Positions 1 to 64,000 of a DNA stretch of 64,000 nucleotides are shown here, one piece after another. This stretch comes from Olsenella sp. An293 (GTDB lineage Bacteria; Actinomycetota; Coriobacteriia; Coriobacteriales; Atopobiaceae): assembly GCF_002159495.1 (NCBI RefSeq), contig NZ_NFIT01000004.1, positions 62,001 to 126,000 of the forward strand. The letters run 5' to 3'. Positions within the stretch are counted from its first letter, which is position 1. The number at the start of each line of letters is the position of its first letter. The position numbers and the translations under genes were made by a program. Under the pieces are notes generated by a model that saw nothing but the letters and a program-made list of their open reading frames with translations, was not told where the DNA came from and ran no database searches.

Positions 1-1035
1 GCGCGCCGCACGGACATGCGGTTCTGCGTAAGCGTCCCCGTCTTGTCCGAGCAGATGACCGAGGTCGAGCCCAGCGTCTCCACCGCAGGGAGCTTGCGGA
101 TGAGGGCGTGGCGCTCGGCCATGTTGCGCACGCCGCGCGTGAGCGTGAGGGTGACGATGAGCTGCAGGGTCTCCGGCACGGCCGCCACCGCCAGCGAGAC
201 CGCGGCGAGCATCATGGCCCAGAACTCCTCGCCCTGCTGAAGACCGGTGGCAAACAGGGCCGCAGCGGCGAGCACGGCGACCGCGCTCACCCCGTGCACC
301 ACGCGGGCGAGCCTGCGCTGCAGGGGCGTCTGCATCTTCTGGGCGTCGTTCAGGAAGAAGGCGATGCGTCCCATCTCGCTCGCCATGCCCGTGGCGGTGA
401 TCACGGCGCGCGCGTTGCCCGCCGTGACGAGACAGCCCGAGAAGACCATGTTCGCGCGGTCACCCACGGGGGCGTCCCTCTCCGCGAGGGCATCCGCGTC
501 CTTCTCCGCCGGCTCGGACTCGCCGGTGAGCGAGGACTCGTCCACCGCGAGGCCCGTCGACTCGATGAGGCGCGCATCCGCCGGCACGAGGTCGCCGGTC
601 TTGAGCAGGACCACATCCCCGGGCACCACGGCCACGGTGTCGACCTCCGCGCGCACGCCGTCGCGCAGCACGAGGCAGGTGGGGCTGTTGAGGTCGCGCA
701 GGGCATCGAGCGCGCGCTCGGCGCCGCGCTCCTGCGTCACGGCCAAAACGACGTTCATGGCTATGACGGCCAGGATGACGACGGGCTCCACGTAGCCGTG
801 GCCCTCGCGCACCGCCAGTGCGAGAGAGCCCCGCGGCGAGCAGCAGGATGAGGTTGGCTACGTCCTTGAACTGCCGGAGCACCATGGAGGGCAGGGACTC
901 TGGCCGTGCCTGCTGGTACTCGTTGGGCCCATGCTGGGCGGTGAGGTCTTTGACCTGCTGGCCGGTGAGCCCGTAGTCCGGGTTTGAGGAGAGTTTTTCG
1001 ATGGTCTGAGCTGCGGTGATGCTCCAGTATTTCAT
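1..1035 (-). pseudogene. Cation-transporting P-type ATPase, N-terminal part, frameshifted
   Basis: Codes for the N-terminal cation-ATPase domain (KYWSITAAQTIEKL start, LTAQHGPNEY), the first membrane segments and the phosphorylation motif DKTGTLTQN at about 33-47; the rest lies beyond the window edge. The reading frame breaks inside the GAGAGA run at 821-829: upstream ends ...LLLAAGLS in one frame and the expected ALAVREGHGYVEPV continues in another, so one base is extra. The conserved PEGL of this family reads PETL here. A GAGGGAC ribosome site precedes the ATG. Either a true pseudogene or a sequencing indel in the dinucleotide run. Probably exported Ca2+ or another cation; the ion cannot be told from this fragment. 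Confidence 0.8.
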
Positions 1036-1158
1036 GTCCCTCGTTTCGTGTTCGGGGGGCGGATACTCTTACTTTAATACCATCGAAATACTAGGATTAT
1101 GCGGCGACGGCAGCCGGAGCCAGAACCTCTCCACAGGTCGTGAGCTGCGGCGCATTGC

Positions 1159-1193
1159 GTCGGCGCCGCGACAGGCCGCGTCGCGGCGCCGAC
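1159..1193 (-). terminator. Strong GC hairpin after the AEC permease
   Basis: Perfect 13-bp arms (GTCGGCGCCGCGA and its complement) separated by 9 nt, 3' of the PTS/AEC operon. There is no T-tract, so intrinsic termination is likely but not certain. The rest of the 188-bp gap up to the ATPase start shows nothing else clear. Confidence 0.55.
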
Positions 1194-1223
1194 CAGGTGT
1201 GGCCCCTGCGGAAGCGTCGCCCG

Positions 1224-2141
1224 CTAGGCGAGCAGGACGGCAGCTCCCAGGGAGATGAGCAGGGGCAGGGAGATGATCGAGAGGATGGTCGTGGCGCAGA
1301 CCGTGAGGACCGCGGTCTTGTAGTCGCCCTCGTACTGAGCGGCGTAGATCGCCACGTTGGCGCCCGTGGGGGCGGATGCCGCGATGAGCAGCGCGAGCCC
1401 GACCTCGCCGTGGCCCCACGGGAGCGCGGCGAGCAGAAGCAGCGAGAGCAGCGGCACCACCACCAGGCGCATGCCGCAGACCGCCCACACGCCCCCGGAC
1501 GTCGCAAAGTCCCGCAGCTTCACCTGGGCGAGATACGAGCCGCAGACGATCATCGCCGCCGGGGTGTTGAGCCCGGCGATCGTGGCGAGCACGTCGCTCG
1601 CGAAGGCGGGTTCGGGCGCGCCCAGGGCATACAGCGCGAGCCCCAGCGCAAACGAGATGATGATGGGGTTGGTCATGACGGCGCGCGGCCTCACGCTCGC
1701 GCGGTCCCCCGTGATCATGAGCACGCCCACGCTCGCCTGCAGGGCGTTGAGCCACCCGATCATGCAGACGATGTAGATGACCGCCCCCTCCCCCATCGCG
1801 GCCTCGACGAGCGGGATGCCCACGAAGCCCGCGTTGGAGAACGCGGAAGAGAACGCCAGGAGCCCGTCGCGGCGAAACGCCACGCGCGAGACGACGATGG
1901 CAAGCGCCAGAAGCGCGAGCGCGAGAAAGAACGTCTCCACGATGACCTGCGTGGTCCGCGCGGTGCGCTCGGTCCAGAGACTCCGCACGATGACCACCGG
2001 AATCACGACGTAGAGCAGCAGCGACCCCAGGTCCTTGGCGCCCGGGCCGCCCATGCGCCCCGTCTTGAACAGCGCCACGCCAACCGCCATGAGCACGAAC
2101 ATCTGGGCGATCTGAGCAAAGATGACGGTCCCGTAGCTCAC
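1224..2141 (-). CDS. AEC-family (auxin efflux carrier-like) permease
   Basis: A 305-residue membrane protein with about ten hydrophobic segments and the AEC pattern: MFVLMAVGVALFKTGRM at the N-terminus, SSAFSNAGFVGIPLVEA in the middle and a final APTGANVAIYAAQYEGDY block. Family members export or take up organic acids and related anions. The start is GTG at 2141, overlapping the stop of the upstream gene in a GTGA junction, with GGAGGAG upstream; longer in-frame starts would run into the upstream gene. It is the last gene of the PTS operon, so it may move a product or acid derived from the PTS substrate (inference). Confidence 0.85.
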   Translation of the reverse strand: MSYGTVIFAQIAQMFVLMAVGVALFKTGRMGGPGAKDLGSLLLYVVIPVVIVRSLWTERTARTTQVIVETFFLALALLALAIVVSRVAFRRDGLLAFSSAFSNAGFVGIPLVEAAMGEGAVIYIVCMIGWLNALQASVGVLMITGDRASVRPRAVMTNPIIISFALGLALYALGAPEPAFASDVLATIAGLNTPAAMIVCGSYLAQVKLRDFATSGGVWAVCGMRLVVVPLLSLLLLAALPWGHGEVGLALLIAASAPTGANVAIYAAQYEGDYKTAVLTVCATTILSIISLPLLISLGAAVLLA

Positions 2142-2596
2142 CTCTCGCCATCTCCTCCCAGACGCTCCGAGCAGATCCTGGCCAGGGTCCTGCGGTGGGC
2201 GTCGGTGCGCTTGCCAGCGTAGACCTCGAGAAAGCCCATCTTGGTGCCGGACACCACCGCGTCGACGCGCAGGCCGCCCAGCCCGCCGGCGGCCTTGAGC
2301 GACGAGACGTCCTCCCAGCGACCCGCGCACGAGAGCTTGGTCGCCCACGTCGACCCAAACGCCGCAATGCCCCGGTCCGTCACGAGCAGCGCGCCCGTGG
2401 CCCGCTCGGGCACGGGGACAAACTCGTGAAAGACGGAGAGCTCGCCGAGAAGGACGAGCAGCACCTCGTCGTCTTGCTCGAGCAGCGCACTGGCACCCGC
2501 GAGGTTGGCGCGCGCCGCCCGGCCCGGATGGACCCCGTCCGCCCGAAGCAGCGCGGCCACGTCCGCGCGCAGGCCCGCCGCGCTACTCGTCGTCAT
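2138..2596 (-). CDS. Small soluble protein, possibly PH-like (YokE type)
   Basis: 152 residues, no signal peptide or membrane segment. The centre (GALLVTDRGIAAFGSTWATK, then WEDVSSLKAAGGL and GTKMGFLEVYAGK) follows the pattern of bacterial PH domains: a 'lets cells see a tagged fold' strand (VTDRG), a strand with a D/S turn, then a basic strand. That assignment is tentative. Its start overlaps the end of the EIIA gene by 14 bp and its stop overlaps the AEC permease start by 3-4 bp, so it is translationally coupled to both. The role in the PTS operon is unknown. ATG at 2596 is preferred over GTG at 2599; the ribosome site is weak. Confidence 0.6.
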   Translation of the reverse strand: MTTSSAAGLRADVAALLRADGVHPGRAARANLAGASALLEQDDEVLLVLLGELSVFHEFVPVPERATGALLVTDRGIAAFGSTWATKLSCAGRWEDVSSLKAAGGLGGLRVDAVVSGTKMGFLEVYAGKRTDAHRRTLARICSERLGGDGER

Positions 2597-2987
2597 CACC
2601 CATCTCGAAGGTGAGGTCGTTCATGACGACGACGCCCTGACGCGCCTCCTCGACCATGCCCCTGACCTCGTCGAGGGTGACGTCGCCCGTCACCATGGCG
2701 AGCTGAAGGAGCAGCGGGAGGTTCATGCCGGCGACAAGGACGGTGTTCTCGCGCTCGAGCCAGGGCATCACCGTCTGGTTGGCGCTGCCGCCCATGAGGT
2801 CGGAGCAGATCACGACCTGCTCGTCACCGCAGGCGTCGAAGAACGCCGAGACGTCCTCGGCGAGCCCCTGGGCACCGCGCTCGATGGAGACGCAGGCGGA
2901 GGACACCTCCCTCATCCCAAAGAAGTTGGAGAGGACGCTGGCCATTCCGGCGGCGAGGTCCCCGTGGCTCACGAGCAGCAGCTTCAT
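2583..2987 (-). CDS. PTS mannose-family component IIA
   Basis: A 134-residue cytoplasmic phosphocarrier. MKLLLVSHGDLAAGM holds the phosphorylated histidine (His8), and CSDLMGGSANQ plus NLPLLLQL are the typical EIIA-Man segments. It takes phosphate from HPr and passes it to IIB. The second ATG (2987) is chosen because AGGAG lies 5 nt upstream; the ATG just before it is too close. Fourth PTS gene of the operon, after IID. It is a free domain, not fused to IIB as in some mannose systems. Confidence 0.93.
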   Translation of the reverse strand: MKLLLVSHGDLAAGMASVLSNFFGMREVSSACVSIERGAQGLAEDVSAFFDACGDEQVVICSDLMGGSANQTVMPWLERENTVLVAGMNLPLLLQLAMVTGDVTLDEVRGMVEEARQGVVVMNDLTFEMGDDDE

Positions 2988-3050
2988 CATGACTCCTGTC
3001 AAAAACGGGGGTGGGCCGCCCCATGACGGCCCACCCGAGGCTCACGCGTG

Positions 3051-3887
3051 CTAGGCGCAGATTCCGAGGGCGCCGAGAACGATGGCGACGATCATGACGA
3101 TCCAGACCATCTTTCCAGGGCTCATGCCCTTGATGTCCAGCCCGAGATAGATGGCAAGCATGGTGACGAGGTTCATGAAGCTCGGGAGGATCCCGTTCAG
3201 AAGCTCGTCGAGGTTCTGGGTGAGGTCGCCAACCGTCCAGGAGATCGCGAGGTGCACGTCAACCGTCGAGACCGTGAGGGCACCGATGACGATGATGCCG
3301 AGGATGGCGCAGGCGTCTGTCAGGTGCGCGAGGGAGCGGCTCTTCTCGGTGATAAACGAGATGCCCTTGTCGTAGACCGTGTAGGACAGACGCCAGAACA
3401 CGAGCCAGAGCAGGATGTTCACGGCAATGGCCATGAACCAGCCCACGAGCGAGCCCTCGAGCGCCGAGTAGGACGCGATGGCCCCCACGACCGTGGGGAG
3501 AAGGACCCACACGATCGAGTCGCCGAGGCCGGCGAGCGGGCCCATGAGGCCGGTGCGGACGTCGACCGCCGTCTGGGTGGCGTCCGGGTCGCGCGTGGTC
3601 TCGATGGCGAGGGCGGCCATGAGGATCAGTCGACCGAACCAGGGGTGCGTGTTGAAGAACTTGTAATAGGACTTGTACTTCTCGCTCAGGACCTGATCGT
3701 CCGGATAGAGCTTCTTCATGGCGGGGTGCATCGACCAGACCCAGCCCGCCGACTGCATGGTCTCGTAGTTGAAGCAGATCTGGGCGCTCATCACGTAGCG
3801 AAGCAGCACCTGGGAGAGGTCCTTCTTGGTGAGGCGCTCCACTCCCTGCTGCGGCGCCTGGGCGCCGGTGGTCTCGACGTTACTCAT
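3051..3887 (-). CDS. PTS mannose/fructose/sorbose-family component IID
   Basis: 278 residues. LTKKDLSQVLLRYVMSAQICFNYETMQSAG and GLMGPLAGLGDSIVW are hallmark IID sequences; the C-terminus ends in a membrane anchor (GKMVWIVMIVAIVLGALGICA). With IIC it forms the sugar channel. The ATG overlaps the end of IIC by 8 bp, showing coupling. The specific sugar cannot be told from sequence. Confidence 0.93.
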   Translation of the reverse strand: MSNVETTGAQAPQQGVERLTKKDLSQVLLRYVMSAQICFNYETMQSAGWVWSMHPAMKKLYPDDQVLSEKYKSYYKFFNTHPWFGRLILMAALAIETTRDPDATQTAVDVRTGLMGPLAGLGDSIVWVLLPTVVGAIASYSALEGSLVGWFMAIAVNILLWLVFWRLSYTVYDKGISFITEKSRSLAHLTDACAILGIIVIGALTVSTVDVHLAISWTVGDLTQNLDELLNGILPSFMNLVTMLAIYLGLDIKGMSPGKMVWIVMIVAIVLGALGICA

Positions 3888-4674
3888 CTTCCATGTCACC
3901 CCCAGCAACGGCAACGGCCGGCATCGCGGAATCCTTCTCGAGGTCCTGGAACACGTAGACGCAGATCACGACGCCGATCAGGGCGATCGCGAGCACGCTG
4001 AGCCCCGCGTAGGAGGCAAGGACGTAGCCCAGGATCAGGAAGTAGCCGTACTTCTTGATGGGCAGGTAGTGCAGCAGGATGGCAAAGCCCATCGCGGGGA
4101 GCATGCCCGCGGCGACGTCAAGGCCGGTGGAGAGCCACGCCGGGAAGTTGTTGACGAGCATCTCGACGGCGCCGGAGCCGGCGGTCATGAGGATGGCGAT
4201 CGGCAGCGCGTTGAGGCCGAGCATCGCAATCTGGGACGCCCAGGTCCAGGTGGCCATGCCCTTCCAGTTGCAGTTGTCGGAGCACGCCATGGCGCGGTGG
4301 ATGAAGAACGAGCCGCTCATCTTGCCGAGGACGTCGAGCTGGACGCCGAGCGCGGCAACGGGCACGCCAACGGCGAGCGCCGTGGAGAGCGCCTCGTCGC
4401 CCGCCTGGCCCATGCCGATGGCGAAGACGGTGCCGGCGATGCAGCCGAGCTGGTAGTTGGGAACCGAGGACCCGCCGTAGCCGGCGAGGCCGAGGCTCAT
4501 GAGGCACATCGTTCCGCCGACGAGAAGACCGGTGTTGAGGTCGCCCATCACAAGACCGCAGAACGCTCCGATGCCCACGACCTGTGCGTAGTACAGAATC
4601 TGCAAGTTGTACTTGTGCCACGTCATCAACGCCGTGAACAGCGTGATGACGACTATCTGAAACACGTTGAACAT
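3880..4674 (-). CDS. PTS mannose/fructose/sorbose-family component IIC
   Basis: 264 residues, about seven to eight membrane segments, with IIC-Man features: N-terminal VFQIVVITLFTALMTWHKYNLQ, then GLVMGDLNTGLLVGGTMCLMSLG and VPVAALGVQLDVLGK. ATG at 4674 has AGGGGG 6 nt upstream; the GTG one codon earlier is too close to it. Forms the membrane sugar path with IID, and lies between IIB and IID in the operon. Confidence 0.92.
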   Translation of the reverse strand: MFNVFQIVVITLFTALMTWHKYNLQILYYAQVVGIGAFCGLVMGDLNTGLLVGGTMCLMSLGLAGYGGSSVPNYQLGCIAGTVFAIGMGQAGDEALSTALAVGVPVAALGVQLDVLGKMSGSFFIHRAMACSDNCNWKGMATWTWASQIAMLGLNALPIAILMTAGSGAVEMLVNNFPAWLSTGLDVAAGMLPAMGFAILLHYLPIKKYGYFLILGYVLASYAGLSVLAIALIGVVICVYVFQDLEKDSAMPAVAVAGGDMEDE

Positions 4675-4740
4675 CACAGACCCCCTTCTTTGTTCGTAGT
4701 TGTCAGTGCTTGCCCTTGCCCATAATCGCGTCTGTCGCCT

Positions 4741-5226
4741 CTAGCCGAGCAGCGACCCCACGTCCTGCTCCGTGTCGCCGGGCAGGAACCGAACCGTGAT
4801 CTTCACACCCCCATCCCTCATCTCGCGCAGCATGTCCCTCTCCTCGTCTGAGACGCGAACGGTCTTGTCGAGAACCGTCACGTTGCCGGTGTTCTGGGTC
4901 ACGTTGCCCAGGTTGAGCTGGGGCATGGGAACTCCCGCGCGGAACAGCTCGTAGGCGCTGCGGATGTAGCGGAAGACGCAGAAGACGCGCTGGTTCGCGT
5001 ACTTGCCGGCAAGGATGTTGTTTGTCGCCTTGGTGCAGTCAATGACCGAGAGGGCAACGCCGGGCGGGCAGGCCATCTTGAGCGACGCGCGCACGACGTC
5101 ATTGGTCGAGGCAGGACCGTCGACCACCATGGCGCGCGTTGCCTTGGAGATGGGCACCCATTGGGTTGCCACGATGCCGTGCAGCATGCGGTCGTCGACC
5201 CTGAAGTGAATGATTCCGGTTTCCAT
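4741..5226 (-). CDS. PTS mannose/fructose/sorbose-family component IIB
   Basis: 161 residues, the usual size. The N-terminus reads HFRVDDRMLHGIVATQWVP, matching the IIB active-site loop with phosphorylated His16. GGAGAG precedes the ATG. IIB passes phosphate from IIA to the sugar entering through IIC/IID. First PTS gene of the operon, 64 bp after the MBL-fold gene. Confidence 0.93.
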   Translation of the reverse strand: METGIIHFRVDDRMLHGIVATQWVPISKATRAMVVDGPASTNDVVRASLKMACPPGVALSVIDCTKATNNILAGKYANQRVFCVFRYIRSAYELFRAGVPMPQLNLGNVTQNTGNVTVLDKTVRVSDEERDMLREMRDGGVKITVRFLPGDTEQDVGSLLG

Positions 5227-5290
5227 GTCTCTCCTATCCTTGTCCGTGGCCGTGGAACAACGTGGTCGCGGCCCTCTGTGCGCTCCGACC

Positions 5291-6118
5291 CTAGCGAATG
5301 CGGTCGGCGAGGTAGAGCAGGTTGCCCTCGCGACCGTCGACGCGACGGCCCGTCGCGGGGTCGGTCTTGGCCGCCCGCAGGCACGGCGCCCCGTTATGCT
5401 CCGCAGGCTCCGCGGCGTCCTTCCCGGCGAGCACGAGGTCGCAGAGCTCCAGGTTGTCCTCGAGGACGCGCTTGGTCGAGGCGCAGGTCCCGTGCTGACG
5501 GAGCACGATGGCATAGCGCCCCTCGTGCTCCTTGAGGCGCAGCAGGCTCTCTCGATAGCGCTCGACCGTCGTGGAGTGGGGCAGCATGATGAGCGTGCCC
5601 ACGCCGCAGGCATCGCCAAAGATCGCGATGCCCTCCTCCACGACGAGCGGCACCATCATGCCCGGGGTGTGCCCGGGAACGGCGATCATCTCGACGGTGA
5701 CGTCCCCCAGGTCGAAGACGTCGCCGTCCGCCAGGGGCCGCATGACGCTTGCGTCAACCCCGGCGAAGTCCTCCGGCACCACGTCCTTGAAGTCAGGGTG
5801 GCCGCACGAGTCGACCTTGGCGCGGCGACGCTCGAGGGAGCAGAACTCCTCGTAAATCTCGATGTCGAGAGGACTCATGCGACAACTTTCGAACTGCGCG
5901 GCACCGGCGGCATGGTCGATGTGGCCATGCGTGATCACGACGTCATAGGGCTTGCCGTCGAGCAGACCCTCGACATAGCCCCGCAGATCGCCGACGCCAT
6001 AGCCGGTGTCGATGAGCAGGGCGCGGTCTGAGCCCTCAACGAGATACATGCAGACGTCACCGTTCCCGCAGATGCGACGAACGTGTCCCGAAATCGTCTC
6101 GGTGTAAAAGTGAACCAT
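5291..6118 (-). CDS. Metallo-beta-lactamase-fold hydrolase
   Basis: 275 residues with the MBL zinc motif THGHIDHAAG (HxHxDH), VPGHTPG (third metal His) and FGDACGVG (bridging Asp). First gene of the PTS operon and divergent from the RpiR regulator, so it probably acts on the imported sugar derivative or a lactone of it, or removes a toxic by-product; the substrate is unknown. Family members include lactonases, glyoxalases II and other hydrolases. Confidence 0.85.
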   Translation of the reverse strand: MVHFYTETISGHVRRICGNGDVCMYLVEGSDRALLIDTGYGVGDLRGYVEGLLDGKPYDVVITHGHIDHAAGAAQFESCRMSPLDIEIYEEFCSLERRRAKVDSCGHPDFKDVVPEDFAGVDASVMRPLADGDVFDLGDVTVEMIAVPGHTPGMMVPLVVEEGIAIFGDACGVGTLIMLPHSTTVERYRESLLRLKEHEGRYAIVLRQHGTCASTKRVLEDNLELCDLVLAGKDAAEPAEHNGAPCLRAAKTDPATGRRVDGREGNLLYLADRIR

Positions 6119-6174
6119 GGCCTTCTCCCAACGTCTCTAAGCTATGGCGTCATCCGTGGGCCCATAGTACGAGT

Positions 6175-6354
6175 ATTGAATGGTACATCCATCCATTCGT
6201 CGGTAAACGGTAATTTCATTCAATCAATCGCTCGCTGCAGGTTTGAGCTGACATACCGGAAACACCATGATTTAGCGTGCGTTTTGTTGTATTGTGGGCA
6301 TAAGTTGCAAGGGTGCTGAATGATTAATTCTCATTTTGCATCATCGGTGAACGG
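6175..6354. promoter_or_regulatory. Divergent control region of the PTS operon and rpiR-type gene
   Basis: The 272-bp gap between the two divergent genes is AT-rich compared with its surroundings. It holds an inverted repeat (ATTGAATG at 6175-6182 and CATTCAAT at 6217-6224) and a direct repeat (TCGGTAAACGG at 6200-6210, TCGGTGAACGG at 6344-6354), each followed within a few bases by TCATTCA. These are the obvious candidate operators for the adjacent regulator. No convincing -35/-10 pair could be fixed by eye. Confidence 0.5.
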
Positions 6355-6390
6355 CTCATTCATTCACTGCATTCGAGAACGAGGTCCCCC

Positions 6391-7143
6391 ATGGATGCCC
6401 TCTCCCTCATCGAGCTGCACAGAGACAGCTACACCGCTCGCGAACTCGAGGTGTACGAGGCCGTCAAGGCCCATCCGGAGGCCGTCCTCGGAAGCAACGC
6501 CACGCAGTTCTCCGAGGTGAACGGCTTCTCCCAGAGCGCTGTGAGCCGCTTTTGCAAGCGCGCGGGCTTCGAGGGGTACGGCGACTTCCGCATGGCCATG
6601 CACCAAGCGGTCTACCAGCGCAGCCACGATCAGTCAACCCGGCGCGAGGGCAGCTACTCAGAGGACGTCTTCAGGCTCAGCTCCCTGATTGAGGAGTCGG
6701 TTGACCAGGCCGAGGTCAGCCATCTCGTGGCGAGGATTCGCTCCTCCCGGCGCACCTACGTGCTCGGCATGGGCGCGAGCAGCATCTCGGCACGCGTTCT
6801 TGCGCTCGGCCTCACGTTGAGGTCCGTCCCATCGGAGTTCGTCGAGACCGGCTGGGAGGAGGAGTCGCTCCACTGCGTGGACAACGAGGACACCTATGTC
6901 ATCTTCTCGGCGAAGAATCCCTCGTTCAGCGGTTTTCTCGCAACCGTGTCTGGCCTGCGACCCGAGATGCGTCCGCACGTCGCGCTCGTGAGCCTCACCG
7001 ACCACCACCCGCTCAAGGACTTTGTGGACCAAAACATCGTGCTGCCGCACAATGCCGCGGCCGGCAGCGCGTACCTTGACTCCTTCGTCTCCTCGACCCT
7101 CTTTGCCGAGCTGCTGGCAAACCTTGTCGGGCAGGATGACTAA
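6391..7143 (+). CDS. RpiR-family transcriptional regulator (HTH plus SIS domain)
   Basis: 250 residues. Residues 1 to about 77 form the RpiR winged helix-turn-helix (GSNATQFSEVNGFSQSAVSRFCKRAGFEGYGDFR), and about 105-235 a SIS sugar-phosphate-binding domain (YVLGMGASSISARVLALGL). Such proteins sense phosphorylated sugars. Divergent from the PTS operon, which it very likely controls. No kinase or isomerase accompanies it here. Confidence 0.9.
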   Translation: MDALSLIELHRDSYTARELEVYEAVKAHPEAVLGSNATQFSEVNGFSQSAVSRFCKRAGFEGYGDFRMAMHQAVYQRSHDQSTRREGSYSEDVFRLSSLIEESVDQAEVSHLVARIRSSRRTYVLGMGASSISARVLALGLTLRSVPSEFVETGWEEESLHCVDNEDTYVIFSAKNPSFSGFLATVSGLRPEMRPHVALVSLTDHHPLKDFVDQNIVLPHNAAAGSAYLDSFVSSTLFAELLANLVGQDD

Positions 7144-7180
7144 CAGCCCTGCGCTTCCCTGAGAGCTGAGAGCTGCGCCC

Positions 7181-7209
7181 GGCGCCGGCCCGCGTGTACC
7201 GCGGGCGCC
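7181..7209 (+). terminator. GC hairpin after the RpiR gene
   Basis: GGCGCCGGCCCGCG pairs imperfectly with CGCGGGCGCC across a short loop, 40 nt past the stop. No U-tract. Confidence 0.35.
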
Positions 7210-7255
7210 GCTTGCCGTATGATTGAGCACGTCATGCGCTCCCGAGGAGGTTCCC

Positions 7256-7513
7256 ATGGACATCGTGTCCATCGTGCTTGGCGTGCTCGCGCTCGTCACC
7301 GCGTTCACGCCGTTCATCTGGCTGCAGGTCATCGGCGGCTTCGTGGGCATCGCCGGCATCGTGCTCGCGCGGCGCGCCAAGAAGGCCGACTACCGCAAGA
7401 GCCTCACCACGGCCATCGGCATGCTGTGCTCCGTCACGGGCGCGCTGCTGTGCTTCCTCGCGCCGGTGCTCTCCGCCGCGAGCAACATCGCGCTGTTTTT
7501 CATGACGCGGTAG
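7256..7513 (+). CDS. Small membrane protein, unknown function
   Basis: 85 residues with three hydrophobic segments (DIVSIVLGVLALVTAFTPF, VIGGFVGIAGIVLA, and the C-terminal SVTGALLCFLAPVLSAASNIALFF) separated by a basic loop RRAKKADYRKS. GAGGAGG lies 5 nt before the ATG. It resembles the many short DUF4190-like membrane proteins of Actinomycetota; no function can be given. Confidence 0.7.
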   Translation: MDIVSIVLGVLALVTAFTPFIWLQVIGGFVGIAGIVLARRAKKADYRKSLTTAIGMLCSVTGALLCFLAPVLSAASNIALFFMTR

Positions 7514-7578
7514 GGGCCACCGCGCGCCGCGGACGCGATTGACAACTGCGCAGCCGATCAAGACGCTTTTCGACCCTC

Positions 7579-7593
7579 AATTGTTGCCCGGTC
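7579..7593 (+). promoter_or_regulatory. Leader box shared with the YhcG gene
   Basis: AATTGTTGCCCGGTC, 61 bp before the RhuM start. The same box with one change lies 64 bp before the YhcG/DUF1016 gene at 10691. Both are followed 8 nt later by TACGCT or TACCCT and end in GAGARCGGAGG just before the ATG. Confidence 0.5.
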
Positions 7594-7639
7594 CATAGCG
7601 TACGCTTGTTCTCAACGGAACGAGAGAACGGAGGTACGC

Positions 7640-8605
7640 ATGGACGCGGGGAAGAGCATCGTTTTGTTTGAGTCGGCGGACGGGGCGGTCGAGCTGCCGG
7701 TGAGGCTCGACCCGGCACGGGAGGACGTCTGGCTGAGCCGCACGCAGCTCGCGACCCTCTTCGGCCGCGACGTCAAGACCATTGGCAAGCACATTGCCAA
7801 CGCGCTGTGCGAGGAGCTGGCCGGGTCCAAGAATCGAACTGTCGCAATAATTGCGACAGTTCAAACCGAGGGCTCAAGAGAGGTTGTCCGCCAGGTCGAG
7901 CACTACAGCCTCGACATGATTCTCTCCGTTGGCTACCGCGTGAAGTCCGCGCGCGGCGTGGAGTTCCGCCGCTGAGCCACGGACGTGCTGCGCCGCTATA
8001 TCGTCGCCGGCCACGCAGAGAACGAGCGGCGGCTCGAGCAGCTGGGGCAGGCTGCCAAGATCATGGCGCGCGTCCCCGAGAGCCTGGAGTCGCGCCAGAT
8101 CCTCGACATCGTCCAAAGCTACACCGCGGCGCTCGACCTGCTGGACGACTACGACCACCTCAGCGTGACGGCGCCCGAGGGCACGCCCTCCGCGCGCGAA
8201 ATCACCTATGAGGAGTGTCGCGAGGTGATTGGCTCCCTGCGCTTTGGCGGAGAGAGCACGCTCTTCGGCGTGGAGAAGGACGGGTCGTTCAAGGGCGCCA
8301 TCGGCAGCGTGTTCCAGAGCTTCGACGGGCATGACCTCTACCCCACCCTCGAGGAGAAGGCGGCCCACCTGCTCTACTTCGTGGTGAAGGACCACGGCTT
8401 CCTCGACGGCAACAAGCGCATCGCGGCGGCGGTCTTCCTGTACTTTCTCGATCGCAATGGCGCTCTGTTTACGTCAACGGGCGAGAAGGTCATCGACGAC
8501 AGCGCGCTCGTTGCCATGACCATCCTCATCGCCGAGTCAAAGCCGGAAGAGAAGGACGTGATGGTGGCACTGGTGATGCACTTCATACGGCAGGACAAAG
8601 GGTGA
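7640..8605 (+). pseudogene. RhuM-Fic/Doc fusion protein with an in-frame UGA at a conserved Trp
   Basis: The frame is open for 321 sense codons apart from one TGA at 7973-7975. Residues 1-111 are a RhuM domain (VWLSRTQLATLFGRDVKTIGKHI, VEHYSLDMILSVGYRVKSARGVEFRR). The family then has Trp in FRxWATxVLRRYI; here the codon is TGA and ATDVLRRYIVAGH follows in the same frame. The C-terminal third is a Doc-like Fic domain with HGFLDGNKRIAAA, the ATP-binding/AMPylation loop. Other Trp codons in the gene are TGG. Either a one-base nonsense mutation (TGG to TGA) or a read-through site. A GTG at 7985 could restart the C-terminal part but has no ribosome site. RhuM-Fic proteins are accessory, often near defence genes. 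Confidence 0.8.
7836..7862. repeat. Perfect palindrome inside the RhuM coding region
   Basis: 12-bp perfect arms GAACTGTCGCAA / TTGCGACAGTTC around TAA (TAA is out of the gene's frame). It lies between the start and the UGA and would fold in the mRNA. Confidence 0.85.
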
Positions 8606-8707
8606 TGTTCGGCGGCTGACGGATTGTCCCGTGGCTCCGGCGCCTGAGAAGCGGATCTGTGGGTATACAATAGGTGACGTAACGTCGCGTATTGATAGGA
8701 GCAGATC

Positions 8708-9187
8708 ATGAGCAGCCTTGTTGCGTACTTCTCTGCCACCGGGACCACGGCCCATGTGGCCAACGAGCTCGCCCGCGCCATCGGGGCCGACCTCTTTGAG
8801 ATCGTGCCCGAGCAGCCCTACACCGCCGCGGATCTGGACTGGAGGGACAAGACCAGCCGCAGCTCGCTCGAGATGAACGACGAGGCGTGCCGCCCCGCCA
8901 TCGTGGGCCACGTGGACACCATGGCCGACTACGATACCGTCTTCGTGGGCTTTCCCATCTGGTGGTACGTCGAGCCGCGCATCATCGACACGTTCCTCGA
9001 GGCCTATGACTTTGCCGGCACGACCGTCGTGCCGTTTGCCACGAGCGGCGGCTCGGGCCTTGGCAAGGCGCCGCAGCGCATGGCCACGCTCGCGCCCGGC
9101 GCCACGGTCACGGAGGGGCGGCTGCTCAACGGCAACCCCAACGCAGACGAGCTGCGCACGTGGGCTCAGGGCGCTACGTCCTGCTAA
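8708..9187 (+). CDS. Flavodoxin
   Basis: 159 residues, flavodoxin fold. The FMN phosphate loop is FSATGTTAHVANELA near the N-terminus; FVGFPIWWYVEPRIIDTFLE and ATSGGSGLGKAP are the isoalloxazine-binding loops of the flavodoxin_4 type. A soluble one-electron carrier in anaerobic metabolism. AGGAG lies 8 nt before the ATG. TATACAAT at 8664-8671 and the palindrome GACGTAACGTC just after it are a possible promoter and operator. The stop codon lies inside the hairpin that follows. Confidence 0.9.
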   Translation: MSSLVAYFSATGTTAHVANELARAIGADLFEIVPEQPYTAADLDWRDKTSRSSLEMNDEACRPAIVGHVDTMADYDTVFVGFPIWWYVEPRIIDTFLEAYDFAGTTVVPFATSGGSGLGKAPQRMATLAPGATVTEGRLLNGNPNADELRTWAQGATSC

Positions 9188-9210
9188 TTGGGGACTGTCC
9201 CCCATTAGCA
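9182..9210. repeat. GGGGACTGTCCCC-type hairpin repeat (copy 1)
   Basis: TGCTAATTGGGG pairs with CCCCCATTAGCA over the 5-nt loop ACTGT. It includes the flavodoxin stop codon. Same core as the elements at 13863 and 26339. Confidence 0.75.
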
Positions 9211-9254
9211 GGCGCGCGGGCCGCGGGAAAGAGGATCCCCGCGACCCGCGCGCC
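9211..9254. terminator. Long GC hairpin after the flavodoxin gene
   Basis: GGCGCGCGGGCCGCGGG pairs with CCCGCGACCCGCGCGCC with one mismatch over a 10-nt loop. Very stable; could stop transcription in either direction. Confidence 0.55.
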
Positions 9255-9272
9255 GTTCCGAGGCCCGGTCGT

Positions 9273-9370
9273 GAGGACACGTACGCCCAACCGCCCGGTC
9301 CTTCTCGTAAATCAGCAGGTCAATGGTGTAGGCGAGAAGAACGGGCGGGTCGGAACACGTACATGTCCGG
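9273..9370 (+). repeat. Boxed-core repeat, divergent copy
   Basis: Ends GAGGACACGTACGCCC and CACGTACATGTCC form an imperfect inverted pair; inner arms ACCGCCCGG..TTCTCG and CGAGAAGAACGGGCGGGT pair as well. The core AAATCAGCAGGTC ... GGCGAGAAGAACG is the one found at 27509, 39394, 41864 and 61675. It fills most of the 254-bp gap before the MarR gene. Confidence 0.6.
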
Positions 9371-9441
9371 TAAGGCGCCACGTCTCCTCCACAATTGTTT
9401 GTATACTCACTATTTGCATGCGAACTAGTTACGGAGGGCCC

Positions 9442-9882
9442 GTGGAGCCGGACACGATTCATCACCTGCTGCTGGTGGCGTTCAGTCGCGCCAATCACGC
9501 GATGAACGCACGGACGCGCGATCACGGCCTCATGCCGGGACAGCCCAAGGTGCTCGAGTACCTCGCGGGAAACGAGGGGTGCCTGCAGCGCGACATCGCC
9601 CGAGCCTGCGAGATGGACCGCGCAACGGCCACGGGCGTGCTGGGGCGCATGGAGGGCATGGGGCTCATCGAGCGCCGGCCCAAGGTGGGTGACCGACGAG
9701 CCCTTGAGGTATGGCTCACCCCAGCCGGATGGGAGGCCGCCGAGTGCGTGGCGCGCTACGGGGCCGAGGTCGACGAGATCGCCTGCACCGGGCTTACCAA
9801 TGAGGAGCGCGACGTCCTTGCTCGCCTGCTCGTCCGTGTGCGGGACAACTTCAGCGAAAGAGGAGACGATGCGCATGAGTGA
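9442..9882 (+). CDS. MarR-family transcriptional regulator
   Basis: 146 residues with a MarR winged helix: LEYLAGNEGCLQRDIARACEMDRATATGVLGRMEGMGLIERRPKVGDRRALEVWLTPAG, split across helix, recognition helix and wing. GTG at 9442 has GGAGGGCC just upstream; longer in-frame forms run into the repeat and the flavodoxin end. Its end overlaps the YczE-like gene, so it probably controls that gene. Confidence 0.88.
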   Translation: MEPDTIHHLLLVAFSRANHAMNARTRDHGLMPGQPKVLEYLAGNEGCLQRDIARACEMDRATATGVLGRMEGMGLIERRPKVGDRRALEVWLTPAGWEAAECVARYGAEVDEIACTGLTNEERDVLARLLVRVRDNFSERGDDAHE

Positions 9883-10564
9883 GGTCGCAATCGAGGCGGG
9901 TAGGACGGGAGTGCTCGGAGGCGAGCGGGCGAGGCTGGCCCTGCGCTACCTCTGCTTTGCTGCGGGCCTGCTCATCAACTCGTTTGGCATCGCGTTCATC
10001 ACCAAGGCCGCGCTCGGCACCTCACCGGTCTCGAGCATCCCCTACGTGCTCGACCTCGCCTTCGTGCCCACCTTTGGCGAGACGACCTTCGCACTCAACA
10101 TGGTCTACATCGCGGCGCAGGTGGCGCTGCTGCGGCGCGATTTCCAGCCGATCCAGCTGCTGCAGATCGTGGCCAACCTCATCTTTAGCGCGTTCATCGA
10201 CGTGAGCATGGGGCTGCTCTCCTGGCTCGCGCCCGTGGGGCTTCCCGCCCAGCTGGCCTCGCTCGCGCTCGGCTGCTGCATCCTGGCCTTCGGCCTCTCC
10301 ATCGAGGTGGCGCCCAACGTGATCGTGGTGCCCGGCGAGGGCATCGTCCGCGCGATCGCCGGGAAGCTCGGCCGGCCGTTCGGCACCTGCAAGCTCTGCT
10401 TCGACGCCACGCTCGTGCTCATTGCCTGCGGGCTCTCGCTGCTCTTCTTTGGCTACCTCAACGGCCTCGGCGTGGGCACGATCGTGGCCGCAGTCATCGT
10501 GGGCCCCATCGTGAACGTCATCAACGCGCACCTGCCGCTCATCGGCGCAATCCGACAGCTGTAG
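9875..10564 (+). CDS. YczE/YitT-family membrane protein
   Basis: 229 residues, about six membrane segments. The motif FAAGLLINSFGIAFITKAALGTSPVSSIPYVL is the signature of YczE/YyaS/YitT proteins; GEGIVRAIAGKLGRPFGTCKLCFDATLV is the conserved second half. Function unknown, thought to be transport. ATG at 9875 lies 9 nt after AGGAG; the ATG at 9869 is an alternative. It overlaps the MarR gene by 8 bp. Confidence 0.85.
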   Translation: MSEVAIEAGRTGVLGGERARLALRYLCFAAGLLINSFGIAFITKAALGTSPVSSIPYVLDLAFVPTFGETTFALNMVYIAAQVALLRRDFQPIQLLQIVANLIFSAFIDVSMGLLSWLAPVGLPAQLASLALGCCILAFGLSIEVAPNVIVVPGEGIVRAIAGKLGRPFGTCKLCFDATLVLIACGLSLLFFGYLNGLGVGTIVAAVIVGPIVNVINAHLPLIGAIRQL

Positions 10565-10568
10565 CTTG

Positions 10569-10643
10569 GTGAGACAGTGGGGGCAGGCTCGTTTGTCTCA
10601 TTCTCCCCGAATGAGACAAACGAGCCTGCCCCCACTGTCTCAC
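10569..10643. repeat. Perfect 35-bp inverted repeat
   Basis: Arms at 10569-10603 and 10609-10643 are perfectly complementary over 35 bp, with the 5-nt loop TCCCC. Within each arm TGAGACA and TGTCTCA form the ends of a 31-nt unit, so this is two copies of one unit head to head. It starts 4 nt after the YczE stop and can also end transcription. Confidence 0.9.
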
Positions 10644-10690
10644 GCCGACTGTAATTTTGAGACGTGTTTTCTCGCAGGCCCAGACGCATG

Positions 10691-10705
10691 AATTGTTGTC
10701 CGGTC
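10691..10705 (+). promoter_or_regulatory. Leader box shared with the RhuM gene
   Basis: AATTGTTGTCCGGTC, 14 of 15 bases identical to the box at 7579, 64 bp before the YhcG start, with matching TACCCT and GAGAGCGGAGG downstream. Confidence 0.5.
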
Positions 10706-10754
10706 ACCCTGCTACCCTCTCCTCACGGATGAGCGCGGGAGAGCGGAGGACAGA

Positions 10755-11798
10755 ATGGAACCTAGCGAGAAGAACACTCTGGCGGGAACGAGCATCATGC
10801 CTGAAGAGCTCTACGAGTACATCACCGGTGTGCTGGACGCAGCCCGGAGGCGTGCCTACGCTGCGATCAACTTTGCCATGGTTGAGGCGTACTGAGAGAT
10901 TGGCCGCAGCATTGTGCGGCAGCAGGGCGGCGCGGAGCGTGCGGAGTACGGAGAGGCGCTCATTGACTCGCTTGCCGCCCGGCTTACTTCCGACTATGGG
11001 AAGGGCTTTACACGTGCCAACCTACGAAATTTGCGCCAGTTCTATCTGGCTTTTCCAATTCGCCACGCACTGCGTAGCGAATTGAGTTGGACTCACTATC
11101 GTCGACTTATGCGCATTCCCGACACCGAGGCTCGAACCTGGTACATGAACGAGTGCGCAGAGAGCGGTTGGAGCACGCGCCAGCTCGAACGGCAAATCAA
11201 CACCATGTTCAGAGAGCGCCTGCTCGCCAGCAGAGACAAGGAGTCCGTGGCAGCGGAGATCTTCGAGAAAGAGCCGCCCCAGAGACCGGAGGACATCATT
11301 CGCGACCCGTACGTCCTCGAGTTTCTGGGCGTCTCGCAGGACGAGAAGTTCCGCGAGACGGACATCGAGTCAGCGCTCATCACGCACCTGCAGCGGTTCC
11401 TCCTCGAGCTGGGCCGCGGCTTTGCCTTTGAGGCACGGCAGAGGCGCATCACCATGGACGGGCGCCACTTCTTCATCGACCTTGTCTTCTACAACTATCT
11501 CATGCGGTGCTTTGTGCTGATTGACCTCAAGACGGGCGATCTTACGCATCAAGATCTTGGCCAGATGCAGATGTACGTGAACTACTACACGCGCGAGCTC
11601 ATGAACGAGGGAGACAATCCGCCCATTGGCATCGTCCTCAGCGCCGACAAGAGCGATTCGCTCGTTGAGTACACCCTTCCGGAGGACAACGTTCAGGTGT
11701 TCGCTGCCAAGTATCTCTCCCACCTGCCCTCGAGAGAAGAGCTGGCCCGCGAGCTGAGCGCGGAGTATCGCGCGCTCGATGCCGCCAGGGAGCAGTGA
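10755..11798 (+). pseudogene. YhcG/DUF1016 PD-(D/E)XK nuclease-like protein with an in-frame UGA at a conserved Trp
   Basis: One frame runs through 347 codons, broken only by TGA at 10893-10895. Codons 1-46 read ...YAAINFAMVEAY, then TGA, then EIGRSIVRQQGGAERAEYGEAL. The DUF1016 N-terminal domain has AYWxIGR at this place, so TGA replaces Trp. The C-terminal part is the PD-(D/E)XK domain: RHFFIDLVFYNYLMRCFVLIDLKTG, with the catalytic D and LxK. Start ATG at 10755 has CGGAGGA upstream. TGG is used for other Trp. Restart at GTG 10914 has no ribosome site. These proteins are linked to DNA repair and to defence islands. Confidence 0.82.
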
Positions 11799-11821
11799 GC
11801 CGCAATGGGGCAGCGTCCCGC

Positions 11822-12856
11822 CTACCAGATGCCGAGCACGTGCTGCATGCCCAGGCTCACGGCCGCGATGGCAACCCAGCAGACAAGCCCCATGAGAATC
11901 GGCTTGCCACCCGAGCGCACGAGCTTCACCACATTGGTGTTGAAGCCGATGGCCGCCATCGCCATGATGATGAAGAACTTGGAAAGCTCCTTGATGGGCG
12001 CGGTGACGGCAGCGGGCAGCGCAAAGACCGTGGTCACCACGCTCGCCAGCACGAAGAACACGATGAAGAGCGGAAACGCGCGGCGCAGGCTGAAGGTGTT
12101 CTCGGCCTCCCCGCCAGCGCGACGGGTCTGGCGCACCTGCCAGACGGCGAGCCCAAGCGTGATGGGGATGATCGCCAGCGTGCGCGTGAGCTTCACGATG
12201 GTGGCGGCGTCGAGCGTGTTGGCGCCCGGGTGCATGCCGTCCCAAGCAGCGGCCGCAGCCGTGACGGAGGACGTGTCGTTCACCGCGGTGCCCGCAAAGA
12301 GGCCAAAGCCCTCGTTTGAGAGGCCGAGCATGCCGCCGAGCGTGGGGAACACGAGCGCCGCGATCACGTTGAAGAGGAAGATCACGCTGATGGCCTGCGC
12401 GACCTCCTCGTCCTCGGCCTTGATCACGGGCGCCGTCGCCGCGATGGCCGACCCGCCGCAGATGGAGCTGCCCACGCCGATGAGCGTGGAGATCTTGCCC
12501 GGGATGTTGAGCGCGCGGCAGAGCACATAGGACACCACGAGCGAGGTGGTGATGGTCGACACGATGATGGGAAGCGACGTGGCACCCACCTGCGCGATCT
12601 GCGCGAGGTTGAGGCCAAAGCCCAGCAGGATGACGGCCCACTGCAGCACCTTCTTGGAGGTGAACTTGACGCCAGCCTGCAGGGGCTCGCCCTTCTCGGC
12701 CGGAACCAGCAGCGCCAGCACCATGCCGATCAAAATGGCAAAGACAGGACCGCCCACGACCTCGAACTGCTTGCCCAGAAGCCATGCCGGCACCGCGATG
12801 ACCAGCGCAAACAGCACGCCCTTCCACATCTTGCCAAAGTCCTTGATGAGCTCCAT
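11822..12856 (-). CDS. YeiH-family putative sulfate exporter
   Basis: 344 residues, about ten membrane segments. [29 protein letters not shown] and [17 protein letters not shown] are the conserved UPF0324/YeiH blocks. The family is annotated as putative sulfate or sulfonate exporters. ATG at 12856 lies 8 nt after GGGAGG. Divergent from a LysR gene, the standard arrangement for YeiH. Confidence 0.88.
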
Positions 12857-12909
12857 GCGCACGTCCTCCCGTTGGCACTTCCATCTAAAACAAGCCTACG
12901 GCCTGCGGT

Positions 12910-12947
12910 TATAATGAGTTCCTATCAGTTGCTTATGGATTCATAAG
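12910..12947 (+). promoter_or_regulatory. Promoter and LysR-type site between yeiH-like and lysR-like genes
   Basis: TATAAT at 12910-12915 is a consensus -10 for the LysR gene. CTTATG-GATT-CATAAG at 12932-12947 is a dyad of the spacing bound by LysR proteins (T-N11-A type), a candidate autoregulation site. No good -35 was seen. Confidence 0.45.
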
Positions 12948-12972
12948 TATTTGTTTGTCGATAAGGACGAGC

Positions 12973-13848
12973 ATGCTCGACTACCGCACGCACACGTTCC
13001 TCGCCGTGTACCGTTCCGGCAGCTTCACGCGCGCCGCAGAGCAGCTACACGTCACCCAGCCGGCGGTCTCGCAGCACGTCAGACAGCTCGAGACGCACTA
13101 CGGCTGCGCCCTTTTCTCCAAGACAGGACGCGGCGTGGAGCCCACCGAAGCGGGACGCCTCCTCTATCGCGCGCTCGATGCGGCGGAAAACGACGAGGAG
13201 CGCCTTCGCGCGGAGCTCGAGTCCCTGCAGAGCGAGAAGAACGTGCGCCCGCCTCTACGTCTCGGCTGCACGCGAACCGTCGCGGACTACGTGGCACCGC
13301 GGCTGCTGGCGCACCACCTTGCGCGTCACCCGCACGAGCGCGTCCTCATGCGCACGGGTAACACGGCGGAGCTGGTGACGCTCATCGACTCCGGCGAGAT
13401 TGACTTTGCTCTGGTGGAGGGCTCTTTTGACCGAAAAACCTTTGAGAGCGAGGCCTTCTCGCGAGAGCCGTTTGTCGCCGTTTCCGCCTCAGGGGAGCGA
13501 CCCATGAGCATCACCGACCTTCTCGATCGGCAGCTTGTCCTGCGCGAGCCGGGCTCGGGCACACGCGAGATTCTGGAGCGGCATCTCGCGGCGATCGACC
13601 TCTCCATCGACGACTTCGCAGGCGTCATCGAGCTCGCGAGCATACCCACGATCAAGGCGTGCGTCGCCGCCGGCGCAGGCGTGAGCTTTCTCTATCGAAC
13701 CGCCGTTGAGGAGCAGCTCGCCGACGGCACGCTCGTCGAGGTCACTCCTGTCGACTTTGCCATCAACCACGACTTCAGCCTCATCTGGCAGCGCGGGAGC
13801 CGCTATGCCGACCGCTATCGCTCCCTGCTCCGAGAATGGATTCCATGA
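12973..13848 (+). CDS. LysR-family transcriptional regulator
   Basis: 291 residues. The N-terminus is a LysR helix-turn-helix (FLAVYRSGSFTRAAEQLHVTQPAVSQHVRQLE), followed by a type 2 periplasmic-binding fold sensor. ATG at 12973 follows AAGGACGA. Most likely controls the divergent YeiH-like exporter; the effector is unknown but may be a sulfur compound by analogy with CysB-like proteins. Confidence 0.9.
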   Translation: MLDYRTHTFLAVYRSGSFTRAAEQLHVTQPAVSQHVRQLETHYGCALFSKTGRGVEPTEAGRLLYRALDAAENDEERLRAELESLQSEKNVRPPLRLGCTRTVADYVAPRLLAHHLARHPHERVLMRTGNTAELVTLIDSGEIDFALVEGSFDRKTFESEAFSREPFVAVSASGERPMSITDLLDRQLVLREPGSGTREILERHLAAIDLSIDDFAGVIELASIPTIKACVAAGAGVSFLYRTAVEEQLADGTLVEVTPVDFAINHDFSLIWQRGSRYADRYRSLLREWIP

Positions 13849-13862
13849 CAAAGGCGCCATCC

Positions 13863-13897
13863 ATCTGTAAATTAAGGACTGTCCCCAATTTACAGAT
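13863..13897. repeat. GGGGACTGTCCCC-type hairpin repeat (copy 2)
   Basis: 11-bp arms ATCTGTAAATT / AATTTACAGAT around AAGGACTGTCCCC. It fills the gap between the LysR gene and the YitT gene and ends just before the YitT ribosome site. Confidence 0.75.
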
Positions 13898-13907
13898 GCG
13901 GAGAATC

Positions 13908-14750
13908 ATGTCTCATAAGCTGATCAAGGTTGCGTCACTGATGCTTGGCAACCTGCTTCTGGCCCTTGCCGTCACGGCGTTCATCGTGCCGCACGGGCTC
14001 GTGCTCGGAGGCTCGACGGGCATTGCGCTCGTGGTCACCCATCTCGTTCCGCTGCAGCTCTCGCTGGTAGTGCTCGTGGCCAACATGGCGCTCTTCGTTC
14101 TCGGCGCGGCGTGCCTAGGACGCGCGTTCGCGGCCTCGACCATTCTGAGCACCTTTGCCTACCCGCTCGCCATGGCATTCCTGGAGACGCTGCCCCTGGG
14201 CGGGCTCGTCGAGGACCCCATGCTTGCCTCAGTCTGCGGGGGCGCGCTCATGGGCGCGGGCGCCGGCCTCATCCTGCGCGCCGGCGGCTCATCGGGGGGA
14301 ACCGACATCATCGCCCTCATCGCCCAGAAGTACCTGCACGTCAATGTGTCCGCGTTGCTGTGGATAATCGACGGCTGCGTGATTGCCTGTCAGCTCCCCT
14401 TCTCCGACGCGGAACAGACGCTCCTGGGAATACTCTCGCTCACCCTGCTCACCATTGTCATGAACCGAGTCATGGTCATGGGCCGATCGCAGGTCCAGCT
14501 GCTCATCTTCTCGACCGAGCACGAAACGATTCGCCAGCGAATCTTGGGCGAGCAGGACGCCGGTGTCACCATGGTGCCCATCGAGCAGGGCTACACGCGA
14601 CAGCAGAGCAGCGCCCTGCTGAGCGTGGTGCCCCGTCGAAAGCTCTGGGCAATCAGGGAGATGATCACCGAGGTCGACCCGGCGGCATTCTGGGTGATCT
14701 CCGAGGTGAGCGAGATGCGCGAGCGCGACCTCTCCCGGCGAGCCTCCTAG
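13908..14750 (+). CDS. YitT-family membrane protein
   Basis: 280 residues with about five to six membrane segments (GNLLLALAVTAFIVPHGLVLGGSTGIALV; GALMGAGAGLILRAGGSSGGTDIIALI) and a C-terminal DUF2179 domain (TMVPIEQGYTRQQSSALLSVVPRRKL, DPAAFWVISEV). DUF2179 is thought to bind a small ligand. GGAG lies before ATG at 13908. Transport role unproven. Confidence 0.88.
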   Translation: MSHKLIKVASLMLGNLLLALAVTAFIVPHGLVLGGSTGIALVVTHLVPLQLSLVVLVANMALFVLGAACLGRAFAASTILSTFAYPLAMAFLETLPLGGLVEDPMLASVCGGALMGAGAGLILRAGGSSGGTDIIALIAQKYLHVNVSALLWIIDGCVIACQLPFSDAEQTLLGILSLTLLTIVMNRVMVMGRSQVQLLIFSTEHETIRQRILGEQDAGVTMVPIEQGYTRQQSSALLSVVPRRKLWAIREMITEVDPAAFWVISEVSEMRERDLSRRAS

Positions 14751-14839
14751 GCAAAGGGGGACGGCGTTGCGTATCCGCAGCTAAGGATACCAGCGAGAAG
14801 GACGTCGGCTCTCAATTCTTATTTGACGGGAGATGACAA

Positions 14840-14864
14840 GGCGGCGGGGAGCCCGCCCGCCGCC
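14840..14864. terminator. GC hairpin between convergent genes
   Basis: GGCGGCGGG / CCCGCCGCC with a 7-nt loop, between the YitT gene and the convergent methyltransferase gene. Confidence 0.5.
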
Positions 14865-14903
14865 CCGCTCCGCAAGCGTGGTCCCGACGGCTGTTCTTTG
14901 ACC

Positions 14904-15503
14904 TCACACGCAAGCCGTTTTGGGCACAAAACGGCGGACCGTAGCGTGCTGCGGGCAGTCGCCCTCCTCCCCCGGAAGCTCGAAGGTGCCCTCACGCAGG
15001 ACCGTCCAGCCAGAGCGCTCCAGGTAGGCAGGCCACTCGCCGTTGTCGGACATGTGCACGAGCGTCACGGGGCCCGTCGCCTCTCGCTCAAGCTTGTCGA
15101 GAAACGCCTCGAGAACCGGAGTGTCGAAAGGATTGAAGAGGTAGACGTGCGTGTAGGCTGCGAGCGGCAGGTCAAGCACGCTGCCCGCGAGCACCCGCAC
15201 CTGCGGGTATCGCCTCGACCACGCCTTCGCCTCAGCCGCGAGCCGCGTGTCCAGCTCAACGCCCGTCACGCACCCGGGCAGCCCCGCGCCTACAAAGTAC
15301 GCGAGCACGCGACCGGCTCCGCAGCCCACGTCAAGTAGTTGGGAGTCCGCGCCAAAGTCCAGCCCGCCAAGAAGGTCCTCGAGCACAAAGTGCGGCGTGG
15401 CCGTAGGGTCATGGGCGCCCACCGCGGCATGACGAGTCCTCTCGGCGCGCTCAAGCGAGCGACCGGCAACGGCCAAATCACGCTGAAGATCATCGTCAAG
15501 CAT
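14904..15503 (-). CDS. SAM-dependent methyltransferase, class I
   Basis: 199 residues. LLDVGCGAGRVLAYFVGAG is motif I of class I methyltransferases and ELDTRLA the ribose-binding acid; HVYLFNPFD stands where many have NPPF/Y. Substrate unknown. ATG at 15503 has AGGAG 10 nt upstream, while the longer ATG at 15533 has none. Last gene of the minus-strand island that begins with the PHP gene. Confidence 0.75.
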   Translation of the reverse strand: MLDDDLQRDLAVAGRSLERAERTRHAAVGAHDPTATPHFVLEDLLGGLDFGADSQLLDVGCGAGRVLAYFVGAGLPGCVTGVELDTRLAAEAKAWSRRYPQVRVLAGSVLDLPLAAYTHVYLFNPFDTPVLEAFLDKLEREATGPVTLVHMSDNGEWPAYLERSGWTVLREGTFELPGEEGDCPQHATVRRFVPKTACV

Positions 15504-15507
15504 CGAG

Positions 15508-15699
15508 TCAGAGCTCCTTGACCGATCCGTCATGGTCGTACACGCGCTCATCCGAGCCGCCGGGCGACAGCGCGCCATAGGCATCCAGCACGCCACGCCG
15601 GCAACCCTACTCCACAGAGGGCTCCGGAACGCCGAAGACGCAGAACCGAGCATCAGCCATGCGTTGGCAAACTTCCGCGAGGTCCATCGGGAACTCCAT
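15508..15699 (-). pseudogene. Small ORF interrupted by an in-frame TAG
   Basis: ATG at 15699 (GAGAAG upstream) opens a 30-codon reading (ending FCVFGVPEPSVE), then TAG at 15607-15609, then the same frame continues (GVLDAYGALSPGGSDERVY..KEL) to a TGA 4 nt before the methyltransferase ATG. The smooth codon use after the TAG and its neat junction with the next gene suggest a once intact 63-residue protein. No family recognised; it could also be two chance pieces. Confidence 0.35.
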
Positions 15700-15743
15700 T
15701 CTTCTCGGCGAGAGCCTTTCGGCGGGGTCCTCGCCCAGCCGCG

Positions 15744-16490
15744 CTAGATTTCAAGAATCATGCCGTCACAGGCAACGTGCGCTCCTTTGGCCTCGGCAAT
15801 GCGCTGCAACGCGTCGTAGTCCCCCGTCGTCCACTCCGGGTTCTTGTGTATGAGGTAGGTGGAGCGGAGCAGCTCGGGCGGAAGCCCCTCAAGCAGTCCC
15901 TCCGCGGACGTGTGCTTGCTTTCGGCCCGCGACACGACGTCCCAGCACTCGTGCAGCAGGGTCATGCCCCGATAATCCCCCCTCCAATCAGACGGATCGA
16001 ACGCGGTGTCGGTCGCATAAATCAACTTGTTGTCCAACGTCAGCCTGAAGGACGGAGCGGAATGTCTCTGCGGCACGACCCCGACAGGAATCCCGTCAAC
16101 GGTAAAGTCGAGCCCCGCATAGTCAAAGCACCGGACCTCCCCGCAAAACTCGCGTAGCGGACGCGAGAAGAACGCGGGCTGCAGCAGCCGCTCGAGGATC
16201 CCTTCCGTCGTGTCCTCATAGCACGGGACGCCAGGCCCGTAGATGTGAAGCGACTTGCCCTTGAGGTGTGGAAGCAGGTAGATGAGCCCGATGATGTGAT
16301 CGAGATGGTAATGAGAGAGAAGGACCGTAATGCGGTCGTAACGCTCCAAGACGTCCTTATGCCCAAACAGGTTCGAGACCCCCGTGCCCGCATCCAGCAG
16401 AAACAGCTGGTCCCGAAGCTCCACCATAAAGCAGCTCGTCTCGTCTTGATTGGGAATCCACCCCGCACATCCCAGAAAGTAAACCCTCAC
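15744..16490 (-). CDS. MBL-fold hydrolase of the TIR-NACHT operon
   Basis: 248 residues. LSHYHLDH (His60, His62, Asp64, His65) is the two-metal MBL motif; ATDTAFDPSDW gives the bridging Asp and LIHKNPEW a late His. The layout (MRVYFLGCAGW start, LLDAGTG) is like RNase Z or phosphodiesterase MBLs more than lactamases. It starts at GTG directly after the TAA of the TIR-NACHT gene, with GGGGAG as ribosome site, so the two are made together. Could be a nuclease effector or an enzyme removing the TIR product (inference). Confidence 0.85.
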   Translation of the reverse strand: MRVYFLGCAGWIPNQDETSCFMVELRDQLFLLDAGTGVSNLFGHKDVLERYDRITVLLSHYHLDHIIGLIYLLPHLKGKSLHIYGPGVPCYEDTTEGILERLLQPAFFSRPLREFCGEVRCFDYAGLDFTVDGIPVGVVPQRHSAPSFRLTLDNKLIYATDTAFDPSDWRGDYRGMTLLHECWDVVSRAESKHTSAEGLLEGLPPELLRSTYLIHKNPEWTTGDYDALQRIAEAKGAHVACDGMILEI

Positions 16491-19298
16491 TTAAACTCCC
16501 CTCGGAATGCTCTCGATGAACGACACGGCGTGACGCACCCAGTTCTGAATCGTCACGCTGGAAGCAAAGTGCTCGGAATGCTCCAAACCAACAGCAGCCT
16601 CCCCGGCCAACGCGACCGCCTCCTCCATCTCCAGCCAGGCGCCTATCGATCGGGCAAGCCCGTAGGCAGCCTTTGCGCACTCGAGGCACTCTTCCCGCCT
16701 GCCGAGCTTGAGCGCAGCAATGCCACGGTAAAAGTAAAACTGGGACTTGTCATAGGAGCTTGTCGCCTGGTGTATGAGGAGCTCGCAGTCCTCGCACACA
16801 TCCTCGAACTTCCCGGCCAGCACATCTCGAAACTCGCACGTGTAGAGGAAGCGGACATAGTACCTGTCACGGCTCTGAACCCGACCGTAGATTTCTTCCG
16901 CCCTGGCCAGATGCTCGTCGACATGCTCCAAGTCATAGTTCCAAATCAGGCACTCGGCGCTAAGCCGATGGTACTCGGCCACGAAGAGCTCGAGTGAGAT
17001 CCTGTAGTCCTCGTCAGTCGCGGCGGCGAGCTCCCTCTCCAGGTCAGTGATTGCCTTTTCATTCCACATCCCGGCAGAGGTCCAGTCGAGTTCGTGATAG
17101 GCTATCTTCGCCAGGTTTGCCTCGGCGGTCGAGAGGTCGTAGTAGATGCCTGAGCGCTCCGCCACATCGCGGGCAAGCTCGAAGTGGTCTTTCGACTTCT
17201 TGAAGTCAACCCCCTTCCTGTAGCACAGGCCCACGAGATTGTGCAGCTCCGCAGCCTCGGAGGGAGACAGGCGCGCTCCGGAAGAGAAGATGCTCTCCGA
17301 AGCCGCAATCGCCCGATCGAAGTTCTCCGTTATGTAGTAGTAGTACGCGATTCCAATCTTGCCGTCGTTTGTTGAGTAGCCACTCGAGCGATCGAGGAAG
17401 CGGTCGAACCCGCACGTCCTCAACCCAAAATAAAGGCCAGAGTTGTAGAAAAACCTCCGATATCGAGCAAAGAGATAAGAGAAGGCCTCGCCCCGGAACA
17501 CGGCCTCGACGCCGTCATCGTCTTGGGCTCTAAGTTCCTCGAGCTCGAGCAGCAGCCCTCGGACCGCACTGTCAAGTCCCATGACCTTGATTCGCCGCCT
17601 CTCGAACGCAAGGTCGTTCATGACTTCGACCACCTCGTCGACACGGCCGCTTCTCAGCAGGTGAGTGCAGAGATACCTGACCGCGTAGGTGTCCAGCCGC
17701 CCCCTGTCGCGCGCGGAGAGATAGTGGTCGGCTATCTTGGTGTGGCCGCGGCGCGCCGAGACCCGGTAGACGCCGCTTCTCCTTGCGTCGACGAGCCAGT
17801 CGACGAGACTTTTGTGTATGGGCTCCAGCGCGCCGCCCCTGACGGGAAACATCTCGCAGATGAGCTCGCAGACGTCGGCAAAGTCGTACTCGTCAACCCC
17901 CGAGACCTCGCACAGAACTTTGGCGGGCATTGGCGCGCAGGTGGCACAGAGGACCTCCATGATGGGTCTGACGTCGCGCTTGTACGACACCTCCTGACTT
18001 GCCTCGAAGATCCGATCGAAGTAGTCGAGGTAGACTCCGGTCAGCCCCTCAGGAAAGTCGTCGATGCGATCGAGCGTCAGCTGGCCAGACCGAATCTCGT
18101 CGACGATTGTCTTGGCGTACAGGAAGATTCCCTCGCTCTTGGAGACCAGCCTGTCCAGAACGTACCCCCTCCCTTTCCCGGCAGGAAGCGTGTCCGCAAG
18201 CTGCTCTGAGAAGAAGCCCCTGATGTCCGCCAGGTTGTCGTTGTAGCGCGCGTCCGCGAAATCCACCGGACGAATCTTTGCGAGCTTCCTCTCGAGCAGC
18301 GCCTCCCTGCGACTGGTGACAAGCAGCTTCATCCACGCGGGCGTCTTCTCGAACTGTCGGGCGATGATGTCGGCCAGCTCGTTTCTGCCGTCGACGGTCG
18401 CCTCGTCCAGCGCGTCAATGACGATCACGACCGCATCCCCTGCGCGCTCGATCCGGTTGAGCGGCTCGACGATGAGATACTCGAACAGACGCTCGGTGCT
18501 CTTCTCGATCAACGAGTCAAGGTCCCGCAGCTCCATAAGCCTCTGTCGATACTCGGGAATCTGCGTGGACAGATAGTAGGCGATTGACATGATGGCACGC
18601 TTGGGGTTGGCGCGCTCGTTGTCGTTGTACCTGCAGAAGTGCACCGCCTGAATGTCACCGCGCACCGTGGAGAGGTTGGCAATGAAGGCGGTTTTTCCAA
18701 TCCCCGCGTCACCGACCAGCCAAAGAACCCTCTTGTTGCTGCGCAGCCATTCGTCGTAGTGGCGAAACAGCTCCTTCCTTCCGTAGAAGCCCTTTGTGAA
18801 GTGCTCCGAGTAAACGTCGTTGTCAAGCGGATTCAGCCGCTGCCGCAGGGACTCCTGCTCGCCCTCGACGCTGAGCGTCTGGACGCCCCTCAGGATGGAG
18901 AGGAGCTCGTCCTTCCTCTTCTGATACGTGTCCTCGTCGAAGAACGCCTTGCCCGGCACCAAGAAGCCCTTCATGTCAATCCACTGAATCCTGGCGATGC
19001 AGAGGGGAGGCTTGACCTCCTGAACCATGATGGGGGCAATGCTCTTGCCAAGAAAGCGTGCGTAGCTCACTTCGTCGAGACAGACGCCGTCCGGTCTGCG
19101 AACCGAGTGCTCCGTCATCATGAGGACGAGCCAGTCGGAGGACGAGATGCCCCTCTCGATTGAGGCCTCCCAGTCGGACGTGCCCTTAATCTGGTCCTTG
19201 TCCACCCAGATATCGAAGCCCTCCGCCTCGAGATCTCGCTTCAGGCGCCGCGCAACGTTCTCGTACTCGTCATGCCCATAGCTCAAGAATATCTTCAT
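16491..19298 (-). CDS. TIR-NACHT-TPR-like NTPase (STAND protein)
   Basis: 935 residues. Residues 1 to about 110: TIR domain (KIFLSYGHDEYENVARRL, ..GFDIWVDKDQI, Glu76 in CLDEVSYA as likely NADase acid). Residues about 165-420: NACHT-type P-loop ATPase, Walker A GDAGIGKT (196-203), Walker B VVIVIDALDEA (290-300), then a winged-helix region. Residues about 500-935: helical repeats of TPR type ending ...SFIESIPRGV. Bacterial TIR-NACHT proteins act in anti-phage defence: the repeats sense, NACHT oligomerises, TIR degrades NAD+. The start overlaps the PHP gene end by 29 bp. ATG at 19298 is preferred to GTG at 19307; neither has a strong ribosome site, as expected for coupled translation. Confidence 0.85.
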   Translation of the reverse strand: MKIFLSYGHDEYENVARRLKRDLEAEGFDIWVDKDQIKGTSDWEASIERGISSSDWLVLMMTEHSVRRPDGVCLDEVSYARFLGKSIAPIMVQEVKPPLCIARIQWIDMKGFLVPGKAFFDEDTYQKRKDELLSILRGVQTLSVEGEQESLRQRLNPLDNDVYSEHFTKGFYGRKELFRHYDEWLRSNKRVLWLVGDAGIGKTAFIANLSTVRGDIQAVHFCRYNDNERANPKRAIMSIAYYLSTQIPEYRQRLMELRDLDSLIEKSTERLFEYLIVEPLNRIERAGDAVVIVIDALDEATVDGRNELADIIARQFEKTPAWMKLLVTSRREALLERKLAKIRPVDFADARYNDNLADIRGFFSEQLADTLPAGKGRGYVLDRLVSKSEGIFLYAKTIVDEIRSGQLTLDRIDDFPEGLTGVYLDYFDRIFEASQEVSYKRDVRPIMEVLCATCAPMPAKVLCEVSGVDEYDFADVCELICEMFPVRGGALEPIHKSLVDWLVDARRSGVYRVSARRGHTKIADHYLSARDRGRLDTYAVRYLCTHLLRSGRVDEVVEVMNDLAFERRRIKVMGLDSAVRGLLLELEELRAQDDDGVEAVFRGEAFSYLFARYRRFFYNSGLYFGLRTCGFDRFLDRSSGYSTNDGKIGIAYYYYITENFDRAIAASESIFSSGARLSPSEAAELHNLVGLCYRKGVDFKKSKDHFELARDVAERSGIYYDLSTAEANLAKIAYHELDWTSAGMWNEKAITDLERELAAATDEDYRISLELFVAEYHRLSAECLIWNYDLEHVDEHLARAEEIYGRVQSRDRYYVRFLYTCEFRDVLAGKFEDVCEDCELLIHQATSSYDKSQFYFYRGIAALKLGRREECLECAKAAYGLARSIGAWLEMEEAVALAGEAAVGLEHSEHFASSVTIQNWVRHAVSFIESIPRGV

Positions 19299-20214
19299 TT
19301 GAACCACCGCACGCCCGTCTCACCCCGTTGATCCACGGGGCTATTTCTTCATATTCGACCATCATGTTTCCATAGCCCGAGACGAGCTCTAACCCCGGCT
19401 TCGTTGCGCCGTGGAAGTCCGTCCCCCCGCTGAACAGGAGCCCGTACTCCTCAGCGAAAGCCTCGATTCGCTTGACGTCGTCGTTTTTGTTGGAGGAGTG
19501 CTTGAGCTCGATTCCGTCGACCCCCGCATCGACCGCTTCCCTCACAAGCTCCTCCACGCCCGACTGGCTCATGCCATACGCGTACGGATGGGCAAGGAAG
19601 GCCTTACCGCCCGCATTGTGTATCACGTCCACGGCCTCGGAAAACGACGGGAGGTCGAACGTCTCATCGACGAAGAAGTCGGAATCGCGATTGGAGAAGT
19701 ACCTCCAATAAAAGGTGGTGTTATCGGCGACAAACGGGCAGCGCTCCACGTTTTCCGGATACCGGTTGAGCTCGTTGTACATGATGACGAAGGCTTCCGC
19801 CTTCTTGCCCTCGCGTGCCATGAGGGAGCCATCGAACCTGAGCCCATGGCGCCTACAGACCTCCATCAGCTGCTCGAGAACGCGCTGCTGCTTCTGCACT
19901 CGACGCTCGGACGAGTACCTTTCCTCAAGATGCTCGTTGACCACAGACACGGAGATGCCGTACCCCAGCATGTCTCGCAGACTTCCGCCTACCTGACAAC
20001 TCAGCTCCACTCCGGGAACCAGGGTCATCCCGGGCTCAAGGGTCGCACGGCCGGACCTTAGGTCGCGGTAGCAGCCAACGCTGTCGTGATCGGTAAACGA
20101 GATGATGCCCGCGCCCTTTGCGGCCAGCATGTCAATGAGCTGCTGCGCGGTGCAGGTCCCGTCCGAGTGGACGCTGTGCATGTGCAGGTCGATTATCGGG
20201 TCGCCATCGCCCAT
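19270..20214 (-). CDS. PHP-domain phosphoesterase
   Basis: 314 residues. DLHMHSVHSDGT at residue 9, FTDHDSVG, PGVELSCQ, FLAHPYAYG and GGTDFHG are the metal-binding motifs of PHP phosphoesterases (nucleoside 3',5'-bisphosphate phosphatase/Trpo-like). GGAGAG precedes the ATG. First gene of a coupled operon with the TIR-NACHT and MBL genes, which suggests it acts on a nucleotide in that system, such as a signal or a TIR product; that is inference. Could alternatively be an ordinary pAp phosphatase captured next to the system. Confidence 0.85.
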   Translation of the reverse strand: MGDGDPIIDLHMHSVHSDGTCTAQQLIDMLAAKGAGIISFTDHDSVGCYRDLRSGRATLEPGMTLVPGVELSCQVGGSLRDMLGYGISVSVVNEHLEERYSSERRVQKQQRVLEQLMEVCRRHGLRFDGSLMAREGKKAEAFVIMYNELNRYPENVERCPFVADNTTFYWRYFSNRDSDFFVDETFDLPSFSEAVDVIHNAGGKAFLAHPYAYGMSQSGVEELVREAVDAGVDGIELKHSSNKNDDVKRIEAFAEEYGLLFSGGTDFHGATKPGLELVSGYGNMMVEYEEIAPWINGVRRACGGSNEDILELWA

Positions 20215-20296
20215 GTCTCTCCAACCTCTGTCACAACGGCCTTCTTTGGCTACTCTAGCAGGACAGAGGGACGAAAGGCGCATTTCGTCCGCCAAC

Positions 20297-20357
20297 GCCG
20301 GCATGAGGCCGCCGATGGCAAAGAGGGGCCGCGGAATCACCGCGACCCCATGCCGGC
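20297..20357 (-). terminator. Terminator after the AAA/DUF4143 gene
   Basis: GCCGGCATG / CATGCCGGC 9-bp arms enclose a second stem (GCCGCGG..CCGCG). It lies between the DUF4143 gene and the PHP operon, so the two are probably separate units. In the minus-strand sequence TGCTAGAGT at about 20255-20263 is a possible extended -10 for the PHP operon. Confidence 0.45.
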
Positions 20358-20436
20358 AGCCTCGTTGGAGTGGAGAAGGACGTCGGTGCGCCTGGTCCTC
20401 TCTACGAGCTCCTGCGCCACCCTCGGCAGGACCCCG

Positions 20437-21663
20437 TCATTCAAACAAGCCATGCTCCCCCGCCATGAAATCGGCGAGATTGAGGTGCCTCACGCCCTCG
20501 CGTCCCTGGAGAAGCGGGTCGAGGGTGAAGAGGAAACGCGGGTAGCCGTCGCGAATATAGCTGAAAGGCCGATACTCACGATCTTCGGTCGCGCGGTCCG
20601 CGATGCTCATCGCCACCTGAATGTAGGCGTACGCGTTGCGCTGACGGGCAATGAAATCGCACTCGAGCTTCCCGATCCTTCCGACGGAAAGCCGGTAGTC
20701 CCTGGCTCGCAGATACAGGTAGAGCGCATTCTCGAGCGAGGGACCGTAGTTGAGACGGACGTCTACGTTGCGAGCGAAGTAGATGCCCGGATCCGCAAGA
20801 TAGTACTTCTCCTCCCCGCGCAGCGACTTGCGGGACTTCAGGTCGAAGCGGGGGCAGCGGTAGAGAACCTTGGCGTCGACCAGCGTCTGGATGTAAGAGG
20901 CGATGGTCCTGCGCTGCACGCGGATCTTCTCGACGTTGGTGAAATGGTCAACCAGATTCGTCAGGCTCGTCGGCGCGCCGAAGTTGTTGATGAGGTACGT
21001 CATGACCCGGTTGAAGGTGTCGACGTGGCGGATCTTCTTCCGTCCCTTGATGTCCTTCTCGATGATCTGGTTCACAACATCCTCGATGTAGCGCGCCTTC
21101 GCGTCCGGATCATCGTATGCGAGCGACCTCGGAAAGCCCCCGAAGCGCAGGTAGTCCTCGAACTCGCGGCGCGCGTCTCCGACCTCCCTGCCCAGATGGC
21201 GCTTCATCCCCAGGTACTCGGCAAACGAGAGCGGGAACATCTCGAACTCGACGTAGCGGCCCGTCAGCTTGGTCATGAGCTCGCCGGAAAGGAGGTAGGA
21301 ATTGGAGCCTGTGATGAATATGGAGAAGCCGCCGTCCGCGTTGTACGCGTTAACGACCTCCTCGTATCCCTCGACGTTCTGCACCTCGTCGATGAAGAGG
21401 TACTTGAAGTCGTCGTCCGCCAAGCGCTTCTCGATTGCCGCCTCGAGCTGGCCGGGCGTCTTGATCGACCGGTTGCCCCGTTTCTCGAGATCGAGGTAGA
21501 CGATGTCCTTATCGGGGACCCCGCGTTCCTTGAGCTCCTCGATGACCGTCTCCATGAGGCTTGACTTGCCACACCGCCGTATGCCCGTGATGACCTTGAT
21601 GATGTCATCATCGTAAAACGGTCGAATTTTCTTGAGGTACTGTTCGCGACGGTATAGCTTCAT
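20437..21663 (-). CDS. AAA_14/DUF4143 ATP-binding protein
   Basis: 408 residues, standard length. Walker A GIRRCGKSS (27-35), Walker B YLFIDEVQ (88-95), sensor FITGSNSYLLSGEL; winged-helix and the C-terminal DUF4143 nuclease-like domain (NVDVRLNYGPSLENALYLYL, VGRIGKLECDFI) with E and D residues of a PD-(D/E)XK-like fold. AGGGGGCG upstream of the ATG. Common accessory gene, role unknown; intact here. Confidence 0.9.
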   Translation of the reverse strand: MKLYRREQYLKKIRPFYDDDIIKVITGIRRCGKSSLMETVIEELKERGVPDKDIVYLDLEKRGNRSIKTPGQLEAAIEKRLADDDFKYLFIDEVQNVEGYEEVVNAYNADGGFSIFITGSNSYLLSGELMTKLTGRYVEFEMFPLSFAEYLGMKRHLGREVGDARREFEDYLRFGGFPRSLAYDDPDAKARYIEDVVNQIIEKDIKGRKKIRHVDTFNRVMTYLINNFGAPTSLTNLVDHFTNVEKIRVQRRTIASYIQTLVDAKVLYRCPRFDLKSRKSLRGEEKYYLADPGIYFARNVDVRLNYGPSLENALYLYLRARDYRLSVGRIGKLECDFIARQRNAYAYIQVAMSIADRATEDREYRPFSYIRDGYPRFLFTLDPLLQGREGVRHLNLADFMAGEHGLFE

Positions 21664-21669
21664 GAAAAT

Positions 21670-21751
21670 CGCCCCCTGGCTCCAGTATAGAGTCAGGGGG
21701 CGTTATTCGCGGTTTAAGGCACCAACTTTTTTATTTTTACGGAAGTTGGTG
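21670..21751. repeat. Two tandem hairpins between DUF4143 and GMP synthase genes
   Basis: CGCCCCCTG / CAGGGGGCG at 21670-21702, overlapping the DUF4143 ribosome site region, and CACCAACTT / AAGTTGGTG at 21720-21751 with an A/T-rich loop. The second lies right after the GMP synthase stop and may end that transcript. Confidence 0.5.
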
Positions 21752-21762
21752 TCTTAACTATG

Positions 21763-22749
21763 TTATTCCCACTCGATCGTACCCACGGGCTTGGGCGTGA
21801 GGTCGTACGTCACGCGGCAGATGCCCGGCACCTCGGCGAGGATGCGGTCGGTGATCTTCTTGAGCAGTGCCCAATCCAGCTCGGGCACCGTGGCGGTCAT
21901 GGCGTCGACGGTGTTGACGGCGCGGATGATGGCCGGCCAGTCGTAGGCGCGCTTGCCGTCGCGCACGCCGGTGGCGCGCATGTCCGGCACCACGACGAAG
22001 TACTGCCAGACCTTGCCGGCGAGGCCCGCCGACGCGAACTCCTCGCGGAGGATGGCATCGGCCTCGCGCAGCGCCTCCAGGCGGTCGCGCGTGATGGCAC
22101 CGAGGCAGCGCACGCCGAGGCCCGGACCCGGGAACGGCTGGCGCTCGACCATGGACTCGGGAAGGCCGAGCGCTCGGCCCACCACGCGGACCTCGTCCTT
22201 GAAGAGCAGGCGCACGGGCTCCACGAGCTCGAACTGCAGGTCGTCGGGCAGGCCGCCCACGTTGTGGTGGGCCTTCACGCCGTCGGACTCGACGATGTCG
22301 GGGTAGATGGTGCCCTGTGCGAGGAAGTCCACGTCATCGGCGACCTTGCGGGCCTCCTCCTCGAAGACGCGGATGAACTCGGCGCCGATAATCTTGCGCT
22401 TGCGCTCGGGCTCAGCCACGCCGGCGAGCAGGTCGAGGAAGCGGTCGGTGGCGTCCACGTAGACGAGGTTGGCGTCCATCTGGTTCTTGAAGACGTCGAC
22501 GACCTGCTCGGACTCGCCCTTGCGCATGAGGCCGTGGTTCACGTGCACGCAAACGAGCTGTTTGCCGATGGCCTTGATCAGCAGGGCCGCCACCACGGAG
22601 GAGTCCACGCCGCCGGAGAGGGCGAGAAGCACCTTCTTGTCGCCGACCTGCGCGCGGACAGCCTCGACCTGCTCGTCGATGAAGGCCTGCGCCAGCTCGG
22701 GGGTGGTGATGCGCGCCATGTCATCCGGGCGCTTGTTCGGGAGGTCCAT
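21763..22749 (-). CDS. GMP synthase, ATP-pyrophosphatase subunit only
   Basis: 328 residues with the PP-loop SGGVDSS (45-51) and the full synthetase/dimerisation region ending in DLTPKPVGTIEWE. The N-terminal glutaminase is absent, so it must use free ammonia or a separate amidotransferase, as archaeal two-subunit GMP synthases do. Only about half identical by eye to the complete guaA at 31303, so not a recent copy. It turns XMP into GMP with ATP. No separate glutaminase subunit is seen nearby. Confidence 0.88.
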   Translation of the reverse strand: MDLPNKRPDDMARITTPELAQAFIDEQVEAVRAQVGDKKVLLALSGGVDSSVVAALLIKAIGKQLVCVHVNHGLMRKGESEQVVDVFKNQMDANLVYVDATDRFLDLLAGVAEPERKRKIIGAEFIRVFEEEARKVADDVDFLAQGTIYPDIVESDGVKAHHNVGGLPDDLQFELVEPVRLLFKDEVRVVGRALGLPESMVERQPFPGPGLGVRCLGAITRDRLEALREADAILREEFASAGLAGKVWQYFVVVPDMRATGVRDGKRAYDWPAIIRAVNTVDAMTATVPELDWALLKKITDRILAEVPGICRVTYDLTPKPVGTIEWE

Positions 22750-22826
22750 GCGAGACTCCTTTGCTCGGGGGCTTCAGTGACCTGATTGTACCGCGACGAC
22801 GCCGCGACGACGCCCCGGCAGCGCTT

Positions 22827-23498
22827 TCACGTGCGTGGCGGGACGATGACGTCGTAGCGCACGGCCTTGCCCGCGACCTGGTAGCTCGGCTTGGCGCCCG
22901 CGAGCAGCGGCCCCTTGGGCGGCCGCTTGATCACGACCTTGCGCGGGCGGGCCGAGAGCGCCGCCTGGAGCAGCTCGTCCTCGTTGTCGCAGGGGCACTC
23001 GAGATGATGCAGGAGCTGGAACTTCTTCTTCACCGCGGCGCTCTTGGTGCGCTCCGGGAACATTGGGTCGAGGAACACCACGTCAGGAGAGAAGCCCAGA
23101 TCGCGCAAGCCGGCGACGGAGTCGCCCTCGACGAGCGTCATACGGGAGACCGCCGGCGCCAACGCGACGTCATCAGCCGCGCGCTCGAGCGCGTCACGCA
23201 GGAGTGCGGCGATCACCGGGTCCTTCTCGAACAGCGTGACCGTAAATCCGGCCGCCGCCAGGAGCAGGGAGTCCTCCCCCAGCCCGGCAGTGGCGTCCAC
23301 CGCCGTGGGGGCCTCGACGCCGCGAACGCGCGCCGCGCGCACAAGCAGCTCGCGGCTCAGCCGGTCCGGGCGCAGCCGGGGCAACAGGGCCGAGAGGTCC
23401 GCGCGGAGCACCATGCCATCACCCACGAGCGCGAGGCCCTCTTCGTCATGACGCAGTTCGAGGCCGGAAGCGCTCGATGAAAGGTTGGCGTCGGGCAT
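22827..23498 (-). CDS. rsmJ: 16S rRNA m2G1516 methyltransferase RsmJ-like
   Basis: 223 residues. VDATAGLGEDSLLLAAAGF (SAM motif I), LFEKDPVIAALLRDALERA, and DVVFLDPMFPERTKSAAVKKK, the RsmJ catalytic block (DPMFP). Start ATG at 23498 has GGAGGATTC upstream; the longer ORF start does not. RsmJ methylates the 16S decoding-region helix 45 area. Confidence 0.85.
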   Translation of the reverse strand: MPDANLSSSASGLELRHDEEGLALVGDGMVLRADLSALLPRLRPDRLSRELLVRAARVRGVEAPTAVDATAGLGEDSLLLAAAGFTVTLFEKDPVIAALLRDALERAADDVALAPAVSRMTLVEGDSVAGLRDLGFSPDVVFLDPMFPERTKSAAVKKKFQLLHHLECPCDNEDELLQAALSARPRKVVIKRPPKGPLLAGAKPSYQVAGKAVRYDVIVPPRT

Positions 23499-23552
23499 CG
23501 AATCCTCCGTGTGCAAAAACGCTCTTCAATCCATATTGTCACGCCGGCGCAA

Positions 23553-23700
23553 ACAAAACCTGCCTTCGATCCATGAGTTTTTTCCTCAAATCCGGGCATT
23601 CGAGCGTCCGTCTTGAGAAAAAGCCCAGTTGGCGCTTCAAACGCCAGAGCCAAATCTCCCCCGGCGGGCCAAAAGTCCATGGATCGAAGGCGGGTTTTGT
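23553..23700. repeat. 148-bp element with 23-bp inverted ends
   Basis: Arms at 23553-23575 and 23678-23700 (ACAAAACC..CGATCCATG and complement) differ at one position. Inside, TGGCG-CTTCAAA-CGCCA and TTTTTTCCTCAA/TTGAGAAAAAG form further stems. It fills the 315-bp gap between rsmJ and the DUF1275 gene; no ORF is seen. Could be a small non-autonomous mobile element or a structured RNA. Confidence 0.7.
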
Positions 23701-23813
23701 CCGCGGCGGCCCGAGCATATGGCTTGGAGACGGAAATTGCAGGCCTCCGCCAGATTGACGCGCGCGTGATTTAGGATACGCAGGGCGAAGGTGCGCGACA
23801 AAGGGAGCGTGGC

Positions 23814-24491
23814 ATGGAGCAGACGTCGGAGATCTCGAGACGGCCAAAGGTTCCCGTGAGGCTGGGCCTCACGGTCATCTGCGCGGGCGGATTCATGGAC
23901 GCATACTCATACCTGCTGCACGATCACGTCTTTGCCACGGGCCAGACCGGCAACATCGTGCTTCTGTGCATGAACCTCGCCAAAGGGGCATGGCTCGGCG
24001 TGGCCCACTACCTCGTCTCGATCTGCGCGTTTGTACTGGGCATCATGCTCTCGCGCCACGTGCTCGTGCGGGTCCACGGACACGCGACCCACCGGATGCA
24101 GCGCTGGGTCGCCGTCTTCGAGGCTGCCGCGTTTGCGGCGATTGCCCTGCTGCCCGCATGGGCTCCCGACCTGCTCGTTAACAGCGCCATCTCCTTCTGC
24201 GCGGCCGTATCCTACGAGAACTTCCGCCAGTTTGGCACCAAGTCCGCCTACGCGAGCGTGTTTTGCACCGGCAATCTCCGCTCCTTCGGCGAGACCCTTT
24301 ACGACGGCGTGTTTGGCGGCGACAAGCACGAGCTTCACCGCTCCGCGCGCTATGCCGGGCTGGTGGCCTCGTTTTGCGTCGGCGCCGTGGCGTGCAAGTT
24401 CTTGATCGACGCCACGGGCCAGCTCGCCTGCCTTGCGATCAGCGCGCTGTTTCTGCTGTCGCTGCGCTTCATCACAGATCCCGAGGCATAG
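23814..24491 (+). CDS. DUF1275 (YoaK) membrane protein
   Basis: 225 residues, about six membrane segments. LTVICAGGFMDAYSYLLHDHVFATGQTGNIV is the DUF1275 signature; SYENFRQFGTKSAYASVFCTGNLRSF is its second conserved block. Function not known; proposed transporter. AGGGAG before the ATG. Confidence 0.88.
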   Translation: MEQTSEISRRPKVPVRLGLTVICAGGFMDAYSYLLHDHVFATGQTGNIVLLCMNLAKGAWLGVAHYLVSICAFVLGIMLSRHVLVRVHGHATHRMQRWVAVFEAAAFAAIALLPAWAPDLLVNSAISFCAAVSYENFRQFGTKSAYASVFCTGNLRSFGETLYDGVFGGDKHELHRSARYAGLVASFCVGAVACKFLIDATGQLACLAISALFLLSLRFITDPEA

Positions 24492-24510
24492 CCTCCCGCC
24501 GGCCTGACAG

Positions 24511-24580
24511 TTGACAGTGACGTCAGGTTATATTGTCAACCTCACCGCGGGTTGACAATATAACCTGACGTCACTGTCAA
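24511..24580. repeat. 29-nt TTGACA/TGTCAA unit pair, head to head
   Basis: Two perfect copies at 24511-24539 and 24552-24580 in opposite orientation, 31-bp arms with flanking CC/GG and an 8-nt loop. Each unit begins TTGACA and ends TGTCAA around ATATAACCTGACG. Lies between convergent genes. Confidence 0.9.
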
Positions 24581-24648
24581 AGACGACAACTGGCGGGGCT
24601 GACGTGCGGGGGCGCCCGGACGGCTGCGTGTCGGGCGCCCCCACGCTC

Positions 24649-26310
24649 TCACGCCGTCGCGCGCTCGTCTGCGGGGGAGACGGAGGACGGGCGCTTGTCG
24701 AACGTCGTGATCATGGGGGTGGTCAGCAGCCCGAGAAGCACGATGACGCCGCCGACTGCATAGGCGATGCGCGTTGACTCGGAGCGCGCCCGCGCGTCGA
24801 TGCGCACGAGCTCCTGGCGCTCGGCGTCGGTCATCGGGATGCTCTGGAGCTGTCGCTCAAACTCCTCGTTGCTGCCGAGGTTGACGCTCATGGAGACGAG
24901 GTCTCCGCGGACCTGGGAGGAGAGGGCGGTGTCGGACGCGGCGCCGTCACGCACCATGCTCGTGATGCCAAAGAGCAGGACTGCTCCCAGCAGCGCCACG
25001 CCAACGGCCTGGCCGACGTTGCGCATGGTGCTCTGGATGCCGCCGGACTGAGAGGCGTCGCGCTCGGGCAGCGCTGCGGCCACCACGTTGCTCGCATGCG
25101 AGGCGACGGTGCCCGCGCCCACGCCGGCGAGGAATGCCCCGAGGTAGACGAGGACTGCGCTGGCGCCCGTCGACGTGACCGAGAGCGCCATCACCGTGAG
25201 CGCGGCGGCCATGGTCACATAGCCCGTCTGGATGACGTGGCGCGGGTTGGCATGCGGCATCAGCTTGGGGATGCCAAGCGAGAGCGCAAAGGTGGGAAGA
25301 CCCGTCACGATGGAAATCGTGCCCACGTCGATGGGCGACCAGCCGGCAACCAGCTGCAGGTACGGAGCCATGAGGATAGACTGGGCGCCCATGAAGAAGA
25401 ACATGACCGCGTTGGCGACAAGACCCGCGAGGACCTGCGGAGTCCCGAGGAAGGAGCTGGGCAGCAGCGCGATGCCGTCGCGCCGCTCCACGTTCTTCTC
25501 GACCCGCACGAGCACCGCCAGGACCAAGAGGCCCAGGGCCACGGAGGGCAGCGCCGGGGAGATGCCGAAGACGGTGAACGGACATCCGGCGAACGGCTCG
25601 ATGAGGCCCCAGCTCGAGACGCTCGAGAGGCCCACGAGCACGAGGAACAGGCCCGCGGCGGCAAGCGCCACGCCGAGACCGTCGAAGGGAAGCTTCTCGC
25701 TGGACTGGGCGACGCGCGGCAGGCGCAGCGAGAGCGCCCCCACCACGACGAAGTACGCAGCGAGCAGCAGGAAGGTCGGCCGCATGCCGGCGGTCTCCAT
25801 GACCACGCCGAGAATGAGAGGCAGCACGGCGGAGAGCCCCGAGGCCGCTCCGATGCACCCAAAGGCGACCATGCGGTTGTGGCCTCGGTACAGCAGCGGA
25901 ACGAGCCCCAGGACAGAGGGGACGAGCAGGCTCGCGCCCAGCCCCACGAGCACGCGCCCGACCCAGATGAAGACGGCCATGCTGGGCGCGAAGGCGAGAA
26001 CCACCTCGCCGATTCCGCACACGAGCGCGCCGGTGCGGAAGGTCCGCACCCAGCCAAGGATGGTGCCGAGCAGGCCGCCCGCGATCATGAATGCGCCGCC
26101 CACGAGCGGATAGACCATGTTGGCGAGCTGGATCTCGGCGGTGGTGGCGCCGAGATCGGTGGTGAGGGCCGAGGCGGCGAGCGACAGGGCCCCGTTGTCC
26201 CCGCTCGTGCCCATCTGGGCCAAAATCAAGATGATGATCGGCAGGACGAGGAAGCGCTCCTTCGCGGCAGACGCTCCCGCCGGCCCCGCGCTGACGGCAG
26301 GACTGTGCAT
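24649..26310 (-). CDS. MFS drug exporter, DHA2 family (14 TM)
   Basis: 553 residues, the length of 14-helix DHA2 exporters. N-terminal SGDNGALSLAASALTTDLGATTAEIQLANMVYPL and WVRTFRTGALVCGIG (loop 2-3) are typical; VGRVLVGLGASLLVPSVLG is the motif C-like helix. A hydrophilic stretch sits between the last helices (residues about 470-520). GGAGAG precedes ATG at 26310. Substrate unknown; bile acids are possible given the next gene (inference). Confidence 0.88.
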   Translation of the reverse strand: MHSPAVSAGPAGASAAKERFLVLPIIILILAQMGTSGDNGALSLAASALTTDLGATTAEIQLANMVYPLVGGAFMIAGGLLGTILGWVRTFRTGALVCGIGEVVLAFAPSMAVFIWVGRVLVGLGASLLVPSVLGLVPLLYRGHNRMVAFGCIGAASGLSAVLPLILGVVMETAGMRPTFLLLAAYFVVVGALSLRLPRVAQSSEKLPFDGLGVALAAAGLFLVLVGLSSVSSWGLIEPFAGCPFTVFGISPALPSVALGLLVLAVLVRVEKNVERRDGIALLPSSFLGTPQVLAGLVANAVMFFFMGAQSILMAPYLQLVAGWSPIDVGTISIVTGLPTFALSLGIPKLMPHANPRHVIQTGYVTMAAALTVMALSVTSTGASAVLVYLGAFLAGVGAGTVASHASNVVAAALPERDASQSGGIQSTMRNVGQAVGVALLGAVLLFGITSMVRDGAASDTALSSQVRGDLVSMSVNLGSNEEFERQLQSIPMTDAERQELVRIDARARSESTRIAYAVGGVIVLLGLLTTPMITTFDKRPSSVSPADERATA

Positions 26311-26338
26311 GGTGTCTCTCCTTTTTGGCATCTGTTAG

Positions 26339-26389
26339 TTGGGGACAGCCCCCAATTCACATATGAACGTTGGGGACTGTCCCCAACGT
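26339..26389. repeat. GGGGACTGTCCCC-type hairpins (copies 3 and 4)
   Basis: TTGGGGACAGCCCCCAA at 26339-26355 and ACGTTGGGGA-CTG-TCCCCAACGT at 26367-26389. Between the bile salt hydrolase stop and the DHA2 exporter start, so also possible terminators for the hydrolase. Confidence 0.8.
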
Positions 26390-26400
26390 GCAGGCGGCGG

Positions 26401-27363
26401 CTACGCGGCGGGCACGAAGACGGGCGCGGACCCGTTCATGTCGCACGAGGCGAGCGGGTAGGCGCGAATCTCCAGGTCGTCGTAGGCGGCGTGATAGTAG
26501 GTGAGCGTCGCGGCAGAGAAGCAGCTCGTGTAGAGCGTCCGCTCGAAGGCGCCCTCCACCACCTGTGCGCAGCCGTCCGGAACGGCAACGGAGCCCAGGG
26601 TGCGGAACAGGCGCGTCACGTTGGCGCGTTCCCCCTCCTGAGCGGGGTAGTGCGCGTTCACGAAGGCCGCCTTGACGAAGCGAGAAGGACCGCTGTAGTC
26701 GCCGGGGATGCCGTGCATGCCCATGCCGGACCCAAAGGGCGGAAGGCTGGCCTTGCCCCACGCGGCGGCCGTGGGATCGGCGTCGCTCAGCGTGAGGTAG
26801 TTGCGCAGGTTGGTGCGCTGCCAGCCAAAGTCGGGCTCGTTGGTGAGGACGTCGACGTCGTTCTCCCAGACGCGCAGGCCGTCCTCCAGGCACTCCACGA
26901 CCACGCTGCCCGTGGCGTCGCCGATGATCCAGTGGAGGTTGGCCACGGGAAGCTGGCGGTTCACCGGCTTGGCGACCACATTGACGCGCGCGAGCGCCTC
27001 GCGGACCTCCTCGACCGACGAGAAGTTCCGTGCGACCCAGAACGGGAACTCGTAGGCGGCGACGTTGATGGCGCCGTGCCTGTGCTCGCTCGCGTAGCGC
27101 GCGCTCTGCGGGAAGTTGAGGCCCGCGACGGCAAGGCCGACGTCGTTGCCGCAGTCAAAGTAGAGCGGGATGCCGTCCACGACGATGCCCATGCCGATGA
27201 CGGCATGGCCGCGCTCGAGGTCTCCCTCGCGAGAGAAGGCGGCCGGGATCTTCGCTGCCGGCGGCGTCATCACCACGCGCTCGCCGTAGCCCTGGGTCCA
27301 GTCCAGGTTGCGGCCAAAGTACATGGAGCCAGAGGTGCTGGTAAAGCGGATGCCCGTGCACAT
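26401..27363 (-). CDS. Conjugated bile salt hydrolase (choloylglycine hydrolase family)
   Basis: 320 residues, Ntn-hydrolase fold. After Met removal Cys2 (MCTGIRF) is the nucleophile; Arg18 and Asp21 (FGRNLDW), Asn in LTNEPDF and Arg in SGPSRFVKAAF complete the active site. The family cleaves glycine or taurine from bile acids; penicillin V acylase is the alternative. MCTG start at 27363 is required by the chemistry and has GGAAGG upstream. Supports life in a vertebrate gut. Confidence 0.92.
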   Translation of the reverse strand: MCTGIRFTSTSGSMYFGRNLDWTQGYGERVVMTPPAAKIPAAFSREGDLERGHAVIGMGIVVDGIPLYFDCGNDVGLAVAGLNFPQSARYASEHRHGAINVAAYEFPFWVARNFSSVEEVREALARVNVVAKPVNRQLPVANLHWIIGDATGSVVVECLEDGLRVWENDVDVLTNEPDFGWQRTNLRNYLTLSDADPTAAAWGKASLPPFGSGMGMHGIPGDYSGPSRFVKAAFVNAHYPAQEGERANVTRLFRTLGSVAVPDGCAQVVEGAFERTLYTSCFSAATLTYYHAAYDDLEIRAYPLASCDMNGSAPVFVPAA

Positions 27364-27508
27364 GGGGCGACCCCTTCCCTGCCCGGCGGCGGCCTGCCGA
27401 CCGGGCACGTTGGATGTAGATAATCCTCTCGTACCCGGTCTGAGCGGCCAAAATCATGTTAGGTTCCTCTAATTTCTTTGGCTTTGCGCCCGCGCCGCCC
27501 AGGGACTC

Positions 27509-27649
27509 GAGGGTATGTACACCCGCCCTTCAGGGTATGTACACCGCCCGGACCCGTGGCGCTCGCGTTTGCGCAGGTACAGCGCTTGCTGAGAAGAACA
27601 GACGGGTCGGAAGGCGTACATACCCTCCCGGCGGGGTGTGCATACCCTC
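27509..27649 (+). repeat. Boxed-core intergenic repeat (141 bp)
   Basis: Left boxes GAGGGTATGTACACCC (27509) and CAGGGTATGTACACC (27531), core GTTTGCGCAGGTAC ... CTGAGAAGAAC, right boxes GCGTACATACCCTC (27614) and GGGTGTGCATACCCTC (27634). Fills the 298-bp gap between the bile salt hydrolase and tex; no gene there. Confidence 0.8.
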
Positions 27650-27661
27650 AAGGGGAGCCGC

Positions 27662-29818
27662 TTACTTGCCCTGAACCATCGTGAGCGAGATCTTGCCGCG
27701 GTCGCGGTCCACGCGCTCGACCCAGACCTTGACCGTATCGCCCACCGCCACGACGTCGCTCGGGTGCCTGACGTAGCGCCGGGCCATCTTGGAGATGTGC
27801 ACGAGGCCGTCCTGGTGGACGCCCACGTCGACGAAGGCGCCGAAGTCCACGACGTTGCGCACGGTGCCCGTGAGCTCCATGCCGGGCTGGAGATCGTCGA
27901 TCGAGAGGGCGGCGCGGCTGAAGACCACCTCGGGAGCGTCGTCACGCGGGTCGCGCCCGGGCTTCTCCAGTTCGGAGACGATGTCGATCAGGGTCATGAG
28001 ACCGCAGTCGAGCTCGCCGGCAAGCAGAGCGACGTTGCCCAGGCGCTGTTGGATGTCGGGGATGCCGCCGCGCGCGAGGTCCTTCTCGGTCACGCCGGCG
28101 CGCTCGAGCAGGGCCTGAGCCACCGGATAGCTCTCCGGGTGCACGGCCGTGGCGTCGAGCGGGTTGGCGCCGCCGTTCACGCGCAGGAAGCCGGCACACT
28201 GCTCGTAGGCCCTGGGACCGAGCTTGGAGACCTTCTTGAGCTGGCGACGGTCGGTGAAGGGGCCGTTTTCCTCGCGGTAGGCCACGATGTTGCGGGCCAC
28301 GGCGGGCGTGATGCCGGCGACGTAGCCGAGCAGGCTCGCGCTCGCGGTGTTGACGTCCACGCCCACGCGGTTGACGACGTCCTCCACCACGTTGCCCAGG
28401 GTGCGCGCGAGCTCCGCCTGGTCGAGGTCGTGCTGGTACTGGCCCACACCGATGGACTGGGGCGGGATCTTCACGAGCTCGGCGAGCGGGTCCTGCAGGC
28501 GGCGGCCCAGGCTCATGGCGCCGCGCGTGGTGACGTCGAGGTCGGGGTACTCCTTGCTCGCGAGCTCGGAAGCCGAGTAGACCGAGGCGCCGGCCTCGTT
28601 GACGATGGTGTAGCGCAGCTCCGGCGCGGACTCGGTGATAAACTCGGAAACCACTTCCTCGGTCTCGCGGCTGGCCGTGCCGTTGCCGATGACGATGGTG
28701 TTGATGGCGTACTTGGCCGTGAGGCGCGCGAGCTCGCGCTTGGTGCCCGCGACGTCGCGGCGCGGCACCGTGGGGTAGACCACGCCGTGGTCGAGCAGGG
28801 TGCCGTACTCGTCCAGCACCGCGACCTTGCAGCCCGTGCGGAAGCCCGGGTCGAGCGCGATCACGCGGGCGCCACGCACGGGACGGGCCGAGAGCAGGCT
28901 CTCGACGTTTTTGGCAAAGACACCGATGGCGTCGGTCTGGGCGCGCACCGTGAGGCGGGCGCGGACCTCGCGCTCGAGCGAGGGGGCCATGAGGCGCTTG
29001 TAGCCGTCGGCGATCGCGGCATCCAGGACCGGCACAAAGACGCCGCTGCGGCGCGGCCAGCGGGCGGCCAGGCGCGCGACGGCCGCGGCGTCGTCCACGC
29101 GCACGCGCACGCGGAGCTTCTCCTCGCGCTCGCCGCGGTCGATGGCCAGCACGCGGTGGTTGGGAATCTTGCGCGCCGGCTCGGCGAAGTCGTAATAGGG
29201 CTCGTAGGGGGTCTTCTCGCCCGCGCTCACCGCCACGGACACGATGTCGGCCGTGCCAAAGGTGAAGTCGCGCAGGTCGGCCACGTTCTCGGCATCCTCG
29301 GCCACAACCTCGGCCACGATGTCGGCGGCACCGGCGAGGGCCTTCTCCGGCGTGTCGAAGCCCGCCTCGGCGGCCTTGGGCGTCACGAAGCGCGCCGCCT
29401 CGTCGAGCGCGGAGCCCCTGGTCGCCGCCTGCATGAAGATCATGTTGGCCAGCGGCTCGAGCCCCGCCTCGCGAGCCTTCTGCGCGCGCGTCATGCGCTT
29501 CTTGCGGTAGGGCTTGTAGAGGTCTTCCACGCGCTGGAGCTGCGTGGCGGAGCGAATCTGCTCCTCGAGCTCGGGCGTGAGCTTGCCCTGGGCCTCGATG
29601 AGCACGAGCACGTCAGCCTTGCGCTGCTCGAGGTTGCGCAGGTAGGCCAGGCGCTCGTCGAGGGTGCGCAGGGCGACGTCGTCCATGCCGCCCGTGGCCT
29701 CCTTGCGGTAGCGTGCGATGAAGGGGATGGTGTTGCCCTCGTCGATGAGCTGGACGGCGGCCGCGACGGCCTCCGGCTTGAGGCCGAGCTCCTCGGCGAG
29801 CGTGGCGATGATGTCCAT
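27662..29818 (-). CDS. tex: Tex, RNA-binding transcription accessory protein
   Basis: 718 residues. Starts DIIATLAEELGLKPEAV.., contains YqgF/RuvC-like domain (ALDPGFRTGCKVAVLDEYG), helix-hairpin-helix region (LLGYVAGITPAVARNIVAYREENG) and a C-terminal S1 domain (GMELTGTVRNVVDFGAFVDVG..). Full length and intact. Binds RNA and transcription complexes. ATG at 29818 is the family start. Confidence 0.95.
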   Translation of the reverse strand: MDIIATLAEELGLKPEAVAAAVQLIDEGNTIPFIARYRKEATGGMDDVALRTLDERLAYLRNLEQRKADVLVLIEAQGKLTPELEEQIRSATQLQRVEDLYKPYRKKRMTRAQKAREAGLEPLANMIFMQAATRGSALDEAARFVTPKAAEAGFDTPEKALAGAADIVAEVVAEDAENVADLRDFTFGTADIVSVAVSAGEKTPYEPYYDFAEPARKIPNHRVLAIDRGEREEKLRVRVRVDDAAAVARLAARWPRRSGVFVPVLDAAIADGYKRLMAPSLEREVRARLTVRAQTDAIGVFAKNVESLLSARPVRGARVIALDPGFRTGCKVAVLDEYGTLLDHGVVYPTVPRRDVAGTKRELARLTAKYAINTIVIGNGTASRETEEVVSEFITESAPELRYTIVNEAGASVYSASELASKEYPDLDVTTRGAMSLGRRLQDPLAELVKIPPQSIGVGQYQHDLDQAELARTLGNVVEDVVNRVGVDVNTASASLLGYVAGITPAVARNIVAYREENGPFTDRRQLKKVSKLGPRAYEQCAGFLRVNGGANPLDATAVHPESYPVAQALLERAGVTEKDLARGGIPDIQQRLGNVALLAGELDCGLMTLIDIVSELEKPGRDPRDDAPEVVFSRAALSIDDLQPGMELTGTVRNVVDFGAFVDVGVHQDGLVHISKMARRYVRHPSDVVAVGDTVKVWVERVDRDRGKISLTMVQGK

Positions 29819-29890
29819 GTGGCTGTGACTCCAAACGGTCGCGTGCAAGGCTCCCTAGCATACCCGAAGCGACGAGAGACCGCCTTGCCG

Positions 29891-29983
29891 GGTTCTTGTC
29901 CCTCAGGGAGAACAAGAACCGGGATGAAAAGCCGAGAAGAACCGTCTGCCTCGGAGTTCTTGTCCTCTCGAGAGGACAAGAAC
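29891..29983. repeat. GTTCTTGTCC palindrome pair, 3' of the dehydrogenase gene
   Basis: GGTTCTTGT / ACAAGAACC at 29891-29920 and a perfect 28-bp palindrome (14-bp arm GTTCTTGTCCTCTC) at 29956-29983. The spacer holds GCCGAGAAGAAC, the core end of the boxed-core family. A related pair is at 31103. Confidence 0.8.
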
Positions 29984-29995
29984 AGGTCCCGAAGC

Positions 29996-31054
29996 CTAGC
30001 CACGCGCCTCCCACGGCGTGATGACGACCTTGAGGCAGCCGTCCTCACGCGCCTCGAAGGCGCGGTAGGCGTCCAGGATGTCGTTCAGCGGGTAGCGCCG
30101 CGAGATGAGCAGGCTCGTGTCGAGCTTGCCTGCCGCGATGAGCCCCATGACCCCGTCGAGGCCGCACGCGTCCACGCCGCCGGTCTTGAACGTGAGGTTC
30201 TTGCCGTACATGCTGGGCAGCGGCAGCGCCTGGTCGCGCTCGTACATGGCCGAGAGAACCACGACGGCGTTGGGCCGGGCGATGCGCCAGGCCATCTCGA
30301 AGGTGTCGTCCCCGCCCGCGGCCTCGATCACGGCATCCGCGCCGCGACTGCCCGTCGCGGAGCGCACGAGGGACTCCACGGCATCGAGGTTCTTCTCGGC
30401 AGGGTTTATCAAAACGTCCGCGAGGCCGTGCTCCGCCGCACGCCGCAGGCGCGACTCGTCAACATCGAGCGCGATGATGCACCCCGGCCCCGCCAGCCGC
30501 GCGCACATCATGGTGGTGAGCCCCACCGGGCCCGCGCCGATCACCGCGACGGCTGAGCCGGGCTCGATCTGCGCCAGCCGCGCACCCCACCAGCCGGTGG
30601 CCAGGATGTCACCCAGGAAGAGCGCATCCTCGTCCGAGACGCCGTCCGGGATGCGCGTGAAGGCGTTGTCCGCGTACGGTACGCGCACGCACTCCGCCTG
30701 GCAGCCGTCGATGGTGCAGCCCAAGAGCCACCCGCCGCACTCGCAGTTGTTGACCCAACCGCGCCGGCAGAAGAAGCACTCGCCGCAGAAGGTCTCGCAG
30801 TTCACGGCCACCCGGTCGCCGGGCGAGAAGGACCTCACGCCCGGACCCGCCTCCTCGACCACGCCCACGAACTCGTGGCCGAGCACCGTGTCCGGCTTGG
30901 CCCGCGGCACGGCGCCACGCATGATGTGCAGGTCGCTCGTGCAGATGGTCGAGCGCGTCACGCGAACGATGGCGTCGGTGGGCTCCAGCAGCCGCGGGCG
31001 AGGCCGGTCGAGAAGCGCGATGTTGCCGCATCCGTCGTGAACGAGTGCCTTCAT
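29996..31054 (-). CDS. Zinc-dependent alcohol/polyol dehydrogenase (MDR family)
   Basis: 352 residues. CTSDLHIMRG and GHEFVGVVEEAG (catalytic zinc site), CETFCGECFFCRRGWVNNC (structural zinc cysteines), and GAGPVGLTTMMCARL (Rossmann NAD(P) loop). Closest in pattern to the NAD-dependent alcohol dehydrogenases with GxW (GWWGARLAQ). AAGGAG precedes ATG. Bracketed on both sides by repeats of one family. Substrate unknown, probably a short alcohol or polyol. Confidence 0.9.
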   Translation of the reverse strand: MKALVHDGCGNIALLDRPRPRLLEPTDAIVRVTRSTICTSDLHIMRGAVPRAKPDTVLGHEFVGVVEEAGPGVRSFSPGDRVAVNCETFCGECFFCRRGWVNNCECGGWLLGCTIDGCQAECVRVPYADNAFTRIPDGVSDEDALFLGDILATGWWGARLAQIEPGSAVAVIGAGPVGLTTMMCARLAGPGCIIALDVDESRLRRAAEHGLADVLINPAEKNLDAVESLVRSATGSRGADAVIEAAGGDDTFEMAWRIARPNAVVVLSAMYERDQALPLPSMYGKNLTFKTGGVDACGLDGVMGLIAAGKLDTSLLISRRYPLNDILDAYRAFEAREDGCLKVVITPWEARG

Positions 31055-31102
31055 GGGGCTCCTTGGGTTGGGCGGGCCAGGGTTGGGCTGACCGCAGGTG
31101 AC

Positions 31103-31190
31103 GTTCTTGTCCTCTGCAGAGTACTTGAACAGGGCCCAAAGCGGCTGGCTCAACGGAATCGAAGCGGTCACCGTCCTCTCGAGGGGACGA
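31103..31190. repeat. GTTCTTGTCC palindrome pair, 5' of the dehydrogenase gene
   Basis: An imperfect 28-nt palindrome at 31103-31130 (GTTCTTGTCCTCTG .. CTTGAAC) and a shorter one at about 31169-31188 (CGTCCTCTCGAGGGGACG). Degenerate copy of the element at 29891, in the 5' region of the same gene. Confidence 0.6.
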
Positions 31191-31220
31191 TAACGTCAAG
31201 GACCGGGAGGGCGTAAAGGA

Positions 31221-31254
31221 AAGGCGGAGCAGCAGTTTATCGCAGCTCCGCCTT
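31221..31254 (-). terminator. Intrinsic terminator of guaA
   Basis: AAGGCGGAGC / GCTCCGCCTT, 10-bp arms and 14-nt loop, followed on the minus strand by TTTCCTTTA. It is 48 nt past the guaA stop. Confidence 0.75.
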
Positions 31255-31302
31255 AGTATAATCTATCTTCTATATTAACTTTTAGTCGTCAGATTAAAAT
31301 TT

Positions 31303-32892
31303 TTACTCCCACTCGATCGTCGCCGGAGGCTTGGGCGTGACGTCGTAGACCACGCGGTTCACGCCGGGGACCTCGGCCACGATGCGGCTCGAGATGCGAC
31401 CGATCACGTCGTAGGGCAGCTTCGCCCAGTCCGCGGTCATCGCGTCGCTCGACTCGACGGCGCGCACGATCACCGGACGCGCGTAGGTGCGCTCGTCGCC
31501 CATCACGCCCACGGAGCGGATGTCGGGCAGCACGGCAAAGTACTGCCAGCAGCTGTGCTCGGAGTTGCGCTCGCCGGTCTCCTGGAACAGGCGCTCGTTG
31601 TAGGCGTCGAGCTCCTCGCGCACGATGGCGTCCGCGCCCTTCAAGATCTCGAGCTTCTCCGGCGTGACCTCGCCGATGATGCGGATGGCCAGGCCCGGGC
31701 CCGGGAACGGCTGGCGGTAGACCATGCGGTCCGGCAGGCCCAGCGCAACTCCCAGCTCGCGCACCTCGTCCTTGAAGAAGTGATCGAGCGGCTCGATGAG
31801 GTCAAAGTGCACGCCCTCGGGGAACGGGATCAGGTTGTGGTGGCTCTTGATCGTGCTCGCCTTGCCGCCCGTCTTGCGCGCGCCAGACTCGATGATGTCC
31901 GGGTAGATGGTGCCCTGGGCGAGCATCTCGACGCCGCCGATGCGCTGTGCCTCGTCGAAGAAGACCTTCCAGAACTCGGAGCCAATCCTGCGGCGCTTCT
32001 CCTCCGGCTCGGTCACGCCGGCCAGCAGGCGCGCGTAGCGCTGCTCGGCGTGCACGTGCACGAGCGGCACCTGGAACTGGCCGCGGAAGACCTCCTCGAC
32101 CATCTCGGGCTCGCCGGCGCGCAGCATCCCGTGGTTCACGAAGACGCAGGTCAGCTGGTCGCCGATCGCGCGGTGAACGAGCGCGGCCACCACGGAGGAG
32201 TCCACGCCGCCGGAAAGGCCGAGGATCACCTTGCGGTCCCCCACCTGCGCGCGGATCTCCGCGACCTTCTCGTCGATGATGTTGTCCATGGTCCACGTGG
32301 CCGCCAGGCCGCAGATGCCAAAGAGGAAGTTCTCGAGCAGCTGACGGCCGTGCTCGGTGTGGCGCACCTCGGGGTGGAACTGGGTCGAGAAGAGCCTGCG
32401 CTCGACGCACTCCATGGACGCCACGGGGCACACGTCCGTGGAGGAGGTGACGACAAACCCCTCGGGCACGCGGCTCACGGCGTCGCGGTGGCTCATCCAC
32501 ACGGTCTGCTCGTCGGGCGTGCCCGCAAACAGCTCGGACTCGCCGTCGCGCATGATGCGCGCCGGACCGTACTCGCCCACCTCGGAGTGCGCGACCTCGC
32601 CGCCCAGCGTCACGGCCATGATCTGGTGGCCGTAGCAAAAGCCGAGCACCGGCACGCCGAGCTCGAGGATGGCCGGGTCGATCTTGGGCGCGTCCTCTGC
32701 GTAGACGGACGCGGGACCGCCGGAGAGGATGAGCGCGGAGGGCGCGAGGGCCTTCAGCTCGGTGGCAGAAATGTCACAGGGGACGATCTCCGAGTACACG
32801 TGCAGGTCGCGCACGCGCCGCGCGATCAGCTGGCCGTACTGCGCGCCAAAGTCGAGAACCGCAACAAACTGCCTGGGTGTCGCCTCGCTCAT
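31303..32892 (-). CDS. guaA: GMP synthase (glutamine-hydrolysing), complete
   Basis: 529 residues. Class I glutaminase at the N-terminus with nucleophile Cys86 in GFCYGHQ and FHPEVRHTEHG; PP-loop ATPase SGGVDSS in the middle; C-terminal dimer domain ending DVTPKPPATIEWE. Converts XMP to GMP using glutamine and ATP. GGAGG before ATG. A second, glutaminase-less copy lies at 21763. Confidence 0.96.
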   Translation of the reverse strand: MSEATPRQFVAVLDFGAQYGQLIARRVRDLHVYSEIVPCDISATELKALAPSALILSGGPASVYAEDAPKIDPAILELGVPVLGFCYGHQIMAVTLGGEVAHSEVGEYGPARIMRDGESELFAGTPDEQTVWMSHRDAVSRVPEGFVVTSSTDVCPVASMECVERRLFSTQFHPEVRHTEHGRQLLENFLFGICGLAATWTMDNIIDEKVAEIRAQVGDRKVILGLSGGVDSSVVAALVHRAIGDQLTCVFVNHGMLRAGEPEMVEEVFRGQFQVPLVHVHAEQRYARLLAGVTEPEEKRRRIGSEFWKVFFDEAQRIGGVEMLAQGTIYPDIIESGARKTGGKASTIKSHHNLIPFPEGVHFDLIEPLDHFFKDEVRELGVALGLPDRMVYRQPFPGPGLAIRIIGEVTPEKLEILKGADAIVREELDAYNERLFQETGERNSEHSCWQYFAVLPDIRSVGVMGDERTYARPVIVRAVESSDAMTADWAKLPYDVIGRISSRIVAEVPGVNRVVYDVTPKPPATIEWE

Positions 32893-33083
32893 GAATCCTC
32901 CGGTCCTATCGCCCCCGCAGGAGCGTGCCTTTTTGCAAACTAGCCCATTATTGCATTTTCATAAGAAACGGAGTAATCCGGGCTCCCTTCATGCTCCGTA
33001 CATCTAGATTTCGTATGATGCAGCAGTTGTGTCCGAGCTGCTCGCGGGGCCCGTGCGGTCCCCCAACGACAGAGAGGTCCATC

Positions 33084-34631
33084 GTGGCCAGTAAAAAAAC
33101 CCATAAACGCATGACGAGTGCCGAGCAGGCGCACCTCTCCCAGAGCCGCTACGGCAGCTCCTCCCGCGCCGCGCATCAGGCCGGGCACCGCGCCGCAGCC
33201 GAGCCGCGCACGGTCCGCCACGCAAGCTCGACCCCGGGCGGCGCCTCGCGGTCGCAGGCCCCCTCGCGCTCCGAGGGCGTCGAGGCGTACCGGAGCAAGC
33301 GTCGCAAGAAGGGACGCGGCCGCGCGCTGCGGGGCGTCCTCATAAGCCTGCTCGTCGTGCTCCTGGGCGCCGGCGTGGCCGTGGCGCTCTACCTCAGAGA
33401 CATCGACAGCCGCCTCAACCCGGACGGAGCCGTCAGCGACTCGATCCGTCAGCAGCTTGAGGCCGTGGAGCCCCAGCAGCCCTTCTACATGCTCCTTCTG
33501 GGCGTGGACAAGAGCGAGGGGCGCTCGGAGGACTGGGGCTCCGACACCTCAAACTTCCGCGCCGACACCATCATCCTGACGCGCGTGGACCCGCCCGCGC
33601 AGAAGGTCACCCTCGTCTCCATCCCGCGCGACACCCTCGTGGACATGGGAGAGAACGGCGAGCGCAAGATCAACGACGCCTACTCGATCGGCGGCGCAGC
33701 CTACATGACCGAGGTCGTGTCCGACTTCGCAAACGTCAAGATCTCGCACTACGCCGAGGTGGACTTTGAGCAGCTCACCTCCATCGTCGACACCATCGGC
33801 GGCATCGAGGTGACGCTGCCCGTGGCCGTTCAGGACGACTATGCCCAGATCGACCTGCCCGCGGGCACCCAGACGCTCAACGGCGAGCAGGCGCTCGGCC
33901 TGTGCCGCGCGCGCCACGCCTACGACGACTACGGCGGCGGCGACTTCTACCGCGCCGCCAACCAGCGCATGGTGATCGGCGCCATCGTCAAGAAGGTCCT
34001 TCAGCTCGACCTCATCTCGATGGCGACCACGGTCTCCGAGCTCGCCAACAGCGTGACGACGGACTTCAGCGCGCTCGACATCATCGGGCTGGCGGGCCAG
34101 TTCCGCAGCCTCGACGCCGACAAGGACATCTACTCCGGCCAGACGCCCACCGTCTCCGAGTACATCAACAGCATCTGGTACGAGATCCCCGACGAGGCGG
34201 CCTGGCAGGAGATGCTGGAGCGCGTCGACGCGGGCGAGTCCCCCTACTCCGACGCGAGCCAGGACTTCACCGCGGGCGTCGCCGGCTCGATCGGCGGCGG
34301 CACCAACATCTCCGACGCGGACGGCTCGGAGGGCGGCTCCGCGGTCGAGCCCTCCTACACGGGCTCGGTGAGCGTCCTCAACGCGGCGGGCGTCGCGGGG
34401 CTCGCCACCGAGACGGCCGAGACGCTCGCCGCGGCGGGCTTCGAGGCCGAGGCCGGCAACGCCTCGGACTACGTCGAGACCACGCGGGTCTACTACAACG
34501 ACGACTCCCTCGCCTCCGCGCTCGGCGTCGCCAAGACCCTCGGCGTCCCCGAGGCCAACGTCTCCCAAAACGACGGCAGCTACACCACCACCTACGACGT
34601 CATCGTCGTTCTGGGCACGGACCAGGCATAG
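33084..34631 (+). CDS. LCP (LytR-CpsA-Psr) family cell-wall glycopolymer ligase
   Basis: 515 residues. A basic disordered N-terminus (about 1-80), one membrane helix (RGVLISLLVVLLGAGVAVALYL), then the LCP domain (FYMLLLGVDKSEG, FRADTIILTRVD, LVSIPRDTLVDM, RKINDAYSIGG, GLCRARH) and a C-terminal LytR_C domain (VSVLNAAGVAGLATETAETLAAAGF). Joins wall polymers to peptidoglycan outside the membrane. GTG at 33084 has AGAGAGG upstream; the longer frame has no ribosome site. Confidence 0.92.
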   Translation: MASKKTHKRMTSAEQAHLSQSRYGSSSRAAHQAGHRAAAEPRTVRHASSTPGGASRSQAPSRSEGVEAYRSKRRKKGRGRALRGVLISLLVVLLGAGVAVALYLRDIDSRLNPDGAVSDSIRQQLEAVEPQQPFYMLLLGVDKSEGRSEDWGSDTSNFRADTIILTRVDPPAQKVTLVSIPRDTLVDMGENGERKINDAYSIGGAAYMTEVVSDFANVKISHYAEVDFEQLTSIVDTIGGIEVTLPVAVQDDYAQIDLPAGTQTLNGEQALGLCRARHAYDDYGGGDFYRAANQRMVIGAIVKKVLQLDLISMATTVSELANSVTTDFSALDIIGLAGQFRSLDADKDIYSGQTPTVSEYINSIWYEIPDEAAWQEMLERVDAGESPYSDASQDFTAGVAGSIGGGTNISDADGSEGGSAVEPSYTGSVSVLNAAGVAGLATETAETLAAAGFEAEAGNASDYVETTRVYYNDDSLASALGVAKTLGVPEANVSQNDGSYTTTYDVIVVLGTDQA

Positions 34632-34683
34632 CCGCGGGCGAGAAGAACGGGCTCGCGGCACCGCCACATTCGCAGGAGGCATC

Positions 34684-36813
34684 ATGTATGACCCGGCTGC
34701 GCTCCTCATGATCGCTCTTGGCCTCCTGCTTGCGGGGGCCGTCATCCTGGTTGCCCTCTTCTGCGTCTACAAGCTGCTCGACCGCGTGAGCCGCTTCGTC
34801 GTCTTTGCGGCGCTCTTTATCTCGCTGTTTGCGATCTCGTGGGTTCAGGGGCTCGCGACGGCGCCGGGAGCCTCCGGGGACGCCCTGCTCTCCATGGCGG
34901 CGGCGCTTAACGCCTTTGGCCAGGCCGCGCTCGCCTTCATCGGCGGCAACGGCTTCTCGCTGCTCCCCGAGCTCCCGGGCGCCGAGGCCACGATCGCGTG
35001 GGCGAGCGCCAACGCGGGCGCGCTCGCCCTGCACGTCGTCTTTGAGCTCCTGAGCCTGCTCGCGCTCGCGCTCACCGCCGAGACGGTCCTCAACTTCTTC
35101 ACCAACGTCTCGAGCTGGCTGAGCGTGCACATCGATCACTTCGAGCAGGTCGTCGTCGTGATCTCCTCGGGCGACATGACCCCATGCGCACGCGCCTTCG
35201 CCCTCGACGCGGCGCGCGGGGACAGCCGGCCGCGCGCGGTCTTCTCGATCGTCCGGGAGGACTCCGGCGACGAGACGTATCGTCTGACCAGCGGGGACAC
35301 CACGCGAACCCTCAGTCGCGAGTCGCTGCGCAGGCGCCTGGCCGACGCCGTCCGCCTGCGCGCGACCAGTCGCGTCGACGACGGTCACGTGGCGCTCGTC
35401 GTCTTTAGGAACGGACGCGTCACCGTAACGAGCTACGGGGAGGACGACCTGCCGAGAAGATCGGTGCCCGCGTTCGTCGACTCCCTCATGGAGGGCACGG
35501 CGGACAAGAGCCCCGTCCCGCCCGACGACGTCTACTCCTACAGCCTCGAGGAGATCAAGGTCCGCCAGCTCGTCTGCAGGCTGCTGCCGTCCCCGTACGA
35601 CGTCGAGCACACCGGCGTCGGCCTTGGCCTGAGGCCGCTTGTCGCCCTCGTCATGGGCGACGACATCGAGCGCGTCGTGCTCACGACGGCCTATCTGGTG
35701 CGCAATGGGCAGGCCCTGGTCAAGGCCCATGCAGACGGGTCGATCGAGGCCAGTCTCCCGCACATCATGATCGCGAGCCACTGCGCCGACCGCATCGAGC
35801 GCCGGCTGCGCAAGTCATATCCCGCGCTCTTCCCGGCGGACGAACCGGACGGAGAGCCGGGAGCGCCCGCGCTCACGCCTCCCGCGACGATCGACTTCTT
35901 TGACAGCAAGTTCGACATGCTGGACGCCCTCTCCGCGCGCGCGGGCGACCTGGTCCTCGTGATCAACACCGAGCCCGACCTCGGCCGCGCGCCCTCGCTG
36001 CGCAACATCCTGCAGCGCCGCCTCCAGCTGCGGTTCCCCGAGGTCGAGCCCGTCTTCGTCCAGTACGACGAGGTCGAGAAGCCCGGTGTCGCGTTCGAGG
36101 ACTCCTACGGCGGACGCGCCGGCGCCGCCCTGGCGGACACCAAGCAGGTGCTGATCTACGGAAGCGCCACCGAGTCCATGCAGGCGGCACGGCTGCTCCA
36201 CAAGGCCCTCGACCGCATGGCCATGCTCGTCAACCTGCGCTACGGCACCCCCGCGGGGGCCGCCAAGCCCAACCTCTTTGACCCCGAGCAGAGCGCGCCG
36301 TTTATCCCCGAGGCGCTCCGGGCCTGGCGCGACTGCGACGCCTACGGTCGCGACTCGAGCCGCGCCACGGCGGACTACTCCCCCGTCGAGAGGCTCCTGT
36401 GGGTCCGGGGCTTTGACGAGCTCCCCTCATTTGGCCATGGCGAGAACAGCGACGAGGCCCTGCGCGAGGCCATCGGTCACCTCGAGCACCTGCGCTGGAA
36501 CGCCTACCTGGTCACGACCGGCTATCGCCCTCGTCAGTGGGACACGCTGCCGGAGCGCTACGAGGCGGCGCTCGCCGAGAACGCCCGCCTCGCCAACCCG
36601 CGGCCCGTCCAGCAGGTCTTCAAGGAGCAGACCGTCGATCCGCGCGTCCGCGAGCACGTGGCCCTCGTCGACTGGAAGCTGCTGTCAAAGCTGGACACCC
36701 TCTTCGAGCGCATGGCCCGAGAGACCGGCACCTACCAGGAGCTTCTCGAGGCGGGGCGCCTCAAGCCCAACCAACAGAAGGACCGCGACATCATCGACGA
36801 CCTCATCAGCTAG
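34684..36813 (+). CDS. Membrane protein with RyR-like C-terminus
   Basis: 709 residues. Three membrane helices in the first 140 residues (about 5-30, 37-57, 112-136), then a large cytosolic part. The C-terminus has RDSSRATADY..LLWVRGF and HLEHLRWNAYLVTTGYRP, the pattern of bacterial RyR-type domains (DSNRxxADH..EHxRWxxxxxxxGY). The middle (LVLVINTEPDLGR, KQVLIYGSATES) looks like a nucleotide-binding alpha/beta fold. Such proteins are thought to be ligand sensors. It follows the LCP gene by 52 bp. Function unknown. Confidence 0.6.
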   Translation: MYDPAALLMIALGLLLAGAVILVALFCVYKLLDRVSRFVVFAALFISLFAISWVQGLATAPGASGDALLSMAAALNAFGQAALAFIGGNGFSLLPELPGAEATIAWASANAGALALHVVFELLSLLALALTAETVLNFFTNVSSWLSVHIDHFEQVVVVISSGDMTPCARAFALDAARGDSRPRAVFSIVREDSGDETYRLTSGDTTRTLSRESLRRRLADAVRLRATSRVDDGHVALVVFRNGRVTVTSYGEDDLPRRSVPAFVDSLMEGTADKSPVPPDDVYSYSLEEIKVRQLVCRLLPSPYDVEHTGVGLGLRPLVALVMGDDIERVVLTTAYLVRNGQALVKAHADGSIEASLPHIMIASHCADRIERRLRKSYPALFPADEPDGEPGAPALTPPATIDFFDSKFDMLDALSARAGDLVLVINTEPDLGRAPSLRNILQRRLQLRFPEVEPVFVQYDEVEKPGVAFEDSYGGRAGAALADTKQVLIYGSATESMQAARLLHKALDRMAMLVNLRYGTPAGAAKPNLFDPEQSAPFIPEALRAWRDCDAYGRDSSRATADYSPVERLLWVRGFDELPSFGHGENSDEALREAIGHLEHLRWNAYLVTTGYRPRQWDTLPERYEAALAENARLANPRPVQQVFKEQTVDPRVREHVALVDWKLLSKLDTLFERMARETGTYQELLEAGRLKPNQQKDRDIIDDLIS

Positions 36814-36838
36814 GGCGCCGCTCAACAGCCAACAGCAG

Positions 36839-36897
36839 GCGGCCCCGGACCGCGCGCAGAGACATGCCTCCATCTCTGCCGAGCGATCCGGGGCCGC
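36839..36897. terminator. Bidirectional terminator between convergent genes
   Basis: GCGGCCCCGGA / TCCGGGGCCGC 11-bp arms with inner GCAGAGA / TCTCTGC stem; lies between the RyR-like gene and ychF. Confidence 0.65.
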
Positions 36898-36920
36898 GTC
36901 CTTGTCGACGAATGGGCGGC

Positions 36921-37997
36921 TTAGACGTTGAACCTGAAGTGCATCACGTCGCCGTCTTGGACCACGTAGTCCTTGCCCTCGATGCGGAGCTTGCCGGCAT
37001 TCTTGCAGCCGGCCTCGCCGCCGAGCTCGACGTAGTCGGCGTAGCTGGCCACCTCGGCCTTGATGAAGCCGCGCTCAAAGTCGGAGTGGATCACGCCGGC
37101 AGCCTCGGGGGCCTTGGCGCCCACGCGCACGGTCCAGGCCTTGACCTCCATCTCGCCGGCGGTGAAGTAGCTCTGCAGACCCAGCAGGCGATAGGCCGCC
37201 TGCGCGAGCGTCTCCAGGCCGCTCTTCTGAAGGCCCAGGTCCGCCAGGTACTCCGCGGCCTCCTCGGGATCGAGCTCGGAGAGCTCGGCCTCGACCTTGG
37301 CGCAGATGGGGATCGGCGTCACGCCGTCGATGGGGGCAAGCTCCTCGCCCAAAGCCTCCTCGTCGACGTTGGCCACGTAGAGGATTGGCTTCATCGTGAG
37401 GAGGAAGAGCCCCTTGGTCTCCGCGCGCTCCTCGTCGGTCATCTCCATCGTGGCGGCGCGCTTGCCGTCGTTGAGCCACGCGAGCAGGCGCTTGGCCACC
37501 TCGTACTTGGGCGCGAGCTCCTTGTCGCGCTTCGCGTCCTTCTCGAGGCGCGGCAGCTGCTTCTCCAGGGACTGGATGTCGGCCAGGATGAGCTCGGTCA
37601 TGATCGTGTCGGCGTCGCCCGCGGGGTCCACGAACTCGCCCACGCGACCGACCTCGCGCATGACGTTGGGGTCGGTGAAGTAGCGCACGACCTCGCAGAT
37701 GGCGTCCGTCTCGCGGATGTTGGCGAGGAACTGGTTGCCGAGGCCCTCGCCCTCGTTGGCGCCCTTGACCAGGCCCGCGATGTCGACGAACTCGACCGTC
37801 GCCGGCACGATGCGCCCGGGGTGCACGATCTCGGCGAGCTTGCCGAGGCGCTCGTCGGGCACGTCGACGATGCCCACGTTGGGGTCGATCGTCGCGAAGG
37901 GGTAGTTCGCGGCCAGGCCGCCCTTCTTGGTGAGCGCCGTGAACAGAGTCGACTTGCCCACGTTGGGCAGGCCCACGATGCCAATGGAAAGCGACAC
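36921..37997 (-). CDS. ychF: YchF GTPase/ATPase (Obg family)
   Basis: 358 residues. [15 protein letters not shown] (P-loop), DVPDERL and [17 protein letters not shown] (switch regions), NVDEE in place of NKxD as in all YchF (ATP preference), C-terminal TGS domain ([32 protein letters not shown]). Starts at GTG with AAGGAGAAG upstream. Ribosome-associated regulator. 10 bp after the ferredoxin gene, so co-transcribed with it. Confidence 0.96.
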
Positions 37998-38007
37998 GTT
38001 CTTCTCC

Positions 38008-39306
38008 TTACTGCTTGTTCTTCTCGGCGTCCGCGGAGTCGTCGAGCTTCTCCAGGACGTCGGCCACGCGGTCGAGCTGCTTCTTGCCCAGCTCCTTGTA
38101 TTCCTCCGCCTTGGCCTTGGCCAGGGCCTTCTTGCGCCGGATCTCCTCGGTCAGCTTGTCGGGGATCACCAGCTCGCACACGTCCATCGGCTCCATGGAG
38201 AGGGCGCCGTCCTCGCACACGGCCACGCACGCGCCGCAGCTCACGCAGTAGGCCGCCTTCACCGTGACGTTGCCGTTGCGGTCGACGTCGAGGGCGTGGG
38301 TGGTGCACGCTTTGGCACACTCGCCGCACATCGTGCACAGGCTCGAGTCGCACACGGGGGCCTCGAGCCTCACAAAGTCCGCGAGCCCCTCGTCGCGCTG
38401 GAGCGCCCCCATCATGAGCTTGCGTCCCTGGGTCAGGTAGCGCTGGCGATTGCTCGAGGTCTTGGCGCCCACCGCGGCCTCGAGGTCGCGCTGGAGCTGG
38501 TCGAGCCGCTTGGAGTGGTCGGAGATCTTCTTCGCCACGGCCTGGGCGCCCGCGAGCGCCGGGTTGGTGCGCGTGACGAGGCGCTCCGCCGAGTGGAGGG
38601 CGCCGCTCACGAACTGGCTGCGCTTGTAGGCGCGCGTGTACTCGTGAGTCATCTCGGCCTCGTCGACCTCGAGCCCCATCGAGGCGTCGGCCCACTCCTC
38701 CGCCGTGGCGATGGCGTCCGCGTAGACCTCCTCGCCCGTCGTCGTCCGACAGCGGTCGCAGATGCCCACGGGCAGGTAGATGCTGATGTTGGCGTAGTCC
38801 GCCATGAGCGAGAACCACAGGTCGCGCGGGATCGAGCCCACGCAGGCCAGCACGACCTCGTTGCCGCGGGGCAGGCGCTTGAGCGCGCGAGTGCACGTGA
38901 CGTAGCACTGCTCGTAGGCCGAGGCCGCGCGCGCGATCTGGTCGTAGAGCTGGCGCGGGGTGTGGTGACGGGTCGAGAACGTCTCGGTGGGGCACACCGC
39001 GGCGCACAGCCCGCACTTGCGGCAGTCGTCGCCGATGATGACGGACTTCTGGTGGATCCTGAGCGCGTTCTCGACCGGGCAGACGTCCAGGCACTTTGAG
39101 CACACGTCCTCGCGGCCCGACGCCACGCGCAGGCAGCGGTTGGAGTTGGCGAAGGGCTTCTCCTTGTAGTCCGCTGGGTTGAAGACCTTGCGGTTCTCGG
39201 GGTCGTCCACGAGCGAGCTCACCATGGAGCTCGGCAGGTCAGAGAGCGCCCGCCAGTCGTTTTGCAGGTCGATGAGGTCGTCTAGGAAGTCGCGTTTCTC
39301 GGCCAC
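38008..39306 (-). CDS. Polyferredoxin-like 4Fe-4S protein
   Basis: 432 residues. Two separate pairs of 4Fe-4S motifs: CSKCLDVCP plus CRKCGLCAAVCP near the N-terminus, and CTMCGECAKAC plus CVSCGACVAVC near residues 330-370, with a Cys-containing central domain (CDRCRTTTGEE) and a charged coiled C-terminus. An electron carrier or scaffold in anaerobic metabolism. GTG at 39306 is the likely start (AGAGGGGAC upstream); the longer frame runs into a repeat. Confidence 0.75.
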   Translation of the reverse strand: MAEKRDFLDDLIDLQNDWRALSDLPSSMVSSLVDDPENRKVFNPADYKEKPFANSNRCLRVASGREDVCSKCLDVCPVENALRIHQKSVIIGDDCRKCGLCAAVCPTETFSTRHHTPRQLYDQIARAASAYEQCYVTCTRALKRLPRGNEVVLACVGSIPRDLWFSLMADYANISIYLPVGICDRCRTTTGEEVYADAIATAEEWADASMGLEVDEAEMTHEYTRAYKRSQFVSGALHSAERLVTRTNPALAGAQAVAKKISDHSKRLDQLQRDLEAAVGAKTSSNRQRYLTQGRKLMMGALQRDEGLADFVRLEAPVCDSSLCTMCGECAKACTTHALDVDRNGNVTVKAAYCVSCGACVAVCEDGALSMEPMDVCELVIPDKLTEEIRRKKALAKAKAEEYKELGKKQLDRVADVLEKLDDSADAEKNKQ

Positions 39307-39393
39307 GGGCCAGTCCCCTCTCCATGGTCTTCTCGGCGGCTCTTCATTGTACGCCTTGCGGGCGCAGGAGGCCCGGCCCGCGCCCGCTCTACC

Positions 39394-39536
39394 GGGTATG
39401 TACACCCCGGCCTGAGGGTATGTACGCTGCCGCGGCGGCTCGTTCTTCTCGGCAATGCCCTGACCTGCGGATTTGCAGCCCACATTTGACGGCGGGACGC
39501 ACATACCCTCGAGGCGGGGTGTACATACCCTGAGGG
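39394..39536 (-). repeat. Boxed-core intergenic repeat
   Basis: Boxes GGGTATGTACACCC (39394), GAGGGTATGTACGC (39414), GCACATACCCTC (39499), GGGGTGTACATACCC (39516). Core on the minus strand: CAAATCCGCAGGTCAGG ... GCCGAGAAGAACG (39441-39451 end). In the gap between the glycosyltransferase and the ferredoxin gene; the remaining gap shows a second variant GCCGAGAAGGACG at about 39561. Confidence 0.8.
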
Positions 39537-39592
39537 CCCCGAGGACCTGCCCCTGCGCGGCCGAGAAGGACGCGCCTCCGTTGCCCTAGAGG

Positions 39593-40585
39593 CTACGCCA
39601 GCGGCGGCATCGGCTCCCAGGTGGGGTCGCGCAAGATCTTGCGGGCGTCTTTATGGCCGGCGACCAGGCGCGCCATGCCGCTCTTGAGGTGATCGCGGTC
39701 CACGATCAGCAGGCGGACGAGCTCCTTGGCAAAGGTGAGCAGCGTGCCCACGGCAAAGCCCGGGGCGGAGTAGTCGCCGTAGAGCCTGAAGTAGCGTGCC
39801 AGGTATCCGCGGTTGCGCGTGATGTAGTAGCGCGTCATGTCTGAGGTGGAGTTGAGCTGGCGGACCGAGCCGATCTCCTTGTTGGCCACCTCACGGCAGC
39901 GCGAGAGCACGTAGTCGGGCACGTAGTAGACCGGGCCCACCTTGCTCGCCAGGTAGCCGTAGAGTGCGTCGTCAAGGTAGATGAAGAAGCGGGCGTCGGG
40001 CAGGCCGATCTTCTCGACCACCCGGCGCGAGAAGCACCCGCCCTCAAAGCACAGGGCGTTTGCCAGCTTGTAGCGCTCGCCCTGGCGCCAGCCGTCGCGC
40101 GAGAGCGGGTTGTAGATCGCCAGGCGGGGCCAGAAGCGGTGCTGCCAGAAGAAGTGGCCCCCGTCGAAGTCGCGCCGCTGGCCCATGATGGCGTCCGCCT
40201 CGCCGCTCCAGCGCTCGAGGGCCTCGAGTCCCTCCGGCAGCACGGCGACGTCGTCGTCCATGACCCAGAACCACTCGGCGCCCAGCTCAAAGGCGCGGCG
40301 AACGCCCTCGGAGAAGCCGCCGGAGCCGCCGGTGTTCTCCGCCATGGGGTCGTAGACCGCGCGCGAGGCGCCGCCCTCTGCGTCCGGGTCATCCGCCGCC
40401 GGCGGCCACTGCGCGTCGATGCGCGCGGCAAAGTCCGCCACCAGCACGGCGGTCTCGGGCGAGTTCTCGTTGTCGACGACGATCACGCGCCAGGGCGCCG
40501 CGGTCAGGCCCAGGATGGAGTCGAGCAGGCCCCTCAGCAGGCCCTGCCGCTTGTAGGTCACGATCACGATGGCCAGGCGCCTCAT
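39593..40585 (-). CDS. Family 2 glycosyltransferase (GlfT2/rhamnosyl-type)
   Basis: 330 residues. LAIVIVTYKRQGLLRGLLDSIL, ENTGGSGGFSEGVRRAFELGAEWFWVMDDDVAVLP (DDD metal site) and DDALYGYLASKVG: GT-A fold, similar to galactofuranosyl-transfer enzymes. No membrane segments. Builds a cell-surface polysaccharide. GGGGAGGG before ATG. Divergent from another glycosyltransferase gene. Confidence 0.88.
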   Translation of the reverse strand: MRRLAIVIVTYKRQGLLRGLLDSILGLTAAPWRVIVVDNENSPETAVLVADFAARIDAQWPPAADDPDAEGGASRAVYDPMAENTGGSGGFSEGVRRAFELGAEWFWVMDDDVAVLPEGLEALERWSGEADAIMGQRRDFDGGHFFWQHRFWPRLAIYNPLSRDGWRQGERYKLANALCFEGGCFSRRVVEKIGLPDARFFIYLDDALYGYLASKVGPVYYVPDYVLSRCREVANKEIGSVRQLNSTSDMTRYYITRNRGYLARYFRLYGDYSAPGFAVGTLLTFAKELVRLLIVDRDHLKSGMARLVAGHKDARKILRDPTWEPMPPLA

Positions 40586-40679
40586 CAGTCCCTCCCCTGT
40601 TTGCCCGCCGCCTCACGCGCCGCGCAGGCGCCGCGTATAGTATAGGGTACGTCCGCGCGAGCCCAAAGACAGGGGGCAC

Positions 40680-41828
40680 ATGAGCATCACCTCAACACCC
40701 GCCGAGCACGTCGACGCCGGGCGCGGCGCCTGCGAGCACGACCTCGTCTCCGTAATCATCCCCATCTACAACGTGGAGGCGACGCTCGACGAGTGCCTTG
40801 CGAGCGTCGAGGCGCAGACCCATCGCGAGCTCGAGATCATCTGCGTCAACGACGGCGCCACGGACGAGTCGGGCGCCATCGCCCGCGCCCACGCCGCCCG
40901 CGACACGCGCTACGTGATCATCGACAAGCCCAACGAGGGCTATGGCGCGTCCTGCAACCGCGGGATCTGCGTCGCGCGCGGGGCGTGGATCGCCATCGTC
41001 GAGCCTGACGACGTCGTCGAGCCCACCTGGATCGAGGGGCTTCTCGCCTGCGCCGGCGCCCACGGCGGCGCCGAGGAGATCGATGTCGTGAAGGCGGCCT
41101 ACTGGCGCGTCTTCCCCGGGCGGGACGGCGGCGCGCAGACGCGCGTGAGCTGCCCGTACCGAGGCCGCGTCAAGCCGCGCCAGCAGCCCTTCTCCATTGG
41201 CGACGGCATCGAGCTCATGCTCCACCACCCCGCCATCTGGTCGGCGCTCTATCGCCGCGGCTACCTTGCCGAGAAGGGCATCCGCTTCCTCGAGATCCCC
41301 GGGGCGGGCTGGGCGGACAACCCGTTTATGGTGGAGACGCTCTGCCGCACCGGGCGCATCGCCTACACCGACGAGGCGGGCTATTGCTACCGCGAGCGCG
41401 ACCTCGACGAGGCGGAGCGCTTCGCCGCGCGCTCGCCGCGCGTGCCGCTCGAGCGCTGGAACGACATGATGGACGCCGCCGAGCGCGCCGGGGTCGACGA
41501 CCGCCGCGTGCTCGAGGCGCTCGCGCTGCGCGGCGTCAACTACGCCCTGATCACCGTGAGCGCCGTGGGCGAGGACGCCCCGGAGGTGGCGCCCCTGCTC
41601 AGAAGCTCCATGGAGCGGCTCGACGCGGACCTCGTGCTCAGGAGCAGCCTCGTGAGCCCCGCCGGCAAGCGCCTGTTCTCGCGCGTCCGCGACATCGAGC
41701 GCCCCCGGACGAGCGGCGTCTCCTACTACGCGCGAATGGCCCGCGAGGCGTTCCATCGCGTCCGCACGGGCGGGCTCTCGTTTGCCCTCGAGACCCTGCG
41801 GCGGCGTCGGCGCGGCGGGCGCGTGTAG
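40680..41828 (+). CDS. Family 2 glycosyltransferase
   Basis: 382 residues. SVIIPIYNVEATLDECLASVEAQTHRELEIICVNDGATD, GYGASCNRGICVARGAWIAIVEPDD (DxD site at PDD) are the GT2 core; no membrane helices. Probably adds sugars to a surface polymer with its neighbours. Promoter region shared with the divergent gene (94 bp gap, TATAGT/TAGGGT-like -10 at about 40636). Confidence 0.88.
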   Translation: MSITSTPAEHVDAGRGACEHDLVSVIIPIYNVEATLDECLASVEAQTHRELEIICVNDGATDESGAIARAHAARDTRYVIIDKPNEGYGASCNRGICVARGAWIAIVEPDDVVEPTWIEGLLACAGAHGGAEEIDVVKAAYWRVFPGRDGGAQTRVSCPYRGRVKPRQQPFSIGDGIELMLHHPAIWSALYRRGYLAEKGIRFLEIPGAGWADNPFMVETLCRTGRIAYTDEAGYCYRERDLDEAERFAARSPRVPLERWNDMMDAAERAGVDDRRVLEALALRGVNYALITVSAVGEDAPEVAPLLRSSMERLDADLVLRSSLVSPAGKRLFSRVRDIERPRTSGVSYYARMAREAFHRVRTGGLSFALETLRRRRRGGRV

Positions 41829-41863
41829 CGGGGCGGCGCGCGGCGGGGCCCGAGCGAGCCCCT

Positions 41864-41961
41864 GAGGGTATGTACACCCTCTCGGTCCGCACGTTCTTCT
41901 CGACAGCTCGTCTACCAGCTGATTTGCAAACCGATAAGTCCGGGGCAGTGTACATACCCTC
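41864..41961 (-). repeat. Boxed-core intergenic repeat, short form
   Basis: One box each side: GAGGGTATGTACACCCTC (41864) and GTGTACATACCCTC (41948). Minus-strand core GGTTTGCAAATCAGCTGGT ... GTCGAGAAGAACG (41892-41902). A second GCGAGAAGAACG follows at 41971. Confidence 0.8.
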
Positions 41962-41993
41962 AAAAGCCGGGCGAGAAGAACGCGGCGCCGCGG

Positions 41994-42863
41994 CTACTCC
42001 CCGTGCACCACCGCCGCGAGCCCGGCCGCCTCGCAGCGCGCGACGACGCCCGCGACGTCGGCGTCGGAGAGCTGGGGGACGTCGCGCAGGGCGTAGTCGC
42101 GGCCCGTCGCGTCATACTTGCCCTGGCCCAGCTGGTGGAACGGCAGCACGTCCACCCGAGAGAGCCCCAGCTCGCGGATGCGCGCCACGTTGGCCGCCAC
42201 GCAGGCGTCGTCGTCGGTGAAGCCGGGGATGATCGGCATGCGCGCGACCACGCGCGCCCCCAGGCCCAGGACCGTGCGCAGGTTGGCGTCGCGCAGCTCC
42301 GGGTCGATGCCCGTGACCTCGAGGCTGCGCGCCCGGTCCGCGATCTTGAAGTCGACGAGCAGCACGTCGCAGGCCGCGACCAGGCGCGCCGGGTCCTCGA
42401 GCGGCAGCGCGAGCGTGGTCTCGACGGCCGTGGAGAGTCCCTCGGCGCGACACGCCTCCAGAAAGGCGAGCAGGAAGTCCTGGCACAGCAGGCACTCCCC
42501 GCCCGAGACCGTGACGCCCCCGCCGCTCTCCTCGAAGAAGGCGCCGTCGCGCGCGACCTCCGCCACGAGGTCGTCCACGGTGCGCGTACGGCCGAGCAGC
42601 TCCTTGGCGCCGGTGGGGCAGTCCTCGGGCGCCGTGGCGCACGGGGCGCCGCCCGGGCGCGGCGAGCAGTGCATGCAGAGACGCTCCTTGAGGGAGACCT
42701 CGGGCTCGGCCGAGAGGTTCTCGGGGTTGCAGCACCACGGGCAGCGGAAGGGGCAGCCCTTGAGAAAGACGACCGTCCGGATGCCGCCCCCGTCGTGCAG
42801 CGAGAAGCGCTGGACGTTGGTGACCGTGGCGGGGTTGACAATATAACCTGACGTGTTTGTCAT
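41994..42863 (-). CDS. Glycyl-radical enzyme activating protein (radical SAM)
   Basis: 289 residues. VQRFSLHDGGGIRTVVFLKGCPFRCPWCCNPEN holds the CxxxCxxC 4Fe-4S/SAM motif; a degenerate ferredoxin insert follows (CMHCSPRPGGAPC..DCPTGA), then GGGVTVSGGE. It makes the glycyl radical on the enzyme encoded just upstream. The first residues come from a 29-nt repeat: ATG at 42863 and an alternative TTG at 42896 lie in successive repeat copies, and neither has a good ribosome site. Confidence 0.85.
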   Translation of the reverse strand: MTNTSGYIVNPATVTNVQRFSLHDGGGIRTVVFLKGCPFRCPWCCNPENLSAEPEVSLKERLCMHCSPRPGGAPCATAPEDCPTGAKELLGRTRTVDDLVAEVARDGAFFEESGGGVTVSGGECLLCQDFLLAFLEACRAEGLSTAVETTLALPLEDPARLVAACDVLLVDFKIADRARSLEVTGIDPELRDANLRTVLGLGARVVARMPIIPGFTDDDACVAANVARIRELGLSRVDVLPFHQLGQGKYDATGRDYALRDVPQLSDADVAGVVARCEAAGLAAVVHGE

Positions 42864-42896
42864 GGGGTTGACAATATAACCTGACGTGTTTGTCAA
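42835..42896. repeat. 29-nt TTGACA/TGTCAA unit pair, tandem, read into a protein
   Basis: Units at 42835-42862 (followed by TG) and 42868-42896, 33 bp apart, the same sequence apart from the end. The 33-bp period keeps the frame, and read on the minus strand each gives TNTSGYIVNP. It lies exactly between the stop of the glycyl radical enzyme and its activase. Confidence 0.9.
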
Positions 42897-42899
42897 AGC

Positions 42900-45236
42900 T
42901 CAGCCCAGGGTGTGCTCGGTGCGGTTGATGATGTCGTCCTGGATCGCGCGGGCGAGCTCCACGAACATGGCCGAGTAGCCCGCCACGCGCACCACGAGGT
43001 CGCGGTGGTCCTCCGGATGCTTTTGCGCGTCGATGAGCGTTGCCCGGTCCACCACGTTGAACTGGATGTGCTGGATGCCCAGCCGGCAGAAGCTGCGCAG
43101 GTAGGCCACCAGGCGCTCGATGCCTGCCTCGCCCTCGAGCGTGGACGGGGAGAACTTGACGTTGAGCAGCGACCCGTTGGTGTCGCGCACGTTCTCGAGC
43201 TTGGAGACGGAGAGCAGGCTCGCCGTGGGGCCGCTCTTGTCGCGCCCGACCATCGGCGAGAGCCCGCCGTCGGCGAGCTGCTCCCCGGCGCGCCGACCGT
43301 CCGGCGTGGCGCCCACGGCAGCCCCCAGCGGGATGTGCGCCGACACGGTGTAGCTGCCCGGCTGGAAGTGGCCGCCGCGGACGTTCTCGTACTTCTCGAC
43401 CTCCGCGCCGTAGTGCGCGAGGAAGCGGCGGCCAATCTGGTCGACCTCGTCGACGTCGTTGCCGTACTTGGCGTAGCGGTTGACAAAGCGCTGTCGCCAG
43501 ACCTCGTCGCCCGTGCCGGACCAGTCGCGCGCGAGCATCTGGAGCAGCTCTCCCCAGCCGAGCGCGCCCTCCTCGAAGACCGCCTTCTTGACCACGTAGA
43601 GCGAGTCGGCGAGGTTGGCCGTGCCCACGCCCTGCACGCCCGAGGGGTTGTAGCGCGCCCCTCCGGAGGTGATGTCGGCGCCGCGCTCGAGGGAGTCGTG
43701 CACGAGCACCGAGAGCAGCGGCGTGGGCGAGGTCTCGCGGTGCGCCTCGTCGCAGGCGTCGCAGCCGCGAACCATGAGGGCGACGTAGTGGTCGATGGTG
43801 CGCTCGACCTCGCGCTCGAGGTCCTCGTAGCTCGCAAAGCCCTCGGGATGTCCGGTCATGGCCAGCTCGAGGCAGCGCATCATGTTGAACATGCAGATGT
43901 CGTGCAGGCCGTACATGCGCCCGGGGATGGAGAGCTCCACGCAGCCCACGACGGCGTAGTCGCGCGCGTCGGCGAGGCTCACGCCGCGCCGCACGAAGGA
44001 CTCGACGTTGACCTCGTCGTTGAAGCACTGGGGCAGGCCGTCGCCCAGCCGGATGATCTCCGCCGCCTTGCGCAGCAGCGCCTCGGGCGATCCGGCGTGC
44101 ACGCGCACGCTCAGGTTGGGCTGGGGCAGGCGCGTGTCCCGCTGGAGGTCGAGCAAGAGCTCGGAGAGCTCGTTCGCGGCGTCGCGTCCCTCGGCGTCGA
44201 CGCCTCCCACCACGAGGTTGTAGCCCGTGGGAAAGCCCGCGAAGAACTTGGCGCTCTCCGTGGAGCGCACAAAGACCACCGTGTTGGTCTTGAGGTAGAA
44301 GCACTGGAGCAGCTCGCGGACCTCGTCGGCGTTCGCGCCGGCCGCCACGCTCGCGCGGTAGTAGGGCAGCAGGTACTGGTCCATGCGGCCCAGGCTGATG
44401 GAGCTCGCGTTGGACTCGTGCTGCAGCGCCACGCAGACGAGCCAGGTCAGCTGCAGCGCGTCATAGAGGTCACGGCAGGGCTCGGTCGCCACGTGCGCGA
44501 GCACGTCCGCCAGCCGCGCGAGCTCGGCGGCGCGCTCCGGCGTGACGGGCAGCGCAACCGTGGCGTTTTGGTCCTCGGGCGCCCGGCCCTCCGCGGCGTC
44601 GCGCACGATGCGCTCGTAGCGCCGCACGTAGCCGACGAGCGCGCGCACGCAGAGGGCACCGGCGCGCAGGAAGTCGTTTCCCGGGGCGGCGGCGCTCAGG
44701 CGCTCGACCTCGGCGAGCAGGTCCCCCAGGCCGCGCCCCAGCACCTCAGGGATGTCGGCGATGATGTGGCCCTGGCCCTTGTCGGTCTGCGCCACCGCGA
44801 AGACGCGCTCGGCCTCCGCCGCCGCCACGTCGTCCGGGCGGTGGGCCTGGTACCAGTCATTGAGGCTCTGACCGGCCCAGAAGGGGTAGAGGACCTCGCG
44901 AAAGGTGCGCTTGTCCCGCTCGCTCATCTCAAAGGTGTCCTGCGGGCGCACCGGAAATTGGTCGAGCTCGTCCATGATCCAGTAGGGTGACATCTCCGGC
45001 GAGAGCACGCCCGCGCGCGGAGTGGGCGTGCGGTTGCCGGCAAGCAGGTCGTCCCCGTCGATCACGATCCGGTGGCTCTCCAGCACGTGGGCAAAGGCCC
45101 GCGCGCGACGCATGACCGGGGGCTGCCCCTCCGTTCGCAGGTAGCTCTCGCGATACAGCAGCGCCCGCTCGAGCGAGATCTGGCGGGGGTTGGCAAAGAG
45201 GCTCTCCTTGATGCGTTGGGTGCGCGGCGTGAGCAT
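42900..45236 (-). CDS. Glycyl radical enzyme of the pyruvate formate-lyase/dehydratase family
   Basis: 778 residues. The radical glycine is Gly753 (RVAGYSAMF), and the active-site cysteine is in DYAVVGCVELSIPGRMYGLHD. Single Cys followed by VE (as in dehydratase/lyase members), not the Cys-Cys of true pyruvate formate-lyase, so it is probably another diol dehydratase or C-C/C-N lyase. ATG at 45236 has GGGAGAG; longer ORF starts lie in non-coding sequence. Operon with its activase. Confidence 0.85.
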   Translation of the reverse strand: MLTPRTQRIKESLFANPRQISLERALLYRESYLRTEGQPPVMRRARAFAHVLESHRIVIDGDDLLAGNRTPTPRAGVLSPEMSPYWIMDELDQFPVRPQDTFEMSERDKRTFREVLYPFWAGQSLNDWYQAHRPDDVAAAEAERVFAVAQTDKGQGHIIADIPEVLGRGLGDLLAEVERLSAAAPGNDFLRAGALCVRALVGYVRRYERIVRDAAEGRAPEDQNATVALPVTPERAAELARLADVLAHVATEPCRDLYDALQLTWLVCVALQHESNASSISLGRMDQYLLPYYRASVAAGANADEVRELLQCFYLKTNTVVFVRSTESAKFFAGFPTGYNLVVGGVDAEGRDAANELSELLLDLQRDTRLPQPNLSVRVHAGSPEALLRKAAEIIRLGDGLPQCFNDEVNVESFVRRGVSLADARDYAVVGCVELSIPGRMYGLHDICMFNMMRCLELAMTGHPEGFASYEDLEREVERTIDHYVALMVRGCDACDEAHRETSPTPLLSVLVHDSLERGADITSGGARYNPSGVQGVGTANLADSLYVVKKAVFEEGALGWGELLQMLARDWSGTGDEVWRQRFVNRYAKYGNDVDEVDQIGRRFLAHYGAEVEKYENVRGGHFQPGSYTVSAHIPLGAAVGATPDGRRAGEQLADGGLSPMVGRDKSGPTASLLSVSKLENVRDTNGSLLNVKFSPSTLEGEAGIERLVAYLRSFCRLGIQHIQFNVVDRATLIDAQKHPEDHRDLVVRVAGYSAMFVELARAIQDDIINRTEHTLG

Positions 45237-45374
45237 GCGTCTCTCCCTTAGTCGTGGCTGGACCACAGTGTAGCGCAGACGCGCGGCGGGACGGCGGCCG
45301 GGGCGGGCCGGGTCGCGTTTAACATCCGGGCCCGACAAGAGCGAGAATGACGAGAAGAACGGCGGGGCAGCCCG

Positions 45375-46448
45375 CTACACAAAGAGGTCGGGCGTCACGT
45401 CCGCGATGCCCGGGCTCAGCATCGACATCAGACGGGTCTGGACGCACACGAGCGCGGCGTTGCGGGAGCGGATGGGCGCCAGCATGGCGCGGACGGCGTT
45501 GCCCTTGGGACGCGCCACGCTCGCCGCGACCTGGGCGCGGTCGGTGTCGATCATCTCCGCCACGATGCGGCGCTGGTCGGCCGTCGGGACGCGGCTCCCC
45601 TTGCCGCACGTGGCCTCGATGCAGCCGGCGAGCTGCTCGACGTAGCGGTTCTGGAGCATCTCCATGCTCGCCGCGTCCCCCTCGAGGCCCCAGTGCCGAT
45701 ACAGCCCCAGCAGCGCGGTGTACTCCTCCTCCAGCCGGCGAAAGCCGCGCTGGGCGGGCGCGTCGCCCGCAGACGGCGCGAAGACGCGGCTCACGCGATA
45801 GCAGCAGCCCCCGAGCACGCCAATGCGCTCGACGTCGCGCAGGCACGAAAGGACAAAGGCGTGGCCGTGATGGCCCCCCACCGAGAAGCGCGCGCCGCTC
45901 GCGTCCACGAGCTCTCGCGAGAAGAGCTTGGCGCAGGCGGGCAGCAGCTGGCCGCGGGCGAAGAGCTCCCAGGCCGCCGCGCGGAAGTCATGCTGGGTGG
46001 CGAAGACGCGGTCGGACTCGGCCTCGGCGGACGTCTCGGACGCCCGGCCGGAGCGCGTCCTCAGCGCAAGGCCAAAGCCCCCGACGACGAGCTCGAGCGA
46101 GGCGCGCCCCGCCATGTCCACGAGCCGCTCGAGCATCTCGCGGTCCGCCCAGCCGTCATCGTCCATGACGAGGACGTGGGCGCCCCGGGCGCGCTCGAGC
46201 GCCAGGTCGAGCGCCTCCTCTCGGGAGCACGCGCCGGCGCGCACCACCTGGATGCGCATGTCGCGCTCGGCGAGGGCCTCGAGCTGGTCGCAGGTGCCGT
46301 CGGAGGAGCCGGCGTCGACGGCCACCAGCTCGAAGTTGGACAGGGTCTGCCCCTGGAGGCTCTCGACGCAGCGGCGCACGGTCTTCTCGGCGTCATGGGA
46401 CGCCATGAGAACGGAGACCGTTGGTGTTGTCGGCGTGTAGTGCGACAC
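45375..46448 (-). CDS. Family 2 glycosyltransferase
   Basis: 357 residues. VSVLMASHDAEKTVRRCVESLQGQTLSNFELVAVDAGSSDGT and HVLVMDDDGWADREML are the GT-A nucleotide and metal sites. GTG start with AAAGGAAG upstream. No membrane segment. Between the radical enzyme and an LCP-like gene; probably cell-envelope polymer synthesis. Confidence 0.85.
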   Translation of the reverse strand: MSHYTPTTPTVSVLMASHDAEKTVRRCVESLQGQTLSNFELVAVDAGSSDGTCDQLEALAERDMRIQVVRAGACSREEALDLALERARGAHVLVMDDDGWADREMLERLVDMAGRASLELVVGGFGLALRTRSGRASETSAEAESDRVFATQHDFRAAAWELFARGQLLPACAKLFSRELVDASGARFSVGGHHGHAFVLSCLRDVERIGVLGGCCYRVSRVFAPSAGDAPAQRGFRRLEEEYTALLGLYRHWGLEGDAASMEMLQNRYVEQLAGCIEATCGKGSRVPTADQRRIVAEMIDTDRAQVAASVARPKGNAVRAMLAPIRSRNAALVCVQTRLMSMLSPGIADVTPDLFV

Positions 46449-46564
46449 TGCCGCGCTTCCTTTCGCCCGCTGCAGGCAACCTGCGAGATCACGCTACTAG
46501 GGTATCAGCGCGCGGAAGCGAGAGCGGCCTCTCGGGAGGCCTTGGCAAAATGTGCACAGTGCCG

Positions 46565-47350
46565 CTACACGGCGGGCACAAGCAGGCCGAGGGCGAGCGA
46601 GAGCTGCGTGGCGTCGACGAGCTGGGAGCCCGTCTCCACGGCGGCGCCGTCCGCCCCCGCGACGGTCTCCGGGACCAGCGGCGCCTCGCCGGCGACGATG
46701 CCCGCGGCGCCCGACGACAAGACCTGCCCGGCGAGCGAGACGAGCTCGCTGGCCTCGAGGTCGGTCATTATCTGCGAGACGAGCTCCTTGGCCTGGCTCA
46801 CGGGGTCGACGACGCCCTCGGCGGCGAGCGCGGAAAGCTGGCCGAGCACGTCCGCCGTCGAGACGATCACGTGGTCAAAGACGATGCCCGTCTCGTCAGA
46901 GAGCAGCTCGACGGTGGCCGCGGGGCCGGACGAAAGATAGACGTCGCCGAGCGCGGCGGGGTTCTCGAAGTCGATCTTTGCGATGGCGGGGATGCCGGCG
47001 ATCGCGGCAGTTCCCTGCGTCGTGTTGAGGGAGAGAACGCGGGCCGAGACGAGCTGGCTGCCGCCCTCGTCAAGGCCCGAGGCAACGTAGAGCAGCACGT
47101 TCTCGAAGGCGTCCGTCGAGGCCGCGTAGCCGTTGCCCTGGGTAGGGTTCTGCGCGGACTGCGAGGAGAGGGCCTCGGAGAGGTCGCGGTCGTCGAGGTG
47201 GGACTCGAGCTGGACCCTGCCGTAGACAAACAGCACCACGGCGGCAACGGCGGCGAGCGCCGCCACGCACACGACCGCCCCGATGACGTTGCGATACGGG
47301 CTCTCTCGCGGCACGTCGCTCCTGTCGAACCTCTCGCGCCTCCTCGGCAT
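46565..47350 (-). CDS. Membrane-anchored LCP-like protein without catalytic arginines
   Basis: 261 residues. One N-terminal membrane helix after a basic start (NVIGAVVCVAALAAVAAVVLFVYG). The outer part follows the LCP pattern (ARVLSLNTTQGTAAIAGIPAIAKI.., LGDVYLSSGPAATVELLSDETGIVFDHVIV compare with RKINDAYSIGG..LTGIKIDHY) but the Arg/Asp of the IPRDT motif is absent. A regulatory or structural relative of LCP ligases (inference). Divergence may hide another family. Confidence 0.55.
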   Translation of the reverse strand: MPRRRERFDRSDVPRESPYRNVIGAVVCVAALAAVAAVVLFVYGRVQLESHLDDRDLSEALSSQSAQNPTQGNGYAASTDAFENVLLYVASGLDEGGSQLVSARVLSLNTTQGTAAIAGIPAIAKIDFENPAALGDVYLSSGPAATVELLSDETGIVFDHVIVSTADVLGQLSALAAEGVVDPVSQAKELVSQIMTDLEASELVSLAGQVLSSGAAGIVAGEAPLVPETVAGADGAAVETGSQLVDATQLSLALGLLVPAV

Positions 47351-47527
47351 CTCGCTCGCACCTCCCCGTCTGCGCCGGGCCCTCGCCAGGCGTCGCCACA
47401 GGCGACGGGGCGGCCAGGCGGCGCAGTCATCCGACTCGTCTCACTCGATTATAGGAAATCGCGGCTTTGGCCGGGCAGGGCCGCGGCGAGAAGGGCCGTC
47501 GGCCCCGCGCCCATCCCGCGGCGGGTG

Positions 47528-48433
47528 CTAGAACGAGACGCCCAGCACGCCCGCCAGAAGGCCCGCCACGACCGCGATGCCGTAGACGAACAGCGTGATG
47601 ACGGCGCTCTGGCGCGCGTCGACGTTGGTGCGCCAGAGCACGAGCAGGCCCACGCCGCCCGAGGCGAGAAGACCGGCGAGCATGGGTCCGGCCGCGAGGG
47701 CGCCCTCGAGGTAGAGCTCGGTGATCGCGACGCTCGCGGCGCAGTTGGGGATCAGCCCCACGAGCGCGGAGAGGAAGGTGGCGCGCACCGGGTGGTTGGC
47801 CACGGCGGCGGCGAGGCTCTCGGTGCCCACCAGCTCCATCGCGAGGCCAAAGACAAAGGTGATGACGAGGATCCACGCGCTCACCTGGACCGTGTGGACG
47901 GCGGCGGAGCGCACCACGGCCCAGCGGCCGTGCCCATGGTCGTGACCGTGACCCTCGGGCTCGTCGTCACAGTGGCAGTGGGCGCGCTCGCAGAGCTCGT
48001 GGATGTGGGCGTGCCCGTCGCCGGCACGGCGCAAGAGACGCAGCGCCACGTCCACGGCAAAGCCGATGACGATGCCCACGAGCACCTTTGCCGCCATGAT
48101 GGCGAGCATGCGCCCGACGGGCTCCTGGTGCGCGAGGAAGACGGGCACCATCTCGTCGGAGGTCGAGAGGATCACCGCGACGAGCGTGCCCGCCGTGACG
48201 ACGCGCCCCGCGTAGAGCGTGGCCGCCATGGCGGAGAAGCCGCACTGGGGCACCGCCCCGAGCAGCGCTCCCACGACGGGGCCCGCCTTGCCGGAGCGCT
48301 CGACCACGCGCTGGACGCGGTCGGCGCTGGCGTGCTCGAGCGCCTCCATGGCGAGGTAGGTGACAAACAGAAACGGCACGAGCCGCAGCGTGTCCTCCAC
48401 GCTGTGCTCAAGAACGTGGATGAGGAGGTCCAA
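47528..48433 (-). CDS. ArsP_2-type permease (putative metal/metalloid transporter)
   Basis: 301 residues, about eight membrane helices with a repeated half (GAVPQCGFSAMAATLYAGRVVTAGTLVAVILSTSDEMVPV; VGLIPNCAASVAITELYLEGAL). The cytosolic loop is rich in His, Cys and acids (HIHELCERAHCHC..GHGHDHGHG), so it likely binds a metal. The family is annotated putative arsenic efflux or manganese transporter. Confidence 0.78.
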   Translation of the reverse strand: MDLLIHVLEHSVEDTLRLVPFLFVTYLAMEALEHASADRVQRVVERSGKAGPVVGALLGAVPQCGFSAMAATLYAGRVVTAGTLVAVILSTSDEMVPVFLAHQEPVGRMLAIMAAKVLVGIVIGFAVDVALRLLRRAGDGHAHIHELCERAHCHCDDEPEGHGHDHGHGRWAVVRSAAVHTVQVSAWILVITFVFGLAMELVGTESLAAAVANHPVRATFLSALVGLIPNCAASVAITELYLEGALAAGPMLAGLLASGGVGLLVLWRTNVDARQSAVITLFVYGIAVVAGLLAGVLGVSF

Positions 48434-48462
48434 GATGCTTCCTTCGTAGGCGTGAGCGCCCG

Positions 48463-49266
48463 TCAGTCCCAGGGCGCAAGGGAGTGCTCAGGATATTCTA
48501 CCCCGACGAACGTGAGTCCTTTCGCGGGGGCGCAGGGGCCCGCCGCGGTGCGGTCGCGCGCCTCGAGCACCCGTGAGACCCAGACGGCGTCGCGATGCCC
48601 GCGGCCCACCTCCACGAGCGTGCCCGCAATCGTGCGGACCATGTTGTGGAGGAAGGCGTTGCCCGTGACGTCGATGGCAACGAGCTCCTCGCCCGCCTCC
48701 GTCACGCGGCTGACGCCGAGATGGCCCACGTAGCGACAGGTGGGCTTGCCCTCCGCGGAGGAGGCCTTGCAGAAGCTCTTGAAGTCGTGCTCCCCCACGA
48801 GGGCCTGGGCGGCGGCGTCCATGGCCTCGGCATCGAGCGCGCCGCGATACCACCAGGCGTGGTCCCAGGCGAGCACCGGGCGGGCGTCCGAGGCGGCGAT
48901 ACGATAGCGATAGCTGCGCGCGAGGGCGTCAAAGCGGGCCGAGAAGCCCGCAGGGGCCCGGTAGAGCGCCTGCACGGAAAGGTCGTCGGGCGTGAGCGCC
49001 ACGAGACTGCGCATGAGGCGCGAGCCAGAGAGCTCGTCCTTCTCGGCGCCCGAGACGGGAACGCTCACGTACTGGGCGATCGCGTGGACCCCGGCGTCCG
49101 TGCGGCCCGCGCAGGTGAGCTCGCAGGGACGGCGCAGCGCGGTCTCGAGGGCGCGGCGCAGCTCGCCGGCGACGGTGCGCGTGCCGGGCTGCTCCGCGAA
49201 GCCGGCAAAGTCCGCCCCCCGGTAACCGAGCTTGATGACCAGCGTTGCCTCGTCTTGGTCTGACAT
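48463..49266 (-). CDS. truA: tRNA pseudouridine(38-40) synthase
   Basis: 267 residues. CAGRTDAGVHA has the catalytic Asp; FLHNMVRTIAGTLVEVGRG is the second conserved block. Modifies the anticodon stem-loop. AAAGGGGGC before ATG. It follows the ECF transporter genes, the usual order rplQ-ecfA-ecfT-truA. Confidence 0.95.
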   Translation of the reverse strand: MSDQDEATLVIKLGYRGADFAGFAEQPGTRTVAGELRRALETALRRPCELTCAGRTDAGVHAIAQYVSVPVSGAEKDELSGSRLMRSLVALTPDDLSVQALYRAPAGFSARFDALARSYRYRIAASDARPVLAWDHAWWYRGALDAEAMDAAAQALVGEHDFKSFCKASSAEGKPTCRYVGHLGVSRVTEAGEELVAIDVTGNAFLHNMVRTIAGTLVEVGRGHRDAVWVSRVLEARDRTAAGPCAPAKGLTFVGVEYPEHSLAPWD

Positions 49267-49305
49267 GCGAGCCCCCTTTCGTCCCTTAGGGTAGCACGGG
49301 CGCCC

Positions 49306-50061
49306 CTAGAGCAGAGCGGCCGCGAGGACCCAGGCGAGCCCCAACGCGAGCGCGACCCAGTCGACCGGGCGCAGCGGGCGCGCCATGCTGGTCTGCTCGC
49401 CCGTATAGCAGCGGTCCGCCATGGCCTCCGCGAGGTCGTCCGCACGACGGAAGAGCGCCACGACCAGGGGCACGAGCACCCGTCGCCACCCGGCGAGCAC
49501 CTCCAGCGCGCCGCCGTCCTGCCGCGCCCCGCGGGCGCGCTGGGCCGCCCTGATGCGCTCGAGCTCGGTGGCCGTGATGGGGATGAATCGCAACGCGATC
49601 GAGGTCGCCGTGGAGATGCCGCCCACCGGGACGCCCACGCGCGAGAGCGGCGCCATGAGCCACGAGAGCGCCGTCGCGACCTCCGTGGGCATGGTGGTCG
49701 AGGAGAGCGTCAGGGCAAACCCCACCAGAAGAGCAATCCGCGCCACCGCGAGCGCACTGCGCGAGAGCCCGTCGAGCGAGAGGCCCGGCTGCCCCACGAG
49801 CACCACGGCGTTGGCGAGCACGGAGAACGCCAGGATGAGCGCCGCCGGCCGCAGGCCGCGAACGACGAGCGTCGGCGAGGTCCTGCTCGCCACCAAGGCC
49901 GCCACGAGCCCCGCGGCGGCCAGGAGCAGGCCCCAAGGAGCGTCCGCGGCAAAGACGGCCACGGTCGCCAGGATGAGAAGGACGATCTTCACGCGGGCGT
50001 CGAGCCGATGCGCGAGGGTGTCGCCCGCCACGTACGCGCCCAAGACCTCACGACCGCGCAT
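49306..50061 (-). CDS. ecfT: ECF transporter transmembrane subunit EcfT
   Basis: 251 residues, about six helices. DTLAHRLDARVKIVLLIL is the EcfT N-terminal block; AAQRARGARQ is the conserved coupling helix ArRARG-type motif. ATG at 50061, after GGAGGGAGGG, overlaps the end of ecfA by 14 bp. Energises vitamin uptake with separate S components, none of which is in the window. Confidence 0.92.
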   Translation of the reverse strand: MRGREVLGAYVAGDTLAHRLDARVKIVLLILATVAVFAADAPWGLLLAAAGLVAALVASRTSPTLVVRGLRPAALILAFSVLANAVVLVGQPGLSLDGLSRSALAVARIALLVGFALTLSSTTMPTEVATALSWLMAPLSRVGVPVGGISTATSIALRFIPITATELERIRAAQRARGARQDGGALEVLAGWRRVLVPLVVALFRRADDLAEAMADRCYTGEQTSMARPLRPVDWVALALGLAWVLAAALL

Positions 50062-51640
50062 GCGCCCTCCCTCCGGACGGAACGGCGGGGCTTCCAGCAC
50101 ACGCCGCCCGGACGAGCAGCGGCGGCTCGAGGCCCGCGGCCTCGAAGAGCGCGGGGTCGCGGCGCGCCATCGCGGCGGGGACCGTGCCCAGGACGCGTCC
50201 GTTCCCGAGAAAGGCCACCTCGTCCGCGGCGTCGAGCCACTCCCCCGCGTCGTGGGTGATCACGACCACGGCCGCCCCCTCGTCCGCGAGGCCGCGCACG
50301 AAGCGCACGAGCCCGGCGCGACCCGGGGCGTCGAGGCCCGCGGTGGGCTCGTCAAAGACGTAGGCGCCCGGGCGCAGCGCCAGCACGCCGGCGAGCGCCG
50401 CGCGTCGCATCTGACCGCCGGAGAGCGAGAAGGGCGAGCGCTCGAGAAGCTCCTCCCCAAGACCCAGGCGCGCGAGCGCGTCGCGGGCGGCCGCCAGGGC
50501 GCGCTCCTCCCCCGCCCCGGCCGCGCGCGGGCCAAAGGCGACGTCGTCGATGACGGTCTCGCAGAAGAGCTGGTCCTCGGGGCGCTGGAACGAGAGTCCG
50601 ACCATGCCTGGGCGCACAGCCGTGCCGTCGAGCGTCGCCGTGCCGGCGTCGGGATCGAGCACCCCGGACAGCACGCGCGCCAGCGTCGTCTTGCCCGAGC
50701 CGGAGGCCCCCAGCAAGAGCGTGAGGCCCCGCGAGGCGAGCTCGGCGCCCCGCAGCGCGGCGCGGTCGCCATAGCTGAGCTCGACGCCCCGGGCGCGCAG
50801 CGTGTGCGCATCGCCGTCCGCGGCGCGGCGCGGGACGCGGCTCCCCGCGTAGGGTGCAAGCCCCTCCGGGCTCGCCGCACGAGCGAGGTCGATGCCGTCG
50901 CGGACGGCGCGGGCAAACGCTGCCGCGATGAGGTCCTCGGCGAGACCCGAGGCCTCGAGCGCCCTATCGTCGCGCAGGAAGGCCTCGGGAGGGCCCTCCC
51001 ACAGCAGCGCCCCACCCTCCAGCACCGCGACGCGCGTGGCGTCCACGAGCGCCTCCCCGGAGTGCGCGATCTCGAGCACGGCGACCCCGCGGGCGACGAG
51101 CGCACGCACCACACCGCGCAGCCGCGTGCGCGTTGCCTGGTCAAGATGGGAGTCGGCCTCGTCGAGAACGAGGTGCGCGGGTCGCATGGCGAGCACCCCT
51201 GCCAGGGCGAGGAGCTGCTGCTGCCCGCCGGAGAGCTCGCCGGTGAGGCGCGGGGCAAGCTCGGCGATGCCGCAGGCCTCGAGCGCCTCCCGGACGCGCT
51301 CGCGGACCTCATGGGGAGAAAGGCCGAGGTTGCGGGGGCCAAAGGCCACCTCGTCGCGACAGAGGTCGCTCACGACCTGCGAGAGGGGGTCCTGGCGCAC
51401 GTAGCCCGTCGCGCGCGAAAGCACGGGGCGCGGGGCCGCCGTGACGTCGGCCCCGTCGAGCAGCACGCGCCCGGAGCGCGGCCTGAGGCGGCCGTTGAAC
51501 ATGCGAGCAACCGTCGACTTTCCCGACCCGTTCTTGCCGAGAAGCACGAGGTGCTCGCCGCCACGCAGGGAGAGCGAGACACGGTCCGTCACGTCCTTCT
51601 CGCCGTCATACGAGAAGCTGACGTCACGCAGCTCGACCAT
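50048..51640 (-). CDS. ecfA: ECF transporter ATPase, two nucleotide-binding domains fused
   Basis: 530 residues with two ABC domains: Walker A GKNGSGKST (35-43) and GASGSGKTT (about 310), signature LSGGQQQ and LSGGQMR, acidic ends LVLDEADSHLD and YVFDEPTAGLD. EcfA1 and EcfA2 are usually two genes; here they are one. ATG at 51640 has GGGAGGG; the longer frame reads back into a 29-nt repeat and is not the start. Confidence 0.93.
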   Translation of the reverse strand: MVELRDVSFSYDGEKDVTDRVSLSLRGGEHLVLLGKNGSGKSTVARMFNGRLRPRSGRVLLDGADVTAAPRPVLSRATGYVRQDPLSQVVSDLCRDEVAFGPRNLGLSPHEVRERVREALEACGIAELAPRLTGELSGGQQQLLALAGVLAMRPAHLVLDEADSHLDQATRTRLRGVVRALVARGVAVLEIAHSGEALVDATRVAVLEGGALLWEGPPEAFLRDDRALEASGLAEDLIAAAFARAVRDGIDLARAASPEGLAPYAGSRVPRRAADGDAHTLRARGVELSYGDRAALRGAELASRGLTLLLGASGSGKTTLARVLSGVLDPDAGTATLDGTAVRPGMVGLSFQRPEDQLFCETVIDDVAFGPRAAGAGEERALAAARDALARLGLGEELLERSPFSLSGGQMRRAALAGVLALRPGAYVFDEPTAGLDAPGRAGLVRFVRGLADEGAAVVVITHDAGEWLDAADEVAFLGNGRVLGTVPAAMARRDPALFEAAGLEPPLLVRAACAGSPAVPSGGRAHARS

Positions 51641-51662
51641 GCCCCTCCCTCCCACGACAAAC

Positions 51663-51722
51663 TTGACAATATATCCTGACGCCAGTGTCAAGTTTGACAA
51701 TATAACCTGACGCCAGTGTCAA
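51663..51722. repeat. 29-nt TTGACA/TGTCAA unit pair, tandem
   Basis: Units at 51663-51691 and 51694-51722, 31 bp apart, differing by one base (ATATATCC vs ATATAACC). They sit between the ribosomal operon terminator and ecfA. Confidence 0.9.
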
Positions 51723-51737
51723 CACGCGTTACGAAAA

Positions 51738-51760
51738 GGGCCCCGGCGTGACCGGGGCCC
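51738..51760 (-). terminator. Intrinsic terminator after rplQ
   Basis: GGGCCCCGG / CCGGGGCCC with 5-nt loop, followed on the minus strand by TTTTCG. Ends the ribosomal cluster before the ECF genes. Confidence 0.85.
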
Positions 51761-51785
51761 TCGGCAGTGCTCTGCGAGCGAGACG

Positions 51786-52298
51786 CTACTCGGCGTCCTT
51801 CTCGGCGGTCTCCTCGGCGGGAGCCTCCTCGACGGCAGCCTCCTCAGCGGGGGCCTCCTCGGCCTTGGGCTCCTCGACGGGAGCGGCCTCGACCTTGGTG
51901 ACCTTGGCCTTCTTGGGAGCGGCCTTGGGGGTGACGGGCTCGGTCACGATCTCCATGATCACGACCTCGGCGGCGTCGCCCTTGCGGGGGCCGAGCTTCA
52001 TGATGCGGGTGTAGCCGCCGTTGCGGTCGGCCCACATGCCCTGAGCGGCCTTCTCGAAGACCTCGCGGACGAGCTCCTTGTCGCCCACCTTGGCGATGGC
52101 GAGACGACGACTGGCGACGTCGCCCTTCTTGGCCCAGGTGATGACCTTGTCGACGTCGGGGCGGATGGCCTTGGCACGAACGTCGAGGGTCTTGATGCGG
52201 TCGTTCTCAAACAGGGCACGGATGAGGCTCTTCTTCATGGCCTTGGTGTGGCTGGCGTCGGTGCCGAGCTTCATGCCCCTCTTCTTGTTGTGTCGCAT
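51786..52298 (-). CDS. rplQ: Ribosomal protein L17 with acidic tail
   Basis: 170 residues. MRHNKKRGMKLGTDASHTKAMKKSLIRAL start and DKELVREVFEKAAQ; the L17 domain ends near residue 118 and a tail rich in Ala, Glu and Pro (about 50 residues) follows. Last gene of the alpha operon. Confidence 0.97.
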   Translation of the reverse strand: MRHNKKRGMKLGTDASHTKAMKKSLIRALFENDRIKTLDVRAKAIRPDVDKVITWAKKGDVASRRLAIAKVGDKELVREVFEKAAQGMWADRNGGYTRIMKLGPRKGDAAEVVIMEIVTEPVTPKAAPKKAKVTKVEAAPVEEPKAEEAPAEEAAVEEAPAEETAEKDAE

Positions 52299-52326
52299 TT
52301 CTAGCTTCTCCTAAATCCGGCTGCGC

Positions 52327-53268
52327 CTAGGCCTTGAGGGACAGGCCCATGGTCTCGAGCTTGTCCTTGACTTCCTCGATGGACTTGACGCCAAAGTTTC
52401 TGATGTTGAGCAGGTCGTTCTCGGAGAACTCGACGAGCTGGCGGACGGAGTGGATGCCCGCGCGCTTGAGGCAGTTGTAGGACCGGACGGAAAGGTCGAG
52501 GTCCTCGATCTGCTTGTCGAGCTCCACGTTGTCCTCCACGGCGCCCGTGGCGAAGATGGAGGCGTCCTCGACCGGCTCGTCCTCATCGGCCAGGCCCATG
52601 AACGCGGTCATGTGCTGGTTGATGATGTTGGCGGCCTCGACGATGGCGTCGCGCGGGGTGATCGAGCCGTTGGTCTCGATCTCGAGCACGAGGCGGTCGT
52701 AGTCCGTGTGACGGCCGACGCGGCAGGCCTCGACGGCCTTGGCGCAGCGACGCACGGGAGAGTAGAGCGAGTCGACGTGGATGATGCCGATCGGGTCGCT
52801 CTCGCGCTCATTGTCCTCGCCGGACACGTAGCCGCGGCCGACGCCGATGCGCATCTTCATGGTGAGGTGCGCGCCGGCACCCAGGGTGCAGATGACGTGC
52901 TCGGGGTTCACGAGCTCGAACTCGGCGGGGACGTTGAAGTCGCCGCCGGTCACGGTCATGGGGCCGTCAACAGAGATGCTGGCCTCGGCCTCGTCGCCGG
53001 TGCCCATCGAGCGGAAGACGAGCCCCTTGACGTTGAGGACGATGTCGGTGACGTCCTCGTAGACGCCGTCGATGGTCGTGAACTCGTGCTGGACGCCATC
53101 GATCTGGATGGCCTCGACGGCAGCACCGGAAAGCGAGGAGAGAAGGACCCTGCGCAGCGAGTTGCCGAGCGTATCGCCATAGCCGCGCTCGAGCGGCTCG
53201 GCGCTCACGCGCGCGAGGTTCTCGTTGATCTCCTCGACCGACACCTGGGGTCGGATGAATTCGGACAT
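52327..53268 (-). CDS. rpoA: RNA polymerase alpha subunit
   Basis: 313 residues. LERGYGDTLGNSLRRVLLSSL (dimerisation domain) and a C-terminal domain LSVRSYNCLKRAGIHSVRQLVEFSENDLLNIRNFG. ATG at 53268 with GGAGGTAGC. Confidence 0.98.
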   Translation of the reverse strand: MSEFIRPQVSVEEINENLARVSAEPLERGYGDTLGNSLRRVLLSSLSGAAVEAIQIDGVQHEFTTIDGVYEDVTDIVLNVKGLVFRSMGTGDEAEASISVDGPMTVTGGDFNVPAEFELVNPEHVICTLGAGAHLTMKMRIGVGRGYVSGEDNERESDPIGIIHVDSLYSPVRRCAKAVEACRVGRHTDYDRLVLEIETNGSITPRDAIVEAANIINQHMTAFMGLADEDEPVEDASIFATGAVEDNVELDKQIEDLDLSVRSYNCLKRAGIHSVRQLVEFSENDLLNIRNFGVKSIEEVKDKLETMGLSLKA

Positions 53269-53292
53269 TGCTACCTCCAAACCTGGTCGGGC

Positions 53293-53886
53293 TTACTTGG
53301 AGTAAAGCTCGACGATCAGCTGCGCGTCGATGTCGAGGTCGATCTGATCGCGCGTCGGCAGCTGGAGGACGGTGCCCTTGAGCTTCTCGATGTCAACCTC
53401 GAGCCAGGCCGGCACGGCCATGTGCTCGGAGGAGATGAGGGCCTCCTTGATGGGAAGCAGGTCGCGGGCCTTCTCGGCGACGGCGACGACGTCGCCGGCC
53501 TTCACCTGGTAGGAGGGGATGTCCACGCGCTTGCCGTTCACGGTGATGTGGCCGTGACGGACGGTCTGACGGGCCTCCTTGCGGGTGCGGGCAAAGCCGA
53601 GGCGGAAGACGACGTTGTCGAGACGGCACTCGAGCAGCATCATCAGGTTGTCGCCGGTGATGCCCTCGATCTTCATGGCGCGGTTGTAGTAGCCGCGGAA
53701 CTGCTTCTCGAGAACGCCATAGATGAACTTGGCCTTCTGCTTCTCACGAAGCTGGATGCCGTACTCGCTCTCCTGGCGACGACGACGCTTAGGCTCGCGG
53801 TGGGAGGTCTTGTTGATGCCCATCACGACAGGGTCGATGCCGAGCTGACGGCACCTCTTGAGGACGGGAGTCCTATCGATAGCCAT
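53293..53886 (-). CDS. rpsD: Ribosomal protein S4
   Basis: 197 residues with S4 RNA-binding domain (LDNVVFRLGFARTRKEARQTVRHGHI). No zinc cysteines at the N-terminus (C- form). ATG preceded by GGAGGAAT. Confidence 0.98.
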   Translation of the reverse strand: MAIDRTPVLKRCRQLGIDPVVMGINKTSHREPKRRRRQESEYGIQLREKQKAKFIYGVLEKQFRGYYNRAMKIEGITGDNLMMLLECRLDNVVFRLGFARTRKEARQTVRHGHITVNGKRVDIPSYQVKAGDVVAVAEKARDLLPIKEALISSEHMAVPAWLEVDIEKLKGTVLQLPTRDQIDLDIDAQLIVELYSK

Positions 53887-53901
53887 TGATATTCCTCCTA
53901 G

Positions 53902-54303
53902 CTACACGCGGCGACGCTTGCTCAGACGGCAACCGTTGTGCGCGATGGGGGTCTTGTCCTGGATGCCCGAAACCTCGAGGCCGGCGGCCTGGAGGGAACG
54001 GATGGCGGTCTCACGGCCGGAGCCGGGACCCTTCACGAAGACGGCGACCTTGTGCAGGCCGTGCTCCATGGCCGCCTTGGCAGCGGCCTCGGCGGCGAGC
54101 TGGGCGGCGAACGGCGTGGACTTGCGGGAGCCCTTGAAGCCGACGGTGCCGCCGGACTGCCAGGAGATCACGTTGCCCTGGGGGTCGGTGATCGAGACGA
54201 TCGTGTTGTTGAACGTGCTCTTGATGTGGGCCTGGCCCACGGCGATGTTCTTGCGCTCGGAGCGGCGCACGCGGGTGGTGCGCTGGTTCTTCTTCTGCGG
54301 CAT
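53902..54303 (-). CDS. rpsK: Ribosomal protein S11
   Basis: 133 residues, [25 protein letters not shown] and [18 protein letters not shown]. Between rpsM and rpsD in the alpha operon. Confidence 0.98.
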
Positions 54304-54313
54304 TGTCTACTCC

Positions 54314-54685
54314 CTAGCCCCTCTTCTTGGCACCGATCTGACGCTTCTTGCCCTTGCGGGTACGAGCGTTGGTGTGGGTGCGCTGACCGTGGACAGGAAG
54401 GCCCTTGCGGTGACGGAGGCCGCGGTAGCAGCCGATCTCCATCAGACGGGCGGTGTTCTGCCTCACCTCGCGGCGAAGGTCGCCCTCGGTGGTGAAGTTG
54501 GCATCAATGTAGTCACGGATCTTGGTGACCTCATCCTCGGTCAGATCCTTGACGCGGGTGTCGGGGTTCACACCGGTCTCAGCGCAGATCTTGGTGGCGC
54601 TGGTGCGACCGATGCCGTAAACGTAGGTGAGTCCGATCTCGACGCGCTTCTCACGCGGCAGATCGACGCCGTTAATACGGGCCAA
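54314..54685 (-). CDS. rpsM: Ribosomal protein S13
   Basis: 123 residues from a TTG start (TTG GCC CGT ATT AAC gives [16 protein letters not shown]). AAGGAAG is 6 nt upstream and no ATG is available before rpmJ ends. [11 protein letters not shown] and the C-terminal [15 protein letters not shown] are typical. Confidence 0.96.
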
Positions 54686-54699
54686 CTGAAGCTCCTTCC

Positions 54700-54813
54700 T
54701 TAGCCCTGACGCTGCTTGTGGCGCGGGTTCTCGCAAATGACGTAAACCTTGCCATGGCGACGAATGATCTTGCACTTGTCGCACATCTTCTTGACCGAAG
54801 GACGTACCTTCAT
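54700..54813 (-). CDS. rpmJ: Ribosomal protein L36
   Basis: 37 residues, [17 protein letters not shown] with zinc ligands Cys11, Cys14, Cys27, His32 (C+ form). Between infA and rpsM, the standard place. Confidence 0.97.
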
Positions 54814-54898
54814 GCGTCTTTTCCTTCCGATCGTGCTGATACGAACTTATCTACTCGCCCAGCCGCTGGCGTGAATATCCGAGGCTGTGTGAGCGCGC

Positions 54899-55117
54899 CT
54901 ACTTGTAGCGGTAGGTGATGCGCCCCCTGGTCAGGTCGTACGGGGAGATCTCCACAACGACCTTGTCACCGGGGAGGATGCGGATGTAGTTCATCCTGAT
55001 CTTCCCGGAGATGGTGCAGAGAATGGTCTTGCCGTTCTCGAGCTCGACGTTGAACATGGCATTGGGCAGGGGCTCGACGACCTTGCCCTCAAGCTCGATG
55101 GCATCTTGCTTGCTCAA
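54899..55117 (-). CDS. infA: Translation initiation factor IF-1
   Basis: 72 residues from TTG at 55117 ([21 protein letters not shown]). This gives the exact family length; GAGAGG lies 9 nt upstream. One S1-like OB domain. First gene after a terminator, so it has its own promoter. Confidence 0.95.
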
Positions 55118-55175
55118 TGTTCTATCCCTCTCATCGCTGCCACAGCGACCAAATATCATACCTAATAATCACAAA

Positions 55176-55221
55176 AACTTCCAGGCTGCATCAGACGCAC
55201 ATAAGACGCAGCCTGGAAGTT
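55176..55221 (-). terminator. Terminator between map and infA
   Basis: 14-bp perfect arms AACTTCCAGGCTGC / GCAGCCTGGAAGTT with an 18-nt loop, followed on the minus strand by TTTTTGTG. This splits the spc and alpha parts. TATGAT at about 55157-55162 (minus strand) could be the -10 for infA. Confidence 0.8.
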
Positions 55222-55235
55222 CATGAGACGGGAAA

Positions 55236-56027
55236 CTACTCCTCGACGCCGCCCTGCATCGGGCACCACGGGCCCTGCTCGTCCTCGGTGAGGATGACGG
55301 GGCCGTCGGCCGTGATCGCAACGGTGTTCTCGTAGTGCGCGGCGGGCAGGCCGTCGCGCGTGACGACGGTCCAGCCGTTGGCGAGGGTCATGCACTGGTA
55401 GGTGCCCATCGTGATCATGGGCTCGATGGCGATGACCATGCCGGCCTGCAGACGAACGCCGCGACCGCGCTTGCCGTAGTTTCTGACCTCGGGGTCCTCG
55501 TGCATGACGCGGCCGACGCCGTGGCCCACGTAGTCGCGGACCACGCCGTAGCCGTTGCCCTCGGCGAGCTCCTGCACCGCAGCGCCGATGTCGCCGAGGT
55601 GGTTGCCCGGGACGGCCTGCTCGATGGCGGCCTTGAGGCAGTCGCGCGTGCACTCGCAGAGCGCCTTGTACTCCTCGGAGGGCTCGCCGACGTAGAACGT
55701 CCAGGCGTTGTCGCCGACCCACCCCTGGTAGGTGGCGCCGGTGTCGATGGAGATGATGTCGCCGTCCTGCAGCACCGTCGAGGGGGACGGGATGCCGTGG
55801 ACGATCTGCTCGTTGACCGAGGAGCAGATGCTCGCGGGGAAGCTGCCGTAGCCCTTGAAGGTGGGGGTGGCGCCGTGGAGGCGGATGAAGCCCTCCACGA
55901 CCTGGTCGATCTCCTTCGTGGTGACCCCGGGGCGCACGAGGGCCCCAGCACGACGAAGGGCCGCCTTGGACAGAGCCCCGGCGGCCTTCATCTGGTCAAT
56001 CTCAACAGGTGACTTGATGTTGATCAT
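55236..56027 (-). CDS. map: Methionine aminopeptidase, type I
   Basis: 263 residues. Metal ligands in IDTGATYQGWVGDNAWTF, GHGVGRVMHEDP, IEPM and YENTVAI. ATG overlaps the adk stop (ATGA). Removes N-terminal Met. Confidence 0.97.
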   Translation of the reverse strand: MINIKSPVEIDQMKAAGALSKAALRRAGALVRPGVTTKEIDQVVEGFIRLHGATPTFKGYGSFPASICSSVNEQIVHGIPSPSTVLQDGDIISIDTGATYQGWVGDNAWTFYVGEPSEEYKALCECTRDCLKAAIEQAVPGNHLGDIGAAVQELAEGNGYGVVRDYVGHGVGRVMHEDPEVRNYGKRGRGVRLQAGMVIAIEPMITMGTYQCMTLANGWTVVTRDGLPAAHYENTVAITADGPVILTEDEQGPWCPMQGGVEE

Positions 56028-56650
56028 AGACCGAGGAGACTCTTGGCATCGGCGTAGACAACGTCGACGGGACGGTCTCCGTCAACCTCCTTCAGAATGG
56101 AGTGACCCTTGTAGTACTCGATCAGCGGCGCGGTCTGCGTCGCGTAGACGTCCAGGCGGTGCTGGATGGTCTCGGGCTTGTCGTCATCGCGCTGATACAT
56201 CTCGCCGCCGCAGCGCGGGCAAGTGTCCACGCCGGCGGGCGCCGTGTAGCCGCAGTCGCGGCAGGTGCGGCGGGAGCTCAGACGCTCCACGATGACGGAA
56301 GGCTCAACGGAGACGAGCAGGGCGGCGTCGAGAGAGCGGCCCATGGCGGAGAGCTCGGAGTCGAGGGCCACGGCCTGCGCGGTGTTGCGCGGGAAGCCGT
56401 CGAGGATGAAGCCCGCCTGAGCGTCATCGGCCTCGAGGCGCTCCTTGACCAGGTCGATCACGAGGTCGTCAGGAACGAGCTGGCCGGCGTCCATGAAGCC
56501 CTTGGCCTTCTTGCCGAGCTTGGAGCCCTCCTTGATGGCCGCGCGAAGCAGGTCACCGGTGGAGATGTGGGCAAAGCCAAACTCTGCCACGAGCTTCTGG
56601 GCCTGCGTGCCCTTGCCCGCGCCCGGACCGCCGAGAAGAACGATGTTCAT
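56024..56650 (-). CDS. adk: Adenylate kinase
   Basis: 208 residues. GGPGAGKGTQA P-loop, FILDGFPRN, and a zinc LID with CRDCGY..CPRCGG. Makes ADP from AMP and ATP. Directly after secY, the standard order. Confidence 0.97.
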   Translation of the reverse strand: MNIVLLGGPGAGKGTQAQKLVAEFGFAHISTGDLLRAAIKEGSKLGKKAKGFMDAGQLVPDDLVIDLVKERLEADDAQAGFILDGFPRNTAQAVALDSELSAMGRSLDAALLVSVEPSVIVERLSSRRTCRDCGYTAPAGVDTCPRCGGEMYQRDDDKPETIQHRLDVYATQTAPLIEYYKGHSILKEVDGDRPVDVVYADAKSLLGL

Positions 56651-56695
56651 TGCAACCGCCTTTCTGTAGCCTGTCCCTACCCTGCCAACGACGGC

Positions 56696-57973
56696 CTACT
56701 TGAAGAAGCCGTCGTAATTGTGCATCTTGAGCTGGCTCTCGATGGACGAGAGGGTGTCCATGGCAACGCTCACCATGATCAGGATCGAGGTGCCGCCAAA
56801 GGCCTGGATCAGCGGATTGCCCGTGAACCAGAAGATGACCGTCGGCACGACGGCGAGAACCGCCATGAACAGCGCGCCCGGCAGCGTGATGTGATCGATG
56901 GTGCTCTTGATGTACTCGGCCGTGGCCGCGCCAGGACGGACGCCCGGGATGAAGCCACCCTGCTTGCGCAGCTGGTCCGCGGTCTCGGTGGGGTTGAACA
57001 CCATCGAGGAGTAGAAGTACGCGAAGGCCACGATGAGCAGGACGGAGAGCACCCAGTTGATCCAACCGGAAGAGAGCGCGTTGGCGACCGCCTGGACCCA
57101 GTCGACGCTCGGGAAGAAGACGGCGAGCTGAGCCGGGAGGTACAGGATGGCCGAGGCAAAGATGATCGGCACGACGCCGGCGGTGTTCACCTTGATCGGG
57201 AGATAGGTGGACTGGCCGCCCATCATCCGACGCCCCACGACGCGCTTGGCGTACTGGATGGGGATGCGGCGCTGGCCACGCTCGACGAAGACGATGAGCG
57301 GGATGACCGCGACGATGATCACGAGGGTCACGACCGTCAGGATGATGTTGCCCGCAGAGGTCACGGAGCTGATCAACGAGGTCGGCAGACCGGACATGAT
57401 GTTCGCGAAGATGATCAGCGACATGCCGTTGCCCACGCCGCGCTGGGTGATGATCTCGCCGAGCCACATGATGATCATGGCGCCCACGACCATCGTGAAG
57501 ACGACGAGGACGTCAAGCAGAAGCTCGGGAGCCCCCGCGTTGGCGAGGCTCACGCCATAGCTCCTGAACAGGAACAGGTAACCGATGGCGTTGAGCAGGG
57601 CGAGGCCGATCGTGAGATAACGCGTGTACTGCGTGATCTTGCGCTGACCGGCCTCGCCCTCCTTCGCGAGTTCGCCAAGGGACGGAATCACGGCCTGGAG
57701 CATCTGCAAGATGATCTGCGCCGTGATGTAGGGCATGATGCCGAGGCTGAACACGGACATGCGGGAAAGCGCGCCACCCGAGAAGAGGTTGAGCACGGCC
57801 ATAGCACCGCTCGAGGACAGCCCGGCCTGATAGGCGCTGAGCAGGTCCTGGAACGGGGCACCCGGAACGGGCAGATAGGCGCCAAAGCGGTAGAGCAGAA
57901 GAACGCCCGCCGTCAGCAGCAGCTTCTGTCGGAGCTCCGGAATGCGGAATGCGTTGGCGATTCCCTTTAGCAC
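56696..57973 (-). CDS. secY: Preprotein translocase SecY
   Basis: 425 residues, ten membrane helices. [29 protein letters not shown]-like [11 protein letters not shown] and the C-terminal [12 protein letters not shown] start at 57973 overlaps the rplO end by 7 bp. Confidence 0.97.
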
Positions 57974-58416
57974 GCCTGCTCGACCTTTCCTCCGGCCGCC
58001 TCGATCTTAGCCTGGGCAGAGGCGGAGACCTTGTCCACCTTGACGGTGAGCTTCTTGGAGAGCTCGCCGTCGCCGAGGACCTTCACGGGAATATAGTTGT
58101 GCTTGATGACGCCCTTGGCAACCAGGGCATCGGCGTCCACGACGTCACCGTCGGCGAACAGCGCCTCGAGACGGGCGACGTTCACGGGAGCGTACTCGAC
58201 GCGGTTGTGGTTGATGAAGCCGGGGAGCTTGGGGAGACGCATCGCGAGCGGCTGCTGGCCACCCTCGAAGCCCTTGCCCTTGCCGCCGCCGGAGCGGGAG
58301 AGCTGGCCCTTGGTGCCGCGACCGGCCGTGGTGCCGTGACCGGACGAGTTGCCGCGGCCGATGCGCTTGCGGTTCTTGCGCGAGCCCTCCGCGGGACGCA
58401 GATCGTTGAGCTGCAT
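57967..58416 (-). CDS. rplO: Ribosomal protein L15
   Basis: 149 residues, [28 protein letters not shown] start and [15 protein letters not shown]. Spc operon order. Confidence 0.98.
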
Positions 58417-58425
58417 GAGTGACTC

Positions 58426-58611
58426 CTAGTTCTCTTCCACGGTGACAAGGTGCTTGACCTTGAAGATCATTCCACGAATGCTCGGGTTGTCGGGCTGGAC
58501 GACCTCGTCGCCGATCTTGCGGAGGCCGAGCGCCTTGCAGGTGGCCGTCTGGTCCTTCTTGACGGAGGCCACGGCGCTGCGCACGAGCTTGATCTTGAGG
58601 GACTGAGCCAT
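58426..58611 (-). CDS. rpmD: Ribosomal protein L30
   Basis: 61 residues, [29 protein letters not shown]. Between rpsE and rplO. Confidence 0.97.
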
Positions 58612-58613
58612 CG

Positions 58614-59135
58614 TTAGTTCTCCTTCCCGCAGAACATCTCGCCGACGGTCATGCCGCGACGCTCGGCGGCCTGCTCGGGGCTGGAGAGCTCCTTGAGGCC
58701 CTCGGCGGCGGCCTTGATGATGTTCATGGCGTTGTTGGTGCCGAGGGACTTCGAGAGCACGTTGGTGATGCCAGCGAGCTCGAAGAGCGGGCGCACCGGG
58801 CCGCCGGCGATGACGCCGGTACCCTCGATGGCCGGCTTGATCAGGACGCGGCCGGCGCCGTAGTGGCCCTCGACGGTGTGCGGAATCGTGCCGTGCTCGG
58901 TGACGGGCACCTTGAACATGTTCTTCTTGGCGTCCTCGATGCCCTTCTGGATGGCCAGCGGCACCTCGGCGGACTTGCCCATGCCGAGGCCGACGTTGCC
59001 CTTGCCGTCGCCGACGGCGACGAGGGCGACGAGGGACATGCGGCGACCGCCCTTGACGGTCTTGGAGACACGGTGGATGTAGACGACGCGCTCCTGAAGA
59101 TCCGTGTCCTGCTGGCGCTTACGATCTCGTGCCAT
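58614..59135 (-). CDS. rpsE: Ribosomal protein S5
   Basis: 173 residues. [22 protein letters not shown] and [17 protein letters not shown]. 2 bp before rpmD. Confidence 0.98.
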
Positions 59136-59144
59136 TGAATCCTC

Positions 59145-59513
59145 CTAGAACTTCAGGCCCGCGCTGCGGGCACCGTCTGCCAGAGCCTTGACACGGCCGT
59201 GATAGATGCGACCACCGCGGTCGAAGGTGACCTCGGTGACGCCCTTCTCGACGGCGCGCTTCCCGACGAGCTCGCCCACGAAGGTGGCGGCGTCCTTGTT
59301 GGAGCCGAGCTTGCCCGTGGCGCGGAACTCGGGGTCGAGGGTCGAGGCAGAGCAGATGGTCTTGCCGTCGGCATCGTCGATGACCTGAGCGTAGATGTTG
59401 GCGTTGGTGCGGTGCACGCTGAGGCGCGGACGCTCAGCGGTGCCGAAGATCTTGGCGCGGACGCGGCGCTCGCGGCGCTTGAGGCCGGCCTTCTTCGCCT
59501 GCTGCTTGTTCAT
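59145..59513 (-). CDS. rplR: Ribosomal protein L18
   Basis: 122 residues. [18 protein letters not shown] and [29 protein letters not shown] / GGTAATGG hairpin at about 59532-59553 precedes it, after rplF. Confidence 0.97.
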
Positions 59514-59571
59514 TCCTTCTCCTTAGACGTGCCATTACCTGACGGGGTAATGGTCTTTCCTAAACCTCAGG

Positions 59572-60108
59572 CTACTTGGCGGCCTTGCCGAGCTTCCTGC
59601 GGATGTGCTCACCCACGTAGTGGATGCCCTTGCCCTTGTAGGGCTCGGGCGGACGCTTCATGCGAATCTCGGCCGCAACCTGGCCGACCTGCTCCTTGGA
59701 GATGCCCTTGACGTTGATGTGGGTGTTGTCGGGCACCTCGAACGTGATGTTCTCGGGAGCGGGGTAGATCACGGGGTGGGAGTAGCCCAGGGAGAGGTCG
59801 AGGTCCTTGCCCTTGAGCGTGGCACGGTAGCCGACGCCGGTGAGCTCGAGCTTCTTCTCGAAGCCCTCGGACACGCCGACGACCATGTTGTGGAGAAGGG
59901 TGCGGGTGAGGCCCTGCTGGGCGTTGGAGGCGGTGGACTCGTCGACGCGCACGACGTGAAGCTCCTCGCCCTCCTCCTCGATCTTGACGAGGTTGGAGAA
60001 GGTGCGGGTCAGCTCGCCCTTGCCGCCCTTGACGGTAACGGTGGTGCCATCAACTGTCACAGTGACTCCGGCGGGAACCTGGACAGGCTGCTTACCAATA
60101 CGAGACAC
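59572..60108 (-). CDS. rplF: Ribosomal protein L6
   Basis: 178 residues from GTG at 60108 (SRIGKQPVQVPAGVTVTV). PEPYKGKGIHYVGEHIRRK is the L6 signature. Confidence 0.97.
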   Translation of the reverse strand: MSRIGKQPVQVPAGVTVTVDGTTVTVKGGKGELTRTFSNLVKIEEEGEELHVVRVDESTASNAQQGLTRTLLHNMVVGVSEGFEKKLELTGVGYRATLKGKDLDLSLGYSHPVIYPAPENITFEVPDNTHINVKGISKEQVGQVAAEIRMKRPPEPYKGKGIHYVGEHIRRKLGKAAK

Positions 60109-60136
60109 GTCAGTCTCCTTTCATTCCTGCCGGGAG

Positions 60137-60535
60137 TTACCAGATGTAGGCGATGACCTCGCCGCCGATGCCCTGCTTGCGGGCGTCGCGGTCGCACATC
60201 ATGCCCTTGGAGGTGGAAATGACGGCGGTGCCGAGGCCACCGAGAACGCGGGGGAGCTTCTCGGCGGTGGAGTAGATGCGAAGACCCGGCTTGGAGATGC
60301 GACGGATGCCGCGGATGACCTTCGCGTGACGGGCGCCGTACTTGAGGGTGACGTGCAGGGTCTTCTGCGGGGTCGTGTCCTCGACCTCGTAGCCTGCGAT
60401 GTAGCCCTCCTCGCAGATGACGCGGGCAATCTCAACGAGCACCTTGGTCGAAGGCATGGAGACCTCCGGCTTGTTGGCAGCGTTGGCGTTGCGAATGCGC
60501 GTCAGCATGTCAGAAATGGGATCAGTGATCTTCAT
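60137..60535 (-). CDS. rpsH: Ribosomal protein S8
   Basis: 132 residues. DPISDMLTRIRNANAA and STSKGMMCDRDARKQGIGGEVIAYIW. Confidence 0.98.
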   Translation of the reverse strand: MKITDPISDMLTRIRNANAANKPEVSMPSTKVLVEIARVICEEGYIAGYEVEDTTPQKTLHVTLKYGARHAKVIRGIRRISKPGLRIYSTAEKLPRVLGGLGTAVISTSKGMMCDRDARKQGIGGEVIAYIW

Positions 60536-60624
60536 GGATCATTCTCCTTCGGTAATGATGAACCTGCGTGTCCGGTTCGCCTGCACCCATGGCGCAAACG
60601 CCTGGACGCGAGAGCCCCGGGGTC

Positions 60625-60810
60625 CTACCAGCTCGCCTTGCGGACGCCAGGAAGCTCGCCCTTGCTCGCAAGCTCGCGGAAGCAGACGCGGCAGAGGCCG
60701 AACTTGCGATAGACGGAGTGGGGACGCCCACAACGCTGGCAGCGGTTCTGCTTGCGCGTCGAGAACTTCGGCTCGCGCTGAGCCTTGACGATCATCGATG
60801 TCTTAGCCAC
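60625..60810 (-). CDS. rpsN: Ribosomal protein S14, zinc type
   Basis: 61 residues with Cys24, Cys27, Cys40, Cys43 ([22 protein letters not shown]). An 89-bp gap separates it from rpsH. Confidence 0.97.
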
Positions 60811-60872
60811 AAATCCTCCTTCAGTGCACTCTTGGCGACCCGGGTCCCCGGGACGCCGTGACGATATTTGAC

Positions 60873-61430
60873 CTACTCAGCCTTGAACGGGAAGCGGAAG
60901 GCCTTGAGCAGCGCCTTGCCCTCCTCGTCGGTCTGAGCGGTGGTCACGATGGTGATGTCCATGCCGCGGGTGTGGTCGATCTTGTCGAAGTCGATCTCCG
61001 GGAAGATGAGCTGCTCGGTGACGCCCATGGAGAAGTTGCCACGGCCGTCGAAGCTCTTCGGGGAGATGCCGCGGAAGTCGCGGATGCGCGGGATGGCGAT
61101 GCAGATGAGACGATCGAGGAACTCCCACATGCGGTCGCCGCGCAGGGTCACCTTGGCGCCAATGGGCATGCCGGCGCGCAGGTGGAAGGTGGCGATGGAC
61201 TTGCGGGCGTGGGTCACGAGCGGCTGCTGGCCGGTGATGGCGCGCAGGTCGGCGACGGCGCCGTCGATGGCCTTGGCGTCCGTGGCGGCCTCGCCGACGC
61301 CCATGTTCACGACGATCTTCTCGATCTTGGGGATCTGGTTGACGTTCTTGTAGCCAAACTGCTTCTGGAGCTCGTCACGGACGGTGGCGAAGTACTGCTC
61401 CTTGAGACGCGGGACCATCTTGTCTGCCAT
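60873..61430 (-). CDS. rplE: Ribosomal protein L5
   Basis: 185 residues from ATG at 61430 ([17 protein letters not shown]), with GGAGAAG upstream. [16 protein letters not shown] and DIGVTEQ-like [12 protein letters not shown]. The longer open frame back to 61616 is repeat sequence, not protein. Separated from rplX by 768 bp. Confidence 0.96.
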
Positions 61431-61674
61431 GTTCTTCTCCTCAACTCTTGGGGTTCTCAGCACGGGGTTTCTGACCTCGTACCTCCCGGCTTGGCGGGCC
61501 GGGAGCCATATGCGCGCGCCCGAGGCAGAACTGTCCCTACCTACAGACGCAAGGAAACAGTTTATGCCTTTGCACACAGAAATTCCAGCACGTCGTTCAC
61601 AGCGCGGAATGTCCACATTCCGCGGTCATGAGGGGCGACACGCGGCGTTGACCCCAAGCGAGCGCGCCCCGCTC

Positions 61675-61815
61675 GAGGGTGTGCACCCCGTCCTGAGGGT
61701 GCGCACACCGTCTGATTTCGAACGGCCCACGTTTGCACAGGCAGTCAATCCACTGAGAAGAACGCGCCGGACGGATGTGCGTACCTGCCCTCAGAGCAGG
61801 GCGCACGCACCCTCG
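61675..61815 (+). repeat. Boxed-core intergenic repeat (141 bp)
   Basis: Boxes GAGGGTGTGCACCCCG (61675) and GAGGGTGCGCACACC (61695); core GTTTGCACAGGCAG ... CTGAGAAGAACG; right boxes GTGCGTACCTGCCCTC (61777) and GCGCACGCACCCTC (61801). Same length as the copy at 27509 but with mostly compensating base changes (GTATGTAC to GTGTGCAC). Confidence 0.75.
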
Positions 61816-61869
61816 CAGGCCGATCGGGAGCGAGCTGCGGCCGCTGTCGCACTGAGCGCCCTTCGCGCG

Positions 61870-61937
61870 CCGAGCATGCCATATGGGACGGTTTCCCGGC
61901 AGCGGATGCCGGATTCTGTCCCATATGGCATGCTCGG
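61870..61937. repeat. Long hairpin with 20-bp perfect arms
   Basis: Arm starting CCGAGCATGCCATATGGG at 61870-61889 and its complement at 61918-61937; the loop carries a second stem CCGGCA-GCGGA-TGCCGG, so a continuous imperfect hairpin of about 68 nt. Confidence 0.9.
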
Positions 61938-62110
61938 GCGGAGGGGCCCAGGGGTGCTGGCGAAAAGGGCCGGAGGAGAACTCACGACCCGGCGGCAAGC
62001 CGCGCGTCCCGCCTCAGATGTCAACAACGGGCCAACCGCCCACCCGTGTCCCAGCCCCAGCCGCCCAACGATCCGCGCCCCATCGGTCGGAAGCGTGTGC
62101 CTACAGAGCA

Positions 62111-62174
62111 GAGCCCCCGGTATTCCGGAGAGAAGTTTCACGTAGCGCACTTCTCGTAGGAATACCGGGGGCTC
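62111..62174. repeat. Hairpin with 16-bp perfect arms
   Basis: GAGCCCCCGGTATTCC (62111-62126) and its complement (62159-62174), with inner AGAGAAGT / ACTTCTC. Starts 25 nt after the rplX stop on the minus strand, where it could stop or pause transcription. Confidence 0.9.
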
Positions 62175-62198
62175 CCCTACTGCGATGAGGTCAAGCTC

Positions 62199-62516
62199 TT
62201 AGAACTTGGCGCCGCACTTCTTGCAGACGCGGACCTTCTTGCCCTCGTCGTTGACGTCGTGGCCAACGCGGGTGGGCTTGCCGCAGGTCGGGCAGACGAC
62301 CATCACGTTGGAGGCGTCGATGAAGGCCTCCTGCTCGATGATGCCGCCCTGCTGGTTCTGGGCGTTGGGGCGCACGGCCTTCTTGACCACGGCGACGCCC
62401 TCGACGAGAACCTTGCCCTCGGCGGGCTTGGCACGGAGGACGGTGCCCTCCTTGCCCTTGTCCTTACCGGAGAGCACGACGACCTTGTCGCCGCTCTTCA
62501 CATGCATCTTAGCCAT
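62199..62516 (-). CDS. rplX: Ribosomal protein L24
   Basis: 105 residues. [23 protein letters not shown] (KOW) and a C-terminal zinc-like [16 protein letters not shown]. Just before the 768-bp block. Confidence 0.97.
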
Positions 62517-62529
62517 TCGTCCTCACTCC

Positions 62530-62898
62530 CTAGAGCGTCTCAGGCGCGAGCGAGACGATCTTCATGTACTTGTGGTCGCGCAGCTCGCGGGCGACGGGCC
62601 CGAAGATACGGGTGCCCTTGGGCTCGCCCTCCTTGTTGACGAGAACGCAGGCGTTCTGGTCAAAGCGGATGTAGCTGCCGTCCTTGCGACGGGTCTCCTT
62701 GACCGTGCGGACGATGACGCAGCGAACGATGTCGCCCTTCTTCACCTGTCCGCCCGGGGTGGCCTCCTGCACGGCGCCGATGATGACGTCGGCCAGGCCG
62801 GCGTAGCGACGCTTGGAGCCACCGAGGACCTTGACGCACTTCACGCGTCGGGCGCCGCTGTTGTCAGCGACGTTGAGCATGGTCTCCATCTGAATCAT
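62530..62898 (-). CDS. rplN: Ribosomal protein L14
   Basis: 122 residues. [19 protein letters not shown] start, [13 protein letters not shown] end region. Preceded by an 80-bp gap with a GTGCGTC / GACGCAC stem. Confidence 0.98.
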
Positions 62899-62978
62899 TG
62901 GTGTTCCTCCGAACGTGTGCCCACCCAGAGGTGCGTCCGCACGTGCGACGCACGTGGGTTAAGGCTCGTCACTGATAC

Positions 62979-63242
62979 TTACTTGGCGCGCTCGACGATC
63001 TCCACGAGACGCCAACGCTTGGTCTTGGACAGCGGGCGGGTCTCCATGACGGTGACGGTGTCGCCGAGGCCGCACTCGTTCTTCTCGTCATGGGCGTGGA
63101 GCTTCTTCGAGATGGTCATCATCTTGCCGTACTTGGGGTGACGCTTGCGGTAGTCGATCTTGACCGTGATGGACTTGTCGCCGGAGATGGAGACGACAGT
63201 CCCGGTGACGACCTTACGAGCGTTCCTGGTGGTCTCAGCCAT
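62979..63242 (-). CDS. rpsQ: Ribosomal protein S17
   Basis: 87 residues from ATG 63242 ([17 protein letters not shown]); AGGAG 7 nt upstream. [22 protein letters not shown] matches S17. Confidence 0.97.
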
Positions 63243-63259
63243 AGTCATTCTCCTGCGAT

Positions 63260-63475
63260 CTAGTTCTGCGCAGCGGACTTCTCCGCGGCGATCTGACGGG
63301 CGCGCTGCTCGGTGAGGACGCGCGCGATGTCCTTCTTGACGGTCTTGACGCGAGCCGTGTTGTCGAGCTGGCTCGTGGCCATCTGGAAGCGGAGGTTGAA
63401 GAGCTCAGCGCGGCCCTCCTCCAGCTTCTTGGCGAGCTCGTCGTCGCTCATGGCCTTGATGTCGGTGTACTTCAT
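63260..63475 (-). CDS. rpmC: Ribosomal protein L29
   Basis: 71 residues, [33 protein letters not shown]. Confidence 0.97.
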
Positions 63476-63478
63476 TGA

Positions 63479-63904
63479 CTATTCCTCCCCGTCCTGCTCG
63501 GTGCGGGTGACGATCTTGCTCTTGATGGGCAGCTTGTGCTGAGCGAGACGGAGGGCCTCACGGGCGACCTCGTCGGAGACGCCGTCGATCTCGAACATGA
63601 TGCGGCCCGGCTTGACAACGGCCACCCACTCCTCGGGGTTGCCCTTGCCGGAGCCCATGCGGGTCTCGGCCGGCTTCTTGGTGATGGGCTTGTCCGGGAA
63701 GATGGTGATCCAGACCTTGCCGCCACGCTTCATGTAACGGGTCATGGCGACACGGCAGGCCTCGATCTGGCGGTTGGTGATCCAGTGAGCCTCGAGGGCC
63801 TGGATGCCGTAGCTGCCAAAGTGCAGCTCGGTGTTGCCCTTGGCGTGGCCCTTCATGGAGCCACGCTGGACCTTGCGGTGAAGAACGCGCTTAGGTGCGA
63901 GCAT
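63479..63904 (-). CDS. rplP: Ribosomal protein L16
   Basis: 141 residues. [23 protein letters not shown] and [32 protein letters not shown] overlaps the rpsC stop (TAATG). Confidence 0.98.
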
Positions 63905-64000
63905 TAGCGGTTCCTCCTCTCGTTGCGACCACGACGGGGACGGCTGGAGCCCTCAAGCGCCGGACGCGGGGTGGCCTGGCCGGGGAGCTTCTCGCCGAAG
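63904..64000 (-). CDS. rpsC: Ribosomal protein S3, C-terminal end (partial)
   Basis: Only the last 31 codons lie in the window, ending [11 protein letters not shown] then TAA. Position before rplP and the basic tail identify it; the body of the protein is outside. Confidence 0.85.

Follow-up and report, generated by a model that had tools for sequence, protein, structure and literature searches.

A tandem pair of dispersed palindromic repeats as the probable start region of a glycyl-radical enzyme activase gene in Olsenella sp. An293

In a 64,000-nt stretch of the Olsenella sp. An293 genome (contig NZ_NFIT01000004.1, positions 62,001 to 126,000; the window), two palindromic repeat units occupy the place where a glycyl-radical enzyme activase gene should begin. 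This raises the question of what these units are and where translation of the activase starts. The preliminary description of this locus placed two 29-nt units between the stop codon of the glycyl radical enzyme and the activase, with a 33-nt period that keeps the frame, which was confirmed by the identity of two 32-nt stretches and by TRF (score 130, 100% match; Table 1). Read on the minus strand, the units span the interval that separates the TGA of the radical enzyme from the activase body, without a stop codon in the activase frame. Each unit has TTGACA/TGTCAA arms and a 17-nt middle; in the unit beside the activase body, a T takes the place of the final plus-strand A, giving ATGACA. The preliminary description did not mention the two other unit pairs of the window (Table 1) or the wider family in the genome. 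Frame keeping by itself was set aside as weak evidence because the steps at four other tandem sites (30, 30, 30 and 39 nt) are also divisible by three.

Table 1. Positions of the junction features, the adjacent genes and further repeat pairs in the window
Feature	Position	Strand	Remarks
Tandem pair, identical 32-nt stretches	42831-42862 and 42864-42895		Period 33
Palindromic unit beside activase body (second in gene direction)	42835..42863	-	Candidate ATG 42863-42861
GGGG linker separating the junction units	42864..42867	.	33-nt total step, activase frame kept
Palindromic unit beside radical-enzyme stop (first in gene direction)	42868..42896	-	Candidate TTG 42896-42894
TGA stop of glycyl radical enzyme	42900..42902	-	
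Glycyl-radical enzyme activase (radical SAM)	41994..42863 from ATG, or from 42896 if TTG	-	TIGR02494, PF04055
Glycyl radical enzyme, PFL2/3 subfamily	42900..45338	-	TIGR01774 862.9 bits (over cut-off), PF02901, PF01228
Head-to-head (inverted) unit pair, intergenic	24511..24580	.	31-bp DNA stem, z -12.4
Tandem unit pair, intergenic	51663..51722	+	TRF, core matches

The activase matched TIGR02494 with 257.4 bits (cut-off 174.35), and its translation contains the CxxxCxxC motif as KGCPFRCPWC. As judged by eye, the true start of the upstream glycyl radical enzyme is probably an ATG near 45236. Another short intergenic element (GTATGTACACCCTC / GTGTACATACCCTC) was seen in the window at 39491-39535 and 41860-41965, near two genes that resemble glycosyltransferases by eye.

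In the activase frame past ATG 42863, no ATG, GTG or TTG occurs before codon 63, which lies beyond the CxxxCxxC motif; an ordinary start is therefore either ATG 42863 or TTG 42896. Both codons lie within the units, as the preliminary description had stated, and the TTG is 3 nt past the stop codon of the radical enzyme. On the basis of the sequence, the activase start most likely lies in the repeat. We lean slightly towards ATG 42863, and TTG 42896 is a serious, if somewhat less probable, candidate. Two indications conflict here: most relatives start 1-6 nt past the stop, a rule that favours TTG 42896, whereas the uniqueness of the ATG favours 42863, since a TGTCAT end was found in only one of the 84 units of this genome, namely the one giving that ATG. 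The anti-SD duplexes at the two candidate starts have energies of -3.2 and -2.4 kcal/mol, and those at three other starts tried are about -10.6 kcal/mol. The earlier remark that no ribosome site is visible thus holds insofar as there is no strong site, but this is not peculiar to the repeat: an orthologous activase without units (genome G016) has an equally weak duplex of -2.4 kcal/mol, so the repeat is not the cause. These weak ribosome sites suggest coupled translation.

The same units are dispersed throughout the 2.31-Mb genome (hereafter G000), where they have the form 5'-TTGACAATATAACCTGACG-N4-TGTCAA-3'. Their 19-nt core was matched six times in the window, compared with 0.00 expected from 100 shuffles, and 83 times in the genome with at most three mismatches, while the reversed control gave no match. 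The G000 stretches fetched around the listed sites contained 84 units at 49 sites, including 21 head-to-head pairs, eight tandem arrangements (seven of two units and one of three), two mixed clusters and 18 single units. A purely local coding repeat at the activase is therefore ruled out, as the junction units are among about 80 dispersed copies. Two inverted pairs that were folded form long DNA stems; the fold of the junction tandem pair is weak (z -2.2). According to a home-made gene finder, 40 of the 49 sites are intergenic. Among the nine that overlap genes, seven do so at gene ends, by about 12 bases or fewer, and the others are those in the activase and in gltB. The TGA of units touching gene ends can serve as the stop codon, and passages of PMC3733652 report such donation of stop codons for the ends of other REPs. 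Moreover, a general form, TGACA-N7-CAGG-N6-TGTCA, was detected in 22 of 31 genomes of the genus (up to 177 copies, with a control of zero in all) and in 38 of 297 genomes sampled from the order. Another variant, TGACAATTAGGACAGGTT-AATTGTCA, was observed in G018 and G016, which lack units at the activase, and also in G000 (C1:92734 and 92804). Two genomes of other genera in the same family, G283 and G183, have many units of the same build, and those of G283 are often near-perfect palindromes (TGACAATAGTGCCAGGCACTATTGTCA).

Twelve close orthologues of the activase were found among the 31 genus genomes. Units are present at the junction in seven of them, with two units each in G000, G015 and G009 (Olsenella sp. 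An285) and one each in G008 (Thermophilibacter mediterraneus), G022 (T. provencensis), G017 and G011. They are absent from G016, G018, G006, G026 and G030, which include the three nearest relatives of G000; in the protein tree, G000 groups with three unit-less species with a support of 93/95, short of full. A comparison of the number of units in sister strains had been proposed earlier. Once run, it showed that the number does vary (2, 2, 2, 1, 1, 1, 1, 0, 0, 0, 0, 0), but the sisters carry other variants: the junction units of the six other species are local forms spelled differently from those of G000. Likewise, the expected change of 11 residues per copy agrees with the 33-nt step in G000 and not with two sisters, in which the step is 30 nt (10 residues). 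In all seven unit-bearing orthologues (G011 by eye), the first base of the unit is the first base of a codon, which is weak evidence alone because the seven represent about four independent lineages and a TGA closes one of the phases. The units of G009 and G015 have A as their first base, resulting in an ATG 2 nt past the stop codon of the radical enzyme. The ATG of the G008 unit lies 5 nt past this stop, with a further ATG at 2 nt, and in G017 the TGA of the unit is itself the stop codon of the radical enzyme. The proposal that translation begins within the repeat is thus supported by the lack of an alternative before codon 63, by the unit of the same phase in seven of 12 orthologues, and by start codons in the unit or at its edge.

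Two Y1_Tnp genes were identified in G000. The stop codon of one of them (C34:110770-111597) is overlapped by a unit, and a second unit lies about 100 nt upstream of the gene, so that units stand on either side of it (at 1473 and 2426 of locus L205). The encoded transposase exceeds the gathering cut-off of PF01797 (Y1; 48.8 bits, cut-off 23) and falls below that of NF047646, the NCBIfam REP transposase model (68.4 bits, cut-off 80, E 6e-19). Its C-terminus, at about residues 237-273, gave helix-turn-helix Pfam matches, all under cut-off (best E 0.0011). Several relatives in the genus with 67 to 50% identity are flanked by differently spelled palindromes of the same build (L206, L208 to L212, L214 and L215), and so is a 41% relative (L230). 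At L207 (G011), the flanking arms differ (GCGCCA/TGGCAC), and these units, missed by the arm pattern, were recognized by eye. Flanking units were not found at twenty other Y1 loci scanned, three of which (L213, L233 and L234) are 56% identical. The genes beside the unit-flanked transposases are syntenic, with DNA identities of about 96-99% for one flank and 80-89% for the opposite flank (one side only for L211, and only 94 bases of one side for L208), and the transposase locus is therefore inherited. In five of the six species compared (G000, G015, G008, G017 and G011), the junction unit is closest, or tied for closest, to the unit flanking the species' own transposase. In the sixth, G009, the transposase flanks that were checked (L211 and L156) bear variants unlike the junction unit, which counts against a simple one-transposase rule. 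In addition, G006 contains 25 exact units, yet its best match to the G000 transposase is 51% identical. The second Y1 gene of G000 (L031 1061-2008, contig C5) has GGGGACnGTCCCC pairs on both sides, a TIRYT-type family, and the 16-mer TGGGGACTGTCCCCAA recurs at 12 positions of the G000 stretches that were fetched.

Judging from these sequence comparisons, it is likely that both junction units are copies of a dispersed palindromic repeat associated with a chromosomal Y1 (HUH), RAYT/TIRYT-like transposase, and that the activase starts at a terminal ATGACA or TTGACA. The transposase would nick and copy single-stranded hairpins, which are described as the substrate of Y1/HUH enzymes in parts of PMC6006769, and the units would spread or be rewritten in this way. 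A unit would have landed or persisted between the stop codon of the radical enzyme and the activase, where its terminal ATGACA or TTGACA would act as start codon; the repeat would then encode the first 11 to 22 activase residues. These residues would not belong to the conserved radical-SAM core, and additional ones may be harmless at such a position; translation would initiate by coupling to the stop codon of the radical enzyme.

The positions of the units were also compared between genomes. A G009 unit was found between both syntenic flanks at no fewer than nine of the 49 G000 sites, compared with two of 197 unit-less gaps (p 1e-5). The proportion is 8/48 when the known junction is removed (p 4e-5) and 7/47 when the transposase locus is removed as well (p 2e-4). 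At least three of the 49 sites are shared with G008 and at least 12 with G006, whose units are spelled as in G000, against 0/197 unit-less gaps in both cases. These counts are lower bounds because only the regions around the units listed for each genome were compared; for G009, exact-form units alone were considered, and one G006 site (C18) was left out. Loci L181 and L180, added with knowledge of the junction, are part of the Fisher counts for G009 and G008. Three further candidates for shared sites were dropped, since the units lay outside the gap (L117/L261), one flank was at 68% (window position 51663/L250) or only one flank was available (L114/L246). For the junction and seven other shared sites, eight in all, the agreement of the 17-nt middles is 0.468 for the same site and 0.477 for different sites between genomes; within genomes, it is 0.80 and 0.77. 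Addresses are thus conserved between species, unlike spelling: middles at the same site are no more alike than those at different sites. The pairing type at shared sites is often identical. These data are consistent both with descent accompanied by in-place turnover and with repeated re-insertion.

It is quite possible, although we would not bet on it, that the junction units were gained independently in each lineage, in a permissive gap, rather than by descent with turnover, which would be compatible with the transposase-linked origin proposed above. The unit-less state of the three closest relatives of G000 and the lack of extra similarity between same-site units fit independent gain; the eight of 48 other sites common with G009, the often identical pairing type and the codon phase shared by all seven orthologues speak against it.

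A second in-frame case was found in gltB. The gltB gene of G000, which has three glutamate-synthase Pfam domains, contains one unit in frame between the amidotransferase and central domains; two of G009's own units lie in frame in the same linker of its gltB, and a unit-like palindrome is present in the G005 linker. The linker could be read by pattern in 11 of 30 loci, and G000 was read separately. A longer palindrome, CAAGGTCCG...CTGCAGAACTCGCGGCGGACCTTG, was also observed in frame in the gltB linker of several species (L134 at about 2430-2560; L297-L320). The gltB linker is thus a tolerant region that collects palindromic inserts. Under the transposase-linked explanation, coding frames would tolerate units where extra residues are harmless, such as the activase N-terminal tail and the gltB linker. 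More tentatively, the inherited transposase and its repeats may co-evolve, with addresses that last as long as the genus, spelling rewritten everywhere at once and two addresses within coding frames; a repeat system, and not ordinary mutation, would then rewrite the start and N-terminus of a metabolic enzyme.

A regulatory role was considered as well. The units could be 29-bp operators with TTGACA/TGTCAA arms that are bound by a regulator and have a regulatory function at the activase, their coding frame being accidental. That most sites are intergenic, and that species share positions although the unit sequence differs from genome to genome, as for sites co-evolving with a binding protein, would agree with such a role. 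However, the 40 gene-free sites are mostly between genes of the same direction (30), with eight between convergent genes and only two between divergent ones (home-made gene finder), units flank the transposase gene on both sides and occur inside gltB, and a promoter/terminator scan of 42600-43100 gave 0 sites and no sigma-70-like promoter. We therefore regard the operator explanation as unlikely. Slightly less probable still is a translation start elsewhere (at a non-standard codon, for instance a CTG in the core, or by read-through from the radical enzyme) with the units as untranslated leader: although passages of PMC3733652 state that many N-terminal intragenic REPs are actually untranslated, with the start downstream, standard start codons are missing up to codon 63 of the activase, past CxxxCxxC, the ATT at codon 7 is itself within the unit, and the unit-less activases of G016, G018 and G006 begin at an ATG 2-4 nt past the stop codon of the radical enzyme. 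A peptide bearing NTSGYIVNPATVTNVQR would contradict an untranslated leader.

If the repeat-derived start is correct, two consequences follow. Start calling by orthology is unsafe for these activases, since their N-termini are probably derived from repeats. Moreover, REP-type turnover becomes directly testable, as about ten species with syntenic transposases allow the same addresses to be compared, two of these addresses having a coding readout.

The family is a transposase-associated palindromic repeat that is closest to TIRYT/TIRtron and REPIN/RAYT systems. As in the TIRtrons and TIRYTs described in parts of Di Nocera et al. 2013 (PMC3733652), a RAYT-like Y1 gene is flanked by inverted repeats, some of them self-complementary, and the flanking repeats form a moderately abundant dispersed family, often as dimers. 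Unlike some TIRs in that account, the junction unit lacks the GGGGWSAS motif, which does occur in the repeat pairs beside the second Y1 gene (L031). The main text of that paper does not contain TGACA, TGTCA, Olsenella, Eggerthella, Collinsella or Actinobacteria. Features shared with REPIN/RAYT systems are short palindromes, head-to-head pairs, a transposase between its own units, a syntenic locus and local variants; in contrast, our units begin with TTGACA and end with TGTCAA, without the GT[AG]G tetranucleotide at the foot, and the G000 transposase is under the NCBIfam REP cut-off. Syntenic RAYT genes with different classes of flanking REPs in related strains also characterize the orthogroups and orthoswitch presented in parts of Nunvar et al. 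2013 (PMC3686654), where it is noted that new REP variants may partly replace old ones; here, as distinct from those passages, shared positions were counted against unit-less gaps, and two of the positions are coding. Rickettsia palindromic elements and intragenic REPs resemble our cases in being in-frame palindromes in real genes, N-termini included, and different REPs occur at about one site in recB of two Xanthomonas species (both in passages of PMC3733652). They belong to another family than the units reported here, which in several species probably supply a start codon. According to portions of PMC6006769, TnpA-REP subclass 2.1 has a Y1 core with an HTH-like C-terminal extension, to which the Y1 core and the putative, below-cut-off HTH-like C-terminus of the G000 transposase may correspond, but the authors found no REP-like sequences adjacent to those genes, whereas units are abundant here. 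An open-access literature search returned no report of such transposase-linked palindromic repeats in Coriobacteriia. From the portions of PMC3733652, PMC3686654, PMC6006769 and PMC8049555 that deal with these subjects, dispersed RAYT/TIRYT repeats, intragenic REPs, stop-codon donation and class switching at syntenic RAYT loci are already known. As far as our searches show, the unit family in Atopobiaceae and its association with a Y1 gene that has a putative HTH-like tail are new, and so are the recurrent supply of start codons and the counted sharing of addresses with different spelling.
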